Source: Spiroplasma clarkii | Lineage (GTDB): Bacteria > Bacillota_I > Bacilli_A > Mycoplasmatales > Mycoplasmataceae | Assembly (NCBI RefSeq): GCF_002795265.1 | Contig: NZ_CP024870.1 | Span: 62,001 to 126,000, forward strand | DNA length: 64,000 bases | Reading direction: 5' to 3' | Shown here: in pieces, positions 1 through 64,000 of the stretch | Position numbering within the stretch: the stretch's first letter is position 1 | Layout of the letters: every line of letters starts with the position of its first letter | Made by a program: the position numbers and the translations under genes | Notes under the pieces: generated by a model | Told to the model about the DNA's origin: nothing | Databases searched by the model: none | The model's input: only the letters and a program-made list of their open reading frames with translations

Positions 1-427
1 AACCTGACTTGGACAATCTTATATGTTCTTATTAATCACAGGAATTTTACAAGGAGTTTCTAAAGATATTTATGATGCTTCATCAATTGATGGAGCTAGT
101 CGTTTTAAACAAACTGTCAAATTAACTTTACCAATTGTCTTTGGACAAATTGCACCCTTGATTTTAGGACAATTCACATTTAACTTTGGAAACTTTGGAA
201 TTATTAGTTTGTATGGTGCTAATGGTACAGCCCTTGGACCTGATGGTTTACCTTATCCAGGTGAACCAGGAATTACAGATATTTTAATTTCATTCGTTTA
301 TAAATTATCAACAAGTCAAACTGCATATACATATGGAATTGCAGCATCATTTGTGATTGTTTCATCATTTGTTGTTGTTAGTATTTCTGCAGTTGGATTC
401 AAAAATATGAAAGCATTTAAAAATTAG
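1..427 (+). CDS. malF: Sugar ABC transporter permease, MalF-like (5' end outside window)
   Basis: C-terminal part of an inner-membrane permease of a binding-protein-dependent sugar ABC transporter. The frame is open from base 2 and reads a TGA (Trp) at 5-7. The EAA loop that docks on the ATPase is visible near the start (YDASSIDGASRFKQ), followed by hydrophobic segments. It ends 14 bases before a second permease and is followed by the ATPase and maltodextrin enzymes, so maltose/maltodextrin uptake is the likely role. Identity as MalF rather than another MalF-type family member rests on context. The N-terminal half and any binding-protein gene lie upstream of the window. Confidence 0.85.
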
Positions 428-441
428 AAAGGGTTTTAATT

Positions 442-2955
442 ATGGAACAAGCAAAATTAAATACCAAACAAAATATTGTTGAGTTAAGTTTTAGTGATTT
501 ATTAAAACCCAACAAAAAATATGATCTTAAAAATTTTAAAGCAAATGGAAGTTGAGCTACAGTTCATCAATATTTTGTAAATGATGAAACAATTGTGGCA
601 ACTTCAAAACAAAAAATTTATAAAAAGTTTTTAGAAAATAACCATGACTTTGGTGCAGTGCTAGATATTTTTGCAATGTACTCAAGTGATCAAAATTTAA
701 GCAAAGAGTTTTGCTTAAACTTAATTGCTAATGCATTTTCAAAATTTGATGACAAATTAAAATTAGATATCAGCATTACTAATGAATTACTTTATAACAT
801 TGCTGCAAAAAATTCAAGTCCTGAAAATTTAACAAAGATTACAGAGTATCAAAAATCAAAATCAGAATTTGATTTGAAATATTTTGAATTTAAAAATTTA
901 GCTAACTATGAATTTATTTACCAGTGAAATAGAATTAATGCTGTAATCAATGTTTACTTTGATTTAATTGGTCAAAAAAAATTAGGAAGTGCAATTGCAA
1001 AATTATTTTTAATAGCTTATGAATCAAAAAAAGAATTACATGACTTTATTTCTTCAAGCTTAATTGCTAGTGAAAATTTATCTGAAGACTTTACTTTTAA
1101 TCAAGCAAATGAATTACTAAAAAATATTTATCAAGAATTAGAATTTCAAAATTGTGAAGAAACAAAAGTTAAAGACATTTTTAAGAATCTATTATCAATA
1201 ATTCCAAATTACCAAATTGAAGTTAAGAAAACAAATTTCTTTAAAAATATTTTATCAAGTAAAAAAAGTGGTGAAAAATTTAAACTCTATGCTTCTGATG
1301 AGATTTTGTCTGAGATCGGAAAAGATTTAAAAATAATCTCAAACAAATTAAAAACTGCTGACAAAAGTTTCAATCATGCTAGTGAGTTAAATGTTTCCAA
1401 CCTTAAATTTAATGTTTCTTCAAATGAACTATCTTGTGCAAAAGCAATTTTAATCAATACAGATAAAATTGATTACCTAACTGCATTAAGTGAAACTTAT
1501 TTTAAATCTAAAAAAATAAGTTTTAATAAATATAAAAATTATTTAACAATTATTAAGCTGGCAACATTAGCTTATGGATATTCTCAAAAGAATCTGAAAA
1601 CTAATTTAAAACATGATGCTGCCAGAAAATTATTTGAGTATTTAATGTTGAAACAAGCATCTTTAAAAGATGAAAAACTAGTTGAGAAATTAAATGCAGT
1701 TTTACAAAACAAAAATTTTAAAGATGATTTTATTGTAAAAAATTTACCTCAAGAATATGAACACCTTGACAAAATTAACAGTTTAATAAATGTTGTTAAG
1801 TTTATTTTTACAGAAATGAAACTAAACACAAAAATCATTGTTGAAACTATGCGTTACTATACTTTGAAAAATGAATTGTGAGCATTTGAATCAAACAAAA
1901 AATGTAAATCAATTTTTAGTTATGAAACCATAACAATTTCAGAAGCATCAAAATGACAAAATAATTTGATATCTGAAATTGAAAGTGAGTTTAAAAATGA
2001 AAAATCTAGTATTTATGTAAGATATATTAGATTCATGACTGAAACATACGGTAAGCTTTATCTTTCAGATAAGCCACCCATGACTACATCTCAAAAAATT
2101 GGACTAGGAGTAATTTATTTAATTTTAGCTCTTTGAGTTTTAATAATTGCGATGCCAATTTTACAAGTCTTGATTCAAGCATTTAACTGATATTCTTCAA
2201 ATGCTTCAACAGGAACACCCGATCAAGTTGGGAGTTTAGGAGTTTTTGACTTTGCCAACTTTAAATTTAGTGGAGCCAACTTTGGATACTTATTTGATGA
2301 AACCAGATTTCAAAATTGATTAATTAACTCAATTGTTATTGCAGTTATCAGTATGGTTTTAATGGTTTCAATTGTAGCCCTAATTGGGTATGCTTTTAGT
2401 CGATTTAGATTTAAGGGTAAAAAAATTGGATTAATGACAGTTATGTTAATTCAAATGATTCCAACCATTTCAAGTTTTGTGGCCTTTTATATCATGCTAC
2501 AAATCTTAAATGAACTAATTGGAGTCACAGGTCAAGTTATGTTGATCTTAATCTATACGGGTGGAGGAATTCCTGGGAATGTTTTTGTCCTAAAAGGATA
2601 CATGGATAACATTTCAATGGACATTGATGAAGCTGCAAAAATTGATGGTTGTGGCAACTGAACTATTTTCACAAGAATTATAGTTCCATTAGCAAAACCA
2701 ATGTTGTCAGTTATTGCACTATGATCATTTATTGGACCATTTGGAGATGTCTTACTACCACAAGTTTTACTAGCAGACATTGGTCAATACACAATGGCTA
2801 CTGGTTTGAGAACATTACTAAGTAGTGGAACTGTCCAAGCACAAGGTGCTTTTGCTGCTGGTTCATTAATTGTGGCAGTACCAATTTCAGCACTGTTCTT
2901 GGGATTACAAAAAAATATTACAGGTGGTTTATCAGCTGCTGGAGTGAAAGGATAA
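442..2955 (+). CDS. malG: Sugar ABC permease, MalG-like, with a ~550-residue N-terminal extension
   Basis: Second permease subunit, 837 residues with TGA read as Trp. Only the last ~285 residues (from about residue 554) form a normal MalG permease: membrane segments and an EAA loop (DIDEAAKIDGCGNW, around 2623-2664). Residues 1-550 have no recognisable membrane span and are Lys-, Asn- and Glu-rich, predicted mostly helical, so they probably form a cytoplasmic domain. Usual MalG proteins are about 280-300 residues. An AAAG-type ribosome site precedes ATG 442, and no stop separates the two parts. The function of the extension is not recognised; a role in ATPase regulation or scaffolding would be speculation. 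Confidence 0.85.
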
Positions 2956-2961
2956 ATAAAT

Positions 2962-4038
2962 ATGAAAGTAGAATTAAGAAATGTTTCTAAAAAATATGAA
3001 GGAAACTCATTTTACACATTAGAAAATATTAATTTGTTCATTGATAACAATGACTTTTGTGTAATTCTTGGACCATCAGGGTGTGGGAAAACCACTTTAT
3101 TAAAAATTATTGCCGGTTTAAATTCAATTACAAAAGGTGACTTAATTTTTGATGATGTTAAAGTTAATAATTTACTACCAAAAGATAGAGATATCTCAAT
3201 GGTGTTTCAAAGTTATGCTTTGTACCCACATTACAATGTTTATAAAAATATGGCCTTTGGTCTAGAAATGAAAAAAGAAAAAAAAGAATTAATAAATTAT
3301 CGAGTACGTGCTGCCGCAAAGATTTTAAATATTGAAAAGTATTTATTTAAAAAACCAAAAGAACTTTCAGGAGGGCAACAACAACGTGTTGCCTTGGGAA
3401 GAGCAATTGTCAGAAAACCAAAATTATTTTTAATGGATGAACCATTAAGTAACTTGGATGCAAAATTAAGAGAAAGCATGCGTACAGAGTTGGTTTCAAT
3501 TCACAGAATGTTAGGAACTACAACAGTTTATGTGACCCATGACCAACTTGAGGCTATGACTATGGCTACTAAAATTGTTTTAATGAATAATCAAATCATT
3601 CAACAAGTTGGTAAACCTGAAGAATTTTATGATAAGCCCCAAAATTTATTTGTTGCCAAATTTATTGGAACACCAACAATGAATGTTTTATTAGGAAAAC
3701 TTGTTGATAAAGAATTTGTTTCAAATGATAATGGTTATAAAATAAAATTAACAGATCAAGAAATTAAATTAATCAATGAAGAACAAAATAACTCAATCTA
3801 TTTAGGAGTTAGATCTGAAGAATTAGAAATTGTTAAAGAAAAAGGCCATATGTCATTAAGAGTTATCAATGTTGAGTTATTGGGTATGAGCAAGCAAATT
3901 GTTTGTGAAATTAAACCTGATGTCAATGTAATTATCACAGCACCAAAAGATACTGCTGTGGAAATTGGTCAAAAAATCGAATTAAGAGTTAAAAATTATC
4001 ATCTTTTTAGTGAATTAACTGAGAAGAGAATTGGTTAA
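2962..4038 (+). CDS. malK: Sugar ABC transporter ATP-binding protein, MalK/MsmK type
   Basis: 358-residue ATPase that powers the MalF/MalG-type permease pair encoded just upstream. It shows Walker A GPSGCGKTT (37-45), the Q-loop FQSYALYPH (82-90), signature LSGGQQQR (135-142), Walker B LFLMDEP (155-161) and the H-loop VTHDQLEA (191-198). The roughly 120 residues after the nucleotide-binding domain form the regulatory domain usual for MalK/UgpC/MsmK ATPases, which often serve several sugar importers. The stop codon overlaps the next start by one base (TAATG), indicating translational coupling. Confidence 0.93.
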   Translation: MKVELRNVSKKYEGNSFYTLENINLFIDNNDFCVILGPSGCGKTTLLKIIAGLNSITKGDLIFDDVKVNNLLPKDRDISMVFQSYALYPHYNVYKNMAFGLEMKKEKKELINYRVRAAAKILNIEKYLFKKPKELSGGQQQRVALGRAIVRKPKLFLMDEPLSNLDAKLRESMRTELVSIHRMLGTTTVYVTHDQLEAMTMATKIVLMNNQIIQQVGKPEEFYDKPQNLFVAKFIGTPTMNVLLGKLVDKEFVSNDNGYKIKLTDQEIKLINEEQNNSIYLGVRSEELEIVKEKGHMSLRVINVELLGMSKQIVCEIKPDVNVIITAPKDTAVEIGQKIELRVKNYHLFSELTEKRIG

Positions 4039-6326
4039 TGGCAAAAATAAATAATTCAAGTCTATCGGTTAAACCAACCGACTTGAAACCAGATGAAATT
4101 TTTAAAGTTGAATTTATTGAAATGAAACTGCTAAATTCAAAAACCTGTCAACTAATTTTTTCAAATAATGTTGAAGTACTGGTTAGAAATTTTGAAACTG
4201 AAATAATTCAATTACAAGTTGTCTATAATCAAGAAATTATTATTGATAAACAACAACATCAACTAGAAGCAAAGTTATTGCAGCTTGAAAAGAATAAAAT
4301 TTCAAATACTAACTTTAGTTTGACAATTACTGATAAAAATTATATTTGTATTGAAAATCAAAACCATCAAGTAATTATTAAAGCAATCTTTTTTAAAGAT
4401 AATTTTTTGAACATGTCAATTCAAACAAATAAAAATGAAAAGTTTTATGGGTTTGGTGAAAAAACTGGTCTTAATTTAGATAAAAAATTCACAAATACAT
4501 CAAACTATGCAACTGATTTATACAAAGCACATTGTGATCAAGATTTAGAAATGTATGGGGCACTTAATTTCAATATCATTAACAAAGGTCCCCAAAAAAA
4601 TCTTGGAGTTTTGGTGGATAATCCCTCAAGAACAAAATATGATATGAGAAGTAATGATGAATTTATTGTCAGTGTTTTTAAAAATGACTTAGATATATAT
4701 TTCATTTTAGATACTTCAATTAAAAATGTGATTTATAAATATTATCAGCTAACTGGCTTTCCATTTTTACCATCAAAGTGATCACTGGGACACCATTTAT
4801 CAAAACATAGTTATGAAAACACAAATGTAGTTAAAGAACTAATTGAAAAATCAATTGAAAGTAAAATTAAACTTGATGCAATTTACTTGGATATTTTATA
4901 CATGCAAGAATATAAGTCATTTACAGTTGATAAAGCTCGCTATGAAAATTTAGCAGAGCTAGTAAAATATTGTCAAAGTCATGAAGTTGAAATTGTCCCA
5001 ATTGTAAATCCTGGGGTCAAAGCCGATGAAAAATTTTCATTATTTAACCTTGGTAAAAAAATGAATGCCTTTATAAAACAACCTGATGGCAAAACAATTT
5101 ACCAAGGAGAAGTTTGACCTGGACAATGTGCTTTCCCAGATTTCTTTAATAAAAATGGTTGAGAATTTTGAAAAAAATGTTTTGAATTTTATTTAAGTAA
5201 AAATATTCATGGAGTTTGATTAGACATGAATGAACCTGCAGTTTTCAACGACTTACATGTTGTTGAAAATGAAGCAACTCATATCATAAACAACAAACAA
5301 GTATCCCATGAAGAAATTCATAATAACTATGGAACTTATGAAGCAAAAGCTACTTATGAAATTATGAGTGAAACAAATTTAAGACCTCATTTAGTTTCAA
5401 GAGCTTTTTCAGCGGGAATTCAAAAATATTCAACAGTTTGAACTGGTGACAACTTTTCTTATTGATTCCAACTACAGCAATCTTTACCAATGGTCATGAA
5501 CCTAAGTTTATCTGGAGTTCCATTTACTGGACAAGATCTTGGTGGGTTTGAATATGATTGCAGTGCTGAATTGTTAACTCGTTGGTATCAAGCAAATATT
5601 TTATTTGGTTTGTTTAGAAATCATTGTTCAATAAACAAAAGAGCACAAGAACCATGAACTTTTGATGAAGAAACTACTAAGGCAATTGCCAAAGCAGTAG
5701 AGTTTAGAAATCAATATTTACCAACACTTTATAATCAAGCCTATCTTGTACACAAGTTTGGTGCAAGTTTTGTCACACCATTGTTTTATAATTTTGAAAC
5801 TGATTTAAAATCATATAACATTGATGACCAATATATGGTTGCTAACTTAATGGTTGCACCAATTTTAAAGAAAAATACTTATGACCGTTTGGTTTATTTA
5901 CCAGATAATGAAACTGGTTGAGTGGATCTAAATGAGTTAAAATATTTTGCACCAAACCAAAATATTATTAAACATATTGCTTATGATGAGCTTGGAATTT
6001 TTGTTTTAAACAACTCAATGCTATTTAAAATGGATGCAAGCCAAAAGAAATCCGGACTCTTCAAACAAATTGAAGTTGAAATTTACAATTTCAACAACCA
6101 TGCAACTCCAATTGTTGGTAGTTACTATGATGATGACGGTCTCACAATTAAAGTTGAAAAAAACTTTGAGCATTTTAAATTCTGTTACAGTAATCAAGAA
6201 GTAATTGTTGAAAGTTTAAACAAAAATTTATCATATAAAGAAATAAAAGAAAAATTTAAATTCATTTTAATAAATGAACAAGGAAAAAAACAAATAGAAA
6301 TTAAGGAGGAAGGTTATGGCAATTAA
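4038..6326 (+). CDS. Alpha-glucosidase, glycoside hydrolase family 31
   Basis: 762-residue GH31 enzyme expected to release glucose from the non-reducing ends of maltodextrins in the cytoplasm. The catalytic nucleophile lies in the block WLDMNEP (Asp396; the Trp is a TGA codon). The general acid/base is the Asp in WTGDN (Asp471), followed by the typical GxDLGGF segment around 5535-5550. No signal peptide is seen. The start overlaps the ATPase stop by one base and the 3' end overlaps the phosphorylase gene by 11 bases. Substrate could also be isomaltose- or sucrose-type oligosaccharides; GH31 membership is secure. Confidence 0.92.
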
Positions 6327-8613
6327 AACTGATGTAAATATCAAACGTTTATTTGATATTGATGAATGAACACTAACTGAAAACAAACTTCCAGATAATT
6401 CTTATGACATTAGACTAAGCGAATCAATTACTTCATTAGGAAATGAATACATGGGGATGCGTGGAAACTTTGAAGAAAAATTTGGTGGTGACTCACATCA
6501 AGGATCATACATTGGTGGAATCTGATATCCAGACAAAACTGTTGTTGGTTGATGAAAAAATGGTTATCCAAATTATTTTGGAAAGGCAATTAATGCTATC
6601 AACCACATTGGTTTAAATATTTTCATCAATGAAGTTGAACTAGATTTAAATGAACAAACTCCAAAAACATATCAAAGAACTTTGGACATGTACAATGGAA
6701 CTTTAATGCGAAAATTTACAACAACAGTTGGTGGAGTTTCAATTGATGTTGAAGCAAAGAGGTTTGTCTCATTGGCTGTAAAAGAATTGTGTGCTATTGA
6801 GTACACAATTACTCCATCACAAAATACAACCATTGAAGTTGATAGTTTTTTATATGGAGATGTTATTAATCGGGATGCAAATTACAAGGAAAGATTTTGA
6901 ACCCATGTTAGTTCAAAGGCAACAAACAATCAACAACAAATTCATTCAAAATTAAAAGCAAATAATTTTGGAATTGAAAACTTTGAAATTTGTGCTAGTT
7001 CATTTTTAAAAACTAATTTAAAACCACAAACATCAAGTACTGAAGAACAAGATTTATTTGCAAGTACTGTTCAAAGTTTTAAAGTTAAAGCAAATGAAAA
7101 ATTAGTGATTAACAAATATATTGTTGTTTCAAATTCATTAAATGCTGCTCCCAAAGATTTACAAAAAGTTTCACAAAAACTTTTAGATCAAGTTAAAGAA
7201 AAAGAATTTAGTGTTTTAGAAACTGAACATTCAAAAATGTGACATGAACGTTGAAAAAAATCAGATGTAAAAATTTTTGGAAGTCCAATTGATCAACAAG
7301 CAATTAGGTTTAACTTATTTCAATTATTTTGTACTTATTATGGAAATGATGAAAGATTAAATATTGGACCCAAAGGATTTACTGGTGAAAAATATGGAGG
7401 AGCCACTTACTGAGATACAGAAGCGTATTGTGTGCCCTTATATTTAAAATCTTCACCTCCAGAAATTACCAAAGCACTTTTAAAATATCGATTTAATCAT
7501 TTAAAAAATGCTCAATTAAATGCTCAAAAACTAGGACTTGCTGGTGCACTTTACCCAATGGTAACATTTAATGGTGAAGAGTGTCACAATGAGTGAGAAA
7601 TAACTTTTGAAGAAATTCACAGAAACGCTGCTATGGTTTATGCAATTTGAAATTATGTAAACTATACTGGCGATGAAGACTATATTAAAGAGTATGGAAT
7701 TAAGGTAATGGTAGAAGTGGCAAAATTTTGAGCTAGTCGTGTCCACTGAAATCCAACTAAAAAAGTTTATATGCTGCATGGAGTTACTGGACCAAATGAA
7801 TATGAAAACAATGTTAACAATAATTGATTAACAAATTTAATGGCACAATGATGTTTGACTTTTACTTTAACAAGTTTAACAAAGTATCAGTTAGATTTTA
7901 CCAAGTATAATTTGAGTAAAAGTGATTTAGATAAATTTAAAGATATTTGTGAAAAAATGTATTTACCTGTTGATGAAAAACTAGGGATTTTTGTTCAACA
8001 TGATGGCTTCTTAGATAAAGAATTAATTTCAAAAGATCAACTTTCAAAAACAGAAAGACCATTAAATAAAAATTGATCTTGAGATAAAATTTTAAGAAGT
8101 GTTTACATTAAGCAAGCAGATGTTCTACAAGGGATCTATTATCTTTGAGATAGATTTACTAATACTGAAATTAAAAATAACTTTGACTTTTATGAACAAT
8201 TTACAGTTCATGAATCAAGTTTGAGTCCTTGCATTCATTCAATAATCGCAGCCAGAATTGACAAACTAGATAAAGCATATGAATTTTATGCTCGCACAGC
8301 TCGCCTAGATTTAGATAACTATAATAATGATACAGATGATGGATTACATATTACAAGTATGACAGGTAGTTATTTAGCAATTGTTGAGGGTTTTGCAGGA
8401 ATGATGGTTAGAGAAAATAAACTACACTTTACTCCCAAATTACCAAAACAATGAGAAGGTTATGAGTTTAGAATTAATTTTAGAAATCGCATTTTAAATG
8501 TTACAATTTCAAATAAAATGGCTACAATTAAGTTAGTTGAAGGGGGAGAATTAACTTTAAGCATTAATGACCAAGATTACTTAGTAAAAGATGTCTTAAC
8601 AGTTAATTTATAA
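6316..8613 (+). CDS. mapA: Glycoside hydrolase family 65, probable maltose phosphorylase
   Basis: 765-residue GH65 enzyme that would split maltose with phosphate into glucose and beta-glucose-1-phosphate, saving ATP. The family block ECHNEWEITFEE (about residues 422-433), containing the catalytic Glu, is intact. The N-terminal block with [12 protein letters not shown]-type residues is present near 6440-6480. A strong AAGGAGGAAGG ribosome site sits inside the end of the preceding gene. Trehalose or kojibiose phosphorylase are alternatives in the same family; the maltodextrin neighbours favour maltose. No beta-phosphoglucomutase gene is seen in the window. Confidence 0.88.
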
Positions 8614-8618
8614 AAAAA

Positions 8619-10232
8619 ATGGATAAATGATGAAAAAAGACTGTGGTTTATGAATTGTATCCACAATCATTTAAAGATTCAAACAATGATGGTGTTGGTG
8701 ATCTAAAAGGAATCATTGAAAAACTTGATTACTTACAAGACCTTGGAGTTGGAGCAATTTGGATGACACCAATTTACACTTCACCACTAGTTGACAATGG
8801 TTATGATATTGCTGATTATCAAAACATTAATGAAATTTATGGATCACTTGCTGATTTAAAAAATTTAATTAAAGCAGCTGAAGCAAAACAAATTAAAATC
8901 ATTATGGATTTAGTTTTGAATCATACCAGTGATCAACACAACTGGTTTTTGCAAGCAAAAACCAGCAAGGCTAATCCTTATCGAGATTATTATATTTGAA
9001 GAGATCAACCTGATGAAAAAAAATCAATCTTTGGTGGGAGTGCTTGAACATATGATTCAACAACCAAACAATATTATTTTCACCAATTTGCAAAAGAGCA
9101 ACCAGATTTAAATTGGGAAAACCCAAAGTTGCGTTCAGAAATAAGTGCAATGATAAAATGATGGGTTGATTTTGGTGTCAAAGGGTTTAGACTAGATGTT
9201 ATTGACTTAATTGGTAAAGAAGTCGATAAAAAAATCTACTCAAATGGTCCAAACTTACATCAATTTATTAAGGATTTACGAGCAGAAAGTTGAAATTCTG
9301 CAGAGTTTTTAACTGTAGGAGAGTGCTGAGGAGCCTCAATTGATGATGGTATCAAGTACTCTAATGAAAAAAATGATGAATTTTCAATGATTTTTCAGTT
9401 TGAACAAATCACTGAATTACAATCTGAATTAGGAAAATACTTATACAAAGAAATTGATTTTATTGCTTTGAAAAAAGTTTATAAAAAATGACAACAAGGT
9501 TTACATGGCCTTGGGTGAAACTCATTATATTTAGGAAATCATGACTTACCAAGAATGATTTCAAAATATGGAAATGATCAAGAATTTCGAGTAGCTTCAA
9601 GCAAAACTTTATTCACAACCTTGTTTTTAATGGAAGGGACACCCTTCATTTATCAAGGTGATGAAATTGGAATGACAAATACTAATTGAGAAAATATAAC
9701 AGATTATCAAGATGTTGAAATTAAAAACACCTACCAAGATTTGGTACTTGATGAAAAGAAATTGACTCATGAAGAATTTATGCAAGGGTTAAAAGCAAAT
9801 GGTCGAGACCATGCTCGAACACCAATGCAGTGAGATGGTAGTGAAAATGCTGGTTTTTCAAATGCCAAACCCTGGATTAAAGTTAATGAAAATTACCAAA
9901 CAATTAATGTTGAAAATGATTTAAAAAACCCCTCAGGAATTTATAATTATTTAAAAACTTTAATAAACTTTAGAAACAAAAGCGAGTATGCAGATCTAAT
10001 TGCCAATAGTCTGTATGTGCCAACTTTAATTGATGACTCTTATTTGTTTGCCTATGCACGCACAAATGGTCAAAAAACTATTAAAATTTTAGCAAATTGA
10101 AGTGAAAAAGAGTTAGACTTGAGTGTTTTAAATTTACAAGGCTTAGAAGTATTATTAAATACTCATGATAGTTTTGCTGATTTAAAATTAAAAGCATGAC
10201 AAACAGTGGTTCTGTTAGAAACTAGAATCTAA
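8619..10232 (+). CDS. malL: Oligo-1,6-glucosidase / alpha-glucosidase, GH13
   Basis: 537-residue GH13 enzyme of the MalL/oligo-1,6-glucosidase group, acting on branched or short alpha-glucosides. ATG 8619 was chosen because it restores the family N-terminus MDKWWKKTVVYELYPQSF (the second Trp is TGA), in which family members carry a WW pair. Catalytic residues are visible: nucleophile in FRLDVIDLIG (Asp193), acid/base in VGECWG (Glu235) and the third carboxylate in GNHDLPR (Asp309). It lies five bases after the phosphorylase stop and belongs to the maltodextrin operon. Trehalose-6-phosphate hydrolase is a related alternative. Confidence 0.9.
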
Positions 10233-10260
10233 AAAATAAAAAGGAATCGGGAGTTATTGA

Positions 10261-12144
10261 ATGGATAATATACATGATGCAAATCTTTATGAACTTGAAA
10301 AAAAGTTAAAAAATTCAAATGAATTTAAAAAAGGCAAAGAAATTGAAGAATCCTTAAAAAATAGAATGAAACCAGAACTTGGATTCTTTAAGTTAATTAA
10401 TTTATTTTCAAAAAAATACCCATTTTTATTCAGCATATTAATTACTTTGATTGTGATTAATTCAATTTTTACTGCAAGAATATCATATCTAACCAATATC
10501 ATTATTCAACAAGCAATTTATGATGTTGATGGTCAAGCCGGAACAAATTATGGTTTAGAATGATTTTGGTGAATGGTAATAACTTGTGGGGTTTTGTTGG
10601 TAATGTGTTTTGGAACATACTTTAGAGATTATATCGGAAATATGATTTCTGTTAAAATTGAAGTTGATTTAAGAAATATTTTAATTAGCAAGCTTTTAGA
10701 ACAAGATATTTCTTATTACTCAGACAAAAAAATTGGGGAAATTATGACAAAACTAATTTCTGACACCAATGTGATTGGTAATGAAATTAATGGACTACTA
10801 GCCAATGTTATTTCCGCTCCAATGGTTTTGGTTTTTGGAACAGTAACTTTGATGTTAATAAATTCAATTATTGCTGGAATTTCAGTTGGATTAGTTTATC
10901 TAATGGCTATTTTCTTGGTTTTAATTGTAAAAAACTATCGAAAAAGATTTGGAGTTATTAGAACAATCATCACTGACATCAATGGAGATGTAACTGATAA
11001 AATTGGATCAATTAAATTGGTCAAGTCATCAGGAACCCGATTATATGAAGAAGAAAGAATTAAAAAAATTCACCTACCTTATATTAAAAACTTTAAACCA
11101 GTAGCAAAAACTGGGGGATGACTAATTACAGTTTTGATAATATCAGATGTTGTTATTGCCCTTGCCACAATTGCTAGTACAATTTTCATTTTTGGTGATA
11201 AAGATCCAATTTATTTTACAGCCTTAATCACACCATTTGTGGCTGGACTAACAGCTCTAACCAGACCTTTGTGACAAATTTCAGGAATTATTCCTGGGAT
11301 TTCAAGAGCCAGTACTTCAACACAAAGAATTTATGAAGTAGTTCGCTCTGAATCACTTTTAAGTGAAAACATTAAGGATGGGATTAAGTTTAATCAAGAA
11401 ATAAACAATATTAGTTTTCAAGGAGTGTCCTTTGCTTATCCAGAAAAAATTGAAAAATTAATTTTACCTCCAACTTCATTAGTTTTTGAAAAAGGTAAAA
11501 GTTATGCTTTTGTTGGTGAAACTGGCAGTGGAAAATCAACAATTTCTAAATTGTTATTAAGATTTTATGACCCAACAATCGGCACTATAAAAATTAATGA
11601 CTTAGATTTGAAGACATTAAATTTACATTCTTATTTAAGACATGTGGGTTACGTTGAACAAGAACCCCAAATTTTATATGGAGATGTTTATGAAAATGTC
11701 CGTTATGGTATTTTTGAGGCCACAAATGACGATGTTGTGGCAGCTTGTAAAAAAGCTGGATTGCATGACTTGATTGAATCTTGACCACAAAAATACACAA
11801 CCATTCTTGGTGAAAAAGGAACCTTGATTTCTGGAGGACAAAAACAGAGAATTGTGATTGCTCGAATAATTTTAAAAAACCCAGATCTACTAATTCTTGA
11901 TGAAGCTACTAGTGCTTTGGACAATATTGTTGAAAAAGTAATTCAAAAAGAACTTGAAAAAATTATGGTTAACAAGACAACTATTGTGATTGCTCATCGT
12001 TTAAGCACAATTAAAAATGTTGATAAAATTTTTGTTTTAGGACCTAATGCTCAAGGAATTGTACAAACTGGAACCTTTTTAGAATTAACAAAAGTAGAAG
12101 GTCACTTTCAAAAACTTTATAAGGCTGGAGAAATAGAAAAATAG
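10261..12144 (+). CDS. ABC exporter (fused transmembrane and ATPase domains), MdlB/MsbA type
   Basis: 627-residue exporter half-transporter. An N-terminal cytoplasmic stretch of about 50 residues is followed by a six-helix membrane domain (about residues 50-330) and an ATPase domain with Walker A GETGSGKST (from residue 419), signature ISGGQKQR, Walker B LLILDEATSALD and H-loop IAHRLST. It sits inside the maltodextrin operon, 28 bases after malL and 12 bases before the neopullulanase. That is unusual, since importers rather than exporters serve these sugars. Substrate is unknown; it may act as a homodimer because no partner half-transporter adjoins it. Confidence 0.88.
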
Positions 12145-12156
12145 GAAGAGATAATT

Positions 12157-13932
<1,776 letters not shown>

Positions 13933-13935
13933 TTG

Positions 13936-13967
13936 AAAAAACAGATTATAATTAAAATCTGTTTTTT
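13936..13967 (+). terminator. Rho-independent terminator of maltodextrin operon
   Basis: Perfect inverted repeat AAAAAACAGATT / AATCTGTTTTTT with a short A/T loop and terminal T run, starting three bases after the neopullulanase stop. Confidence 0.88.
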
Positions 13968-14138
13968 GGCATTTTTGTAAATCAGATTAAGACCGCAAAA
14001 TAAAACCACATATTTTTTTATTGTAATGAGTTGAAATAATAAATTTTACATAACTCAAAAGTGCCATTTCTACACAGTATTATTCAATAAAATCAAGTTA
14101 TAAAATTGACATAGATATATAAAGGGAGTAGTATTATT

Positions 14139-14165
14139 ATGATGGAATCTTTAGAGGTTTGATAA
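14139..14165 (+). CDS. Possible 8-residue leader peptide of the ATP synthase operon
   Basis: Very short frame MMESLEVW, whose last codon is TGA (Trp) before TAA. It has its own ribosome site (AAAGGGAG at 14121-14128, about 10 bases upstream). Its stop shares the base of the following ATG (TAATG at 14163-14167). The AtpI-like start has a second ribosome site (GAGG, 14154-14157) inside this frame. This looks like a translated leader coupled to the first ATPase-operon gene, but the frame is too short to be certain from sequence alone. Confidence 0.35.
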
Positions 14166-14527
14166 TGATGAAGAAAATTATTCGCCCCAATAAAACAATG
14201 TTATGAGTCATAACTTTGTTTTATTTATTGGTAGCAGCTTGCTTTACAGCACTTATCATAACAGATATCATCACAGTTTCTTGAATTTATGGTCTACTAT
14301 TAGCTGTAATTCTTGGCATAGTTTCATTTATATTTTTAAGGTTTTCCATAAGCAGGCTTGTTTCAGAGGAAAACCCATTTGAATTTATATTTTTTTCTAT
14401 ACTAAGAACAGGAATATATGCGGTTCCATTCCTTATAAGTGTCTATTTGTCAGAGGCAATTAACATTTTTGGTGTCTTAATCGGTACTTTAAGTGTGGCA
14501 TTGTTTAACCAAATGCTCATAAAGTAA
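14165..14527 (+). CDS. AtpI/MG406-like small membrane protein of the F-ATPase operon
   Basis: 120-residue hydrophobic protein with about four membrane segments (for example ITLFYLLVAACFTALIITDI, and a second after the TGA Trp near residue 40). Position directly upstream of atpB and this architecture match the AtpI/MG406-type proteins that open mollicute ATPase operons and help c-ring assembly or ion handling elsewhere. Start ATG 14165 follows GAGG by seven bases and overlaps the preceding tiny frame; ATG 14168 is an equal alternative. Similarity is by size, topology and position rather than a diagnostic motif. Confidence 0.7.
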
Positions 14528-14575
14528 AGATACAAGTAAATTTTTATAAGGTTAAATATGAAGGGGGGAGTCATT

Positions 14576-15406
14576 ATGCCTTCGTTATTATTAGTAAACT
14601 TTTTAGAGTACTGGAATAAATTCACTCCACAATTTGCATCAATACTATTAACTACAATAGTTATCTGTAGTTTTAGTATTATTTTTAACTTAAAAATTAG
14701 AAATATCAAAGATGGCGAAGAGTTAAGTGGTTTTATGGTTTTAGCAGCAACGATGGTTCAATCATTTGAAAACATGGTTGTTGGGGTAATGGGTAAAAAA
14801 TTTAAGCACCTTACTCCCTATGTTATGTACTTATTTTTATACATTTTAGTATCATCAATCATAGCTCTGCTAGGTTTTGAACCCCTAACAAGTTCATTAA
14901 CTGTAACTCTTGCAATGGCAATAGTTACTTTTGTGGCTATCTATTATTATGGTTTAAGGTACCAAAAATTCTTATTTTTTCAAAGGTATATGTATAATCC
15001 AATTGATATTTTTACACAATTTGTGCCAATTTTATCTCTATCATTTAGGTTATTTGGGAACATTGTGGCAGGATCAATTATTTTAGGATTATTTTATGCC
15101 GTTTTAATCAATCTTCAAGGAAAAATCTTTGGAGTTTCAAATGCCTATCAAGACCAACTCTGGTGAGCGGGATTTAACTTCTTTTCAACAGCGCTACTAC
15201 CTTGATTGCACCTATACTTTGACCTATTTGATGGGTTTATTCAAGGTTTGGTCTTCTCAATGTTGACCTTATCATATTGAGCAAATGCAAAAAATGGAGA
15301 ACATGAACGTTCATCTGAACCAGTTGAAAGGTATAATACCAAAAAACTGCGTGTCAGAAAAATAAAAATTCATAAACATAAAAATGAAGAAAAAACTGAA
15401 ATTTAA
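14576..15406 (+). CDS. atpB: F0F1 ATP synthase subunit a
   Basis: 276-residue membrane subunit a, forming the proton half-channels beside the c-ring. Five or six hydrophobic segments are visible; the essential Arg lies in the helix LSLSFRLFGNIVAGSII (near 15030-15085), the hallmark of the family. ATG 14576 is preferred over in-frame ATG 14558 because the ribosome site AAGGGGGGAG (14561-14570) lies between them. Two TGA Trp codons near 15164 and later extend the protein into a basic C-terminal tail rich in Lys and His (RKIKIHKHKNEEK). Confidence 0.93.
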
Positions 15407-15445
15407 TTATAAAATATATTAAGAAAGACAATGGAGGAAATTAAA

Positions 15446-15754
15446 ATGTTTACAGAAATGTTAACCAACTTTTATATTACATGAGGGGGATTATTGGGAT
15501 CTACCTTGCCATTTTTAATGGCAGAAGACATTAACCGTGGACTAATTGGAATTGGTGCCGGACTTACCGGAGTTGGTATGGTTGGTGCCTCAATTGGTCA
15601 AGGACTTGCAGGCTATGGTGCCTGTGTTGCTATTGGGAGAAACCCAGAAGTAGCTGGTAAAATTACAACAACACTTATTATTACTGCTGGATTTTGTGAG
15701 TCTGGTGCTATTTATGCTCTTGTAACTGCTATACTAATTTTATTTGTGTTATAA
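15446..15754 (+). CDS. atpE: F0F1 ATP synthase subunit c
   Basis: 102-residue c subunit with two membrane helices joined by the polar loop GRNPE (64-68). The ion-binding carboxylate is Glu85 in [10 protein letters not shown]. Glycine-rich helix 1 ([20 protein letters not shown]) is typical for c-ring packing. ATG 15446 is chosen over later starts because GGAGG (15433-15437) lies nine bases upstream. A TGA Trp codon occurs at residue 13. The N-terminal ~30 residues before helix 1 are longer than in many bacteria, as often in mollicutes. Confidence 0.93.
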
Positions 15755-15756
15755 AA

Positions 15757-16296
15757 ATGCTAAATTTAACAATACTATTTGCAGAGAGCTCAACACCAGG
15801 AATAATTGATATTAAACAAGCAATGCTCCCGAATCTACCAAATTTCATTGCCCATATTTTATCAACAATTGTTATTGTCATGTTTCTATCAAGACTTGTT
15901 TACAAGCCATTTAAAAAACTAGTTTCAGACCGTCGTAAAAAAATTAACGAACTATTAGATGATGCTGCTAGTAAACAAGCATTAGCAAACCGTGATAAAA
16001 AAGATGCATCAAAAATTTTAACCAAAGCAAGACAAGAGTCAAAAGACATTTTATTGCTTGCAAAATCTGAAGCTGATGATTTAAAGTTTGACATTATAAA
16101 TGATGCTAAATCAGAAGCTCAAAATATTCAAAACCATGCAAAGCAAGCTATTGAATATGAAAAAAAAGAAGCCCAAGAAAATATCAGAAAAGAAATTATT
16201 GACCTTGCCTTTGTTGCCGCTGAGAAAATTATGGAAACAAATGTTGACCAAGAGGTTAATGAAAGACTAATTGAAGAATTTTTAAATAACTTATAG
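15757..16296 (+). CDS. atpF: F0F1 ATP synthase subunit b
   Basis: 179-residue peripheral stalk subunit. One membrane helix (about residues 29-48, FIAHILSTIVIVMFLSRLVY) is followed by a long charged coiled coil of Ala, Lys, Glu and Asp, typical for subunit b. It begins two bases after the atpE stop. Some mycoplasma b subunits are lipoproteins; this one has no Cys near the N-terminus, so it is not one. Confidence 0.92.
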   Translation: MLNLTILFAESSTPGIIDIKQAMLPNLPNFIAHILSTIVIVMFLSRLVYKPFKKLVSDRRKKINELLDDAASKQALANRDKKDASKILTKARQESKDILLLAKSEADDLKFDIINDAKSEAQNIQNHAKQAIEYEKKEAQENIRKEIIDLAFVAAEKIMETNVDQEVNERLIEEFLNNL

Positions 16297-16299
16297 TTT

Positions 16300-16845
16300 A
16301 TGATTAAAGAATCATTAATTCGTAACTGGTCTACTGCAATTGCCACAATTGCAGTAGAACAAAATAAAATTGATGAATACTTGCAAACAGCAAGAGATCT
16401 TAAATTAGTTTTTAAAGATAATTTCATTCTGATAGATTTTTTAGCAAACCATGACATAGATTTTAAAGCAAAAGAAAAAATTTTAGTCAATACTTTTAAA
16501 GGTAAAATTGACCAAAACCTTTTGCACACACTGTTATTAATTGTTGAGCGCAACTTAGTGCCAGCAACTAAACAAATTTTTAAACAAGTGGAGTATGATC
16601 TCTTGAATGCAAAAAGTGTTGCTAAGGGATACATTTATTCAGTAGCTCCATTATCACAAGACATTATTCAAAAAATTGAAAACAAATTCTCTGAAAAATT
16701 AGGAAAACAAATTCTTCTTGAAAATGTAATCAAAAAAGAACTGATTGCAGGTATTAGAGTAGAAGTTGAAGGTCAAAAATATGACTCTTCAGCCCAAGGA
16801 AAAGCAATTGATTTGAAAAGAAAAATTTTAACAAATAGAAAATAG
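16300..16845 (+). CDS. atpH: F0F1 ATP synthase subunit delta
   Basis: 181-residue delta subunit linking the F1 head to the b stalk. The C-terminal family block LIAGIRVEVEGQKYDSSAQG (about 148-167) corresponds to the conserved OSCP/delta signature. Start ATG 16300 is three bases after the atpF stop. Order between atpF and atpA is canonical. Confidence 0.92.
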   Translation: MIKESLIRNWSTAIATIAVEQNKIDEYLQTARDLKLVFKDNFILIDFLANHDIDFKAKEKILVNTFKGKIDQNLLHTLLLIVERNLVPATKQIFKQVEYDLLNAKSVAKGYIYSVAPLSQDIIQKIENKFSEKLGKQILLENVIKKELIAGIRVEVEGQKYDSSAQGKAIDLKRKILTNRK

Positions 16846-16854
16846 GGTGATTAT

Positions 16855-18429
16855 ATGCCATTAAAGATAGATGAAATAACTGAGGTTATTAAAAAACAAA
16901 TCTTGGACTATGGAAAAGAAGTAGTGGTTCAAGAAGTAGGTACAGTTGCCAGCATTGGTGATGGTGTTGCCCTACTATTCGGACTTGATAAGGTTATGAT
17001 GGGTGAACTATTAATTTTTAATGATAATGTTTTTGGAATGGCTTTAAACTTAGAAGAAGGTGCAGTTGGAGCCGTTATTATTGGCGATGATTCACAAATT
17101 AAACAAGGGGGTAAAGTTCGTCGAACAGGTAAAGTTGTCAAAACTCCAGTTGGAGATGAATTATTGGGTCGAGTTGTCAATGGAATTGGTAATCCCATTG
17201 ATGGAAATGGACCTTTTGTTAACAATGAATTTGCTCCAGTGGAGAGAATTGCTTCAGGAGTTATGTCAAGAAAATCAATCGATCAACCTTTAGAAACAGG
17301 GATTTTTGCCATTGACTCAATTATCCCAATTGGTAAAGGTCAAAGAGAATTAATTATTGGTGATCGTCAAACAGGTAAAACTGCTATTGCTATTGACACA
17401 ATCATTAACCAAAAAGGTAAAAATGTAAAGTGTGTTTATGTTGCTATTGGTCAAAAAGAATCAACTGTAGCTCAAGTAGTTCAAAAATTAAAACAAGCAG
17501 GATCTATGGATTATACAGTTGTGGTTTCTGCATCTGCAAGTGAATCAGCCCCAATGCAGTATATTTCACCATATACTGGAGTGACAATTGCGGAAGAATG
17601 AATGAATAAAGGCGATGACGTTTTAATAGTTTATGATGATTTATCAAAACACGCCATTGCTTATCGTACATTATCATTACTACTGCGTCGACCACCAGGA
17701 AGAGAAGCATATCCAGGAGATGTTTTTTACTTACATTCAAGATTACTTGAAAGAGCTGCCAATGTTAATGAAAAGCTTGGTGGTGGAAGCATTACTGCTC
17801 TCCCAATTATTGAAACCCAAGCTGGGGACATTTCTGCTTATATTCCTACCAATGTAATTTCAATTACAGATGGGCAAATCTTTTTATCAGAGCAATTGTT
17901 TAACTCAGGAATTCGTCCAGCAGTAGATACAGGGTTATCAGTTTCTAGAGTTGGGTCATCTGCTCAAATTAAAGCTGTAAAACAAATGGGGGGAACTTTA
18001 AAGTTAGAGTTAGCACAATACTATGAGTTACAAGCTTTTGCAAAATTTGGAAGTGATCTTGATGATGCCACTCGAACAACATTAGAACATGGAGCAAAAA
18101 TCGTTGAGCTATTAAAACAGCGTCAGTTTACTCCACTTAGTGAAATCATGCAATCAATTTTCTTACTTGCAATCAAGGAAAGATACATAAAATGGTTACC
18201 AATTGAAGAAATGGCTAATTTTAAATCTGAAGTTATTAAACACTTTGAAAAAGATGAAGATGGTAAAGCAGTTTTAAAATTATTAAATGTTGAAAAAGCT
18301 TATGATGAAAGTTTAACTGAACAGGTTCAAACTGAAGTAGTTAAAGTTTTGAAAAGAGTAGTTAAAACAGTTAAAGATTGAAAATCAGTAAATTTTGGAA
18401 CTGAAGCTGAATGAAGGAAGCTGAAATAA
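16855..18429 (+). CDS. atpA: F0F1 ATP synthase subunit alpha
   Basis: 524-residue alpha subunit. Walker A GDRQTGKT (169-176) binds non-catalytic nucleotide; the block [20 protein letters not shown] and the signature [17 protein letters not shown] are intact. TGA Trp codons at 17599, 18379 and 18412 are read through; the first falls in TIAEEWMN, where the family has Trp. RBS GGGTGAT lies just before ATG 16855. It ends directly at the next ATG without a gap. Confidence 0.96.
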
Positions 18430-20686
<2,257 letters not shown>

Positions 20687-20687
<1 letters not shown>

Positions 20688-20977
20688 TGAGTGGATTAAG
20701 ATTAAAAATCATTACCCCCAATGGGATTTATTTAGATAAAGAAGTAGAATATGTAAACACTCAAACTGTTGCTGGAGATATGACCATTTATTCAAGACAT
20801 GCTTCTATTGTTTCGACCTTAAAAATTGGAGTTGTTAAATATGCAACTGACAAAGGAATTCAATATGTGCATGTGCATCGTGGTTTACTAAGAGTAAATC
20901 AAAATCAAGTTTTAATTCTTTCTCAATGACTTTACTTAGTTGATGAAAAAGGTAAAAAAACTGGTGAAAAATTTTAA
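20687..20977 (+). CDS. atpC: F0F1 ATP synthase subunit epsilon, short form
   Basis: 96-residue epsilon subunit. The N-terminal beta-sandwich (about 1-85) is recognisable by LKIITPNGIYLDKEVEYVN and GDMTIYSRHASIVSTLKIG. Most bacterial epsilon subunits are about 130-140 residues with a two-helix C-terminal domain that can inhibit ATP hydrolysis; here the frame ends right after the sandwich (GKKTGEKF). A clear terminator follows at once, so the short end is not an artefact of calling TGA as a stop; a TGA Trp at 20927 is already included. Confidence 0.9.
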
Positions 20978-20987
20978 GAACTCAGTG

Positions 20988-21016
20988 AGCAACCAGTTAC
21001 ATTGGTTGCTTTAATT
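20988..21016 (+). terminator. Terminator of the ATP synthase operon
   Basis: Stem AGCAACCA / TGGTTGCT with a 7-base loop followed by TTAATTTT, 10 bases after atpC. Confidence 0.8.
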
Positions 21017-21052
21017 TTGCAAAATATTGCAAAATATTACATTTAATATAAT
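21017..21052 (+). promoter_or_regulatory. 10-bp phased operator (TTGCAAAATA) and promoter of the deoR-agaS operon
   Basis: TTGCAAAATA occurs at 21017 and 21027, and a related TTACATTTAA at 21037, exactly one helical turn apart, running into a -10 box TATAAT (21047-21052). A related phased pair (TTGCAAAAAA, ATGTAAAAGT) precedes the nagE gene. Placement over the -35 region suggests a repressor site, most simply for the DeoR protein encoded next; that assignment is inference. Confidence 0.55.
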
Positions 21053-21097
21053 AATTATAAAAAAATGGAGTAAAATATATTTATGGGAGATGAAACA

Positions 21098-21856
21098 ATG
21101 CATAAAATTGAACGCAAAAAATTGTATTTAAAAGAACTTGAAAAACATAGTTTCATTACTATGACTGATTTTTTAGATACTTTTGAAAAAGAGGGAATTA
21201 AATCAGCAACAATCCGCAGAGACTTAAAGGAATTAGAAGTTACCGGAGCCATCACATTAACTTTTGGTGGTATTAATGTTAACATTGGTAATGAAAATCA
21301 AGTTAAAGATAATGTTGTAAATAAAAACTTAGATAAAAAACACAAGATAGCTTTAAAAGCAAATGAGTTTTTAGAAGATGGAGATATGATTTATTGTGGA
21401 GCAGGAACAACAATTGAAGAGTTTGTAACCAATATCTCTAAGACAATCAGATTACTGGTTACTAATTCTTTATCAGTCTTACAAAAAGCAGTAGCAAATC
21501 CCGATATCAAAGATGTAGTTTTAATGGGAGGTCTTTTCCGAGAAAAGTCACAAGTCTTTATTCCTGGAAATGCCAATAAGTATTTTCAAGAATTTAGAAT
21601 TCACAAAGCATTTTATAGTGCCATAGCTTTTGATAAAATTGGAAATGCCTTTGATGATTTTTTACCAGAAAATAATGTAATTAAAATGGCTATTGAAAAT
21701 TCAGAACAAAACTATTTACTGGTAGATTCAACAAAATTAAACAACTATGCTATCAACCCCATTGTTAATATGATTAATGTTACCAATGTAATTAGTGATC
21801 AAGAAATTAACAAGGACTTATTAACAAAATTCAATAACATAGTTATTGCCAAATAA
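21098..21856 (+). CDS. DeoR-family sugar-phosphate-responsive regulator (copy 1)
   Basis: 252-residue DeoR protein. An N-terminal winged helix-turn-helix (FLDTFEKEGIKSATIRRDLKELE) is followed by a sugar-phosphate isomerase-like sensor domain with the usual block DGDMIYCGAGTTIEEF. ATG 21098 is preferred to ATG 21083 because GGAG (21085-21088) sits nine bases before it. It is the first gene of a unit with agaS, 12 bases apart, and likely controls amino-sugar genes in response to a phosphorylated sugar. Its own promoter carries the phased TTGCAAAATA repeat. Confidence 0.88.
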   Translation: MHKIERKKLYLKELEKHSFITMTDFLDTFEKEGIKSATIRRDLKELEVTGAITLTFGGINVNIGNENQVKDNVVNKNLDKKHKIALKANEFLEDGDMIYCGAGTTIEEFVTNISKTIRLLVTNSLSVLQKAVANPDIKDVVLMGGLFREKSQVFIPGNANKYFQEFRIHKAFYSAIAFDKIGNAFDDFLPENNVIKMAIENSEQNYLLVDSTKLNNYAINPIVNMINVTNVISDQEINKDLLTKFNNIVIAK

Positions 21857-21868
21857 AGGAGAAAAACA

Positions 21869-22975
21869 ATGAGTAATAACACGCTTAAAGAAATCAAACA
21901 ACAACCACAAGTTTGAGAAAAAGTCTTGCATGAATTGCAAGCAAACCAAAAAGAATGACTTGAATTTTTAAAGCCACTTAAAAATCATAAAGTAATTTTT
22001 ACAGGAGCCGGGACCAGTGAATTTATTGGTAATGCTTTGGTTGGTTATTGTCGCCAACATCAACTTGATGCTGAAGCAATTGCTTCAACTGACATTGTTA
22101 GTGCTCCCACAAAGTATTTATTAAATAAGCCAACAATCTTGGTGTCATTTGCTAGAAGTGGAAACTCGCCTGAATCAGTTGGAGCAGTTGATTTAGCTAA
22201 TCAATTTGTTGATGACATTGTGCACATTATTATTACTTGTAATAAAGATGGACAATTATATCAAAATGGTTTAAAACAAGTAAAAACAAAAATGTTTTTA
22301 TTACCTGCAGAGGCAAATGACTTGGGTTTTGCAATGACATCAAGTTATTCAGGAATGATGTTAGCAGCTTGAGGTATTGTTAAACTTGCTCAAGCAGACT
22401 TTGACATTAAAAAAATAGATGCAGAGTTGAAAAACTTTTCAGGACTAACAAATTATCTTGAAACAGAAGCAAACAAATTGTCAGACTTAGACTTTGAAAG
22501 AATTGTTTACTTGGGAAGTGGTTGTAATCAAGCCTTTGCCCAAGAAAGTCGCTTGAAATTACTTGAGTTAACTCAAGGGCAATTTCCTGCCTTTTTTGAC
22601 AATACCCTAGCTTTTAGACATGGTCCAAAATCAATTTTAAATGAAAAAACTATTGTTTTTATGTTAGTATCAGCAAGTAGTTATGAAAGAAAGTATGATC
22701 TTGATTTAATTAAGGAATTAAGCCAACAAAAACAAATTAAAAAACTGATTATGCTAGATGCTTTAGATGAAAACAATTTAGCAAAACAAGGAGAATTAGT
22801 TACCTTGAATGGACAATTACATGAAGAAATCTTTATTGGATTAGCATACATTTATTTATTACAAATTTTTGCAGTAAATAAATCAATCCAACAAGGGCTC
22901 AACCCTGACAATCCCTGTCCAACTGGTGAAGTAAACAGGGTAGTTCAAGGAGTTGTGATATATCCATATGAGTAA
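21869..22975 (+). CDS. agaS: SIS-domain sugar isomerase/deaminase, AgaS-like
   Basis: 368-residue protein with two SIS domains: FTGAGTSEFIGNAL and SFARSGNSPESVGAV in the first, VYLGSGCNQAFAQESRLKLLELT in the second. The C-terminal half contains FRHGPKSILNE, typical of AgaS and the isomerase half of glucosamine-6-phosphate synthase. AgaS proteins deaminate/isomerise galactosamine-6-phosphate. Next to a NagE-like PTS it may process an amino-sugar phosphate, possibly glucosamine-6-phosphate; no nagA or nagB is seen nearby. RBS AAAGGAG precedes ATG 21869. Confidence 0.85.
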
Positions 22976-23216
22976 TTTAGAAATTTATTTATTAGTTGGA
23001 GGAATTTTAGGTACTCTGGGTTTGATTGGTGGGTGCATCTACTTAGTGATAGCTCACCAAAAACACAAACAAAGAGGAATTAGCATTACCCCAAGTCATG
23101 AACAAAGGTTCATTTATGTCTTTTTTAGAAGGTGACTAGTAGTTTTTATTGTCTTTGCCTTGGCATTGATAAGTTTATTCTGTTGAGTGCAATTCTTTGT
23201 AGAAATATGTAAATAA
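22968..23216 (+). CDS. Small two-transmembrane protein coupled to agaS
   Basis: 82-residue protein not recognised as a known family. Two hydrophobic segments (about residues 5-28 and 56-76) flank a basic loop; the motif HEQRFIY (44-50) lies just before the second. The gene starts eight bases inside the end of agaS and uses two TGA Trp codons, which break it up under standard code. Three proteins of similar length at the ends of the lac modules (54853, 58967, 63098) share the layout and a Q-[KR]-[WF]-[IV]-Y motif at nearly the same position. A PTS-associated accessory role is inferred from this recurrence. Confidence 0.7.
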
Positions 23217-23262
23217 TAGCAACATTTTGCAAAAAAATGTAAAAGTACGTTGCTATTTTTTT
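23215..23262 (+). terminator. Terminator after the agaS operon, overlapping the next promoter
   Basis: Stem AATAGCAAC / GTTGCTATT (23215-23223, 23249-23257) followed by seven T. The large loop contains the phased TTGCAAAAAA/ATGTAAAAGT element, and the 3' arm supplies the -35 box of the next promoter. Confidence 0.7.
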
Positions 23263-23278
23263 CTTTTAGTACTATAAT
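23227..23278 (+). promoter_or_regulatory. Promoter and probable operator of nagE
   Basis: -35 TTGCTA (23250-23255) and -10 TATAAT (23273-23278) are separated by 17 bases. Upstream, TTGCAAAAAA at 23227 and ATGTAAAAGT at 23237 repeat with 10-base spacing and resemble the element before the DeoR gene at 21017, suggesting shared control. Confidence 0.6.
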
Positions 23279-23299
23279 TTCTAGGAAAGGAGAATTCAT

Positions 23300-25222
23300 A
23301 TGGATAAAATTCTAGAAAAAAAGGCTGCAGTAAAACAGCCTAAAAAAGAAAAAATAAGCACTCCAGGTTCAAATGGATGAAAGAGATTTTGAAGTAATAC
23401 TTTAGCAAAACTTCAAGGTCTTGGTAAATCATTAATGTACCCGATTGCATTGCTTCCCTTTGCAGCCTTACTTAATCGTTTTGGAAGTTTAGGGATTGAA
23501 CTGAATTCTACTGAAGAAGCACTACATAATGTAGGTTGATGATTTGGATTCATTATTCAAAAGCCAGGTGGAACTATATTTGATCAATTACCATTGATTT
23601 TTGCAATTGGTACTGCCTTTGGTCTTGCTAAAGACCAACGTGGTGAAGCTGGACTTGTTGGAGCAGCATTTTACTTAATTTTAACTGCATTTTTAGTAGA
23701 AAATGGATTACCATCATTATTCTATAAAACTGTACTTCAATTTGATGTACATGATAAAGTGACAGGAGAAGTAAGTGGTGGTTTATCACAATTATTCTAT
23801 GTTCCAAACTATGGAATAATTGATGGCAAGCTCACCAAAATTGGAGGTACATACATCTTAAATATTGGTGTTCTTGGAGGTATTGTAGCAGGTTGTTTAT
23901 CAGCTTGATCATACAATAAATTTAGAGAAACCAAATTACCTCAAGCCTTATCATTCTTTGGCGGAAGAAGATTTGTACCTATGATTGTAATGGTATTGTC
24001 AATTCCTGTTGCCTTCATATTTGCAATCATTTGACCTTGATTCCAATATGGTCTAGTTTCATTTGGTAATAAGATTTCTTCAGGAGATGCCTGGGCAATT
24101 CCAGGGGCATTCTTGTATGCATTTATTAACAGACTTGTACAACCAACAGGTTTACACCACATTATTAACACCTTCTTGTGATTCCAATTACCAATTAGTG
24201 GACACATTGTTGATTTTAGTGGAAAAGTAATAATGTTTAGTGACGTTGCTCCAGCTGGAGTACCAAATGAAACAGCATTAGCTGCTTTAAGTTCATTATT
24301 CAATGTAACAATCAATGAATCAAACTTTAAAGATTACATTGTTGTTAGAGCAGGTGCATTACCAACTGGGGCAATTTCAGTTGGTGATGGAACCTACACA
24401 ATTTTTGGGGACATCAATGCCTTCCAAAAATCTATGATTTCAGGTAACTTCCAAACTGGTTACTTCCCAATGTTCTGAGGAGGATTACCAGGTGCAGCAC
24501 TAGCTATGATTTTCAGTGCTAAAAAAGAAAAACGTAAAGAAGTTGCGACATTCTTGGGAGGAGTTGCTGTTGTAGCCGCTCTAACAGGAATCGATGAACC
24601 ATTGATCTTTGCCTTCATCTTTGTAGGACCAATCTTATGAGTGATGAATGCCTTCTTCACATCAGTCTTTGCAGCCATTGCAGTGGCAATGCAAATGCGT
24701 GTTGGATTTGGATTTAGTGGAGGATTCATTGACTACATTATTTCATTTGCCTCATCATGAGGAATGAGTAGTTACACAGGAATGGCTAGAGGTGGAGTCT
24801 ATGGAGTACTTTCAAACCCATTATGAATGTTTGCTCTGGCTGGACTAGCATTCCCAACTTACTTCTTCTCATTTAAATTTGTTATTAAAAAAATGGACAT
24901 TAAAACTCCAGGTAGAGAAGATGATGGAGAAGAAGTTGCAGTTTCAAAAGTTGCTCCCAAAAAAGGTGATGGAAACAAATACCAAACTATGGCAGAAGGA
25001 CTTGTCAAAATCATTGGTATGGAAAACATTGTCAAAGTGGACAACTGTGCAACTCGACTAAGATTAACTGTAAAAGATAATCAAACCAATATTGATGATA
25101 AAGACATCAAAGCTTTAGGAGCTTATGGCGTCAAGCGTTTAGGAGAACAAGGTCTCCAAATCATTATTGGAACTGATGTTGAGCATGTTGCTAACGCAGT
25201 GCATAACCTCACAGGTAAATAG
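23300..25222 (+). CDS. nagE: PTS EIICB, glucose/N-acetylglucosamine family (NagE-like)
   Basis: 640-residue PTS permease. The EIIC membrane domain (about 40-530) contains the family signature GIDEPLIFAF (430-439) and ends with a Gly/Ser-rich block (SYTGMARGGVYG). The cytoplasmic EIIB domain carries the phosphorylated Cys583 in CATRLRL. No EIIA domain is fused, so a separate EIIA of the glucose type must phosphorylate it. RBS AAAGGAGAA precedes ATG 23300. Neighbouring agaS and a DeoR gene favour an amino sugar; glucose remains possible because the family cannot be separated by eye. Confidence 0.88.
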
Positions 25223-25231
25223 ATATTTTTT

Positions 25232-25301
25232 AAAAGAACACTAATATTCATTCCCAACAATTTACAATTTTGTTGTATGATTTAGATAGTGTTCTTTTTT
25301 T
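25232..25301 (+). terminator. Branched terminator after nagE
   Basis: Long outer stem AAAAGAACACTA (25232-25243) / TAGTGTTCTTTT with following T run (25287-25301), and an inner hairpin CAACAA/TTGTTG. Outer stem plus T run give a strong terminator. Confidence 0.8.
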
Positions 25302-25326
25302 GTTGGCAAAATTAAGAACTATATTT

Positions 25327-25375
25327 TTTAAACTTTTTTAAACTTTTTTAAATAATTTTAAAAAAGGTATATAAT
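25327..25375 (+). promoter_or_regulatory. 10-bp phased operator (TTTTAAACTT) and promoter of the pfkB-family gene
   Basis: TTTTAAACTT is repeated at 25327 and 25337, with TTTTAAATAA at 25347 and TTTTAAAAAA at 25357: four units, each 10 bases. They end at GG and the -10 box TATAAT (25370-25375). The same arrangement occurs before the PTS gene at 29673 and the DeoR gene at 42423, so the three probably form one regulon. Confidence 0.65.
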
Positions 25376-25406
25376 TTAAGTAGAGTTAAAAAAGGGGGTA
25401 ACTAAG

Positions 25407-26345
25407 ATGCCAAAAATATATGCTATTTCACTTAATCCAGCTATTGATTATGTGCTAAAGTTTAAAGAGCTTAAATTAGACAAAACAAATCGCCCATATC
25501 AAACTGATATGTATGCTGCTGGAAAGGGAATTCACATTTCATTGCTTTTAAATGAATTAGAGTTTGAAAATGAATCAATAGTTTTTTTAAATGGGCATTT
25601 TGCTGATTTTTTTATACAAGATTTAAAAGCAAATCATGTCAAATATCAAAAATTTTCAACTAATGGAGAAATTAGAATCAACTTAAAATTAATAGATCAA
25701 TTCCAAACAGAATGTAGTGTTCCCGGTCCTGAAATTAGTGCTAGTGAATTTGAAAAATTACTTGCTTATCTTAAAGAAGTTATTCAGCCAGGAGATTATG
25801 TGGTGGCTTCTGGAAGCTTACCAAGTAATTGCCCAACTGATGTATATCAAAAAATTGGTATTGCCGTTAAACAAAATGAAGGTCATTTTGTGGTTGATGC
25901 TTATGGAGAAAGTTTATTGCAAGCATTACAAACAAAACCATTTTTAATTAAGCCAAACCTGGATGAGTTAGAACAAACATTTAAAGTTAAAATTACCACA
26001 GAAAAACAGTTATTTGAATATGCTCAAAAACTAATAGATCTTGGTGCTCAAAATGTTTTATTATCAAGAGGTGAAAAGGGTGGAGTTTTAATCAACCAGC
26101 ATTCAATAGTAACTTGTGGAATTTACCAATGGGGTAAAAAACTTGAAAATGCTGCAGGAGCTGGTGATAGCATGTTGGCTGGTTTTATTGTCAAATATAT
26201 TAATACCAGTGATTTTAATGAGGCTTTAAAATTTTCAGTGGTTTGTGGTAGTGCTACTGCTTATTCAAGCAGAATTGCTTCAAGGGAGTTAATTGATGAA
26301 TTAAATCAAAAAAATCATTTAATGGAAACTAAAAAATTAGTTTAA
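25407..26345 (+). CDS. fruK: 1-phosphofructokinase or tagatose-6-phosphate kinase (PfkB family)
   Basis: 312-residue PfkB-type kinase that phosphorylates a ketohexose phosphate to the bisphosphate for aldolase. N-terminus SLNPAIDYV and glycine-rich AAGKGIHIS match FruK/LacC proteins; the catalytic Asp254 lies in GAGDSMLAGF. The Asp-Tyr pair in PAIDYV is more FruK-like. LacA and LacB at 49.3 kb need a LacC somewhere, so tagatose-6-phosphate kinase activity is a real alternative. SD GGGGG lies 10 bases before ATG 25407; the gene stands alone between terminators. Confidence 0.82.
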   Translation: MPKIYAISLNPAIDYVLKFKELKLDKTNRPYQTDMYAAGKGIHISLLLNELEFENESIVFLNGHFADFFIQDLKANHVKYQKFSTNGEIRINLKLIDQFQTECSVPGPEISASEFEKLLAYLKEVIQPGDYVVASGSLPSNCPTDVYQKIGIAVKQNEGHFVVDAYGESLLQALQTKPFLIKPNLDELEQTFKVKITTEKQLFEYAQKLIDLGAQNVLLSRGEKGGVLINQHSIVTCGIYQWGKKLENAAGAGDSMLAGFIVKYINTSDFNEALKFSVVCGSATAYSSRIASRELIDELNQKNHLMETKKLV

Positions 26346-26348
26346 GCT

Positions 26349-26370
26349 AAAGCACTCACAAGTGCTTTTT
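26349..26370 (+). terminator. Terminator after the pfkB-family gene
   Basis: Stem AAGCACT / AGTGCTT with loop CACA and a T run, four bases after the stop. Confidence 0.85.
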
Positions 26371-26716
26371 AATTTAAAAAAAGTTTAAGATTTTTTGAAA
26401 AAAAGGCAAATGTCTTGTTATTATATCTATGTATCAATTATCAATTAAATTAAGTTGGATAAAGAGTAATAATAATGTAGATTAACTGGACTTAGGATGG
26501 CAAAACAGTTAATTCCCTGATGTGACCTAAAACATCAAAAAAACAAATTAATAAAATGATATATGTTTTTTGCATAGTTATTTTCGTTTGAAGATTTAAT
26601 TAATGTATCAATTTACTATTATTGTGTAACTTATTTACTTAGGTAAACTTATTCAAAAAAACTAGATGTTATTTTGAAATGAGTTGTAAACACAATAAAG
26701 TTGAAAGGAAACTAAT
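26371..26716 (+). other. Gene-free 5' region of a lipoprotein gene
   Basis: 346 bases without a convincing frame on either strand. An AT-rich promoter-like stretch (TTATTATAT near 26417) is followed by a compact, possibly structured segment at 26481-26536 (listed separately) and then unstructured AT-rich sequence up to the ribosome site GAAAGGAAAC before the lipoprotein ATG. Confidence 0.5.
26481..26536 (+). ncRNA. Candidate structured RNA with two hairpins and complementary loops
   Basis: Hairpin 1 is a perfect 8-bp stem ATTAACTG (26481-26488) / CAGTTAAT (26506-26513). Hairpin 2 is GATGT (26519-26523) / ACATC (26532-26536). The loop of hairpin 1 contains TTAGG (26492-26496) and the loop of hairpin 2 contains CCTAA (26526-26530), an exact complement. 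A kissing loop is therefore possible. Downstream, ATGTTTT (26563-26569) could pair with AAAACAT (26529-26535), which would break hairpin 2. It does not match a riboswitch consensus I know. Confidence 0.35.
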
Positions 26717-28132
26717 ATGAAAAAATTACTTAGTTTAATAAGTGCCATAGGATTAGTGGCAGGAACTACAGGGCAAATCGTGTCTTGTGGTGATGGTGAA
26801 AAAGAAAAACCAGCTGAAGAACCAAAACCAGAACCCGCTAAAAAAGAAAAGCTAAACATTAGTGGACTAGTGATTAGTGCAAATGATAATTACGGAAAAA
26901 TCACAAAAAGCATTAAAGCAATGGCTGAGAAAAATTATAAAGGAAAAGCTATTAACATCAAATTTACTGTTAAAGACAGTTCACAAAATGTCGTAATTGT
27001 CAATGAAGATTTTGTAGCTAAACCTGGACAAACCTTCACATTTGTTATTGAAGGAAAACTTGATGGAGTGGCATTAGAACCAGCTACTTATACTGTTAAA
27101 GATGCAATTACAAAAATTGAAGACATATTCAAAACTGGTTTTGAAGTTACAGTAAACTCTAGAGTTTCAGAGGTTAGAGGTAAAATTGAAACTGCAATTA
27201 AGGAAAAAGTTAAAGACGCAGCTATTAAAACAGATTACGATATTGAAATTAAAGATGATAATGGTGGATTAATAACTAAAAACACTACTGTTAAAGTCTA
27301 TGCAGTTAAAGATAGTGCACTTTTAAGTGGTCAAGTATCTTTGAAAATTACTGATAAAAGAGTTGAACTATCAAGTCTTAAATTCGGTGAGGTAGCTGAA
27401 GGACTTAGTTATGAAAAAATCTTAGGGGTATTTAAAATTGCAAAATTAAGTGGTGAAATTGGTAAAGACTTTATTGTTGAAATTACAAGAAAAGATACTG
27501 ATGTGAAATTTGATGGCTTCTATGAAAGTGTAGCCTTAGATCAAATTAAAATCACTGCAAAGGAAAGTGCAGAGTTTAAAGGAGAAACTACATTGGTAGT
27601 TGCAGAAAGTAAACCTGAACCAGCAAATCCAGATAAACCAACTAGTCCTGAAACTGAACAACCTCAACCAGACAAACCATCAGGTCCTGAAACTGAACAA
27701 CCAACAAACCCTGGAACAGATCAAAATCAACCTGAAAAACCTACTAGTCCTGAAACTGAACAACCTCAACCTGAAAAACCATCAGGTCCTGAAACTGAAC
27801 AACCAACAAACCCTGGAACAGATCAAAATCAACCTGAAAAACCTACTAGTCCTGAAACTGAACAACCTCAACCTGAAAAACCATCAGGTCCTGAAACTGA
27901 ACAACCAGCAAACCCTGGAACAGATCAAAATCAACCTGAAAAACCTACTAGTCCTGAAACTGAGCAACCTCAACCTGAAAAACCATCAGGTCCTGAAACT
28001 GAACAACCAACAAACCCTGGAACTGATCAAAATCAACCTGAACAACCAGCTTCACAACAAGGACAACCAACTCAAGTTGATCAAGCATCAAATCAAACAT
28101 TAGGAGATAGCAATACTGCTCAAGCAAATTAA
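26717..28132 (+). CDS. Surface lipoprotein with C-terminal Pro/Glu/Thr repeats
   Basis: 471 residues. Lipoprotein signal peptide ends at Cys24 (QIVSC), so the mature protein is lipid-anchored outside the cell. A Lys/Pro/Glu linker leads into about 270 residues of beta-rich sequence that I do not recognise. Residues 308-443 are four copies of a 34-residue repeat (PTSPETEQPQPEKPSGPETE plus QPTNPGTDQNQPEK), ending in a Gln/Asn/Ala-rich tail. The stalk-like repeat suggests an exposed surface protein; no function can be assigned. RBS GAAAGGAAAC precedes ATG 26717. Confidence 0.85.
   Translation: MKKLLSLISAIGLVAGTTGQIVSCGDGEKEKPAEEPKPEPAKKEKLNISGLVISANDNYGKITKSIKAMAEKNYKGKAINIKFTVKDSSQNVVIVNEDFVAKPGQTFTFVIEGKLDGVALEPATYTVKDAITKIEDIFKTGFEVTVNSRVSEVRGKIETAIKEKVKDAAIKTDYDIEIKDDNGGLITKNTTVKVYAVKDSALLSGQVSLKITDKRVELSSLKFGEVAEGLSYEKILGVFKIAKLSGEIGKDFIVEITRKDTDVKFDGFYESVALDQIKITAKESAEFKGETTLVVAESKPEPANPDKPTSPETEQPQPDKPSGPETEQPTNPGTDQNQPEKPTSPETEQPQPEKPSGPETEQPTNPGTDQNQPEKPTSPETEQPQPEKPSGPETEQPANPGTDQNQPEKPTSPETEQPQPEKPSGPETEQPTNPGTDQNQPEQPASQQGQPTQVDQASNQTLGDSNTAQAN
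27638..28045 (+). repeat. Four tandem 102-bp repeats inside the lipoprotein gene
   Basis: Units 27638-27739, 27740-27841, 27842-27943 and 27944-28045 encode the 34-residue repeat and differ by only a few bases, mostly single substitutions (for example T/A in QPTNPG/QPANPG, and GAC/GAA in the first unit). Each unit itself contains two copies of PETEQP. The length is a multiple of three, so copy changes would keep the frame. Confidence 0.95.
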
Positions 28133-28166
28133 TTGAGAAAACACTTAATTTTTTAATTAAAAAAAT

Positions 28167-28215
28167 AGTAACAACCCACTCATAATCTATTGTTTTTCAA
28201 CAATGGGTTGCTACT
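28167..28215. repeat. Long inverted repeat, possible terminator without T run
   Basis: AGTAACAACCCA (28167-28178) pairs with TGGGTTGCTACT (28204-28215) with one mismatch; an inner ATTGTT/AACAAT stem extends it. There is no T run directly after it, so function as a terminator is uncertain; mRNA 3' end protection is another possibility. Confidence 0.5.
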
Positions 28216-28269
28216 GACTAAGAATTTTAAAAATTGAGTACTATTGTATTAACACAAAAACCCGTTAGT

Positions 28270-28346
28270 GAACATCTAAAGTAAAATTGTCTCAAGATAA
28301 TTAGATCTTGTTATCACAATTGTATTAAGAGATGTTCTTTTTATTT
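28270..28346 (+). terminator. Large segmented-stem terminator
   Basis: Three nested stems: GAACATCT/AGATGTTC, AATTGT/ACAATT and CAAGAT/ATCTTG around a six-base loop, followed by TTTTTATTT. Overall a hairpin of almost 70 bases. Confidence 0.7.
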
Positions 28347-28444
28347 AAACTATAAATACAAGTAAATGCCAAGATAATTTGTCATAATCTGGTGGTTTGA
28401 TTTTTTAAAATTTTGGATTAAAATAATGTAAAGGAATGATGGAA

Positions 28445-29440
28445 ATGGACTACAAAAAAAGTTTGAAAAAAATAAAAAGATATCATTACAACTGATTTAA
28501 CATAACAATTATGATAATTCTTTTTCCCATTGTTTTAATCTTGTCAATTATTTGCTCCATAGCATTTGTGCCATATTTATTTAAATACACAAGAAGTGGA
28601 AAGTATAATGGTGTTGAATTTAATACCTATGAACATTTACTCTATGACTTGAAAGTAAAAAAAATTGAGAATTTTAATATTAATGAAAATCAAATTAAAG
28701 AGTTTAATATTGGACCTACAAATGAACTAATTAGTGCTTTAATGGTGAGAAATAAAGATTCAAAAAAATGGGTAATTGGATTGCATGGTTTTAAAAGAAA
28801 CAAATATATGGGTTTAAGAAATGTCTTTCACCTTTATGATAAAGGCTATAACATTGTTTGTTTTGATGGGTTTGCCCATGGCTTGACTTATGGCAAATAC
28901 TCAGACTTTGGTTTGACAAACTCCAAAGTATTAAATGATGTTATTATGTGATTAAAAAACACCTATGAGGTGGAAGAGATTGGGGTTTTTGGTACAAGCA
29001 TGGGGGCAACAACCTCATTATATTTTGCTAAAAAATATTATGAAAAAAATAAAGTTGACTGGTTAATTGCAGATTGTCCCTTTACTCAGGCAGTACCTCA
29101 AATTAGATTTTTCTTACAAAAATACTTAATAATTCCATGATGATTAATGTCACTGGGGATTAACCGAAACTTTAGAAGATATGCAAAATTAAATATTAAA
29201 GATGTTGATCTATTAAAAGAGGATAATGACATTAGTGATTTAAAGGTTTTGTTTATTCATGGTAAAAAAGATGACTTTATTATGTATAACAATTCTCTGG
29301 TTTTATATCATTTAAAAAGCCTTACTGAAAAAACAAAACAAAGTGAAATAATCTTATATGACAATGCAAAGCATTCTAGCTCAATGCATAAAAATTTAGA
29401 TGATTACATCTATAAAACCCTGGATTTTATCAGTAAATAA
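28445..29440 (+). CDS. Membrane-anchored alpha/beta hydrolase
   Basis: 331 residues with one N-terminal membrane anchor (about residues 24-47, rich in Ile/Leu/Phe) and an alpha/beta hydrolase fold. The nucleophile elbow is GTSMGA, the acid likely in HGKKDDF and the His in AKHSSS. The block GLHGFKRNKYMG corresponds to the oxyanion strand. ATG 28445 is preferred because AAGGA lies nine bases before it; ATG 28439 is an alternative with too short a spacing. Family members include esterases and peptidases of the YqkD/FrsA-like type; the substrate is unknown. Confidence 0.82.
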
Positions 29441-29451
29441 AACATTTAGCT

Positions 29452-29478
29452 AAACCATACCAAGTAGTATGGTTTTTT
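29452..29478 (+). terminator. Terminator after the hydrolase gene
   Basis: Stem AAACCATAC / GTATGGTTT with a six-base loop and T run, 11 bases after the stop. Confidence 0.88.
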
Positions 29479-29519
29479 ATTTAACAGTAAATATTTAGAG
29501 ATCTCACTTGATTAGGTCA

Positions 29520-29571
29520 TTTTAAAGTATTTTAAATTCTTTTAAACTTTTTTAAACTTTTGGTTTACAAT
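29520..29571 (+). promoter_or_regulatory. 10-bp phased operator (TTTTAAACTT) and promoter of the PTS gene
   Basis: Four units at 29520, 29530, 29540 and 29550 (TTTTAAAGTA, TTTTAAATTC, TTTTAAACTT, TTTTAAACTT), then GG and the -10-like box TACAAT (29566-29571). Arrangement and spacing match those at 25327 and 42355. Confidence 0.65.
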
Positions 29572-29672
29572 AAAACTAAGGAGATATTTTCATAATTAAG
29601 TATATATAAATAAAAATTATTGCAAATTCTCCAAAATAGATAAATGAGTTTTCTCATAAAGGAGGTATCTAA

Positions 29673-31850
29673 ATGAGTAAGGATTCTAAGCAAATTGTTA
29701 CCCTTGTTGAAATTTCTCAACAAGTTGGTGGTGAAAACAATGTTAAAGATGTTTATCATTGTGCAACCCGAATGCGTATCACATTAAATGATAGCACACT
29801 TGCAAATCTTGAAAATTTAAAAGCAATCCCCATCATTAAAGGTGCATTATTTGCCAATGGAGAATTGCAACTAATTATTGGGGCAGAAGTTTCTAGATTA
29901 ACTTCAGATTTTAAAAACTATTTAAATAAAACAACAACTAAACCAAATAATGGAGGTTTTGTAGTTAATGCTCAAACAGATACTAGCAAATTTTCAATTT
30001 GAAAAAAATTGTTAAAATCTGTATCAGCAATATTTGGTCCCTTGATTCCATTTTTGATTGGGGTGGGGCTAATTTTAGCACTACAACAGCTATTATATCG
30101 AGCAGGAGCTGTGGTTATTCCTGATTATGGCAATATGACTTTAGGAGTTGATTATAACCTCTTTGATTATATTTTAGATGTCATTGCAGGAACTGGGTTT
30201 AAAATGATGGGAGTTATTGCCATGTGATCTACTGTTAGATATTGTGGTGGTAAAACTCCAACTGCACTTGCCTTAGGATTGATTATGATTTCACCAGTCC
30301 TAATTGGAGGTGGAGTCTTAATGTTTTCAATTGGAAACTGAGATATTAAAGTTGGTCCTTATTACTCAACAATGTTGGTTTTTATTGTTATGGGAGTTTT
30401 AGTGGCCTATGGCCAAAAAACCTTAGAAAAATACTTGCATCCAGTTGCCAACTTTATTTTAAATCCCTTAGCAACCTTATTGGTTGGGGGTTTGCTAGCA
30501 TTCTTTGTCATGGGACCAATTATGGGAATTGTTGAAAATGCAATGTTAGTTGCTTTTAACTGATTTATGACTCTACCAATTGGGATTGGAACTATGATTG
30601 TAGGATTAACTTGACAACCACTTGTGGTTTTAGGTGTTCACAATATCTTGTTCTTTGCAGCTGTTACTGCCATGAGTTCAGGACCATCTCTTTTCTTAGC
30701 AGCAGCATTTGCAGCTGCTTGAGCACAAATGGGAGCAACTATCGGAGTTGCTTTAAAATCACAAAAAAATATTGATAGATCTGCAGCAATTGCTGCAGCA
30801 GTACCTGGAATTATTTCAGGACCAACTGAATCTTGTATTTATGCAGTTAACTTACCTAAAGGATTACCATTTATTACTGGAACAATTGCTGGTGCAATTG
30901 GAGGTTGATTAATTGGAATCTTTGGAGTTGATTTAGATAATCTAGCTGGTCTTGGAGGAATTGTTGGTTTCCTAGCATATACTGATGACTTAGTTGCTGC
31001 AATTTTAATAGACCTAGGTTCATTTGCTTTAGGAATTGGTTTAACTTATTTACTATGAGTTGAACATAAATCTGAAAAATTACTTGCTTTAAAAACACTA
31101 AAATATTTAAACAGTGTTAAATATTTTGCAAGCAAAAATGATTTTCAAGCAATTGCAGCAAAAAAATCAATCAAAAAAATTCTTGGTAATAGAAAAAATC
31201 TAGACCTTGCAAATGAATTAAAAACATTACAAAGTCTAGCTAATGGCTTACAATCTGTAGATAGTGAAGCTTGCGAGCTGATTAAAAATTTTACAAAAAA
31301 TTACGACGCACTAAAAACTGATAAAGACTTTAGACAAAAATTGAATAATAAGTTAGTAAAAATTGAATCTCCACGTCAAGCAAATGTTAATAATACTTAT
31401 GAAGCTATTAAAAAAGATATTGTTAACTTAAAACAGCTTGCACCTGCAGCTAAGGCTTATGGTAAACTTACTGCAAGAAATGAAAATTTAGATTTTACTT
31501 TAAATCGTCTTTTACAAATTAAGGCAACCAAACAAGCTAAACTAGATGCCAAATTGCAAAAACAATTGGCAAGTCTTGGTGGTGTTGATGAAAAAACCAA
31601 AATGATGATGACAAATCTTGAAAGTTGAAAACAAACTAGAATTAATGATTTAAATCAAAAAATTTTAGATACACAAAAATCAATGGATGAGAAAGAAAAA
31701 CTTTTACAAACAGAGATTTCAAATCATTATGGTATCTTGGTAAAACAACTTGAAGAATTTGAAAAAATAACAAATGAAAACTTAACAGAATTTAAAAACA
31801 GATTCTTCAATGATTTACATGATAAGGAAATTAAAGCAGAACGTATTTAA
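29673..31850 (+). CDS. PTS EIIBC, beta-glucoside/sucrose family, with coiled-coil C-terminal extension
   Basis: 725 residues. An N-terminal EIIB domain has the phosphorylated Cys30 in HCATRMRI; the EIIC membrane domain spans about 110-455 and has GPTESCIYAVNLPKG (383-397) where the family has G-[IP]-T-E-P. Residues from about 460 on are not membrane-embedded: a charged, Lys/Leu/Asn-rich stretch of roughly 260 residues, probably helical and partly coiled coil, with no EIIA motif. The sugar is not determined; trehalose, sucrose and beta-glucosides all use this family. RBS AAAGGAGG precedes ATG 29673. It stands alone and ends at a strong terminator. Confidence 0.85.
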
Positions 31851-31870
31851 GCAAAGTTAATTGCTTAACA

Positions 31871-31898
31871 AAAACCCCTTGCCGAGCAAGGGGTTTTA
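31871..31898. terminator. Bidirectional terminator between the PTS gene and the exonuclease gene
   Basis: Perfect 12-bp stem AAAACCCCTTGC / GCAAGGGGTTTT with loop CGA. T-rich on both strands, so it can end the convergent genes on either side. Confidence 0.9.
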
Positions 31899-32852
31899 TT
31901 ATTTTTCTTTCACTTGTTTTTTTCTTTCATTGATATTTTTTTCACATTCAACTTTTTGTTTTTCAGCACGTTCTTCAATAACTTTTGTGAAAGCTCACAT
32001 TTTCTCTCTTTTTAAAAATCCCATAAAACGAACATAGTTCACATTAAGCGGTTTAAAGTTAACTCTACCAATGTCTACTGTTTTTAAAATACGGGCAATC
32101 TTTTTGTTCAGAAGGACTTGATCTTGTGCTTTCAATAACTTTTGCTTGTGCTCTTCAGGAAATTCATGAATATTTTTATACATATTTTCTACACATCCGT
32201 ATTTTGTCACTAACTTTACTGCCGTACTAAAATGCATTCCTCGAATACCTTTGATGTTATCAGAATGGTCTCCAATTAAACTCTTCATATCTGGTATTTG
32301 ACAAGGACGACAACCATATTTTTCTAAAACTTCTTTTTCAGTTACTATTTCTTTTTTTGCCTTTTTTGATTGTTGTGAAATAACATTTACATTTTTTGAA
32401 ACTAATTGATAGGTGTCTTTATCATTTGAAATAATATCAACATCATAACCTAATTTAACAGCAATCCTACTGATTGTACCCATAATGTCATCACCCTCAT
32501 ATTTAGATTTTTCATATCAAGGAATGTTTGCTGCAGTTAAAAAGTCTCTAACTAATTGCATTTGGGGTACTAAATCACAAGGGGTGTCCTTTCTTGTGGC
32601 TTTATATGCTGGATATAATTCTTTTCTTCAGCACTCTTGGCCAACATCAAAAGTTACAATAACTGTATAGTATTCACCACTATCAATCATTTCTTGGATT
32701 TTGGCTACAAAAACATAGACAGCATTAATTAAAATACCATTACGGTTTGTGGCTATTTTTTTTCTTTTTAAAGAACCATAATAACCCTTATGCAACAGGT
32801 GGTAACCGTCGACAAGAACTATTTTTTTCCTTTCTTCTTGTTGTGTAGACAT
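31899..32852 (-). CDS. Stand-alone 5'-3' exonuclease (PolA N-terminal-like)
   Basis: 317-residue protein like the 5' nuclease domain of DNA polymerase I, which removes RNA primers and flaps during replication and repair. Metal-binding blocks visible: LVDGYHLLHKGYYG, FDVGQECWR, YEGDDIMGT, ISNDKDTYQL and the helix-hairpin-helix part IGDHSDNIKGIRG. No polymerase domain follows. Three TGA Trp codons are read through. It lies 15 bases downstream of yigZ on the same strand, so the two are probably cotranscribed; it converges on the PTS gene. Confidence 0.9.
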
Positions 32853-32867
32853 ACTAGTTTTTCCTTT

Positions 32868-33458
32868 CTAAAAATATGCTTGAGATTGATAGATAATTTC
32901 ACAATAACTTTTTATTGCTGCTAAAAAACTTAAATCAGTAATTTTAAAATCAAAAATTACTCAATCATCTTCAAATAATTTATTTAGATCTATAATTTCA
33001 AGATTGTTTAAAGTATTAGTAATAAATTTAATTTGTGAAATTTTGAATTTTATTTTGACATGGAATAACAATTGTAGTTCTCGAACCAATACATCTTTTA
33101 ATAATTGAATGGCACCATTACTGTAAGCTCTTTGTAAGCCTCCAGTTCCAAGTTTAATGCCCCCATAATATCTAACACAAAAAATAACTACATTTGTGAG
33201 TTCATTAACTTGTATTAACTTTAAAAGTGGTTCCCCAGCAGTTCCAGTAGGTTCCCCATCATTGTTATAACCATAATTGTTATTTTCTAAACCAATTTTG
33301 TATGCTCAACAATTATGTCGAGCACTTGTGCTTTTATGTTTTTTAATAAAGTTTTCTAATTCAGTCTTGGTATTAACTATACCAATGTAAGTAATGAACC
33401 TTGACTTTAAGATGACTTCTTCAAACATATAAACCTTGTTTTCTTGAAGAACTTTCAT
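32868..33458 (-). CDS. yigZ: YigZ/IMPACT-family protein
   Basis: 196-residue protein of the YigZ/IMPACT family. The core block ending in NNDGEPTGTAGEPLL and FCVRYYGGIKLGTGGLQRAY is diagnostic. The molecular function in bacteria is not settled; a link to translation is known for the eukaryotic IMPACT protein. Start ATG is preceded by GAAAGGGA on the minus strand. It is the first of two minus-strand genes, with the exonuclease. Confidence 0.88.
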
Positions 33459-33673
33459 ATAAAATCCCTTTCATTACAATAATATTCTACCTTTTTTCCT
33501 GTCAAAATGAAAGAGACATAATGAGTTTTTATTATTTTTAATAAAAAAATGCTCAAAAATAAGTAAAACAATTTAGATGAGAAGTTATCTAAAAATTGAG
33601 TAAAATACGGAATTTGGTTCTGAATTTAAGTCATTTTTGGTAATAAAATGAAAGCGGAAAAGAGGAAAAAAAT

Positions 33674-35925
33674 ATGAAAAAACTTACCAATTGATTAAAA
33701 ATTTTTGCTGGTTTAAGTTTGGTCACAACTCCCATATCACTAGTTGTATCATGTGGAAGCACTAACAAACCTAAACTAGATGAACATGTAAAGACATTTG
33801 CAAAAATGCCAACCCAGAAAACTCAGGAGAAAACCTAACCTTCTCAGAGAACTTTTCAACAGGGTATAAAACCACAGCAGACATTTCAAGACAAAAAAAT
33901 GATGGAGTGCCTTTTGCCAAGTACTGGATGCCAAAAGGACAAAAAGAAAGTGAGTTTGGCTATTCTGATAAAAGTGATTTAATAAATAGTTTTATGAACT
34001 ATAATCCACAAACAGATAAAGATGCTAAATTTAATGTTGCTAGTGTCCCTCTAGCAACTAGACAACAAGCTGCAGGGTCAAACCAAAATCAAGATAAAAC
34101 AGGTACTACTCGCCATCATGCCATGGGAGTAGTTAACAAAAACACTTCAGGAACTCCAGCTCAAGGAAATCATAACTTTGATGGTTATAATTTTACTAAT
34201 TGATCTTATGTTGATGAATACACAGGTTGAGCTGGAGCCATTAATGAAGGAATTATTGTTTTACCAAGTGCTGACATCATTGATGCTGCTCACACCAATG
34301 GAACAGAAATGTTGGGGATAATTTACTTTGATGGATTTTTTGGTTTAACAGCAGATGCTTTAAAAGGGTTCTTTGATAAAGATGAAGCTGGAAACTACAA
34401 AATTGTTGACAAACACATAGAAGTTGCTGACTACTTTGGCTTTGATGGATGATTTTGAAACAATCAAGCTAATGCTAACCCAGGAACTGTTGATGAAGCA
34501 GAAGTAACTGCTGTTATGGCACAGTACTCTGCTAAAGTAAAACAACAAAATAAAAAGCAAAGAATAGTTATGTATCACAATGCTTTGGGTTATGGAGACC
34601 AATTAGCAACAGATTACTTAACTAATGGAGCTGATAACTATATTAGTGACTTTGGTTTTAGTAATGGCCAAAAACTAGAAAATGCTAACGATAAAGAATA
34701 TGCTTTTAAAAATCACACTATGATTAATATTAACTCATATTGAGGTTCTTTAAAACAAGGAAACTATGACTTTAACTATGAAGTTAAAGGTAAAAATGGT
34801 TACAGCACTTCTTATGCTTCATTTGCCATGGCAGACACTTATAAAGATTTTGCCCAAGGTAGTGGAGTTGGCATCAAGCAATCAATCAATAAACAAAAAA
34901 ACTTTAGAGACAATGATAAAGCCTTATTTGTTGGACCTCATGGAGATCCATCACAAGTAACTGATAAAGAAACAGGAATAGCTCCAATAATTGGGGAAAG
35001 AACCCCAATTATTGGAGAACAATTTAGTACTAATTTTTCAACAGGAAATGGAATTGACTTTTATAGTGGCGGTCAAAAAGTCAGTGATGAACAATTTATT
35101 TGAAACCACCGAGGAGTCACAGACATCATGCCCACTTACCAATGGATTGTTGAAAATACTAATGGCAATAACTTTGGAGCTGATTTTAGTTATGAAAAAG
35201 CTTATGCCAAAGGAAACAGTGTTTCATTTGCTGCAAAAGAATGAGATGAAAACAATGCCAAATATATTGGTGGAAACTTAAAAACCAATGGTAAAACTAA
35301 AGCTAAATTGTTTGGTTCAAATATGAAAATTTCAAACCAAAAAATTTCAATGAAAGTTTCTGCAATGAGAGAAGCTATTGATTTAATTACTAAATCTGAC
35401 CCAAGTATCAATTTTGCCTTTGAATTAAAATTTGCTAATGGAGGAGAAAAAACAATAACTCCAACCAGCGTTGAATTTGTTAAAGGTTCACAAAATTGAT
35501 ATGACTTAGAAACTGATTTAAGCGAATTTAGTGGTGACACTTTAACTGAAATTGGAATTTCATTTACAGGAACAAAAGATTTAGATAAAGTCTTTGTAGA
35601 TCTAGGTGAATTGGCAGTAACAAAACCAAGTCTAGAAAGTAAATTGGACTTTGTTGATGACATCAAATATGAATATTTAATTAAAGACCATGACTTTAAC
35701 ACTGCTAATATCAGAATGTATTGAGATGCAGCACCAGGAACTGTTGAAAGATATGAAGTTTATCAAATTGTTAATGGAGAATACAAAATTTTAGGAACTA
35801 CAAGAACTAATGCTTACTTTGTTGAAAACATTGACTTAAGTCTTGGTGATAAAATTGCTGTTAAAGCAATTAACAAATATGATGAAAATGATTTTAAAAT
35901 CACAATTAGAGGTATAAATCATTAA
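33674..35925 (+). pseudogene. Endo-beta-N-acetylglucosaminidase-like lipoprotein (GH85), frameshifted
   Basis: Signal peptide with lipobox SLVVSC (Cys27) starts at ATG 33674; that frame stops at 33836. From about 33805 the protein continues in another frame to 35925 and clearly resembles GH85 (NFSTGYKTTADISRQ, ATRQQAAG, LGIIYFDGFFG). The join falls in a run of five A (about 33802-33806); six A would restore a single frame of about 750 residues. Odd: in the catalytic block, family members have DGWFINQE, but here it reads DGWFWNNQ, so the Asn (34459) is kept while the acid/base Glu is Gln (34465). It may be a pseudogene, a phase-variable gene or a sequencing error. Confidence 0.75.
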
Positions 35926-35940
35926 GTTAGGAGGAAAAAT

Positions 35941-37458
35941 ATGAAAAAACTATTAACTTATTTAGGGAGCTTTTGTATATCGACAATGGCTGCTGGTCAA
36001 ATTGTAGCATGTAATCCCAAAGCTGATCAAAATTCAGAACAAGATTTAGAAAAGGATTTTACAAATGGGGGTGCTTTAACTTATTTATTACAGCACCATG
36101 ACATTATTAGTCAAGACATAATTGTTCAAAATACTGACAAAAGTGAATTAGAAAAAATTAGTTCACAAATTGTTGAAAAATTTAATAAACTAGAAGATTT
36201 AAAATTTTCATTTGAAGGAGAAATAGTAGTCATCACCCCAAAAACTTTTGAAGTTATTGAGGGTTCATTTATAAAATTTGTTTGTACCTATGGAGATGTT
36301 GGTGAAACAATTATTTTTAATTGAAACAAAAATAATGCTATCAATGTTATTGTGGTTGATGACTTAAAGAATGCAATTTTTTCAGAGAACTTTGAAAACA
36401 TTAATGAAACAATTGATTTCAAAACAAAATTAAATTTAAAAGCTGATTACCCAGGTAAAGTTGAAGTTAAGTTAAACCAAAATATTGATCAAACCAAAGA
36501 TGTTATTGCAGTTGTCAGTGAATTGCAAGTGCAATTAGACAACATCTTAACTTCAAGTCAAAAGTTTAACTTAAATACTAAGTTGTATGATGCAAGAGTT
36601 ATTTTCAAGCAAATGTTTGATTCATTTTGAAGTGCAAACATTTTTGCAGATAGAGTCTATGAAAGTGACAAGAAATTTTTTGGAGGCTTTTTTGTACCAA
36701 CATACCATGATGTTATAGCACGTCATACAGGTGAAAAATTAACTGGTCAATACATGTATAAAGTGACTTTACCTGCACCAACTGGTTACAGCAATTATGG
36801 AATTTATGATGCTAGTACTGACTCAAATAAAGATTTAACTATAGAAGAATTTGAATATTATAAATTAAGTCAACCCACAGGAAACTTCTCTCTGACTGAA
36901 ATAAAAAACTATGTTAATACTTTTAATAGTTCTGATAAAGGTTATGGTTTTATTGTTAGTGGAACAAATGCTGCAAAATTATTTGATGGCGGTATTGTGG
37001 CTCAAATGAAAGCAGCAGATGCAGCCCCAAACATAGAAGAAGCAAAAAAAATAGGCAACTTGGGAGACATAAGTGATACTGAAAGGGGTTCACTATCTGG
37101 AGCTCACAATATGGCCAAATCAGTTGCTAAATATATTTATGATGGTCAAAAAACAGTAGCAATTAATGGTGAAAACCAAGAAGTGAACTTTGCCCCAAGA
37201 CACTTTAAACAAAAATACTCAGACAATACTGTTTTTAACTACTATGTTGATGAAGTGCAACCCTTGGTTGATGATGTTAACACCATTGATTATTGAGGCT
37301 ATGCAAAACAAGGATTAAAATTTCGAGTAGCAAATGTTGATGATCCAGAGGTTTTTAGTTACATAACTATGTCAATTGATGAGTTCTTTAAAATCAATGA
37401 ACAAAAAAAAGATGTCAAAATGGATACATTAAAGGAAATTTTAGACAAAAACAAATAG
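35941..37458 (+). CDS. Lipoprotein of unknown function downstream of the GH85 gene
   Basis: 505 residues. Signal peptide with lipobox QIVAC (Cys24) predicts a lipid-anchored surface protein. The rest is not recognised: an N-terminal third rich in Asp/Glu/Lys/Ile, then a region with PAPTGYSNYGIYDAS and a TERGSLSGAHNMAKSVAKYI helix-like segment. A strong RBS (TTAGGAGGAAAAA) 15 bases after the GH85 stop suggests one transcription unit, so a role in glycan binding or use is possible but unproved. Confidence 0.8.
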
Positions 37459-37466
37459 TTGATTTA

Positions 37467-37506
37467 ATACACTCCCAATAACCTGGGAGTGTATTTTTTA
37501 ATTTTT
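37467..37506 (+). terminator. Terminator after the lipoprotein gene
   Basis: Stem ATACACTCCCA / TGGGAGTGTAT, six-base loop, then TTTTTAATTTTT. Confidence 0.9.
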
Positions 37507-37531
37507 AACATTAATTTTTCCAATATTCTTT

Positions 37532-37537
37532 TATAAT
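37532..37537 (+). promoter_or_regulatory. -10 box of the histidine phosphatase gene
   Basis: TATAAT at 37532-37537, 32 bases before the start codon at 37569. No convincing -35 box. Confidence 0.45.
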
Positions 37538-37568
37538 TTAATTGTGGAAGACAAATAGAGGCAAAGAA

Positions 37569-38159
37569 ATGAAAAAGACACTTTATATTATGAGACATGG
37601 TCAAACTATGTTTAATCAATTAAAAAGAATGCAAGGTTGATGTGATTCACCATTAACAAAATATGGAATTGCTCAAGCAAAAATTGCTGGGGAGTGATTT
37701 AAAAATAAAAAAATAGACTTTAAACATGGTTATTGTTCAACTTCAGAAAGAACTTCAGATACTTTAGAAAATGTAGTTCCCAAAATTCCTTACCATAGAC
37801 TAAAAGGAATCAAAGAACAAAGTTTTGGTAAATTTGAAGCTCAACCTGAATTTTTAAACCCACCTTCACCATATGGGGATTTTTTCAAGTATGCTGGTGG
37901 TGAAACTGATACAGAACTTAAAAATAGGGTTGTGAAAACTATTAGTGATATTGCAGCTAATGATGCTGAAAAACAAATTTTGATTGTAACCCATGGGATT
38001 GTCATAGCACAATTTATTAGAAGTCAAATCAAAGAAGGACAAACATTTCCTAGATTTACCAACTGTTCTATCATTGTTTTTGAGTATGAAAATGAAAAAT
38101 TTAATTTTAAAGAAATTATCAATCATGATTATTCAAAAATTGATCATTTAGCAGAATAA
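37569..38159 (+). CDS. Histidine phosphatase / phosphoglycerate mutase-like protein
   Basis: 196-residue histidine-phosphatase protein. The catalytic RHG motif (MRHGQTMFN, His10) with the Arg/Glu-containing STSERTSDT block and the second His in VTHGIVIAQF are present. Such proteins include cofactor-dependent phosphoglycerate mutases and broad phosphatases; size and the lack of typical dPGM blocks favour a phosphatase. SD GAGG lies about nine bases before ATG 37569. It is monocistronic. Confidence 0.85.
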
Positions 38160-38171
38160 TATTATCTCTTC

Positions 38172-38225
38172 TTGACAAAAAGGTTCAGGTTAAAGTAGCT
38201 GGATTTTGTCAAAAAAAGGTTTTTT
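38172..38225 (+). terminator. Probable terminator before secA
   Basis: Stem TTGACAAAA (38172-38180) / TTTTGTCAA (38204-38212) with a 23-base loop; a run of seven T follows only after a further A-rich stretch, so it is weaker than the others. Confidence 0.4.
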
Positions 38226-38357
38226 TGTATTACTGAGAGTCTTTAAAATAATTACTTACTTGCAAATGAAATAAGATATAATAATTGCAATAATTTAGAC
38301 CTTGCAACACTTAAAACTAGCAATATTTAAAATATTTGGGTGCTTTTGATATTTAAG

Positions 38358-38363
38358 TATAAT
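38358..38363 (+). promoter_or_regulatory. -10 box of secA
   Basis: TATAAT about 70 bases before the secA start; another TATAAT lies near 38278. The -35 regions are poor. Confidence 0.4.
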
Positions 38364-38429
38364 TTGTGTCTAAAAAATTATATAATTATCTTGTTGTTTA
38401 ATAATAATTTTAAAAAAGGAGTTTTAAAA

Positions 38430-41400
38430 ATGGCAAATGATAAAAGAATCATAAGAAATCATGGGAAGATTGCAGAGGCAATAATAGCAAATGAAGCAAA
38501 ATACTCTGTTTATTCAGACCAACAATTAAGAGATAAGACCGATGAATTTAAGGAACGCTTAAAAAATGGCGAAACCCTTGATGATCTTTTAATTGATGCA
38601 TATTCAGTTGTTCGTGAAGCAGCTTTTAGAATTCTAAATCTAAAAGCTTACAAAGTCCAACTAATTGGGAGTATTATTTTACACCAAGGTGATATTTCTG
38701 AAATGAGAACTGGTGAAGGTAAAACCTTAACAGGTCTATTTGCTGCCTACTTAAATGCACTACCAGGAGAAGGTGTGCATGTTGTTACAGTTAATGAGTA
38801 CTTGTCAGCAAGGGATAGCGAGATTAATGGTCGAGTTTTTAGTTTTTTAGGAATAACTGTTGGGTTAAATGGGAGAAGTTTATCAAAAGATGCAAAAAGA
38901 AATGCCTATGCTCAAGATATTACTTACACAACTAACTCTGAATTAGGTTTTGACTATTTGAGAGATAACATGGTCTACAATTTAGGACAAAAAGTTCAAA
39001 GAAAACTTAATTATGCAATTATTGATGAGGCTGACTCTATTTTAATTGATGAGGCCCGTACACCTTTAATTATTTCAGGTGGATCTCAAAACCGTGTAAA
39101 CTTGTATAAAGCAGCAGATGCTTTTGCAAAAACACTAAAAGAACCTGAAGATGCAGAAATTGATTTAGAATCAAAACAAGTTTACTTATCAGAAGTAGGT
39201 ATCAAAAAAGCTCACAAATACTTTAGTATTGACAATCTGTTTGATGTAAGAAATACTGAAATTTTTCACTTAATTATGAATGCTTTAAAAGCAAACTTTA
39301 CTTTTAAAAAAGAAATTGAGTATACTGTTCAAAATGATGAAATCATTTTGATTGACCAATTTACTGGTAGAACAATGCCAGGAAGAGCATATAGTGATGG
39401 TTTACAACAAGCTTTACAAGCCAAAGAAGGGGTTAGTGTTGAAGAAGAAACTACTACAATGGCCACTATTACTTACCAAAACTTCTATCGTTTGTACAGT
39501 AAATTAGCAGGTATGACAGGGACTGCAAAAACTGAAGAAGAAGAATTCTTAAAAATCTATAACACTAGAGTTATTGCGACTCCCACCAACCGTCCAGTTG
39601 TTAGAAGAGATGAACCAGATTTAACTTTTGCTACAAAAAGTGCCAAGTTAAAGCACTTGGTTGATGATATTAAAGAAATTAATGCTACTGGTAGACCAAT
39701 TCTAATTGGAACAACCAGTGTTGAATCTTCTGAACAAGTTGCTCGTTGATTAGAAAAAGCAAATTTAAAATTTGAAATGATTAATGCCAAAAACCACCAC
39801 CGTGAAGCAGAAATTGTTGAAAAAGCAGGTCAAAAGGGCGCTATTACATTAGCTACTAATATGGCTGGTCGTGGAACTGACATTAAGTTAACTGAAGAAA
39901 CTAAGGCTGCTGGAGGTCTGTTTGTTATGGGGATTGAGCGAAATGAAGCTCGAAGAATTGATAACCAGTTGCGTGGACGTGCTGGACGTCAAGGTGATCC
40001 AGGAACATCAAGATTTTACATCTCAATGGAAGATGAGCTAATGGTAAGGTTTACAGCACCAAAAGTTAGAAATATGTTCTTAAAACTTGGAGATGATCAC
40101 ATTAAGTCAAAAATGTTTACACGAGCAATTACCAATGCTCAAAAAAAACTTGAAGGACTGAACTTTGATCAACGTAAAAATGTTCTAGACTATGATAATA
40201 TTTTATCTCAACAACGTGAAGCTATGTATGCTCAACGTGATGATATTTTAAATCAAGCAGATTTGAGTGTGGTGCTTTCAAGATTCCAATACACAATTGC
40301 TTATGAACTAGTTGATGAAAGTTCAGAGTTAATTCGTGGAGTTAGAAGTATCAGTAATGAATTAATTATTAAAAAAATTGATGGAATTTATGTTTTACCA
40401 AATGCAATTAAAGTTGATGACCTTGCAGGTTTACATAAAGAAGAAATTGCAAAATTAATTCAAGAAAAAATGATGGAAATGTATAAAGCTAAAACTGATG
40501 GTGTACCACCAAATGTTTTATCTGAAATGGAGCGAAGAACCATTATTCAATGTTTTGATAATTACTGAACTAAACACATTAACTTATCTCAAAAATTGAG
40601 AAGTGGAATTTACTTGCAACAATATGCACAAAACAACCCACTACATGAGTATGTTGAAGAATCAGTTCGCTTATTTAACCGTATGAAAGTTAATATTGCT
40701 CGAGACACAATTGATCGTCTAAACTCATCATTTATTAGTTCTGGACAACAAGCTGATGAACCAACCCAAACAATTAATGTTCAAGCACCTCCAAAACAAA
40801 AAGTAATCAATATTACTGAAAAAGATATTGATGAAATTTTAACTGAATGAGGAATTGCCAAAGAAAACTTTGGAAGAACTGCAGTTGAAGGACGAGTAGC
40901 TGAATTAAAAGAAGAATTTAAAGAAGAACCTGAAAAATTACAAAAATTATTAATTCAAGAAAAAATTGTTGGAGGATTAATGGACAAACTTGATCAAGTT
41001 GTTCGTCAACAACAAGAAGCAATTCAAAATCTGACTCAAGAAAAAATTGATGCAATAGTTAATGACTTTGGTTTACAAGGTAAAATTTTCACAGGAGAAG
41101 ATGTAAAAAAAGCTTTTGAAGAAAAAATGAATAGTAGTCCAAAAGAAATGCACCAAAAAATCATTAATGACTCACAAGTTTTGATGATGATTGCAATGGA
41201 ATTTGCTAACAAGCAAAAAGCAATGGCAGAAAATGCAAAAACTGTTGTTGAAGAAAAAGGTAAAAAAACTACTGCCAAAAAATCTACAGCTAAAAAAGAA
41301 CCAACCAAACAAGAATTTGTTGTTAAAGACAGTGAAGGAAACATTGTGAAAAAAATTGTTACCAATGATGATGGAACAATTAATGAAGATGAAACAGAAG

Positions 41401-41438
41401 ACACAGAACAAGTACAAACAAAAATTAAAATTGGTTAA
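38430..41438 (+). CDS. secA: Protein translocase ATPase SecA
   Basis: 1002-residue SecA, motor of protein export. Walker A MRTGEGKTLTG (GEGKT at 95-99), Walker B YAIIDEADSILIDEARTPLIISG, TNSELGFDYLRDNM and the second motor domain NMAGRGTDIKL, RRIDNQLRGRAGRQGDPG are all present. ATG 38430 is chosen over an upstream frame extension because AAAAAAGGAG lies nine bases before it and the family begins here. Residues after about 840 form an acidic/lysine-rich tail ending in KIKIG, without the Cys-rich zinc domain of many SecA proteins. A terminator follows. Confidence 0.95.
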
Positions 41439-41439
41439 T

Positions 41440-41467
41440 AAAAACTCCCTAATTGGGAGTTTTTTTT
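41440..41467. terminator. Bidirectional terminator between secA and the aldolase gene
   Basis: Stem AAAACTCCC / GGGAGTTTT with loop TAATT and T runs on both strands; it overlaps the aldolase stop codon by two bases. Confidence 0.85.
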
Positions 41468-42311
41468 AGGCTTTATTGTTTGATCTAAAAGCGCGGATTT
41501 TTTTAATTGCTTCTGCTTTAACAAAATCAACCCCATTGCGCCCATATTTACGAGCATCAAAACCATTAGGATTTTCTTTAAATCAAGCTTTAATACCTTC
41601 AGCACAAGCCATTTTTAAATCAGTTCCAATATTGATTTTAGTAATTCCTAAGTCAATTGCTTTTTGTAAGTCTTCTAAAGGGACTTGGCTTGAACCATGT
41701 AAAACTAATGGTGTTTTAATGTTTTTTTCAAGTTCAGCAAGTAGTTCAAATTGAAGTTTAATTTCCCCAGAAAATAGACCATGACTTGTTCCAATTGCAA
41801 CTGCCAGGGCATCAATTTGAGTTTGTTTATCAAACTCAACTGCTTCTTGAACATCTGTGTATCCCTTACTTGATGAATTGCGGTCATCTTCTTTTCCACC
41901 AACATGACCAATTTCTGATTCAACTTCTACTCCTTTTTGGCGAGCATAAGCTACAATTTCTTGAGTTTCTTTAACATTTTCTGCAAAAGGTTTCAAAGAT
42001 GAATCTAACATTACACTTGAAAAACCTGCATCAATGGCTCTTTTTATCAAACTAATATCAAAACCATGATCTCAATGTAATACTACAGGTACAGTGGCTT
42101 TGATAGCAGCAGTTAGTGAAAAGGCAAAAACATAGTCTAGCCCCATATATTTTGCTGCACTTTCAGTAACCATTAAAATAACTGGTGACTTTTCAGCCTC
42201 AGCAGCTTCAATGATTCCTTTCATCATTTCTAAGTTATCGAAATTAAAAGCAGGTACTGCATATTTACCTTGTTTTGCTTTTAAAAGTTCTTCTTTTAAT
42301 TTTGCTTTCAT
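41466..42311 (-). CDS. fba: Class II ketose-bisphosphate aldolase
   Basis: 281-residue class II (zinc) aldolase that splits fructose- or tagatose-1,6-bisphosphate. Zinc ligands are visible in VVLHWDHG (the Trp is TGA), the block VESEIGHVGGKEDD, PLVLHGSSQV and KINIGTDLK. ATG 42311 is chosen because GGAGA (minus strand) precedes it by six bases. LacAB at 49.3 kb produce tagatose-6-phosphate, whose bisphosphate would need an aldolase; either substrate fits. Divergent from the DeoR gene, sharing the region with the TTTTAAACTT phased element. Confidence 0.88.
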
Positions 42312-42345
42312 AATTTGTCTCCTATACAAGATAATCATATAACAA

Positions 42346-42401
42346 TTTTACAAATTTTAAACTTTTTTAAATTTTTTGAAACTAAATATTTATGGTATAT
42401 T
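42346..42401. promoter_or_regulatory. 10-bp phased operator (TTTTAAACTT) between fba and the DeoR gene
   Basis: TTTTAAACTT (42355), TTTTAAATTT (42365) and TTTGAAACTA (42375) repeat every 10 bases, with a related TTTTACAAA before them; then GG and the -10-like TATATT (42396-42401). It resembles those at 25327 and 29520. Position between divergent genes could control both. Confidence 0.6.
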
Positions 42402-42422
42402 AATAAAAGATGGGAGTATAAG

Positions 42423-43163
42423 ATGTTAAGAGATGAACGTAGGGAATTAATTGTAAAAATTGTTAAAGAAAAGGGTTTTGTTAAAAACCTAACTTTAGCA
42501 GAACTAACAGATTCAACAATTCAAACAATTATTACAGATGTGAATGAACTAAATGATTTGGGGAAAATTGTTAAAGTTTATGGAGGAGCTAAGGTAATTG
42601 AGAAAGCTAAGGATTTTTCTGAACCTTTTGAAGAAGAAAAATTAAAATTAAATCTAGATTTAAAAGAGAAAATTGCTCGTCAAGCAGCAAGTCAAATTCA
42701 GGATGGTGATTTAGTTTTTATTGATACAGGAACCACAACAGGGTATATGGTAAAAAATGTTATTTTAAACAAAAATGCAACTTATGTTACCAATGGATAC
42801 TCAATTGCTCGACACTTAATGGAACAAGATTTAAAACTCTATATTATCGGGGGTGAAATTATGTTATCAACTCATGCTATTGTCGGAGAACTTGCTTTAA
42901 AATATATTTCAAGTTTTAATTTTAACAAAGCTTTTATTGGAATGAATGGTTATGAAGACAATGCTTTGTACACCACAAATGTTAAAGAAGCTGCCATTAA
43001 AGAGAAAGTTATTAGTAGTTCTAAAACAACTTATGTACTTTTAGACAGTTCAAAAGTTAACAAAAAGAATAAAGTTCAAGTTGATGTCAATAAAAATGAA
43101 GTGATTATAATTTGCGATCAACCGATTCTTAATGCCAACCTCAAAGTGATTGAAGCCAAATAA
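42423..43163 (+). CDS. DeoR-family regulator (copy 2)
   Basis: 246-residue DeoR protein. The helix-turn-helix part is less typical (LAELTDSTIQTIITDVNELNDLGKIVKVYGGAK), where most family members have SxxTIRRDLxxL. The sensor domain has the usual IQDGDLVFIDTGTTTGYM block. ATG 42423 is preceded by GGGAG. By position it is the best candidate to bind the TTTTAAACTT element shared by its own promoter, the fruK-like kinase and the PTS EIIBC gene; this is inference. Confidence 0.85.
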   Translation: MLRDERRELIVKIVKEKGFVKNLTLAELTDSTIQTIITDVNELNDLGKIVKVYGGAKVIEKAKDFSEPFEEEKLKLNLDLKEKIARQAASQIQDGDLVFIDTGTTTGYMVKNVILNKNATYVTNGYSIARHLMEQDLKLYIIGGEIMLSTHAIVGELALKYISSFNFNKAFIGMNGYEDNALYTTNVKEAAIKEKVISSSKTTYVLLDSSKVNKKNKVQVDVNKNEVIIICDQPILNANLKVIEAK

Positions 43164-43187
43164 AAACATCCTTTAGAGGATGTTTTT
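43162..43187. terminator. Bidirectional terminator between DeoR and lipoprotein genes
   Basis: Stem AAAAACATCCT / AGGATGTTTTT, loop TTAG; T-rich on both strands. It overlaps both convergent stop codons. Confidence 0.9.
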
Positions 43188-43764
43188 AGTTTTTAAATTC
43201 ACTAAGCTTTTCTTCTGCTCAATTTTGGATAGTGGTACCAAATTGTTCATTTTTTGCTCATTCAAGAGTATCGTTAACATATTTTTGCAACTCATCTGAT
43301 GCATTTTGAACATTATTGGCATCTTCATCTAAATGAAATTCGAGTAATTTAAAATGATCAAGGGCTGACTTATCTCAAGACCAATTTGCTGAGGTAAGTT
43401 TAAAACCTTGTGCTTCAGGTGAAAAAATTATATATTGAATAATTTTATACTTGATAGCATTAATTTTGGTGTCCAGTTGGTTGTATTTGATATAAATTGG
43501 ATTATTTAGTATTTCTTCATCATTGATAATAGCTCTAGCTGATGTTTGCCCAATTAACTTGTAGTATTGAGTAGTAATTTTTGACTTTTCCTCTAAAAGA
43601 ACATTGACTAATAAAGTTTCAAGTTTAGCAACATCTTCACCACTAATTGGTTGCTTGGTCAGCAATGAGTAAATATATCTGTCATTTTGGCATGAAACCA
43701 CAAAGCTAACTCCACATGTGCTAATTAGCCCCAAAGAACCCATTATAGTTAGTATTTTTTTCAT
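43186..43764 (-). CDS. Small lipoprotein of unknown function
   Basis: 192 residues. Signal peptide with lipobox FVVSC (Cys25), so it is probably anchored on the outer face of the membrane. The remainder is Lys/Glu/Asp/Ile-rich, with predicted helices (DVAKLETLLVNVLLEEKSK) and no motif I recognise. Two TGA Trp codons near the C-terminus are included (SANWSWDKSALDHF). Confidence 0.8.
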
Positions 43765-44415
43765 TATTTAACCTTCATTCTTAGTTTACATAATCATTCA
43801 TAAATTATTCCCATTAAATAGTATCACTAATTTTTAAAAATGCGCAAAAATTTTAAATATTTTTAAAAAAAGATACTTTTTTCCTTAAAAATATTTATTT
43901 CTGATTAGAAGATGTCATAGTTTTTATGAAATATGATGCCACTTTTGCTTCCACTTTTATAGTGTTAGAGGGTTTTTATTTTTAATAAGCAATCACAAAA
44001 AATGAAATTGGTAACTATATGTTTTTTAACACTAAAAATTAATTTTTTCATTTTTTCATTTTTTTTATAGTACAATAGTTTTAAGGAAAGAGTGGGGACG
44101 TTGAAATTGTTTATTATAGTCTTTATTTTAAGATTATCAATACAAAGTGTATTCAGCAATATCAATTATCAATCCTGTAAAATAAAAATTTTGGTATACA
44201 AATTTCATTAGTGATGTGATGAGTTTTGTGTTCTGCTATTTTTAGAATTATATATGAAAATATTTATAACAAATTCATTCAGATAAAATTTGTGGTTTTA
44301 ATTTTTTTACATACAACAAATTTCAAACACTTGATTGCAATAAGTTACAAATTTAACAAATAGCATCACAATTCTATTTAATCTGTAAAGGTTAAATTCT
44401 TGGAAGGTGATATCA
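43765..44415. other. Gene-poor AT-rich region
   Basis: About 650 bases with no convincing frame of more than 60 codons on either strand. A promoter-like TACAAT (near 44072) is followed by AAGGAAAGAGTGGGGACG, a ribosome-site-like stretch, but only a 36-codon frame starts after it. No tRNA-like fold or repeat was seen. It may hold decayed genes. Confidence 0.5.
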
Positions 44416-44718
44416 ATGGAAGTTGTAAAATGTATTATACTGGTGCAAAGTTCCGGCTCGTGCCTTTGGCTAATATTTAAATATATAAATATAGTAATGA
44501 AAAGATTTGAAAATTCAAGAAATTTAATATTTGAGTTATTGTTTTTTTGTAACTTATTAACACCGACAAATTATATAAAAAAAATAAAAATTATAAATAA
44601 CTTCAATTTATATCCCGAACAAATTGATAAGGAAATTAATTGACCTCGTTTTATTTTGATCAAAAAAAACACCCATAAGGCATTGTTAGTTAACTTTGTC
44701 TCAAATTCTATGTGATAA
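44416..44718 (+). CDS. Hypothetical small protein, uncertain
   Basis: 100-residue frame with TGA read as Trp, preceded by a good ribosome site (GGAAGG, 44402-44407, eight bases before ATG). It has no recognisable motif; composition is Ile/Asn/Lys/Leu-rich, with Cys and a short GC-rich patch near 44450-44470 (codons TCC GGC TCG TGC) unlike its surroundings. It may be a remnant rather than a functional gene. A terminator-like hairpin lies downstream at 44940. Confidence 0.3.
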
Positions 44719-44937
44719 TTGATACTTAAAAAATAGAATTTTGAACCGTCAAGTTTTACTTGGGCAAACAGAATTATTGCTAAATGTTGTGTAATTTATT
44801 TTTGATTAAAATACTCAATCCTAAAATTATATTTTCAAAAATATTACCGAAACCAAAAACTACATCTTGATTAATTTATAGTATGTATTTCTCAAAATTT
44901 ACTTGCATGTTTCCAAACACAAGTGTCAAGAATAGTT

Positions 44938-45333
44938 TTAATCACTCTCTATATCAGGGTGATTTTTTTTATTTTCCAGAATTTTACTATAGTATCTTTT
45001 TTTATGTTCAATAAATTCAATTTGTTTTTGAATACTTTCTTGGTTTTTTAGCACAACTTTTTCTTGTTGTAAAATTAAATTTAATCTTTCCTTAGCGCTT
45101 TTTTCACCAAGATCTAATAAGCGCATATATTTTTTAATATTCTTTAAAGGCATTCCAATTTGTTTTAAACAAATTATCAAATCAATAACATGAAGATCAT
45201 CTTCTAGCAAATAGCGATAACCATTTTCATCACGTTTGAAGTCTTTAATTAAACCTTTTTCATCATAAAATCTCAAATTATACTCTTTCATTTCAAATTT
45301 TTGAGCAATATCTTTTAAATAAAACTTCTTCAT
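44938..45333 (-). CDS. MerR-family regulator
   Basis: 131-residue MerR-type regulator. N-terminal winged helix: YLKDIAQKFEMKEYNLRFYDEKGL, where the family has TIRYYE; then a dimerising coiled coil (LNLILQQEKVVLKNQESIQK). No metal-binding Cys pairs in the short C-terminus, so an organic effector or none is likely. RBS AGGAGG (minus strand) precedes ATG. It diverges from the SNF2-type helicase gene, with a long-spacer promoter in between. Confidence 0.85.
   Translation of the reverse strand: MKKFYLKDIAQKFEMKEYNLRFYDEKGLIKDFKRDENGYRYLLEDDLHVIDLIICLKQIGMPLKNIKKYMRLLDLGEKSAKERLNLILQQEKVVLKNQESIQKQIEFIEHKKRYYSKILENKKNHPDIESD
44940..44970 (+). terminator. Terminator-like hairpin at the 3' end of the MerR gene
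   Basis: AATCACTCT / AGGGTGATT with a seven-base loop and eight T. Oriented for the plus strand, it overlaps the last codons of the minus-strand MerR gene and could end transcription from the uncertain 44416 frame. Confidence 0.6.
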
Positions 45334-45353
45334 AGGCTATGCCTCCTGATTTA

Positions 45354-45383
45354 ATGATAGCATACAACCTTAAAGTTTAACAA
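45354..45383 (-). promoter_or_regulatory. Long-spacer promoter of the merR gene
   Basis: On the minus strand -35 TTGTTA (45378-45383) and -10 TATCAT (45354-45359) are 18 bases apart with AAACTTTAAGGTT in the spacer, a layout close to MerR-activated promoters, suggesting autoregulation. Confidence 0.4.
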
Positions 45384-45483
45384 CCATAATGTTTGAAATG
45401 TTGACTAGACAATTTCTCCCACTGTTTTGTCATAAAAAATGATAATTTTTGGTTTGTTCTCACTAACTAGTTCATTATTTGTT

Positions 45484-45489
45484 TATAAT
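45484..45489 (+). promoter_or_regulatory. -10 box of the SNF2-type helicase gene
   Basis: TATAAT 38 bases before ATG 45527; no clear -35 box. Confidence 0.45.
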
Positions 45490-45526
45490 AAAAGTAGTAC
45501 ACAGGATTTTGTGAGGTTTAAACTAA

Positions 45527-47212
45527 ATGAGTAAGCGTAATTTTATAAGTGGAGACACTATCAATAATATGATTAAAGCAACAACTCCAGATGTTTTAGA
45601 AGTAAGTGTTGACTTAATAACTAAATCTTTTGATGGTTCTAAAGAACTAAGAGATTATCAAAAAAAAGATTTAGCTAAGTTAATTAGCTTAAAAAGAGGT
45701 GCAAATTTTTCAGAACAAAGAACTGGAAAAACTCCAACCATAATTATGTTGTGTGAAAGTTTAAAACAAAAAGTTGTTGTGATTGTTCCTCCAACATTAG
45801 TTCATCTAACCTGACTACCACAAATAAAAGAATGAGCTGGACAAGAAGCACAAATATTATTTAAAAAGAAGAATGACAAGTTTTATCCAATGAATGTAAA
45901 TGAGAGAAAGGCACTTTATGAGCAATTTTTTAATGACCCATCTTCAAGATACTTACTAGTTTCAAAAGACACTTGAAAAACAGATTTTAGAAGTATTGTT
46001 ACTGAGGATAAGTTAAAGGATTGTATTCTAGTTGTTGATGAAGCACACTACTTGAAGGGTTTAAGATCTAGAAGTACCACCACAATTCAAGCAGATCAAG
46101 TGTATAGAACTTCGTTAGCTGCTGACCGAACTTACTTGTTAACAGGCACACCAATTGTTAACTACCCAAGTGATATTTATGGAATTTTAAAAGTTCTTGA
46201 ACCAGAAGTTTTTGGTTCTTGAAGTAGTTTTGTTGACTATTTTTGAGGATTTGATTTTTTCAATGCTACATTAAAAAAATATAAGTTTCCAAAAGATGAA
46301 GAGATCATAATTTCTTTTTTGAAACCAAGAAGAGTCATCCACAAACAAAGTGAGGTAATTGATTGATTACCACCAGTCCAAAAAGATTTAGTGACTTTAG
46401 ATATGGAAAATTCACAAGAAAATGCCTATGTAACTGAGGTCAATAAACTTAATTGATCAAAGGTACCAAAAGATTCTGAGATTTTAGGATTGTTGCAAAG
46501 GTTAAGACCAATTTCAAATGGGATTTTTAAAGATGATAAGTATCTCTCTAATAAGTTTAAATGGATTAGAAACTATTTAAAAGATATTGAAAGTGATGAA
46601 AAAATCTTAATTCTATCAAATTTTTCAAATAAAACACTAAGTATTTTACATGATGAATTAAAAACTTTTAAACCATTATTAATTACAGGAAGTACTCCCC
46701 AGATGAAAAGAGTAGAATACATTAATAAAATTCAAAATGGTAAGAGCAAGTTGCTAATTTCAAATTTAAAATGTATTAAAGAAGGAGTTACACTAGATAA
46801 ATTGGATACTTTAATTTTTGTAGATCGTAGTTGAACTCCAGCAGACAATGAACAAGCAATTATGAGGTTTTTACCTCCAACCAAAAATTTGAAAAGAGAA
46901 AAAAATAAACAAATCATTGATTTGATTTCTTACACAACTAGAGCTCCACGAACTTTTTTCAATATTGACTTCAAATCAATTGACTCTTATATTGTTGAAA
47001 CTTTATCTACTAAAAGTTCTCTTTCAAAAAATCTCAACAATATGAAGTTTGTTGATGATAGTTTAACATTCACAGAAGATGATGAAATTATGAAACAAGT
47101 GATTGAAATTAATAAAACAATTGCCAAGGCAAAAATAGTTAAAGAGTATATGAAGAAAAAAACCATCAAAAAGAAGCGAGCAAAATCATTTGACAAATCA
47201 AAACTACACTAA
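45527..47212 (+). CDS. SNF2-family DEAH helicase
   Basis: 561-residue superfamily 2 helicase/translocase. Motif I EQRTGKTPT, motif II VVDEAHYLKG (DEAH), motif III LLTGTPIVN, and the second RecA-like half with LISNLKCIKEGVTLD and FVDRSWTPADNEQAIMRF (motif VI with a shifted Arg, where others have QxxxRxxR). The RTGKT form of motif I is common in phage-type SNF2 helicases. No methylase or nuclease domain. It stands alone between a divergent MerR gene and an S66 peptidase gene, so a role in DNA repair or a phage origin are both possible. Ends in a very basic tail. Confidence 0.82.
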
Positions 47213-47312
47213 CCACTAGGCATTTGCAAAATGTCTTTTTTGAAACTAGATAAAAATAAATTTTTTTAAACTAGTATTCAGGTTTAAAATTAAGATAACA
47301 AAAGGAGAAAAT

Positions 47313-48389
47313 ATGAAAAAGCCAGCAAGTTTAAAAAGTAATGATGTAGTAGCAATTGTCAGTTTATCAAGTGGAATTTTAGGAGAACCATTTTGTACCC
47401 ACAGTTTAGCACTTGGAATCAAAAGATTAGAAGAGTTTGGTCTAAAACCAAAATTTATGCCAAATTCCTTAAAAGGAGTTGACTTTTTAGACCAAAACCC
47501 TGAGGCCAGAGCAACAGATTTAAAGACAGCCTTTAGTGATCCGGAAGTAAAAGCAATAATTTGTGCAATTGGAGGTGAGGACACTTATAGAATTTTGCCT
47601 TATTTAATGGAGGATGCAGAATTTAAAAACTTAGTAAAATCAAACCCGAAAATTTTTATTGGTTATTCAGATTCAACCATTAACCATTTAATGTTCCAGA
47701 GTCTGGGTTTGACAACATTTTATGGCCATGCTTTTTTGGTTGATTTCGCTGAACTTGATCAAGCAATGTTACCTTATTCTCGTCAAAGTTTTGAAATGAT
47801 GTTTACCAATCAAGCAGTTCAAGAAATCAAATCAAGTCCAGTCTGATATGAAGAAAGAAAAACATATGGGGTTGAAAATCTAAATAGACCAAGAGTTAGT
47901 CACCAAGAAACTCATGGCTTTTTAACTTTAAGAGGAACTGGTATGAGAACAGGAAAATTATGAGGTGGCTGTCTTGAAAGTATTTATGAAGCACTTGTTG
48001 GAGAAAGATACCCAGAACAAAAAGAAGTTTGTCAAAAATATGAATTATTTAAAACAAATTTTACAACCAAAGATTTAATAGTTTTTTTAGAAACTAGTGA
48101 AGAACAACCAACCCCAGCAAAATACCAAGTTATGTTACAAACCTTAATTGACAACCAACTTCTAGCTAATGCCCAAGCCCTAATTATGGGAAAACCCCAA
48201 GATGAAAGTTATTTCACCCAATACCAAGAAATTTTAGTGGCTTTAACCAAAGATTTACAAATTCCGGTTTTATATAATATAAATTTTGGTCATGCCCATC
48301 CCAAAACTATCCTCCCTTATGGTGTTACAGCTCAAGTGGATTTTGATAAAAAAAGTCTAAAAATTATCGAGAAAATGTTTATGGACTAA
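47313..48389 (+). CDS. S66-family peptidase (LD-carboxypeptidase / MccF-like)
   Basis: 358-residue peptidase of family S66. Catalytic Ser119 is in GYSDST, Glu222 in GGCLES and His327 in FGHAHPK, matching the Ser-Glu-His triad. LD-carboxypeptidases trim murein tetrapeptides, but mollicutes lack murein; the MccF branch detoxifies peptidyl-nucleotide antibiotics, and other members act on cytoplasmic peptides. RBS AAAGGAG precedes ATG 47313. It is followed by a DeoR gene after 88 bases. No signal peptide. Confidence 0.88.
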
Positions 48390-48406
48390 ATATAAGGGGT
48401 TTATTA

Positions 48407-48455
48407 TATAATTAAGTTATAAATATTTATCAAAAATAAGATAAAAAATGATAAA
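48407..48455 (+). promoter_or_regulatory. Promoter and GATA/TATC elements of the third DeoR gene
   Basis: -10 TATAAT at 48407-48412. Downstream TTTATC (48426) and two GATAAA (48440 and 48450, 10 bases apart) resemble the elements before lacA and lac modules 2 and 3, suggesting autorepression by blocking elongation. Confidence 0.45.
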
Positions 48456-48477
48456 TTTATATAAGAATGGAGACATT

Positions 48478-49251
48478 ATGGATAAACTTAAAAAAGGAGA
48501 ACGTTTTAAAATCTATACAAAATACTTATTGGCTGAACAATCAGTTACTATTAAAGCATTTTATAGTTTTGCAATAGGTGCAGGTATTCCCGAAATTACT
48601 GCAAGGCGAGATTTAAAACTATTAGAAAACTTAAATTACATAACTTTAGAAATGGGGTTAGTTAAATACAATTCAGCAATTGCTAGAGAAACCACAAGAG
48701 CTGAAAAAACCTTGGAAAATAAAGAAGAAAAAATTAAAATTGCTCGTACAGCAATTAAATTAATTAATTCAGAAGAAATTTTTGTAGGTCCAGGAACAAC
48801 TTGTGAAGCATTTGTTAAAAGCATTAACAAACCTATAAAACTTTTATATACTAATGGTTTTGAAATAGCAAAATTAGCAGAAAACAATGAAAACATTAAA
48901 AGAGTTGTAGTGATTGGGGGTAAACTAAGACCCCAATCTGGGGCTATGTGTGGACCTATTGCTGTCAAAACCCTTGATAATTTAAGGTTTTCTCAAGCAT
49001 TTATTACTATTACTAACATCAATGATAAATTAGATATGTTTAATAATAATGAAGATGAAGCATTTTTTACATCAAAAGTCATTGAAAATTCAAATCAAAC
49101 AATTTGTATGATTGATGTTACTAAGTTACAAGTGGATTCTCATGGAAACATTATTACCAATGCAGCAAACATAGATTACTTTGTTTTAGATCAACAACCA
49201 CTAGATGAATGAACAGAAAAATTAAAGATAAATTCTGAAATAAAATGATAA
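48478..49251 (+). CDS. DeoR-family regulator, probable lac repressor (copy 3)
   Basis: 257-residue DeoR protein. Helix-turn-helix around FYSFAIGAGIPEITARRDLKLLENL; sensor domain with SEEIFVGPGTTCEAF. ATG 48478 is chosen since GGAG sits six bases before it; the longer upstream frame lacks a ribosome site. Located just before lacA and, like LacR of lactococci, it probably senses tagatose-6-phosphate or a related sugar phosphate. Its promoter and the three lac promoters share GATA/TATC elements in 10-base steps. The last codons overlap the lacA operator. Confidence 0.85.
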
Positions 49252-49286
49252 AAAATTATCATTTTATTTCATTTTTTATATATAAT
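49245..49286 (+). promoter_or_regulatory. lac operator and promoter before lacA
   Basis: Inverted repeat ATGATAAAAAATTATCAT (49245-49262), with GATA at 49247, TATC at 49257 and TTTC at 49267, i.e. 10-base steps, then -10 TATAAT (49281-49286). Nearly the same as the elements at 55151 and 59265. Confidence 0.65.
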
Positions 49287-49303
49287 AAAAGTGAGGAGGA
49301 AAA

Positions 49304-49738
49304 ATGGAAAATATAAGTATCTATATAAATAAAGCTTGTCCACAAGCTTATAGAGATTATCTCTTAAAAAACATTAAAGCCACTAACTTTCAATTAAAAG
49401 TAATTGAAGAAAAAGATCAGTTCAATGATTTAGTTAGTTTAGCTCAACAAATTCAAAAACAAGAAATTGCTAGAGCAATTATCATTGATGAATTTGGAAC
49501 TCTGCCTTTTTTGGTTATGGGTAAATTTAAAAAAGTGGTTGTCGCTCAAATTTCAGATCATCATTCAGCTAGAATGACAATTCAGCACAACAACTCAAAT
49601 GTTTTAGCAGTACCATTCCAAGTAATGGCTGTTGAAAATATGGTAGATATTATTAACACCTACTTAACTGCAAATTTTGAAGCAGGAAGACATATGGTGC
49701 GAATTAATATGTTGGATGTCATTTTAAAGGAGGAATAG
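49304..49738 (+). CDS. lacA: Galactose-6-phosphate isomerase subunit A
   Basis: 144-residue LacA. With LacB it converts galactose-6-phosphate to tagatose-6-phosphate in the tagatose pathway. RpiB/LacAB fold: AIIIDEFGTLPFLVMGKF replaces the CGTG block of the catalytic partner, and the C-terminal GRHMVRINMLD block matches LacA. RBS GAGGAGG precedes ATG 49304 and lacB starts one base after its stop. Confidence 0.88.
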   Translation: MENISIYINKACPQAYRDYLLKNIKATNFQLKVIEEKDQFNDLVSLAQQIQKQEIARAIIIDEFGTLPFLVMGKFKKVVVAQISDHHSARMTIQHNNSNVLAVPFQVMAVENMVDIINTYLTANFEAGRHMVRINMLDVILKEE

Positions 49739-49739
49739 A

Positions 49740-50243
49740 ATGAAAATAGCAATTGGATGTGACCACATTGTCACAGACATTAAAGATAAAGTTGTGGAAA
49801 TGCTACAACGAGATAAAATTGAAGTGGTTGATTGTGGGACCTATGATTTTCAAAGAACCCACTATCCAATTTTTGGAAACAAAGTTGCCAGCAAAGTTGC
49901 TCAAAAAGAAGTAGACTTTGGAATTGTCATTTGTGGTACTGGGGTTGGAATTAGCAATGGAGCACAAAAAACCAAAGGAGCTAGAGTACTTTTAGCTAAA
50001 GATGTTATTAGTGTTGTTGATGCTCGTCAAAACTATGATGCAAATGTTATTGGTTTTGGTGGAAGAATTGTTGGTTTGGGATTAATGTATGAAATGATTG
50101 AAGCATTTATTAATACCAAGTATGCAAACAAAAACCAAGACTTAATTAAAAAAATTGACAACTTAATTGTCAAACCAAACTATGATGAAAATATGTTTGG
50201 TGAAGAATTAAAAAAATGAGATGAAGGGTTTTATACAGATTAA
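49740..50243 (+). CDS. lacB: Galactose-6-phosphate isomerase subunit B
   Basis: 167-residue LacB, catalytic partner of LacA. It has GCDHIVTDIKD at the N-terminus, DCGTYDFQRTHYP and the active-site block VICGTGVGIS with Cys65, as in RpiB-type isomerases. A TGA Trp at 50217 is followed by DEGFYTD, completing the usual LacB C-terminus. RBS AAAGGAGG overlaps the end of lacA. Confidence 0.9.
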
Positions 50244-50244
50244 A

Positions 50245-51183
50245 ATGGAAAAATATTATTTAGCAGTTGATTTGGGTGGTACATCAGCTAAGTGTGCAGT
50301 GATTCACCAAGAACAAATCATCAAAAGATTTACAGTACCAACCAAAATTGGTGAGGTAATTGAAAATATCCACCAAACAGTAACAAAAGAAATTGTTGAC
50401 CTACAGATTACAACTGCTGATTTTCAATTTATTGGCTTCACAATCTGTGGGCTAATAGATTATGAAAAAGGAATTTCCTTATGATCGGGGAATCTTCAGT
50501 GGGAAAACTATGAAGTGGTTAAAGAAATTAAAAGAATTTTTCAAAATCCACATGTTTTTATCTTGAATGATTCTAAAGCTGCCACATATGGAGAATATGT
50601 TGGGGGCATAAACCAAGAAAAACCAAATGTGTTATTTTACACAATTGGAACAGGGATTGGGGGTGGTGTTATTTTAAACCACCAACTCTATTTTGGAAAC
50701 CACACTAAACTTGCTAGTGAGCCAGGACATGGTGGAGGTTTTCAAAACCTTTACCAATGTAATTGTGGTTTACAAGGTTGTGTGGAAGGTTTGAGTAGTG
50801 CTACAGGAATTGAAAAACAAATTAACAAAAACAGAGACTATTTTTGTAAAAAATTAAATTTAGATAAATCAAAATTAACAATCAAAGATATTGCACCACT
50901 TTTTTATGCAAAAGACAAGGTGACTATGGATCTATTTAAAATAGCTTTAGCACCACTTGCAAATCATATTGCAGTATCTTTACATTTATTAGATTTTGAC
51001 ATTGTGATAATTGGAGGAGGGCCATGTGCTTTGGGTGATGACCTTTTAGTTTTACTAAAAGAGCTTTTGAAACAAAGTTTGTTACCAGCCTTTTATGAAA
51101 AGTTAGATCTTAGAATTGCTAAGTTAGAAAATGATGCAGGAATTTGAGGAATCTATCACTTTGCTAAAAATCTTTTAAAATAA
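50245..51183 (+). CDS. ROK-family sugar kinase (glucokinase-like)
   Basis: 312-residue ROK kinase. The ATP-binding block LAVDLGGTSAKCAVI starts the protein; zinc-binding CNCGLQGCVE and EPGHGGG are intact, and the sugar-site Asp lies in LNDSKAATYGE. ATG 50245 is preferred because it gives the normal N-terminus; an alternative ATG at 50221 overlaps lacB by 23 bases. Released glucose or galactose from lactose-type sugars could be its substrate. It separates lacAB from the first lacE module, within the same operon by spacing. Confidence 0.88.
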
Positions 51184-51213
51184 TTTTTACTTATTATTTC
51201 AAGGGGAATAAAA

Positions 51214-53091
51214 ATGAAAACAAAAGAGAACAAAATAGAAGGGCAATCAAAACTTAAGCAATTTGGCGAAAAAGCTTTAAACGTTGTACAAAAAATAACC
51301 CAATCCACATTTGTTTCGACAATTATGGAAGGTTTTATTTTGGTGATGCCAATCATTATTACATCAACAATTTTCATTCTAGCTGCTGAGCTAGCACCAT
51401 CATTTGGTTATAAATGAAAAGATTCTGATGGGAATGTGATTATCGAAGGTTATGCAATGTATAGTGCATTCTGTTGAAGAATGTATAATCTATCTTACGG
51501 AATATTAGGCTTTGCACTTGTGATTGCTCTTTCGTCTAGAATGACAGAAAAGATTTCTTCAAAATTAAAATCAAATCAAAAAATGAATATTATAATTGTT
51601 TGTATTTCTACAGCAATTGCATATTTATTAACTTCAGTACCAAACACAGTAAGTGTAGTTGCAGGTGCAACTGAGCTCAATGTTCTCAGTTTAATAACTG
51701 CAATTTTTGGTGCAAAAGGAATATTCATAGCTATGTTAACTGGATTATCTGTGCCTTGAATCTTCTTCTTATGTTATAAATTTAATATAACAATTAGATT
51801 ACCAAAACAAGTACCTCAAAATATTTCACAAGCATTTTTAAATATCTTCCCAACATTCTTTATAATTATTATTTATGGTGTCTTGGGATGAGTGTTTGTA
51901 CAATTTTTGGGTGACACAATGTTAAATGCAATTTTTAATGGCTTGACTCGTGCAAAGAGTTATTGATTCTTTATTGCTTGATCAATGGTATTATCATTGA
52001 CATGGTTTTGTGGAATTCATACAAGTGTTTGAAATGGTATCACAAGTACTCTTGATGCACTTGGACTTCAAGAGAACATTGATTTGCAAGCAGCTGGAGA
52101 ACACCCATCTAATCTATGACCAAACCCATTTAGAATGGGAGCATACTCAATGGGAGGAACTGGAGCACAAATTGCAGTTCCTTTCATTATTATCTTATTT
52201 TGTAAATCAAAACAACTAAAATCAATTGGAGTGGTAGCACTTGTACCAATATTGTTTCAAGTTAATGAACCAATCTTATTTGTTCTACCATCAATTCTGA
52301 ACCCATTAATGTTACTACCTTTCTTGGTGGCACCATTAGTTAATACAATTATTGGTGTGATTTTTGTTTATGAATTTGGGATGAATGCAAGCACTGTATC
52401 GATGCCGTGATCGATGCCAATGGTTGTTGCAGTCCCAATTGCAAGTAAATTCCAAGCTACTTCATTTATCTTGCCATGAATTTGGTTTGGAGTATCATTT
52501 GGAGTGTGAACACCATTTGTATTAATTCAAGATAAAATTTATCACAAAAGAGAATTACTGACAGCTGAACCCAATGAATATGTTGACTATAGAAATGGAG
52601 TTCAGTACTTAAGAAATTATCTATTTAATTGTCAAAAACATGATGAAATTAAACAACTTAAGTTAGATGAAAAAAATAGAGTTAACAGCTTAGAAATGAA
52701 CTTATTAAATACGGAAATTTTGAATGTTCAAACAGATGGAGATAAAGTAGTTGAAATTTTAGTTATTTGTATTGGTGCAGGAACATCTGCAATGTTGGCT
52801 GAAACTATTAATAAAACATTTAGTGATGGACAAGTTAAAGTCAATGCTAAGGCTTGTTCATTAGGAAATTACTCAGAGTTTATTGACAACACCAACATTG
52901 CAATCATTTCACCACAAGCAAGATCTTCACAAAAGAGTATAACTGATTATGCAAAAACAAAAAAAGACTTAATTGTGTTCCAAACAAAAGGGCCAGAGTT
53001 TTTAGAAATGATCAATGACAAAAAAATTACAAAAACTAAAATTATTGAAAAAATTAAAGAGTTAAGAGGAATTGCATATGAAAAAAATTAA
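51214..53091 (+). CDS. lacE: Lactose-family PTS EIICB (module 1)
   Basis: 625-residue PTS transporter for a beta-galactoside or related sugar. The EIIC membrane domain (about 30-440) has the family block VPILFQVNEPILF; the EIIB domain at the C-terminus has the phospho-Cys519 in VICIGAGTSAMLAE. Partners LacF (EIIA) and LacG follow. The charged linker between domains differs among the three copies, as does part of EIIC, so the three could prefer different sugars. RBS AAGGGGAA precedes ATG 51214. Cellobiose-type sugars remain possible. Confidence 0.88.
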
Positions 53092-54523
53092 ACTAGGAAC
53101 AGCCACAGCTGCCTTTCAATGTGAGGGGCACTTAGAGACAGATGGCAGAGGGAAATGTATTTGAGATGATGTGCTATTAAATGATAAAAGTATTGCCAAG
53201 TACAATCCTGAACCAGCAAGTGACTTTTACAAGTCATTTGATGTTGACATTAAATTAGCAAAAGAATATGGTATTGAAGTCTTTAGACTTTCAATTGCTT
53301 GAAGTAGAATTTTCCCAACTGATGCCTCAACAGTTAACAAAAAAGCTGTTGAACAATATCACAAAATGTTTAAAGCTATGATTGAAAAGGGTATTATTCC
53401 TAATGTAACTTTACATCACTTTGATTCACCACAATGGTTTGTAGAAAAAGGAGATTTTTTATCAAAAGGAAACATTGATGATTTTCTAGTCTTTGCTGAG
53501 TTTTGTTTTAAAGAATTTAGTGAAATTAAATACTGATCAACTTTAAATGAAATCAATGCTTATTCAAGTCATAAAAATCTAAAGTCTGCATTACCACCAT
53601 ATTTTAAACTAGAATATGGACATTATTTCAAACAACAATATAATATGGTTTTAGCACATGCAAAAACTGTGAATCTATTTAAAAAATTAAAAATTGATGG
53701 AGAAATTGGTGTTCCTTGTAATGTATGTCCATTCCAACCTCTCGACAAAGAAAATTCTGAAGATGTTTTTGTGGCAGATAAGGCAAATGCAATAGTAAAT
53801 TGAAGTTTCTTAGAACCAATCACCTCAGGAAAATATTCAACCAAAACAATTGATTTAATTAATAAAGTTTTAGAGAATTATGATTTTATTTTCAAACCTC
53901 AAAGCAAAGACCTTGAGGAAATTAAATTGGCAAGAGAAAATTTAGATTGAGTTGGAATCAATTATTATTACACAACATTTGTCACAAAACCAGATGAAAA
54001 AATTGATTTCTCAGTTAATACAACTGGAGAAAAAGGTAAGACAAAATTCAATATCCCATGACTTTGAAAAACTGTTCAAAAACCAGGTGTTAAATCAACT
54101 CATTGAGATTGACCAATTTATCCTGAAGGGTTAGCAATTGTCATTAAATGAGTTAGTGAAAAATATAATTGCAAGCTTCCAATTCATATAACTGAAAATG
54201 GTTTTGGAGACTTAGAAGATATAACAAAAACACCATTTATTAAAGATTATGATAGAATTCAATATATTCAAGATCACTTTGATGTAATCCAAAGATTAAT
54301 TGATGAAGGGGAAAAAATTGAACACTATTATTTGTGAAGCCACATGGATATGTTTTCTTGAACAAATGGATATAACAAAAGATATGGTCTATTTTATGTT
54401 GATTTTGAAACTCAAAAAAGATTTGAAAAATTAAGTGCCTATTGATGATTAGAAAAATCAAAACAAGATAGATTTGATGAAAAAGTTGACTTAAAAGAAC
54501 TAGAAAAAAAACTTGGAAAGTAG
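53078..54523 (+). CDS. lacG: 6-phospho-beta-galactosidase, GH1 (module 1)
   Basis: 481-residue GH1 enzyme splitting the phosphorylated disaccharide brought in by LacE. Acid/base Glu158 in TLNEIN (where GH1 usually has FNEP) and nucleophile Glu373 in HITENGFG. The phosphate site Ser427-Trp428-x5-Lys434-x-Tyr436 has the spacing of lactococcal LacG; Trp after Ser favours 6-phosphogalactosides over 6-phosphoglucosides. ATG 53078 lies inside the lacE end, overlapping by 14 bases. Codons include many TGA Trp. Confidence 0.92.
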
Positions 54524-54532
54524 TGATTAATT

Positions 54533-54853
54533 GTGAACAACAGAGAAGCAGTTACCAAAAAAGGTCTTGAACTAGTAGCATATGCAGGAGAAGCTCGAAG
54601 TTACATTCTCGAAGCTTTGGAAGATGCTAGAAATGGAGATTTTTCAAACATTGATAATTTAATGAAAGAAGCTGAAACATTAATCAACCATGCTCACAAA
54701 GCACAGTTTGACCTTTTAGCAACTGAAGCTAGAGGAGAATATGCTGATGTTACCTTAACTATGGTACATGGACAAGATCATTTGATGACCACAATTCTTC
54801 TAAAAGAACTTGCAGTTTCACTAATAGAATTGTGAAAATTGAATAAAAAATAA
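54533..54853 (+). CDS. lacF: Lactose-family PTS EIIA (module 1)
   Basis: 106-residue EIIA that passes phosphate from HPr to the LacE EIIB domain. Active His79 in MVHGQDHLMT, with HAHKAQFDLL and EARGE helices as in the lac/cel EIIA family; works as a trimer in relatives. The start appears to be GTG 54533, at the position of ATG in the other two copies (58647, 62778). After a TGA Trp the protein ends in WKLNKK. Confidence 0.9.
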
Positions 54854-55080
54854 TGACAACTTGATTAACAATTATTGGGGTAGCTCTCTTTTTACTGGGG
54901 TCAATGTTGTTCATGTTTATTCAAATAAAATTTAAGAAAAGGATAAGAGAACAAAAAAATGAAAATTTTGAAGTAGCAAAGGATCAGAAGTGGATTTATA
55001 CCAAAATAATCTTAAACACTATTGCAGCACTGCTAATTATTTGTGGAACTGTGCTTGCCTTTTCAAAATTATATATTTAA
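54853..55080 (+). CDS. Small two-transmembrane protein of lac module 1
   Basis: 75 residues, not a family I recognise. TM1 (about 3-24), basic loop 25-41, then AKDQKWIY (42-49) and TM2 (about 53-70), ending FSKLYI. Start ATG overlaps the lacF stop by one base (TAATG), so translation is coupled. TGA Trp at codon 4. Copies 2 and 3 share about four fifths of residues, with the motif unchanged; the protein at 22968 has the same topology. A helper of LacE or EIIA is a reasonable guess only. Confidence 0.75.
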
Positions 55081-55107
55081 AAAGTAGAGGTTTACTCTAC
55101 CTTTTTT
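55079..55107 (+). terminator. Terminator after lac module 1
   Basis: GTAGAG / CTCTAC with five-base loop and a T run following CTCTACC. Confidence 0.8.
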
Positions 55108-55150
55108 GTCACTAAAGACCATGTTAAAAAAATAGAGATTTTTATAAAAA

Positions 55151-55191
55151 ATGATAAAAAAATATCATTTTTTATCATTTTAAGATACAAT
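55151..55191 (+). promoter_or_regulatory. lac operator and promoter of module 2
   Basis: ATGATAAAAAAATATCAT inverted repeat (55151-55168) and a further TATCAT at 55173. GATA (55153), TATC (55163) and TATC (55173) are spaced by exactly 10 bases; -10 TACAAT lies at 55186-55191, 13 bases after the last TATC. Confidence 0.65.
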
Positions 55192-55200
55192 ATTGGTGTA

Positions 55201-55257
55201 ATGAATATATCTGATGATTTAAGGGGGTGATCAGAAAAAATAGAGGAAAATTCCTAG
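55201..55257 (+). CDS. Possible 18-residue leader peptide of lac module 2
   Basis: Frame MNISDDLRGWSEKIEENS, ATG nine bases after the -10 box, so the transcript would start only a few bases before it. The first 12 codons are nearly the same in module 3 (59315), then the sequences diverge by indels. Codons 7-10 contain the sequence AAGGGGGTGATC, nearly full complement of the 16S rRNA 3' end. It may be a leader peptide or merely RNA structure. Confidence 0.35.
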
Positions 55258-55281
55258 GTTATTTATAATGACGGAATTTTT
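55210..55281 (+). promoter_or_regulatory. Leader RNA hairpins of lac module 2
   Basis: Hairpin A: TCTGAT (55210-55215)/ATCAGA (55230-55235), loop containing AAGGGGGTG. Hairpin B: AAAATTCC (55247-55254)/GGAATTTT (55273-55280) ending in T, resembling a weak terminator. Both are conserved before module 3. Together they suggest attenuation or stalling control. Confidence 0.45.
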
Positions 55282-55335
55282 GATACAGAATGTATACTTA
55301 TTTAGAAAAAATTAATAATATTGAAAGGGAATAAT

Positions 55336-57204
55336 ATGGAAAAAGAAAAGACTTTAAAGACTTCTAAACTCAAGGAGTTTGGTCAAAAAACATTAGATTT
55401 TATAAATAAAATTACCAGTACTTCATTTGTTACAACACTTATGGAAAGTTTCATTTTGATCATGCCAATAATTATTACCTCAACTGTATTTATTCTAGCA
55501 GCTGAGTTGGCACCATCATTTGGATATAAGTGAAAAGATGCAGATGGAAATATTTTAAATCAAGGTTATGCTACTTTTAGCGATTTTTGCTATCGTATGT
55601 ATAATTTATCATACGGAATTCTAGGATTAGCCTTGGTAATAGCAATCTCTTATAAACTAACTGAAAAAATATCACCAAAATTACAAGCAGACAGAAAAAT
55701 GAATGTAATTATCATTTGTATTTCATCTGTTTTGGCTTACATGCTTTTTTCAGTACCAAATTTATGGAGTGTTGGGGCAGAAGAAACACAAACAAATGTA
55801 CTGTGAATCATTTCTGCAATTTTTGGCGTTAAAGGTTTGTTCATTTCAATGTTAACTGGGATGAGTGTACCTTGATTATTTTTACTATTTTTTAAATATA
55901 ACATAACTATTAGATTGTCAAAACAAGTACCTCAATCAATTTCACAATCATTCTTAAATATCTTCCCAATTTTGTTCACAATTATTATTTATGGACTACT
56001 TGGCTGAGTATTTATTGAATTTACAGATAACACAATGTTAGATGCAGTTTTTAAAGCATTAACTCCATTGCTAGAAGGTGCTAAAAGCTATTGGTTCTTT
56101 ACTCTATGATCAATAGTAATCTCATTTACTTGATTTGTAGGAATTCATCCTAATGTTTGATATGGAGTTACTGGTTCATTAGGGCCGCTCGCTGTTGCAG
56201 AAAATGTGGCAGCTTTTGAAGCAGGTGAACAAGCAGTAAATTGAAATGCAGATCCATTTGCAACAGGAGCTTACAATATGGGAGGGTCTGGAGCACAAAT
56301 TGCAGTTCCCTTCATTATCATCTTATTTTGTAAATCAAAACAACTAAAATCAATTGGAATGGTGGCAGTTGTGCCGATTCTGTTTCAAGTCAATGAACCA
56401 ATCTTATTTGGATTACCAACAATTTTAAATCCAATTATGCTTATACCAATGATTGCTGCACCATTACTTAATTCAATTATAGGAATCATTTTTATCTTAG
56501 GTTTTGGTATGAATGCAAGTATCATCCAGCTACCATGGAGTATGCCAATTGTGATTTCAATTCCAATATCTAGTCAGTTCCAGGCAAGTTCATTTATCTT
56601 GCCTTGAGTGTGATTTGGAGTCTCATTTGCAGTTTGAATGCCATTTGTATTAATTCAAGATAAAATAAATTACAAAAAAGAATTATTGGTCAATGACCCA
56701 AATGAGTTTGTGGACTATAGAAATGGTGTCCAATACATTAAGGATGCTATGTTTAATAGGGCCAAACATTTAGAAATTAAAAATCTTAAAGCAGCGCAAA
56801 AAGCTGAAGAAGTTGTTCAAGAAACTCCAGTTATAAAATCAACTCTATCAAAATTAGAAACTATTGAGGCGTTGGTAGTTTGTATTGGTGCAGGAACATC
56901 TGCAATGTTGGCTGAAACTATAAATCAAGCCTTTAAGGATTCAGAAGTATCTGTTAATGCAAAAGCATGTTCAGTAGGAAACTACTCAGAGTTTATTGGT
57001 AATACAAATATTTGTATAATTTCACCACAAGCTCAAACAGTACAAAAAGCAATTGATAGTTTAGCATTAAATAAAACTGATCTTGTTGTACTACAAACAA
57101 AAGGTCCAGAGTTCTTAGAGATGATACAATCTAAAAAAATTACAAAAACCAAAATTATTGAAAAAATTGAGGAATTAAGGAGAAAAGTAAGTGCAAAAGT
57201 TTAA
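55336..57204 (+). CDS. lacE: Lactose-family PTS EIICB (module 2)
   Basis: 622-residue copy of the transporter. EIIC core VPILFQVNEPILFGLP and EIIB with Cys516 in VCIGAGTSAMLAE are conserved. Compared with copy 1, the periplasmic-side and membrane segments (around 55540-56260) differ much, and the EIIC-EIIB linker is shorter with AAQKAEEVVQE. So specificity may differ. ATG 55336 is chosen because AAAGGGA sits five bases upstream; an in-frame TTG at 55321 is part of that site. Preceded by a conserved ~140-base leader. Confidence 0.88.
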
Positions 57205-58636
57205 ACTAGGAACAGCCACAGCTGCCTTTCAATGTGAGGGGCACTTAGAGACAGATGGCAGAGGGAAATGTATTTGAGATGATGTGCTATTAAATGATAA
57301 AAGTATTGCCAAGTACAATCCTGAACCAGCAAGTGACTTTTACAAGTCATTTGATGTTGACATTAAATTAGCAAAAGAATATGGTATTGAAGTCTTTAGA
57401 CTTTCAATTGCTTGAAGTAGAATTTTCCCAACTGATGCCTCAACAGTTAACAAAAAAGCTGTTGAACAATATCACAAAATGTTTAAAGCTATGATTGAAA
57501 AGGGTATTATTCCCAATGTAACTTTACATCACTTTGATTCACCACAATGGTTTGTAGAAAAAGGAGATTTCTTATCAAAAGAAAACATTGATGATTTTCT
57601 TGTCTTTGCTGAATTTTGTTTTAAAGAATTTAGTGAAATTAAATACTGATCAACTTTAAATGAAATCAATGCCTACTCAGGACAAAAAAACATTAGTGCT
57701 GCTTTACCACCATACTTTAGATTGGAATATGGACACTTTTTCAAACAACAATATAATATGGTTTTAGCACATGCAAAAACTGTGAATTTATTTAAAAAAC
57801 TTAAAATTGATGGTGAAATTGGAGTGCCATGTAGCGTAAGTCCAATGGCACCCTTAGATGAAAATAACCCAGATGATGTATTGGCTTCAGATAGAGCAAA
57901 TGCAGTTTCAAATTGAAGTTTTGTTGAACCAATTACAACAGGGGGTTATTCTCAAGAAACTCTTAAATTAATTAACTCAGTTTTAAAAAACTATGATTTT
58001 ATTTTTGAACCACAAGAAAAGGATTTAAAAGAAATTCACCAAGCTGCAAAAAATCTAGATTGAGTGGGAATAAATTATTACTTTACAACTTTTGTAACAA
58101 AAGCTGATGCTGACTTTGATTTTACAATAAATTCAACTGGTGAAAAAGGTAAATCAAAATTTAATGTACCATGACTTTGAAAAACCGCAATTAGACCTGA
58201 TTTAAAATACACTCATTGAGATTGAGCAATTTATCCAGAAGGTCTTGGTCATGTAGTTAAATGAATTAGTGAAAAATTTAACTGTAAACTTCCAATTCAC
58301 ATAACTGAAAATGGTTATGGTGATTTAGAAGACATGACAAAAACACCGTTCATTAAAGATTATGACCGAATTCAATACATTCAAGATCATTTTGATGTAA
58401 TTCAAAAATTAATTGATGAGGGTGAAAAAATTGAACACTACTATTTGTGAAGTCACATGGATATGTTTTCTTGAACAAATGGATACAACAAAAGATATGG
58501 CTTATTTTATGTTGATTTTGAAACTCAAAAGCGATATGAAAAATTAAGTGCTTATTGGTGATTAGAAAAATCAAAACAAGATAGACTTGATGAAAAAGTT
58601 GACTTAAAAGAACTAGAAAAAAAACTTGGAAAGTAG
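57191..58636 (+). CDS. lacG: 6-phospho-beta-galactosidase, GH1 (module 2)
   Basis: 481-residue copy with GTG start (ATG in copies 1 and 3) overlapping lacE by 14 bases. Catalytic blocks TLNEIN and HITENGYG, and the phosphate site [11 protein letters not shown], are intact. The 5' third is almost identical to copy 1 at the DNA level, the middle is divergent from both (for example [17 protein letters not shown]), and the last 300 bases equal copy 3 exactly. This mosaic suggests gene conversion among the copies. Confidence 0.92.
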
Positions 58637-58646
58637 ATGTTAGTTT

Positions 58647-58967
58647 ATGGAAAATAAAGAAGCAGTTACTAAAAAAGGTCTTGAACTAGTAGCATATGCT
58701 GGAGAAGCTCGAAGTTACATTCTTGAAGCTTTAGAAGATGCTAGAAATGGTGATTTTTCAAATATTGATAATTTAATGAAAGAAGCTGAGGCATTAATCA
58801 ACCATGCTCACAAAGCACAATTTGATCTTCTAGTAACAGAAGCTAGAGGAGAATATGCAGATGTTACCTTAACTATGGTACATGGACAAGATCATTTGAT
58901 GACCACAATTCTTTTAAAAGAACTTGCAGTTTCACTAATAGAATTATGAAGGTTAAATAAAAAGTAA
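58647..58967 (+). CDS. lacF: Lactose-family PTS EIIA (module 2)
   Basis: 106-residue EIIA; active His79 in MVHGQDHLMT. It differs from copy 1 by a few residues (MENKEAV, EAEALINHAH, LLVTEARGE) and ends WRLNKK after a TGA Trp. ATG 58647 start, 10 bases after lacG. About 120 consecutive bases of its 5' half match copy 3. Confidence 0.9.
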
Positions 58968-59194
58968 TGATAATATGATTAACAATTGTTGGAACAATTC
59001 TTTTCATACTAGGATTAATCTTGTTTATATTTGTTCAAACTAGGTGAAAACAAAAGGTAAATGAACAAAAGAGCAATAATTTTGAGGTAGCAAAGGACCA
59101 AAAGTGAGTCTATACTAAAATATTTTTAAACACTATTGCAGCATTGTTAATTATCTCTGGAATTGTGTTAGCTTTTTCAAAATTATATATTTAA
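58967..59194 (+). CDS. Small two-transmembrane protein of lac module 2
   Basis: 75 residues. Same layout as copy 1, with AKDQKWVY (42-49) before TM2. The ATG overlaps the lacF stop (TAATG). Three TGA Trp codons (codons 4, 27 and 47) would hide it under standard code. Differences from copy 1 are mostly conservative changes in TM1 and the basic loop (FVQTRWKQKVNEQKSNN), which argues that the frame is under selection as a protein. Confidence 0.75.
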
Positions 59195-59219
59195 AAAGTA
59201 GAGGATACCTCTACTTTTT
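59193..59219 (+). terminator. Terminator after lac module 2
   Basis: Perfect stem AAAAAGTAGAGG / CCTCTACTTTTT with loop ATA. Confidence 0.9.
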
Positions 59220-59264
59220 ATTGTGCATAGACTCCTATTAAAAATTTAGAGAATTTTATAAAAA

Positions 59265-59305
59265 ATGATAAAAAAATATCATTTTTTATCATTTCAAGAT
59301 ACAAT
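59265..59305 (+). promoter_or_regulatory. lac operator and promoter of module 3
   Basis: Same arrangement as module 2: ATGATAAAAAAATATCAT (59265-59282) and TATCAT (59287), GATA/TATC/TATC in 10-base steps, -10 TACAAT at 59300-59305. Confidence 0.65.
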
Positions 59306-59314
59306 ATAAATGTA

Positions 59315-59374
59315 ATGAATATGTCTGATGATTTAAGGGGGTGATCAGAAAGAAATAGCAAAAAAATTCCTTAA
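59315..59374 (+). CDS. Possible 19-residue leader peptide of lac module 3
   Basis: Frame MNMSDDLRGWSERNSKKIP starting nine bases after the -10 box, conserved at its start with the frame at 55201. It contains the same AAGGGGGTGATC element inside the TCTGAT/ATCAGA hairpin; a second AAAATTCC/GGAATTTT hairpin follows (59363-59397). Coding status uncertain. Confidence 0.35.
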
Positions 59375-59451
59375 TTATATATAATGACGGAATTTTTGGT
59401 TTAAAATTTGCACTTATTAAAAATAAATTAATAATATTGAAAGGAAAGAAT

Positions 59452-61335
59452 ATGGAAACAGAAAAGCTATCAAAACCTTCTAAATTTAGGGACTTTGGTA
59501 AAAAGGCCCTAGATTTTGTTCAAAAAATAACTCAATCTACATTTGTTTCAACAATTATGGAAAGTTTCATTTTGGTGATGCCATTAGTAATTACATCAAC
59601 AATTTTTATTCTAGCAGCTGAGTTAGCTCCATCATTTGGATTTGAGTGAAAAGATGACCTTGGTAATGTGACAAACCAGGGCTATGCAATGTATAGTGCA
59701 TTTTGCTGAAGAATGTATAATTTATCATATGGAATTTTGGGGTTAGCCTTAACTATTGCACTAACTTCAAGACTTACTGAAAAAATAGGACCAAGATTAC
59801 AAAGTAATAGAAAAATGAATGTGATTGTTGTTTGTATTTCAGCAACAGTGGCATACTTGCTATTTTCAATACCAAATACAATTGATGTGGCAAGTGGCAC
59901 AACACAAGTTAGTGCTCTAGATATAATATCTGCACTATTTGGTGCAAAAGGAATTTTTGTTGCTATGTTAACGGGTTTAACAGTACCTTGAGTTTTTTAT
60001 CTATGTTATAAATTTAATATAACAATTAGATTACCAAAACAAGTACCTCAAAATATTTCCCAAGCATTTTTAAATATTTTCCCATTAATATTTACAATTA
60101 TCATATATGGAATTTTGGGATGAGTCTTTATTGAATTTTTAGGCGACACCATGTTGAGTGCAATTTTCAATGCACTAACTCCACTGCTAGAAGGAGCCAA
60201 AAGTTATTGGTTCTTCATAGCGTGAGGTATGGTTTTATCTCTGACTTGATTTTGTGGAATCCACACTAGTGTTTGAGCTGGAATTACAGATACCCTTGCA
60301 GCACTTGGTGTTCAAGAAAATGTTGAGTTACTTGCAAATGGAGAACAAGCTACCAACTTATGACCTGGTCCATTTAGTATGGGAGCATACTCAATGGGAG
60401 GGTCTGGAGCACAAATTGCAGTTCCCTTTATAATTCTCTTATTTTGTAAATCAAAACAACTAAAATCAATTGGAATGGTGGCAGTTGTGCCAATCTTATT
60501 CCAAGTTAATGAACCAATTTTATTTGGATTAGCAAGTATTTTAAATCCACTGATGCTATTGCCATTTTTATTGGCACCACTAGTGAATACTATAATTGGT
60601 GTAATATTTGTTCTAGGATTTGGTATGAATGCAAGTGCGGTGGCAATGCCTTGATCAATGCCAACAATAGTTGCAGTACCAATTTCAAGTAGATTCCAGC
60701 CACTATCATTTTTATTACCATGAATTTGATTTGGGGTAAGCTTTGGAATCTGAATGCCATTTGTGTTAATTCAAGATAAAATAAATTACAAAAAAGAATT
60801 ATTAATCAATGATCCAGATGAGTTTGTGGACTACAGAAATGGTGTGCAATTTATTAATCATGCCTTATTTAATAGAAAAAAACATCTTGAAATTAAACAG
60901 CTAAAACTTGATGAGAAAAATAGAGTTAAACTTATTGATGAAAATAACAAGGTTGTAATGCAACAAACAAACTATACTACTTCAGTAGACACAGTTGAAG
61001 TTTTGGTAATTTGTATTGGGGCTGGATCAAGTGCGATGTTGGCTGAAACTATTAATAAAGCATTTAGTGATGGACAAGTTAAAGTCGATGCTAAGGCTTG
61101 TTCATCAGGTAATTACTCAGAATTTATTGAAAATACAAATTTAGTTATTATTTCCCCACAAGCTCGTTCAATACAAAAAAGTATTGATGATTATGCAAAA
61201 GGTAAACAAAACATGATTGTCTTTCAAACAAAAGGTCCAGAATTCTTGGAGATGATAAGTAACAAAAAAATTACTCAAGATAAAATAATAGCAAAAATTA
61301 AAGAATTGAGAGGAATAGCAAATGAAAAAATTTAA
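59452..61335 (+). CDS. lacE: Lactose-family PTS EIICB (module 3)
   Basis: 627-residue copy. EIIC core QVNEPILFGLAS and EIIB Cys521 in VICIGAGSSAMLAE. Large parts of EIIC resemble copy 1 (MYSAFCWRMYNLSYG), others copy 2 (LTPLLEGAKSYWFF), again a mosaic. The interdomain linker is the longest of the three (about LIDENNKVVMQQTNYTTS). ATG 59452 follows GAAAGGAAA. It shares a leader with module 2. Confidence 0.88.
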
Positions 61336-62767
61336 ACTAGGAACTGCCACAGCTGCTTTCCAATGTGAAGGAAATTTAACAACTGATGGTAGAGGAAAAT
61401 GTATTTGAGATGATGTGCTATTAAATGATAAAAGTATTGCCAAATACAATCCTGAACCAGCAAGTGATTTTTATAAATCATTTGATGTTGACTTTAAATT
61501 AGCAAAAGAATATGGCATTGAAGTCTTTAGACTTTCAATTGCTTGAAGTAGAATTTTCCCAACTGATGCTTCAACAGTCAACAAAAAAGCTGTTGAACAA
61601 TATCACAAAATGTTTAAAGCTATGATTGAAAAAGGTATTGTTCCCAATGTAACTTTGCATCATTTTGATTCACCACAATGGTTTGTGGAAAAAGGTGATT
61701 TTCTATCAAAAGAAAATATTGAAGATTTCTTAAAGTTTGCAGAATTTTGCTTCAAAGAATTTAGTGAAATTAAATATTGATCAACATTAAATGAAATTAA
61801 TGCTTATTCAGAGCAAAAAAATATAAAGGCAGCCTTGCCCCCATTCTTCACATTAGAATATGGACAATTTTTTAAACAACAATATAACATGGTTTTAGCA
61901 CATTCTAGAACTGTGAATTTATTTAAAAAACTTAAAATTGATGGTGAAATTGGGGTTCCCTGTAATTTGAGTCCATACCTACCAATTGATGAAAGTAATC
62001 CTGGAGATGTTTTGGCATCACAAAAGGCAAATGCCATAATTAATTGAGGTTTTTTAGAACCAATAGTTTCAGGAGGATATTCACAAGAAACAATTGATTT
62101 ACTAAACTCAGTTTTAGAACATTATGACTTTATTTTCAAACCCCAAAAAACTGATCTTCAAGAAATCAAACTTGCAAGAGAAAATTTAGATTGAGTTGGT
62201 ATTAATTATTATGCAACAAATTTTGTCACAAAACCAGATGAAATAATAGATTTTTCAGTTAATACAACTGGAGAAAAAGGTAAATCAAAATTCAATATCC
62301 CATGACTTTGAAAAACAGTTTCAAAACCTGGTGTTAAATCAACTCATTGAGATTGACCAATTTATCCTGAAGGGTTAGCAATTGTTATTAAATGAGTTAG
62401 TGAAAAATACAATTGCAAGCTTCCAATTCACATAACTGAAAATGGTTATGGTGATTTAGAAGATATAACAAAAACACCGTTCATTAAAGATTATGACCGA
62501 ATTCAATACATTCAAGATCATTTTGATGTAATTCAAAAATTAATTGATGAGGGTGAAAAAATTGAACACTACTATTTGTGAAGTCACATGGATATGTTTT
62601 CTTGAACAAATGGATACAACAAAAGATATGGCTTATTTTATGTTGATTTTGAAACTCAAAAGCGATATGAAAAATTAAGTGCTTATTGGTGATTAGAAAA
62701 ATCAAAACAAGATAGACTTGATGAAAAAGTTGACTTAAAAGAACTAGAAAAAAAACTTGGAAAGTAG
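61322..62767 (+). CDS. lacG: 6-phospho-beta-galactosidase, GH1 (module 3)
   Basis: 481-residue copy. Catalytic TLNEIN and HITENGYG and the Ser-Trp...Lys-x-Tyr phosphate site are conserved. The middle ([18 protein letters not shown] to VIKWVSEKYN) follows copy 1, the last 300 bases are identical to copy 2, and the 5' third differs from both (GNLTTDGRG). ATG 61322 overlaps lacE by 14 bases. Confidence 0.92.
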
Positions 62768-62777
62768 GAATTAAATT

Positions 62778-63098
62778 ATGAACAATAAAGAAATAGTGAC
62801 AAGAAAAGGACTTGAACTAGTAGCATATGCTGGAGAAGCTCGAAGTTACATTCTTGAAGCTTTAGAAGATGCTAGAAATGGTGATTTTTCAAATATTGAT
62901 AATTTAATGAAAGAAGCTGAAGCATTAATCAATCATGCCCACAAAGCACAGTTTGATCTTCTTGTAACTGAAGCCAGAGGAGAATATGCAGATGTTACCT
63001 TAACTATGGTGCATGGACAAGATCACTTGATGACCACAATTCTTTTAAAAGAACTTGCAGTTTCACTAATAGAATTATGAAAGTTAAGTAAAAAATAG
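62778..63098 (+). CDS. lacF: Lactose-family PTS EIIA (module 3)
   Basis: 106-residue EIIA beginning MNNKEIVTRKG, active His79 in MVHGQDHLMT. Ends in WKLSKK after a TGA Trp. It lies 10 bases after lacG, and its stop shares a base with the GTG start of the next gene (TAGTG). Confidence 0.9.
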
Positions 63099-63325
63099 TG
63101 ACAATTTGATTAACAATCATTGGGATAATCCTCTTTTTGTTAGGATTAATATTGTTCATATTTATTCAAACTAAATGAAAGAAAAAGATAAAGGAACAAA
63201 AAAATGAAAATTTTGAAGTAGCCAAGGATCAAAAATGGGTTTATACTAAAATATTTTTAAACACTGTTGCAGGACTACTAATAATCAGTGGAATTGTCCT
63301 AGCTTTTTCAAAACTATATGTCTAA
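63098..63325 (+). CDS. Small two-transmembrane protein of lac module 3
   Basis: 75 residues, GTG start overlapping the lacF stop. Same two-TM layout, loop KWKKKIKEQKNENFEV and motif AKDQKWVY, ending FSKLYV. One Trp in the motif is TGG here but TGA in module 2, showing that the residue rather than the codon is kept. Confidence 0.75.
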
Positions 63326-63326
63326 C

Positions 63327-63367
63327 AAGTAGAGCAGTAGGAATAACCTGTATTGCTCTACTTTTTT
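63327..63367 (+). terminator. Terminator after lac module 3
   Basis: Stem AAGTAGAGCA / TGCTCTACTT with a 17-base loop and T run, one base after the stop. Confidence 0.88.
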
Positions 63368-63411
63368 AATTGCCAACTAATGTTTTTAAAAATGATAAAT
63401 TTGTATAATTT

Positions 63412-63464
63412 TTGATATTTTTTTATCGTATTGTGTTAATATTAAGTTGGTGGTAAATTTACCA
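63412..63464 (+). promoter_or_regulatory. Promoter with palindromic operator before the RbsA-like gene
   Basis: Possible -35 TTGATA (63412-63417) and -10 near TTAATA (63436-63441), followed by a perfect 14-base palindrome TGGTAAATTTACCA (63451-63464) just upstream of the ribosome site AAGGAGGG. The palindrome could be a repressor site or an mRNA hairpin. Confidence 0.5.
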
Positions 63465-63479
63465 TTGCAAGGAGGGTAG

Positions 63480-64000
63480 TTGGAATTAAAAATGAAAAAA
63501 GCAGATATGAATTTAAACAAAATTCTCAGCCTCAACAATGTCATAAAAAAATTTGGTGATGTTGTTGCACTTAAAGGTGTAAGTTTAAATTCATACAAAG
63601 GAATTTGTATGGCAGTTTTGGGTGAAAATGGAGCAGGAAAGTCTACTTTAATGAACATCATCTCAGGAGTTTATAAAAAAACCAGTGGGGAAATGTTTTT
63701 TGAGAAGAAAGAATGAGATCCAAAAAATACAAAGCATGCTGAAAAATTAGGAGTCGCTATAATTCACCAAGAATTAAACACAGTTAATGAAATGACTGTT
63801 TTAGATAATGTTTTTTTAGGATCAGAAATTAAAACAAAACTAGGAACAATAAACTACAAAAAAGAGTTAAAAATCTTAAATGAAGTATTGATTGAAATAG
63901 AAATAAACATTGATCCAATGAAAGAAATGAACAGGTTGTCTGTTGCTGAGCAACAAATGATTGAAATTGCAAAAGCAATTATTCGAGATGCAAAAGTTAT
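63480..64000 (+). CDS. rbsA: Sugar/nucleoside ABC transporter ATPase, RbsA-like (3' end outside window)
   Basis: First 173 residues of a double-ATPase importer subunit of the RbsA/MglA type. Walker A GENGAGKST, the family-typical IIHQELNTVNEMTVLDNVFLG Q-loop and the start of the signature (LSVAEQQMIEIAKAI) are visible. A TGA Trp occurs at 63714. Start uncertain: TTG 63480 is four bases from AAGGAGGG, while ATG 63492 is far from it. Nucleoside importers have the same ATPase type, so ribose is only one option. Confidence 0.82.

Follow-up and report, generated by a model that had tools for sequence, protein, structure and literature searches.

A frame-broken GH85 endo-beta-N-acetylglucosaminidase gene of Spiroplasma clarkii with glutamine at the catalytic glutamate position: a probable recent pseudogene

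The window analysed here is a 64,000-base stretch of Spiroplasma clarkii DNA (bases 62001-126000 of a 1,560,007-base single-contig genome), which was translated with genetic code 4, in which TGA encodes Trp, in keeping with its Mollicute origin. In window coordinates, the locus comprises the following features:

33674..33838, + strand: 5' fragment with a lipoprotein signal peptide and the lipobox LVVSC, 54 codons followed by TAA
33775..33835, + strand: two frames open together, with the frame break inside; A5 run at 33802-33806
33802..35925, + strand: GH85 frame, 707 codons, nine TGA read as Trp; PF03644 and GH85_C (PF21910)
34459..34461, + strand: AAC, Asn220, the counterpart of Endo-A Asn171, kept
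34465..34467, + strand: CAA, Gln222 of the window protein P0001, at the place of Endo-A Glu173
35941..37458, + strand: intact lipoprotein gene, with a relative that also lies beside the intact GH85 paralogue

The ATG at 33674, downstream of a purine stretch resembling a ribosome-binding site, opens the signal sequence MKKLTNWLKIFAGLSLVTTPISLVVSC, and the same frame ends at the TAA at 33836 (table 4). The GH85 domain lies in another frame, open from 33775 to 35925, which overlaps the first only between 33775 and 33835 and contains no stop across the 707 codons from 33802 to 35925 under code 4. The extent of the gene and the break just after the lipoprotein signal were thus recovered as in the original prediction, made from the letters alone. 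That prediction had also put the break at the A5 run, and on this point it holds in part: the match to the nearest paralogue switches frame at about 33800-33812, a span which includes the run, so that the break fits the A5 tract, but its exact base cannot be placed. A position at such a tract is unremarkable, as 9.4% of the gene is found no more than 3 bases away from an A or T run of at least five. Restart downstream of the break was rejected: no convincing ribosome site precedes the GTG at 33907 or the ATGs at 33928, 33994 and 34123, nor would a signal peptide result from any of them. As sequenced, the gene is thus predicted to yield no more than a short lipidated peptide, about 28 residues long from the lipobox Cys onwards, and to encode no glycan-binding GH85 lipoprotein.

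Affiliation of the interrupted frame to GH85 is clear by both sequence and predicted fold. Indeed, PF03644 scores 122.7 bits against a curated Pfam cut-off of 22.2 and GH85_C 29.3 against 27; an AlphaFold2 model computed from the window protein and 19 relatives (pTM 0.80, mean pLDDT 68) places Gln222 at the end of strand 216-222, residues 263-355 being poorly modelled; and the top 13 Foldseek matches are all endo-beta-N-acetylglucosaminidases (Endo-A, Endo-D and Endo-HS entries). Endo-A of Arthrobacter protophormiae (PDB 3fhq, 3fha) has the same fold and domain order at about 22% identity, but differs in the acceptor-side loop region, which corresponds to the poorly modelled residues of P0001, and the window gene, for its part, has a frameshift. 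Endo-D of Streptococcus pneumoniae (2w91, 3gdb), an active enzyme type, has the GH85 catalytic and ancillary fold in common with the window protein, yet is distant from it, at 18-19% identity. Membership among the active enzymes is another matter and fails on two features: the gene of the window copy is interrupted, and its acid/base Glu is replaced by Gln222.

This second feature, also part of the original prediction, stood up to alignment with characterized GH85 enzymes. The block of P0001 reads F214-D-G-W-F-W-N220-N-Q222, and phmmer pairs Asn220 with Asn171 of Endo-A and Gln222 with its position 173, the latter being Glu in 3fhq and Gln in 2vtf, the laboratory mutant E173Q named in the title of that entry; the window gene thus has a natural Gln where Endo-A was mutated. 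The possibility that another Glu fills the catalytic position was ruled out, as the flanking FDGW-x-x-N block aligns without gaps. Glu173 of Endo-A is described in the accessible text of PMC2646837 as the proton donor and as present in all GH85 members. By analogy with Endo-A, Gln222 should abolish normal hydrolysis. The equivalents of Endo-A Asn171 and Tyr205 are nonetheless retained, within a set of pocket residues comprising Trp143 (Endo-A Trp93), Asn220, Tyr258 (Tyr205) and Phe284 (probably Phe243), a pairing taken from alignments in which Phe284 is the least sure. Our literature searches returned no publication linking GH85 to pseudoenzymes or to E173Q, nor GH85 by name to Spiroplasma, and nothing relevant for E337Q.

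To place this substitution within the family, GH85 sequences were gathered from genomes of the order (320) and of the genus (20), and from 30 named loci mostly of other phyla. Matches were found in 39 of the 320 order genomes, where scoring was limited to three candidates per genome, so that additional copies outside the genus may be missed, and in 18 of the 20 genus genomes, the other two having none. The 114 raw matches were reduced to 101 by removal of identical or contained copies, and to 95 by removal of six motif-less fragments. The acid/base residue is Glu in 94 of these 95 distinct sequences (62/62 other Mollicute and 32/32 non-Mollicute sequences), the sole Gln being that of the window copy, whereas the catalytic Asn, which orients the acetamido group, is present in the window copy and in all 94 others. 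A further departure is His205, where the 94 others have Leu or Met. A change from Glu to Gln at a residue invariant in 94 relatives goes beyond background noise in a gene under constraint. Two sequences, L092 and L074, have the Asp of the DGW block changed (FNGW and FEGW) and keep the Glu. In Streptomyces huasconensis (L085:5563-6549), the GH85 frame ends at FDGWFIN with a C-terminal piece downstream, and this sequence was excluded from the count.

Broken genes are more frequent in the family than losses of the catalytic Glu. Five of the 62 other Mollicute GH85 genes are interrupted (L027 in genome G018, L046 in G315, L048 in G191, L053 in G202 and L099 in G172) and a sixth case, L055 (G177), is short at its 5' end; all six retain the Glu. 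Loss of GH85 genes by frameshift or stop is thus a common event in Mollicutes, and loss of the Glu is not. As for the window subfamily, a first contig scan revealed no orthologue and a second gave only distant GH85 of other phyla; order-wide, among the best three or fewer candidates per genome, nothing exceeded 48% identity outside the own genome, and that match was short. With the same limit on the order-wide search, no Gln-bearing orthologue was detected in any genome searched.

The S. clarkii genome itself contains five GH85 genes including the window copy, and the other four all have the Glu (DGWLWNNE, DGWFYNDE, DGWFWNNE and DGWFINDE). The nearest paralogue, at about 172 kb (L006:6108-8384), is 55% identical to the window copy and has in common with it the GH85 and GH85_C domains, a lipoprotein signal and a partner lipoprotein family; unlike it, the paralogue is in frame, has Glu in DGWLWNNE and is flanked by two GH38 alpha-mannosidase genes (L006:3-2654 and 12568-15000). 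In a quick, midpoint-rooted tree, these two copies form their own clade, sister to all other Mollicute GH85 except L105, a long-branch sequence that groups with the non-Mollicute ones. The paralogue lies between two partner lipoproteins, with an RpiR-like regulator nearby whose matches are below curated cut-offs, and the intact cassette together with its GH38 genes is a plausible N-glycan-use locus. Indeed, the proximity of GH85 and GH38 mannosidase genes in this beetle-gut Spiroplasma points to N-glycan use by these bacteria. This cassette is itself not free of damage: the upstream partner lipoprotein gene carries a frameshift close to its 3' end (L006 about 5780-5890, genome about 171.8 kb), its match to the sister lipoprotein continuing in another frame with no homopolymer at the break.

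The surroundings of the window copy are those of an inserted cassette. The lipoprotein gene at 35941-37458 has no Pfam match and a family member at L006:8406-10127, and full-length relatives were found in the own genome only, none being present in the other 319 genomes of the order. In the L006 member, the spiralin lipoprotein model matches residues 1-201 weakly, with a score below the cut-off. The histidine-phosphatase gene that follows (37569-38156) has, in the same genome, a further copy at 1.09 Mb with 63% identity, and no match in the other 19 genus genomes. Together with the broken GH85 gene, these two genes fill a gap of 5.0 kb between the UPF0029 gene and secA; in the other genus genomes, by distances worked out by hand from gene coordinates, this gap is below 300 bases in 11 of 19, about 0.7 kb in three and 3.8-12.3 kb in five. 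The short gaps elsewhere and the unmatched neighbours show the cassette to be a lineage-specific insertion, at a junction where other inserts also seem to have landed. Such an insertion fits the accessible account in PMC6007557, in which S. clarkii, a beetle-gut symbiont, is seen as a species enlarged by gene acquisition.

Apart from its two lesions, the window copy looks like a gene that was long maintained. Where at least 60% of the 93 other sequences agree (113 columns), eight departures are specific to the window copy versus nine to the L006 paralogue, and in 184 Mollicute-only columns the counts are 16 versus 14. Relative-rate counts, averaged over 61 outgroups, are likewise close (41.2 for the window copy, 39.5 for the paralogue), as are branch lengths (0.54 versus 0.47). 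Of the 17 columns with at least 95% conservation among all the others, the window copy departs in a single one, Glu222 to Gln, joined at 90% conservation by Leu205 to His; these two positions apart, conserved columns display no excess of departures. This near-equality with the paralogue is evidence for normal constraint through most of the history of the window copy. On these alignments, either both lesions would be recent, or the Glu was lost earlier and the protein kept for a non-cutting role; recent decay is favoured by the lack of a Gln-bearing orthologue among the genomes searched and by the other broken GH85 genes. The species is sampled by one genome, and the sole close copy, at 55% identity, is too distant for silent-site dating of the Glu loss.

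We consider the locus to be a recently broken copy of a GH85 endo-beta-N-acetylglucosaminidase gene, that is a pseudogene, with a probability of about three in four. Under this reading, a GH85-lipoprotein cassette, paralogous to the intact one found at 166-181 kb among GH38 alpha-mannosidase genes, would have entered the UPF0029-secA junction in this Spiroplasma lineage; since the genome has four further GH85 genes, this copy would have been redundant, and it would have lost both its reading frame and its catalytic Glu, in either order. The frame break, the Gln, the other copies, the insertion and the near-normal constraint on the remaining sequence are observed; we infer that redundancy was the cause, that the copy lacks function and that the damage is recent. 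Several lines of evidence converge on this scenario: two independent lesions hit one gene, the other GH85 genes of the genome all have the Glu, breakage is common in the family (the five interrupted genes, the short L055 and the two genus genomes devoid of GH85), the partner lipoprotein of the sister cassette is frameshifted too and not at a homopolymer, no downstream start has a convincing ribosome site, and a position otherwise restricted to Leu or Met is His205. The copy is also interrupted where relatives are intact, as expected of a pseudogene. Weighing against it, the frame break apart, 707 codons remain open, constraint is not visibly relaxed, and a single genome represents the species. 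If correct, the locus would be a further example of turnover among redundant Mollicute GH85 copies.

The single change among the 17 most conserved columns also fits a non-catalytic protein under selection until recently, and the foremost alternative, unlikely in our view, is a pseudo-enzyme: after the loss of the Glu, the protein would have been kept at the surface as a lipoprotein that binds N-glycans, and the frame break would have silenced it only recently. Glu222 apart, conserved sites are indeed retained to the same degree as in the active-type paralogue, Trp143, Asn220, Tyr258 and Phe284 are in place, and Endo-A E173Q folds well enough to give crystals (2vtf); however, the genomes searched yielded no Gln-bearing orthologue, the conserved Leu205 has become His, and the gene is now out of frame. 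Equally unlikely is a natural counterpart of E173Q: a GH85 lipoprotein that would have acted as a catalytically dead N-glycan receptor at the Spiroplasma surface, the Glu alone being replaced under otherwise continued constraint, and that would now be silenced or occasionally ON in some cells. If made and binding, the protein would be the sole Glu-less GH85 among the 95 sequences compared, and a natural lectin obtained through the one substitution that crystallographers had introduced by hand.

The remaining explanations concern the frame break itself. That it is a sequencing or assembly error, the gene being an intact Gln-bearing lipoprotein gene, agrees with a single indel in or beside a homopolymer and with the absence of any other stop, and is nevertheless improbable. 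An A5 run is an easy tract for MiSeq chemistry. According to the accessible part of PMC6007557, the MiSeq data for strain CN-5 of S. clarkii reach depths of 430x and 60x and were supplemented by Sanger checks, and if the present genome is that of CN-5, this depth makes a read error at the A5 run unlikely. The original prediction had rather seen in the run a possible phase-variation switch, a phase-variable lipoprotein being turned on and off by slippage; we now regard this as very improbable. The break does lie in or beside the run just past the lipobox, and A6/A7 length differences between strains are reported in lipoprotein genes of Mycoplasma agalactiae; yet, in the same partly accessible source (PMC2824730), the Mycoplasma tracts tied to phase variation are G8-G13, and the present gene offers no long or unusual tract at the break, only an A5. 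Such a run is commonplace (331 A5 and 245 longer A runs on the plus strand of the window), neither the three A6 runs of the gene, one of which falls in the signal region, nor its two A7 runs disturb the frame, no tract-length variant is known from the one genome of the species, and an ON state would still bear the Gln. Nor does the lipoprotein gene frameshifted in the sister cassette have a homopolymer at its break. Finally, -1 frameshifting at the A run, whether programmed or spontaneous, could yield some full-length protein, since a -1 shift is what is required and slippage of a Lys codon on A-AAA is feasible; this we hold to be the least probable explanation, as there is no canonical X-XXY-YYZ heptamer, the next codon is ATG, and the paralogue is in frame without a slippery heptamer. 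Its programmed form was rejected on the lack of a standard heptamer in the sequence.

Two other regions of the window were observed in passing. The lipoprotein at 26717-28132 ends in repeats like PTSPETEQPQPEKPSGPETEQPTNPGTDQNQPEK (about 27590-28110), whose copy number could vary. Between 51214 and 63098 lie three successive triplets, each made of a PTS permease, a GH1-like glycosidase and a small PTS-like gene (names assigned by eye), with near-identical stretches among them.

What the first reader, a model, noticed from the sequence alone, without database searches (positions are those of the whole stretch)
55195..59400. Conserved lac leaders with a near-leaderless small ORF and an extended Shine-Dalgarno without a start codon
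Before lac modules 2 and 3 the ~140-base leaders share an ATG nine bases after the -10 box, a small frame (MN[IM]SDDLRGWSE), and AAGGGGGTGATC, an 11/12 match to the complement of a typical bacterial 16S 3' end. That element lies in the loop of a TCTGAT/ATCAGA hairpin, with no start codon at a usable distance. A second hairpin with T-rich end follows. This could stall or recruit ribosomes to control read-through into lacE.
Basis: partly seen in the sequence, partly recalled or inferred. Interest (0 to 1): 0.72.

Follow-up and report, generated by a model that had tools for sequence, protein, structure and literature searches.

The report
Orphan ribosome-docking site in lac leaders
In a Spiroplasma-type bacterium, two copies of a milk-sugar uptake operon begin with an RNA leader that carries an almost perfect landing site for the ribosome but no gene start behind it, so the leader probably uses a parked ribosome to protect or open up the message; this is plausible from sequence but untested.

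Summary
Before lacE2 and lacE3 lies a ~140-nt leader with an ATG nine bases after the -10 box and AAGGGGGTGATC. This element can form 12 continuous pairs (one G·U) with the genome's own 16S 3' end. It is the strongest such site in the 64-kb window (-20.7 kcal/mol; strongest real gene start checked -16.4). In 20 genus genomes every other AAGGRGGTGATC is antisense 16S DNA. In 248 genomes of the order the only other copy lies antisense to a gene. No start codon lies where a docked ribosome would need one. The core is 36/37 identical between copies, while lacE2/lacE3 fourfold sites are 59% identical, so constraint is likely. No homologous leader was found elsewhere, so covariation cannot be tested. 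Hairpin 1 holds the element. Hairpin 2 has the A-tract/U-tract form of local terminators but is weaker. Spacing from 22 gene starts puts the front of a docked ribosome (about nt 52) at or inside hairpin 2's 5' arm. Best reading: a non-initiating ribosome-docking leader, similar to the STAB-SD stabiliser of cry3A (two RNase J genes are present), possibly also an antiterminator at hairpin 2. Which output operates, and whether the small frame is translated, are undetermined.

The parts
55151..55178 (+). Operator-like double inverted repeat ATGATAAAAAAATATCATTTTTTATCAT of module 2, probably for the DeoR-type regulator encoded at 48448
   Evidence: identical in module 3; a copy with 3 differences lies before lacA at 49245; similar repeats in relatives
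55186..55191 (+). -10 box TACAAT of the module 2 promoter; predicted transcription start about 55198
   Evidence: sequence; start placed 6-7 bases after the -10 box as in the relative Mesoplasma florum (PMC7745072)
55201..55257 (+). small frame of module 2, MNISDDLRGWSEKIEENS (code 4), ATG about 3 nt from the predicted 5' end
   Evidence: sequence; translation not shown
55210..55235 (+). hairpin 1 of module 2, arms TCTGAT/ATCAGA
55221..55232 (+). extended Shine-Dalgarno element AAGGGGGTGATC, module 2, no start codon at usable spacing
55246..55281 (+). hairpin 2 of module 2, GAAAATTCC/GGAATTTTT, weak terminator-like
55264..55269 (+). TATAAT inside hairpin 2, possible second -10 box
   Evidence: sequence; invariant in both copies; not tested
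55323..55328 (+). ordinary Shine-Dalgarno GAAAGG of lacE2
   Evidence: -8.7 kcal/mol
55336..57204 (+). lacE2, lactose/cellobiose-family PTS IIC+IIB
59265..59292 (+). operator-like repeat of module 3
59300..59305 (+). -10 box TACAAT of module 3; predicted start about 59312
   Evidence: sequence
59315..59374 (+). small frame of module 3, MNMSDDLRGWSERNSKKIP (code 4)
   Evidence: sequence
59324..59349 (+). hairpin 1 of module 3
59335..59346 (+). extended Shine-Dalgarno element AAGGGGGTGATC, module 3
59362..59397 (+). hairpin 2 of module 3, AAAAATTCC/GGAATTTTT
59380..59385 (+). TATAAT inside hairpin 2 of module 3, possible second -10 box
   Evidence: sequence
59439..59444 (+). ordinary Shine-Dalgarno GAAAGG of lacE3
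   Evidence: -9.6 kcal/mol
59452..61335 (+). lacE3, lactose/cellobiose-family PTS IIC+IIB

Best explanation
The leaders of lac modules 2 and 3 carry a non-initiating ribosome-docking site. After the lac regulator releases the promoter, the new RNA exposes AAGGGGGUGAUC about 23 nt from its 5' end. The 3' tail of 16S rRNA pairs with it over 12 bases, outcompetes hairpin 1, and holds a 30S subunit or ribosome that cannot start there. The parked ribosome most likely protects the lacEGF message from 5' decay (RNase J), in the manner of STAB-SD. Because its front edge reaches the foot of hairpin 2, it may also keep that weak terminator-like hairpin open and favour transcription into lacE. Shown by computation: the element, its complementarity to this genome's own 16S, its rarity, the missing start codon, the duplication and conservation, and the presence of two RNase J genes. 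Inferred: ribosome binding in the cell, stabilisation, antitermination.
For: 16S tail of the same genome. Strongest anti-SD duplex in the window, -20.7 against -16.4 for the strongest gene start checked. Only non-rRNA AAGGRGGTGATC in 20 genus genomes; in 248 genomes of the order the sole other copy is antisense to a gene, against 42 reversed-control hits. The ATG-to-AGAAA core is 36/37 identical while lacE2/lacE3 fourfold sites are 59% identical and spacers 43-65%. Net binding after opening hairpin 1 about -12.8 kcal/mol. The genome's own SD-to-start spacing (8.2 +/- 1.6, n=22) puts the P site at about nt 37 and the ribosome front at about nt 52, against hairpin 2 arms at 49-57 and 51-59. RNase J twice. 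Precedent for an SD without a start codon as 5' stabiliser: STAB-SD, PMC4113751 and PMC3997798.
Against: Only two copies, paralogous and in one genome; gene conversion between modules occurs (lacG) and could inflate identity. No leader homologue, hence no covariation. The ATG and bases before the element are conserved as strongly as the element itself, which a pure docking site would not need. Hairpin 2 is weaker (-7 to -9) than the gene-end terminators seen (about -10 to -17) and lies within the range of intragenic chance hairpins. In module 3 an edge at nt 52 would only partly open hairpin 2.
Confidence: 0.42

Rival explanations
1. Translation-dependent attenuation: ribosomes start at the near-leaderless ATG, are slowed by the internal extended SD, and by reaching the stop codon beside hairpin 2's 5' arm they prevent the weak terminator from forming, so translation capacity sets read-through into lacE.
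For: ATG and frame up to the element are conserved. Despite a 2-nt indel, both frames stop within about 1 nt of the same place, right after AATTCC(T) of the hairpin 2 5' arm. A ribosome edge at or beyond nt 57 abolishes hairpin 2 in both leaders. Leaderless mRNAs are suggested for a few genes in the relative Mesoplasma florum (PMC7745072). Mollicute terminators can be short, about 5 A-T and 2 G-C pairs (PMC4245973).
Against: In this A+T-rich DNA a stop at that place is fairly likely by chance. There is no codon-level conservation test. Hairpins 1 and 2 are not alternatives. Termination at hairpin 2 is unproven.
Confidence: 0.2
2. A second promoter: TATAAT inside hairpin 2 drives transcription independent of the upstream operator, and the conserved blocks are promoter and operator DNA, not RNA elements. 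TCTGAT/ATCAGA could be a protein-binding site.
For: TATAAT and its flank are invariant. The -10 box fits the M. florum consensus TAWAAT, which has no clear -35, and an A lies 6-7 bases after it (PMC7745072). The inverted repeat has TGAT/ATCA ends like the operator.
Against: A TATAAT is expected about once per 400 bases in such DNA (own estimate from composition). It gives no reason for a 12-base match to the 16S tail. The TGAT/ATCA spacing (14) differs from that in the operator (8 and 18).
Confidence: 0.15
3. Nothing functional: leader similarity comes from recent duplication or gene conversion of modules 2 and 3, and the 16S match is chance.
For: Modules exchange sequence (stretches of lacG near 100% identical). 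By base composition a match to AAGGRGGTGATC is expected at about 0.1-0.3 per genome. The clustering of differences within the leader is only mildly significant (longest identical run P=0.04, top two P=0.015).
Against: The flanks of the leader (pre-operator spacer 59%, lacE about 73% nucleotide identity) are old, so a conversion tract would have to be short and recent. The 12-mer is strongly under-represented across the order, yet kept in both leaders.
Confidence: 0.18
4. Ribosome standby or loading site for lacE itself.
For: A strong upstream 30S site in front of weaker lacE SDs (-8.7 and -9.6).
Against: It lies about 100 nt upstream of the lacE start, and the lacE SDs are predicted largely accessible (0.87 and 0.58 unpaired), so help is not obviously needed.
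Confidence: 0.05

Closest known systems
STAB-SD of Bacillus thuringiensis cry3A (5' mRNA stabiliser)
   Same: Strong SD near the 5' end of a leader of similar length (129 nt there, about 138-140 here), no translation start, complementary to the 16S 3' end; RNase J present.
   Different: Here the pairing is longer (12 bases; the cry3A element is 9 from memory), the 5' end would come from a regulated promoter and not from processing, a hairpin holds the element, and an ATG lies upstream. No stability data.
ermC/ermA-type ribosome-stall leaders
   Same: Short leader frame, hairpins, ribosome held near the 5' end, and stabilisation of the message.
   Different: No drug involved and no sign of an SD-masking switch: the lacE SD is not locked in a stem.
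pyrBI-type translation-coupled attenuators (from general knowledge)
   Same: Leader frame running into the 5' side of a terminator-like hairpin.
   Different: No regulatory codon or U run, weak hairpin, internal SD.
prfB internal SD (AGGGGGU) with programmed frameshift (from general knowledge)
   Same: AGGGGGT followed by TGA in a short frame.
   Different: TGA is Trp here, and no slip site at the needed spacing is shared by both copies; not a frameshift site.

Membership tests
STAB-SD 5' mRNA stabiliser | SD sequence able to pair strongly with the 3' end of 16S rRNA | tested here: met
   -20.7 kcal/mol, 12 pairs with this genome's own 16S tail
STAB-SD 5' mRNA stabiliser | No start codon served by that SD | tested here: met
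   own-genome spacing predicts a P site at nt 35-41, which holds no ATG/GTG/TTG
[quoted passage not shown]
   23 nt from the predicted start; start not mapped
STAB-SD 5' mRNA stabiliser | RNase J (5'-3' exonuclease) present in the host | tested here: met
   two genes above the TIGR00649 cut-off
STAB-SD 5' mRNA stabiliser | Confers longer mRNA half-life through 30S binding | not testable with these tools
   needs RNA decay and toeprint experiments
Translation-coupled transcription attenuator | Intrinsic terminator between leader frame and structural gene | tested here: inconclusive
   hairpin 2 has A-tract/U-tract form but only -7 to -9 kcal/mol and an 18-nt loop
Translation-coupled transcription attenuator | Alternative (mutually exclusive) RNA structures | tested here: not met
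   hairpins 1 and 2 coexist and do not overlap
Translation-coupled transcription attenuator | Leader frame conserved as a peptide | tested here: inconclusive
   only two sequences; one non-synonymous change, then an indel
Rfam riboswitch or known leader family | Match to a curated RNA family | tested here: not met
   no match at gathering score in the window; the best weak match in leader 2 is an unrelated plasmodium snoRNA far below its cut-off

The most novel reading that the evidence does not exclude
A ribosome or 30S subunit docked on an orphan extended SD acts as an antiterminator: its front edge opens hairpin 2, so read-through into lacE reports ribosome availability, with the small frame as a second way to the same end. 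This would be control of a sugar operon by non-initiating ribosome docking.
Probability: 0.15. Interest if true: 0.8.

Novelty: new variant of a known kind. Interest (0 to 1): 0.5.

Why it matters
If ribosomes really dock here without starting, it would be a clear case of an SD used for mRNA fate and not for initiation in a mollicute, a group with little known post-transcriptional control. The near absence of such 12-base sites elsewhere in the order suggests that cells avoid ribosome traps, and that this one is kept on purpose.

Tried and rejected
Homologous leaders: none by blastn in 60 relatives, where essentially only the operator matches; none by core pattern in the genus with 3 mismatches or the family with 1; none relevant in genome contigs (two unrelated hits) or viral contigs; no full-length match in plasmids or phages. 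LacE relatives: only G011 has an intact close homologue, behind lacA-lacB without this leader, and G005 has it in pieces; the genome contigs protein scan confirmed no relative. Rfam: nothing. A start codon hidden after the element (ATC, ATA, GTG): wrong spacing, or frame lost between copies. prfB-like +1 or dnaX-like -1 frameshifting: no slip site shared by both copies. Switch between hairpin 1, hairpin 2 and the lacE SD: short complementarities exist (-6 to -7) but hairpin 2 wins (-9), and its probability barely changes when the element alone is bound.

Full report
SETTING. The window lies in a 1.56-Mb genome that reads TGA as Trp, a Spiroplasma-type mollicute (inferred; species not identified). 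A DeoR-type regulator, lacA, lacB and a ROK kinase precede three tandem modules of lacE (PTS IIC+IIB), lacG (6-phospho-beta-galactosidase), lacF (PTS IIA) and a 75-aa frame without family; the 75-aa frame of module 3 was seen only in part. Module 1 has no such leader and appears to be read from the promoter before lacA. Modules 2 and 3 each follow a terminator and have their own operator, promoter and leader.

THE OBSERVATION. Each leader has TACAAT, nine bases, ATG, a short code-4 frame, AAGGGGGTGATC, hairpin 1, hairpin 2 and the lacE ribosome site; about 138-140 nt from predicted start to lacE. The genome's own 16S genes end GGATCACCTCCTTTCT, so the element can form 12 continuous pairs, one of them G-U.

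HOW UNUSUAL. Duplex energy with the 16S tail is -20.7 kcal/mol, the strongest on either strand of the window. Among 35 gene starts the strongest is -16.4. AAGGGGGTGATC occurs nowhere else in the genome. AAGGRGGTGATC in 20 genomes of the genus is otherwise always the antisense of 16S. Requiring a non-C base after it to exclude rRNA, 248 genomes of the order yield only the two leaders and one site antisense to a gene start region (L111), while the reversed pattern occurs 42 times (42 is my count of the table). Markov models of the window give 0.1-0.3 expected per genome for either pattern. Long SDs thus look avoided in this order, and these two are the exception.

CONSTRAINT. Between modules 2 and 3 lacE is 68% identical in protein, and fourfold sites are 59% identical. 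In the intergenic region the operator is 39/40, the ATG-to-AGAAA core 36/37, hairpin 2 30/36 and the lacE RBS 27/30 identical, while spacers fall to 43-65%. Under the fourfold rate, 36 or more of 37 has probability about 1e-7. Differences within the leader cluster only mildly (P 0.04 and 0.015), so a small conversion tract is not excluded; the modules do exchange sequence in lacG.

RELATIVES. Only the operator is shared with relatives. The intact close LacE homologue in the genus (G011) sits in a single lacR-lacA-lacB-lacE-lacG operon without such a leader. So the leader appears to be a novelty of the duplicated modules in this lineage, and covariation cannot be tested.

STRUCTURE AND GEOMETRY. 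Both leaders fold to the same two hairpins. Each hairpin beats about 99% of shuffles of its own segment, and the two-hairpin region about 98%, while full leaders are unremarkable. They do not exclude each other. Hairpin 2 has the A-tract/U-tract form of terminators at gene ends in the same window but is weaker; mollicute terminators can be short, about five A-T and two G-C pairs (PMC4245973). From 22 gene starts in this window the start codon lies 8.2 +/- 1.6 nt from the base paired to the second C of CCUCC. Applied to the element, the P site falls at nt 35-41, where there is no start codon, and the front edge at about nt 52, at the 5' arm of hairpin 2 (nt 49-57 and 51-59). Blocking to nt 51-55 largely opens hairpin 2 in module 2 and, by 55, in module 3.

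MECHANISM. The simplest account is a docked, non-initiating ribosome near the 5' end. Strong SDs without a start codon stabilise messages in Bacillus (STAB-SD of cry3A; PMC4113751, PMC3997798), by blocking RNase J1. Two RNase J genes are present here. Antitermination at hairpin 2 is an additional, less certain output. Translation of the small frame from the near-leaderless ATG is the main rival: the ATG is conserved and both frames end next to the hairpin 2 arm, which a ribosome at the stop would cover.

LIMITS. No RNA data; two paralogous sequences only; species not identified; promoter and start predicted from consensus.

Noticed in passing
248 genomes of the order: AAGGRGGTGATC outside rRNA is about 14-fold rarer than its reversed control (3 against 42), suggesting avoidance of full-length anti-SD complements in mollicute genomes.
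   Followed up: partly
window 53078-54523, 57191-58636, 61322-62767: The three lacG copies have patches of near 100% identity next to patches of about 70%, a sign of gene conversion between modules.
   Followed up: partly
window 54853-55080 and 58967-59194 (a third copy begins near 63098): A 75-aa frame follows lacF in the modules, conserved (69% between modules 1 and 2) but without an NCBIfam match; part of the module, function unknown.
   Followed up: no
L008, L009, L010, L011 (G004, G010, G001, G003): The lac operator-like repeat occurs nearly intact in genomes of the genus that lack a close LacE homologue; it may serve another regulon.
   Followed up: no
window 55264-55269 and 59380-59385: A perfect TATAAT with an A 6-7 bases downstream sits inside hairpin 2 in both leaders and could be a second promoter.
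   Followed up: partly
L054 (G005:C2:716500-724500): A relative carries lacE broken into three pieces with in-frame stops, apparently a decaying lac operon.
   Followed up: no
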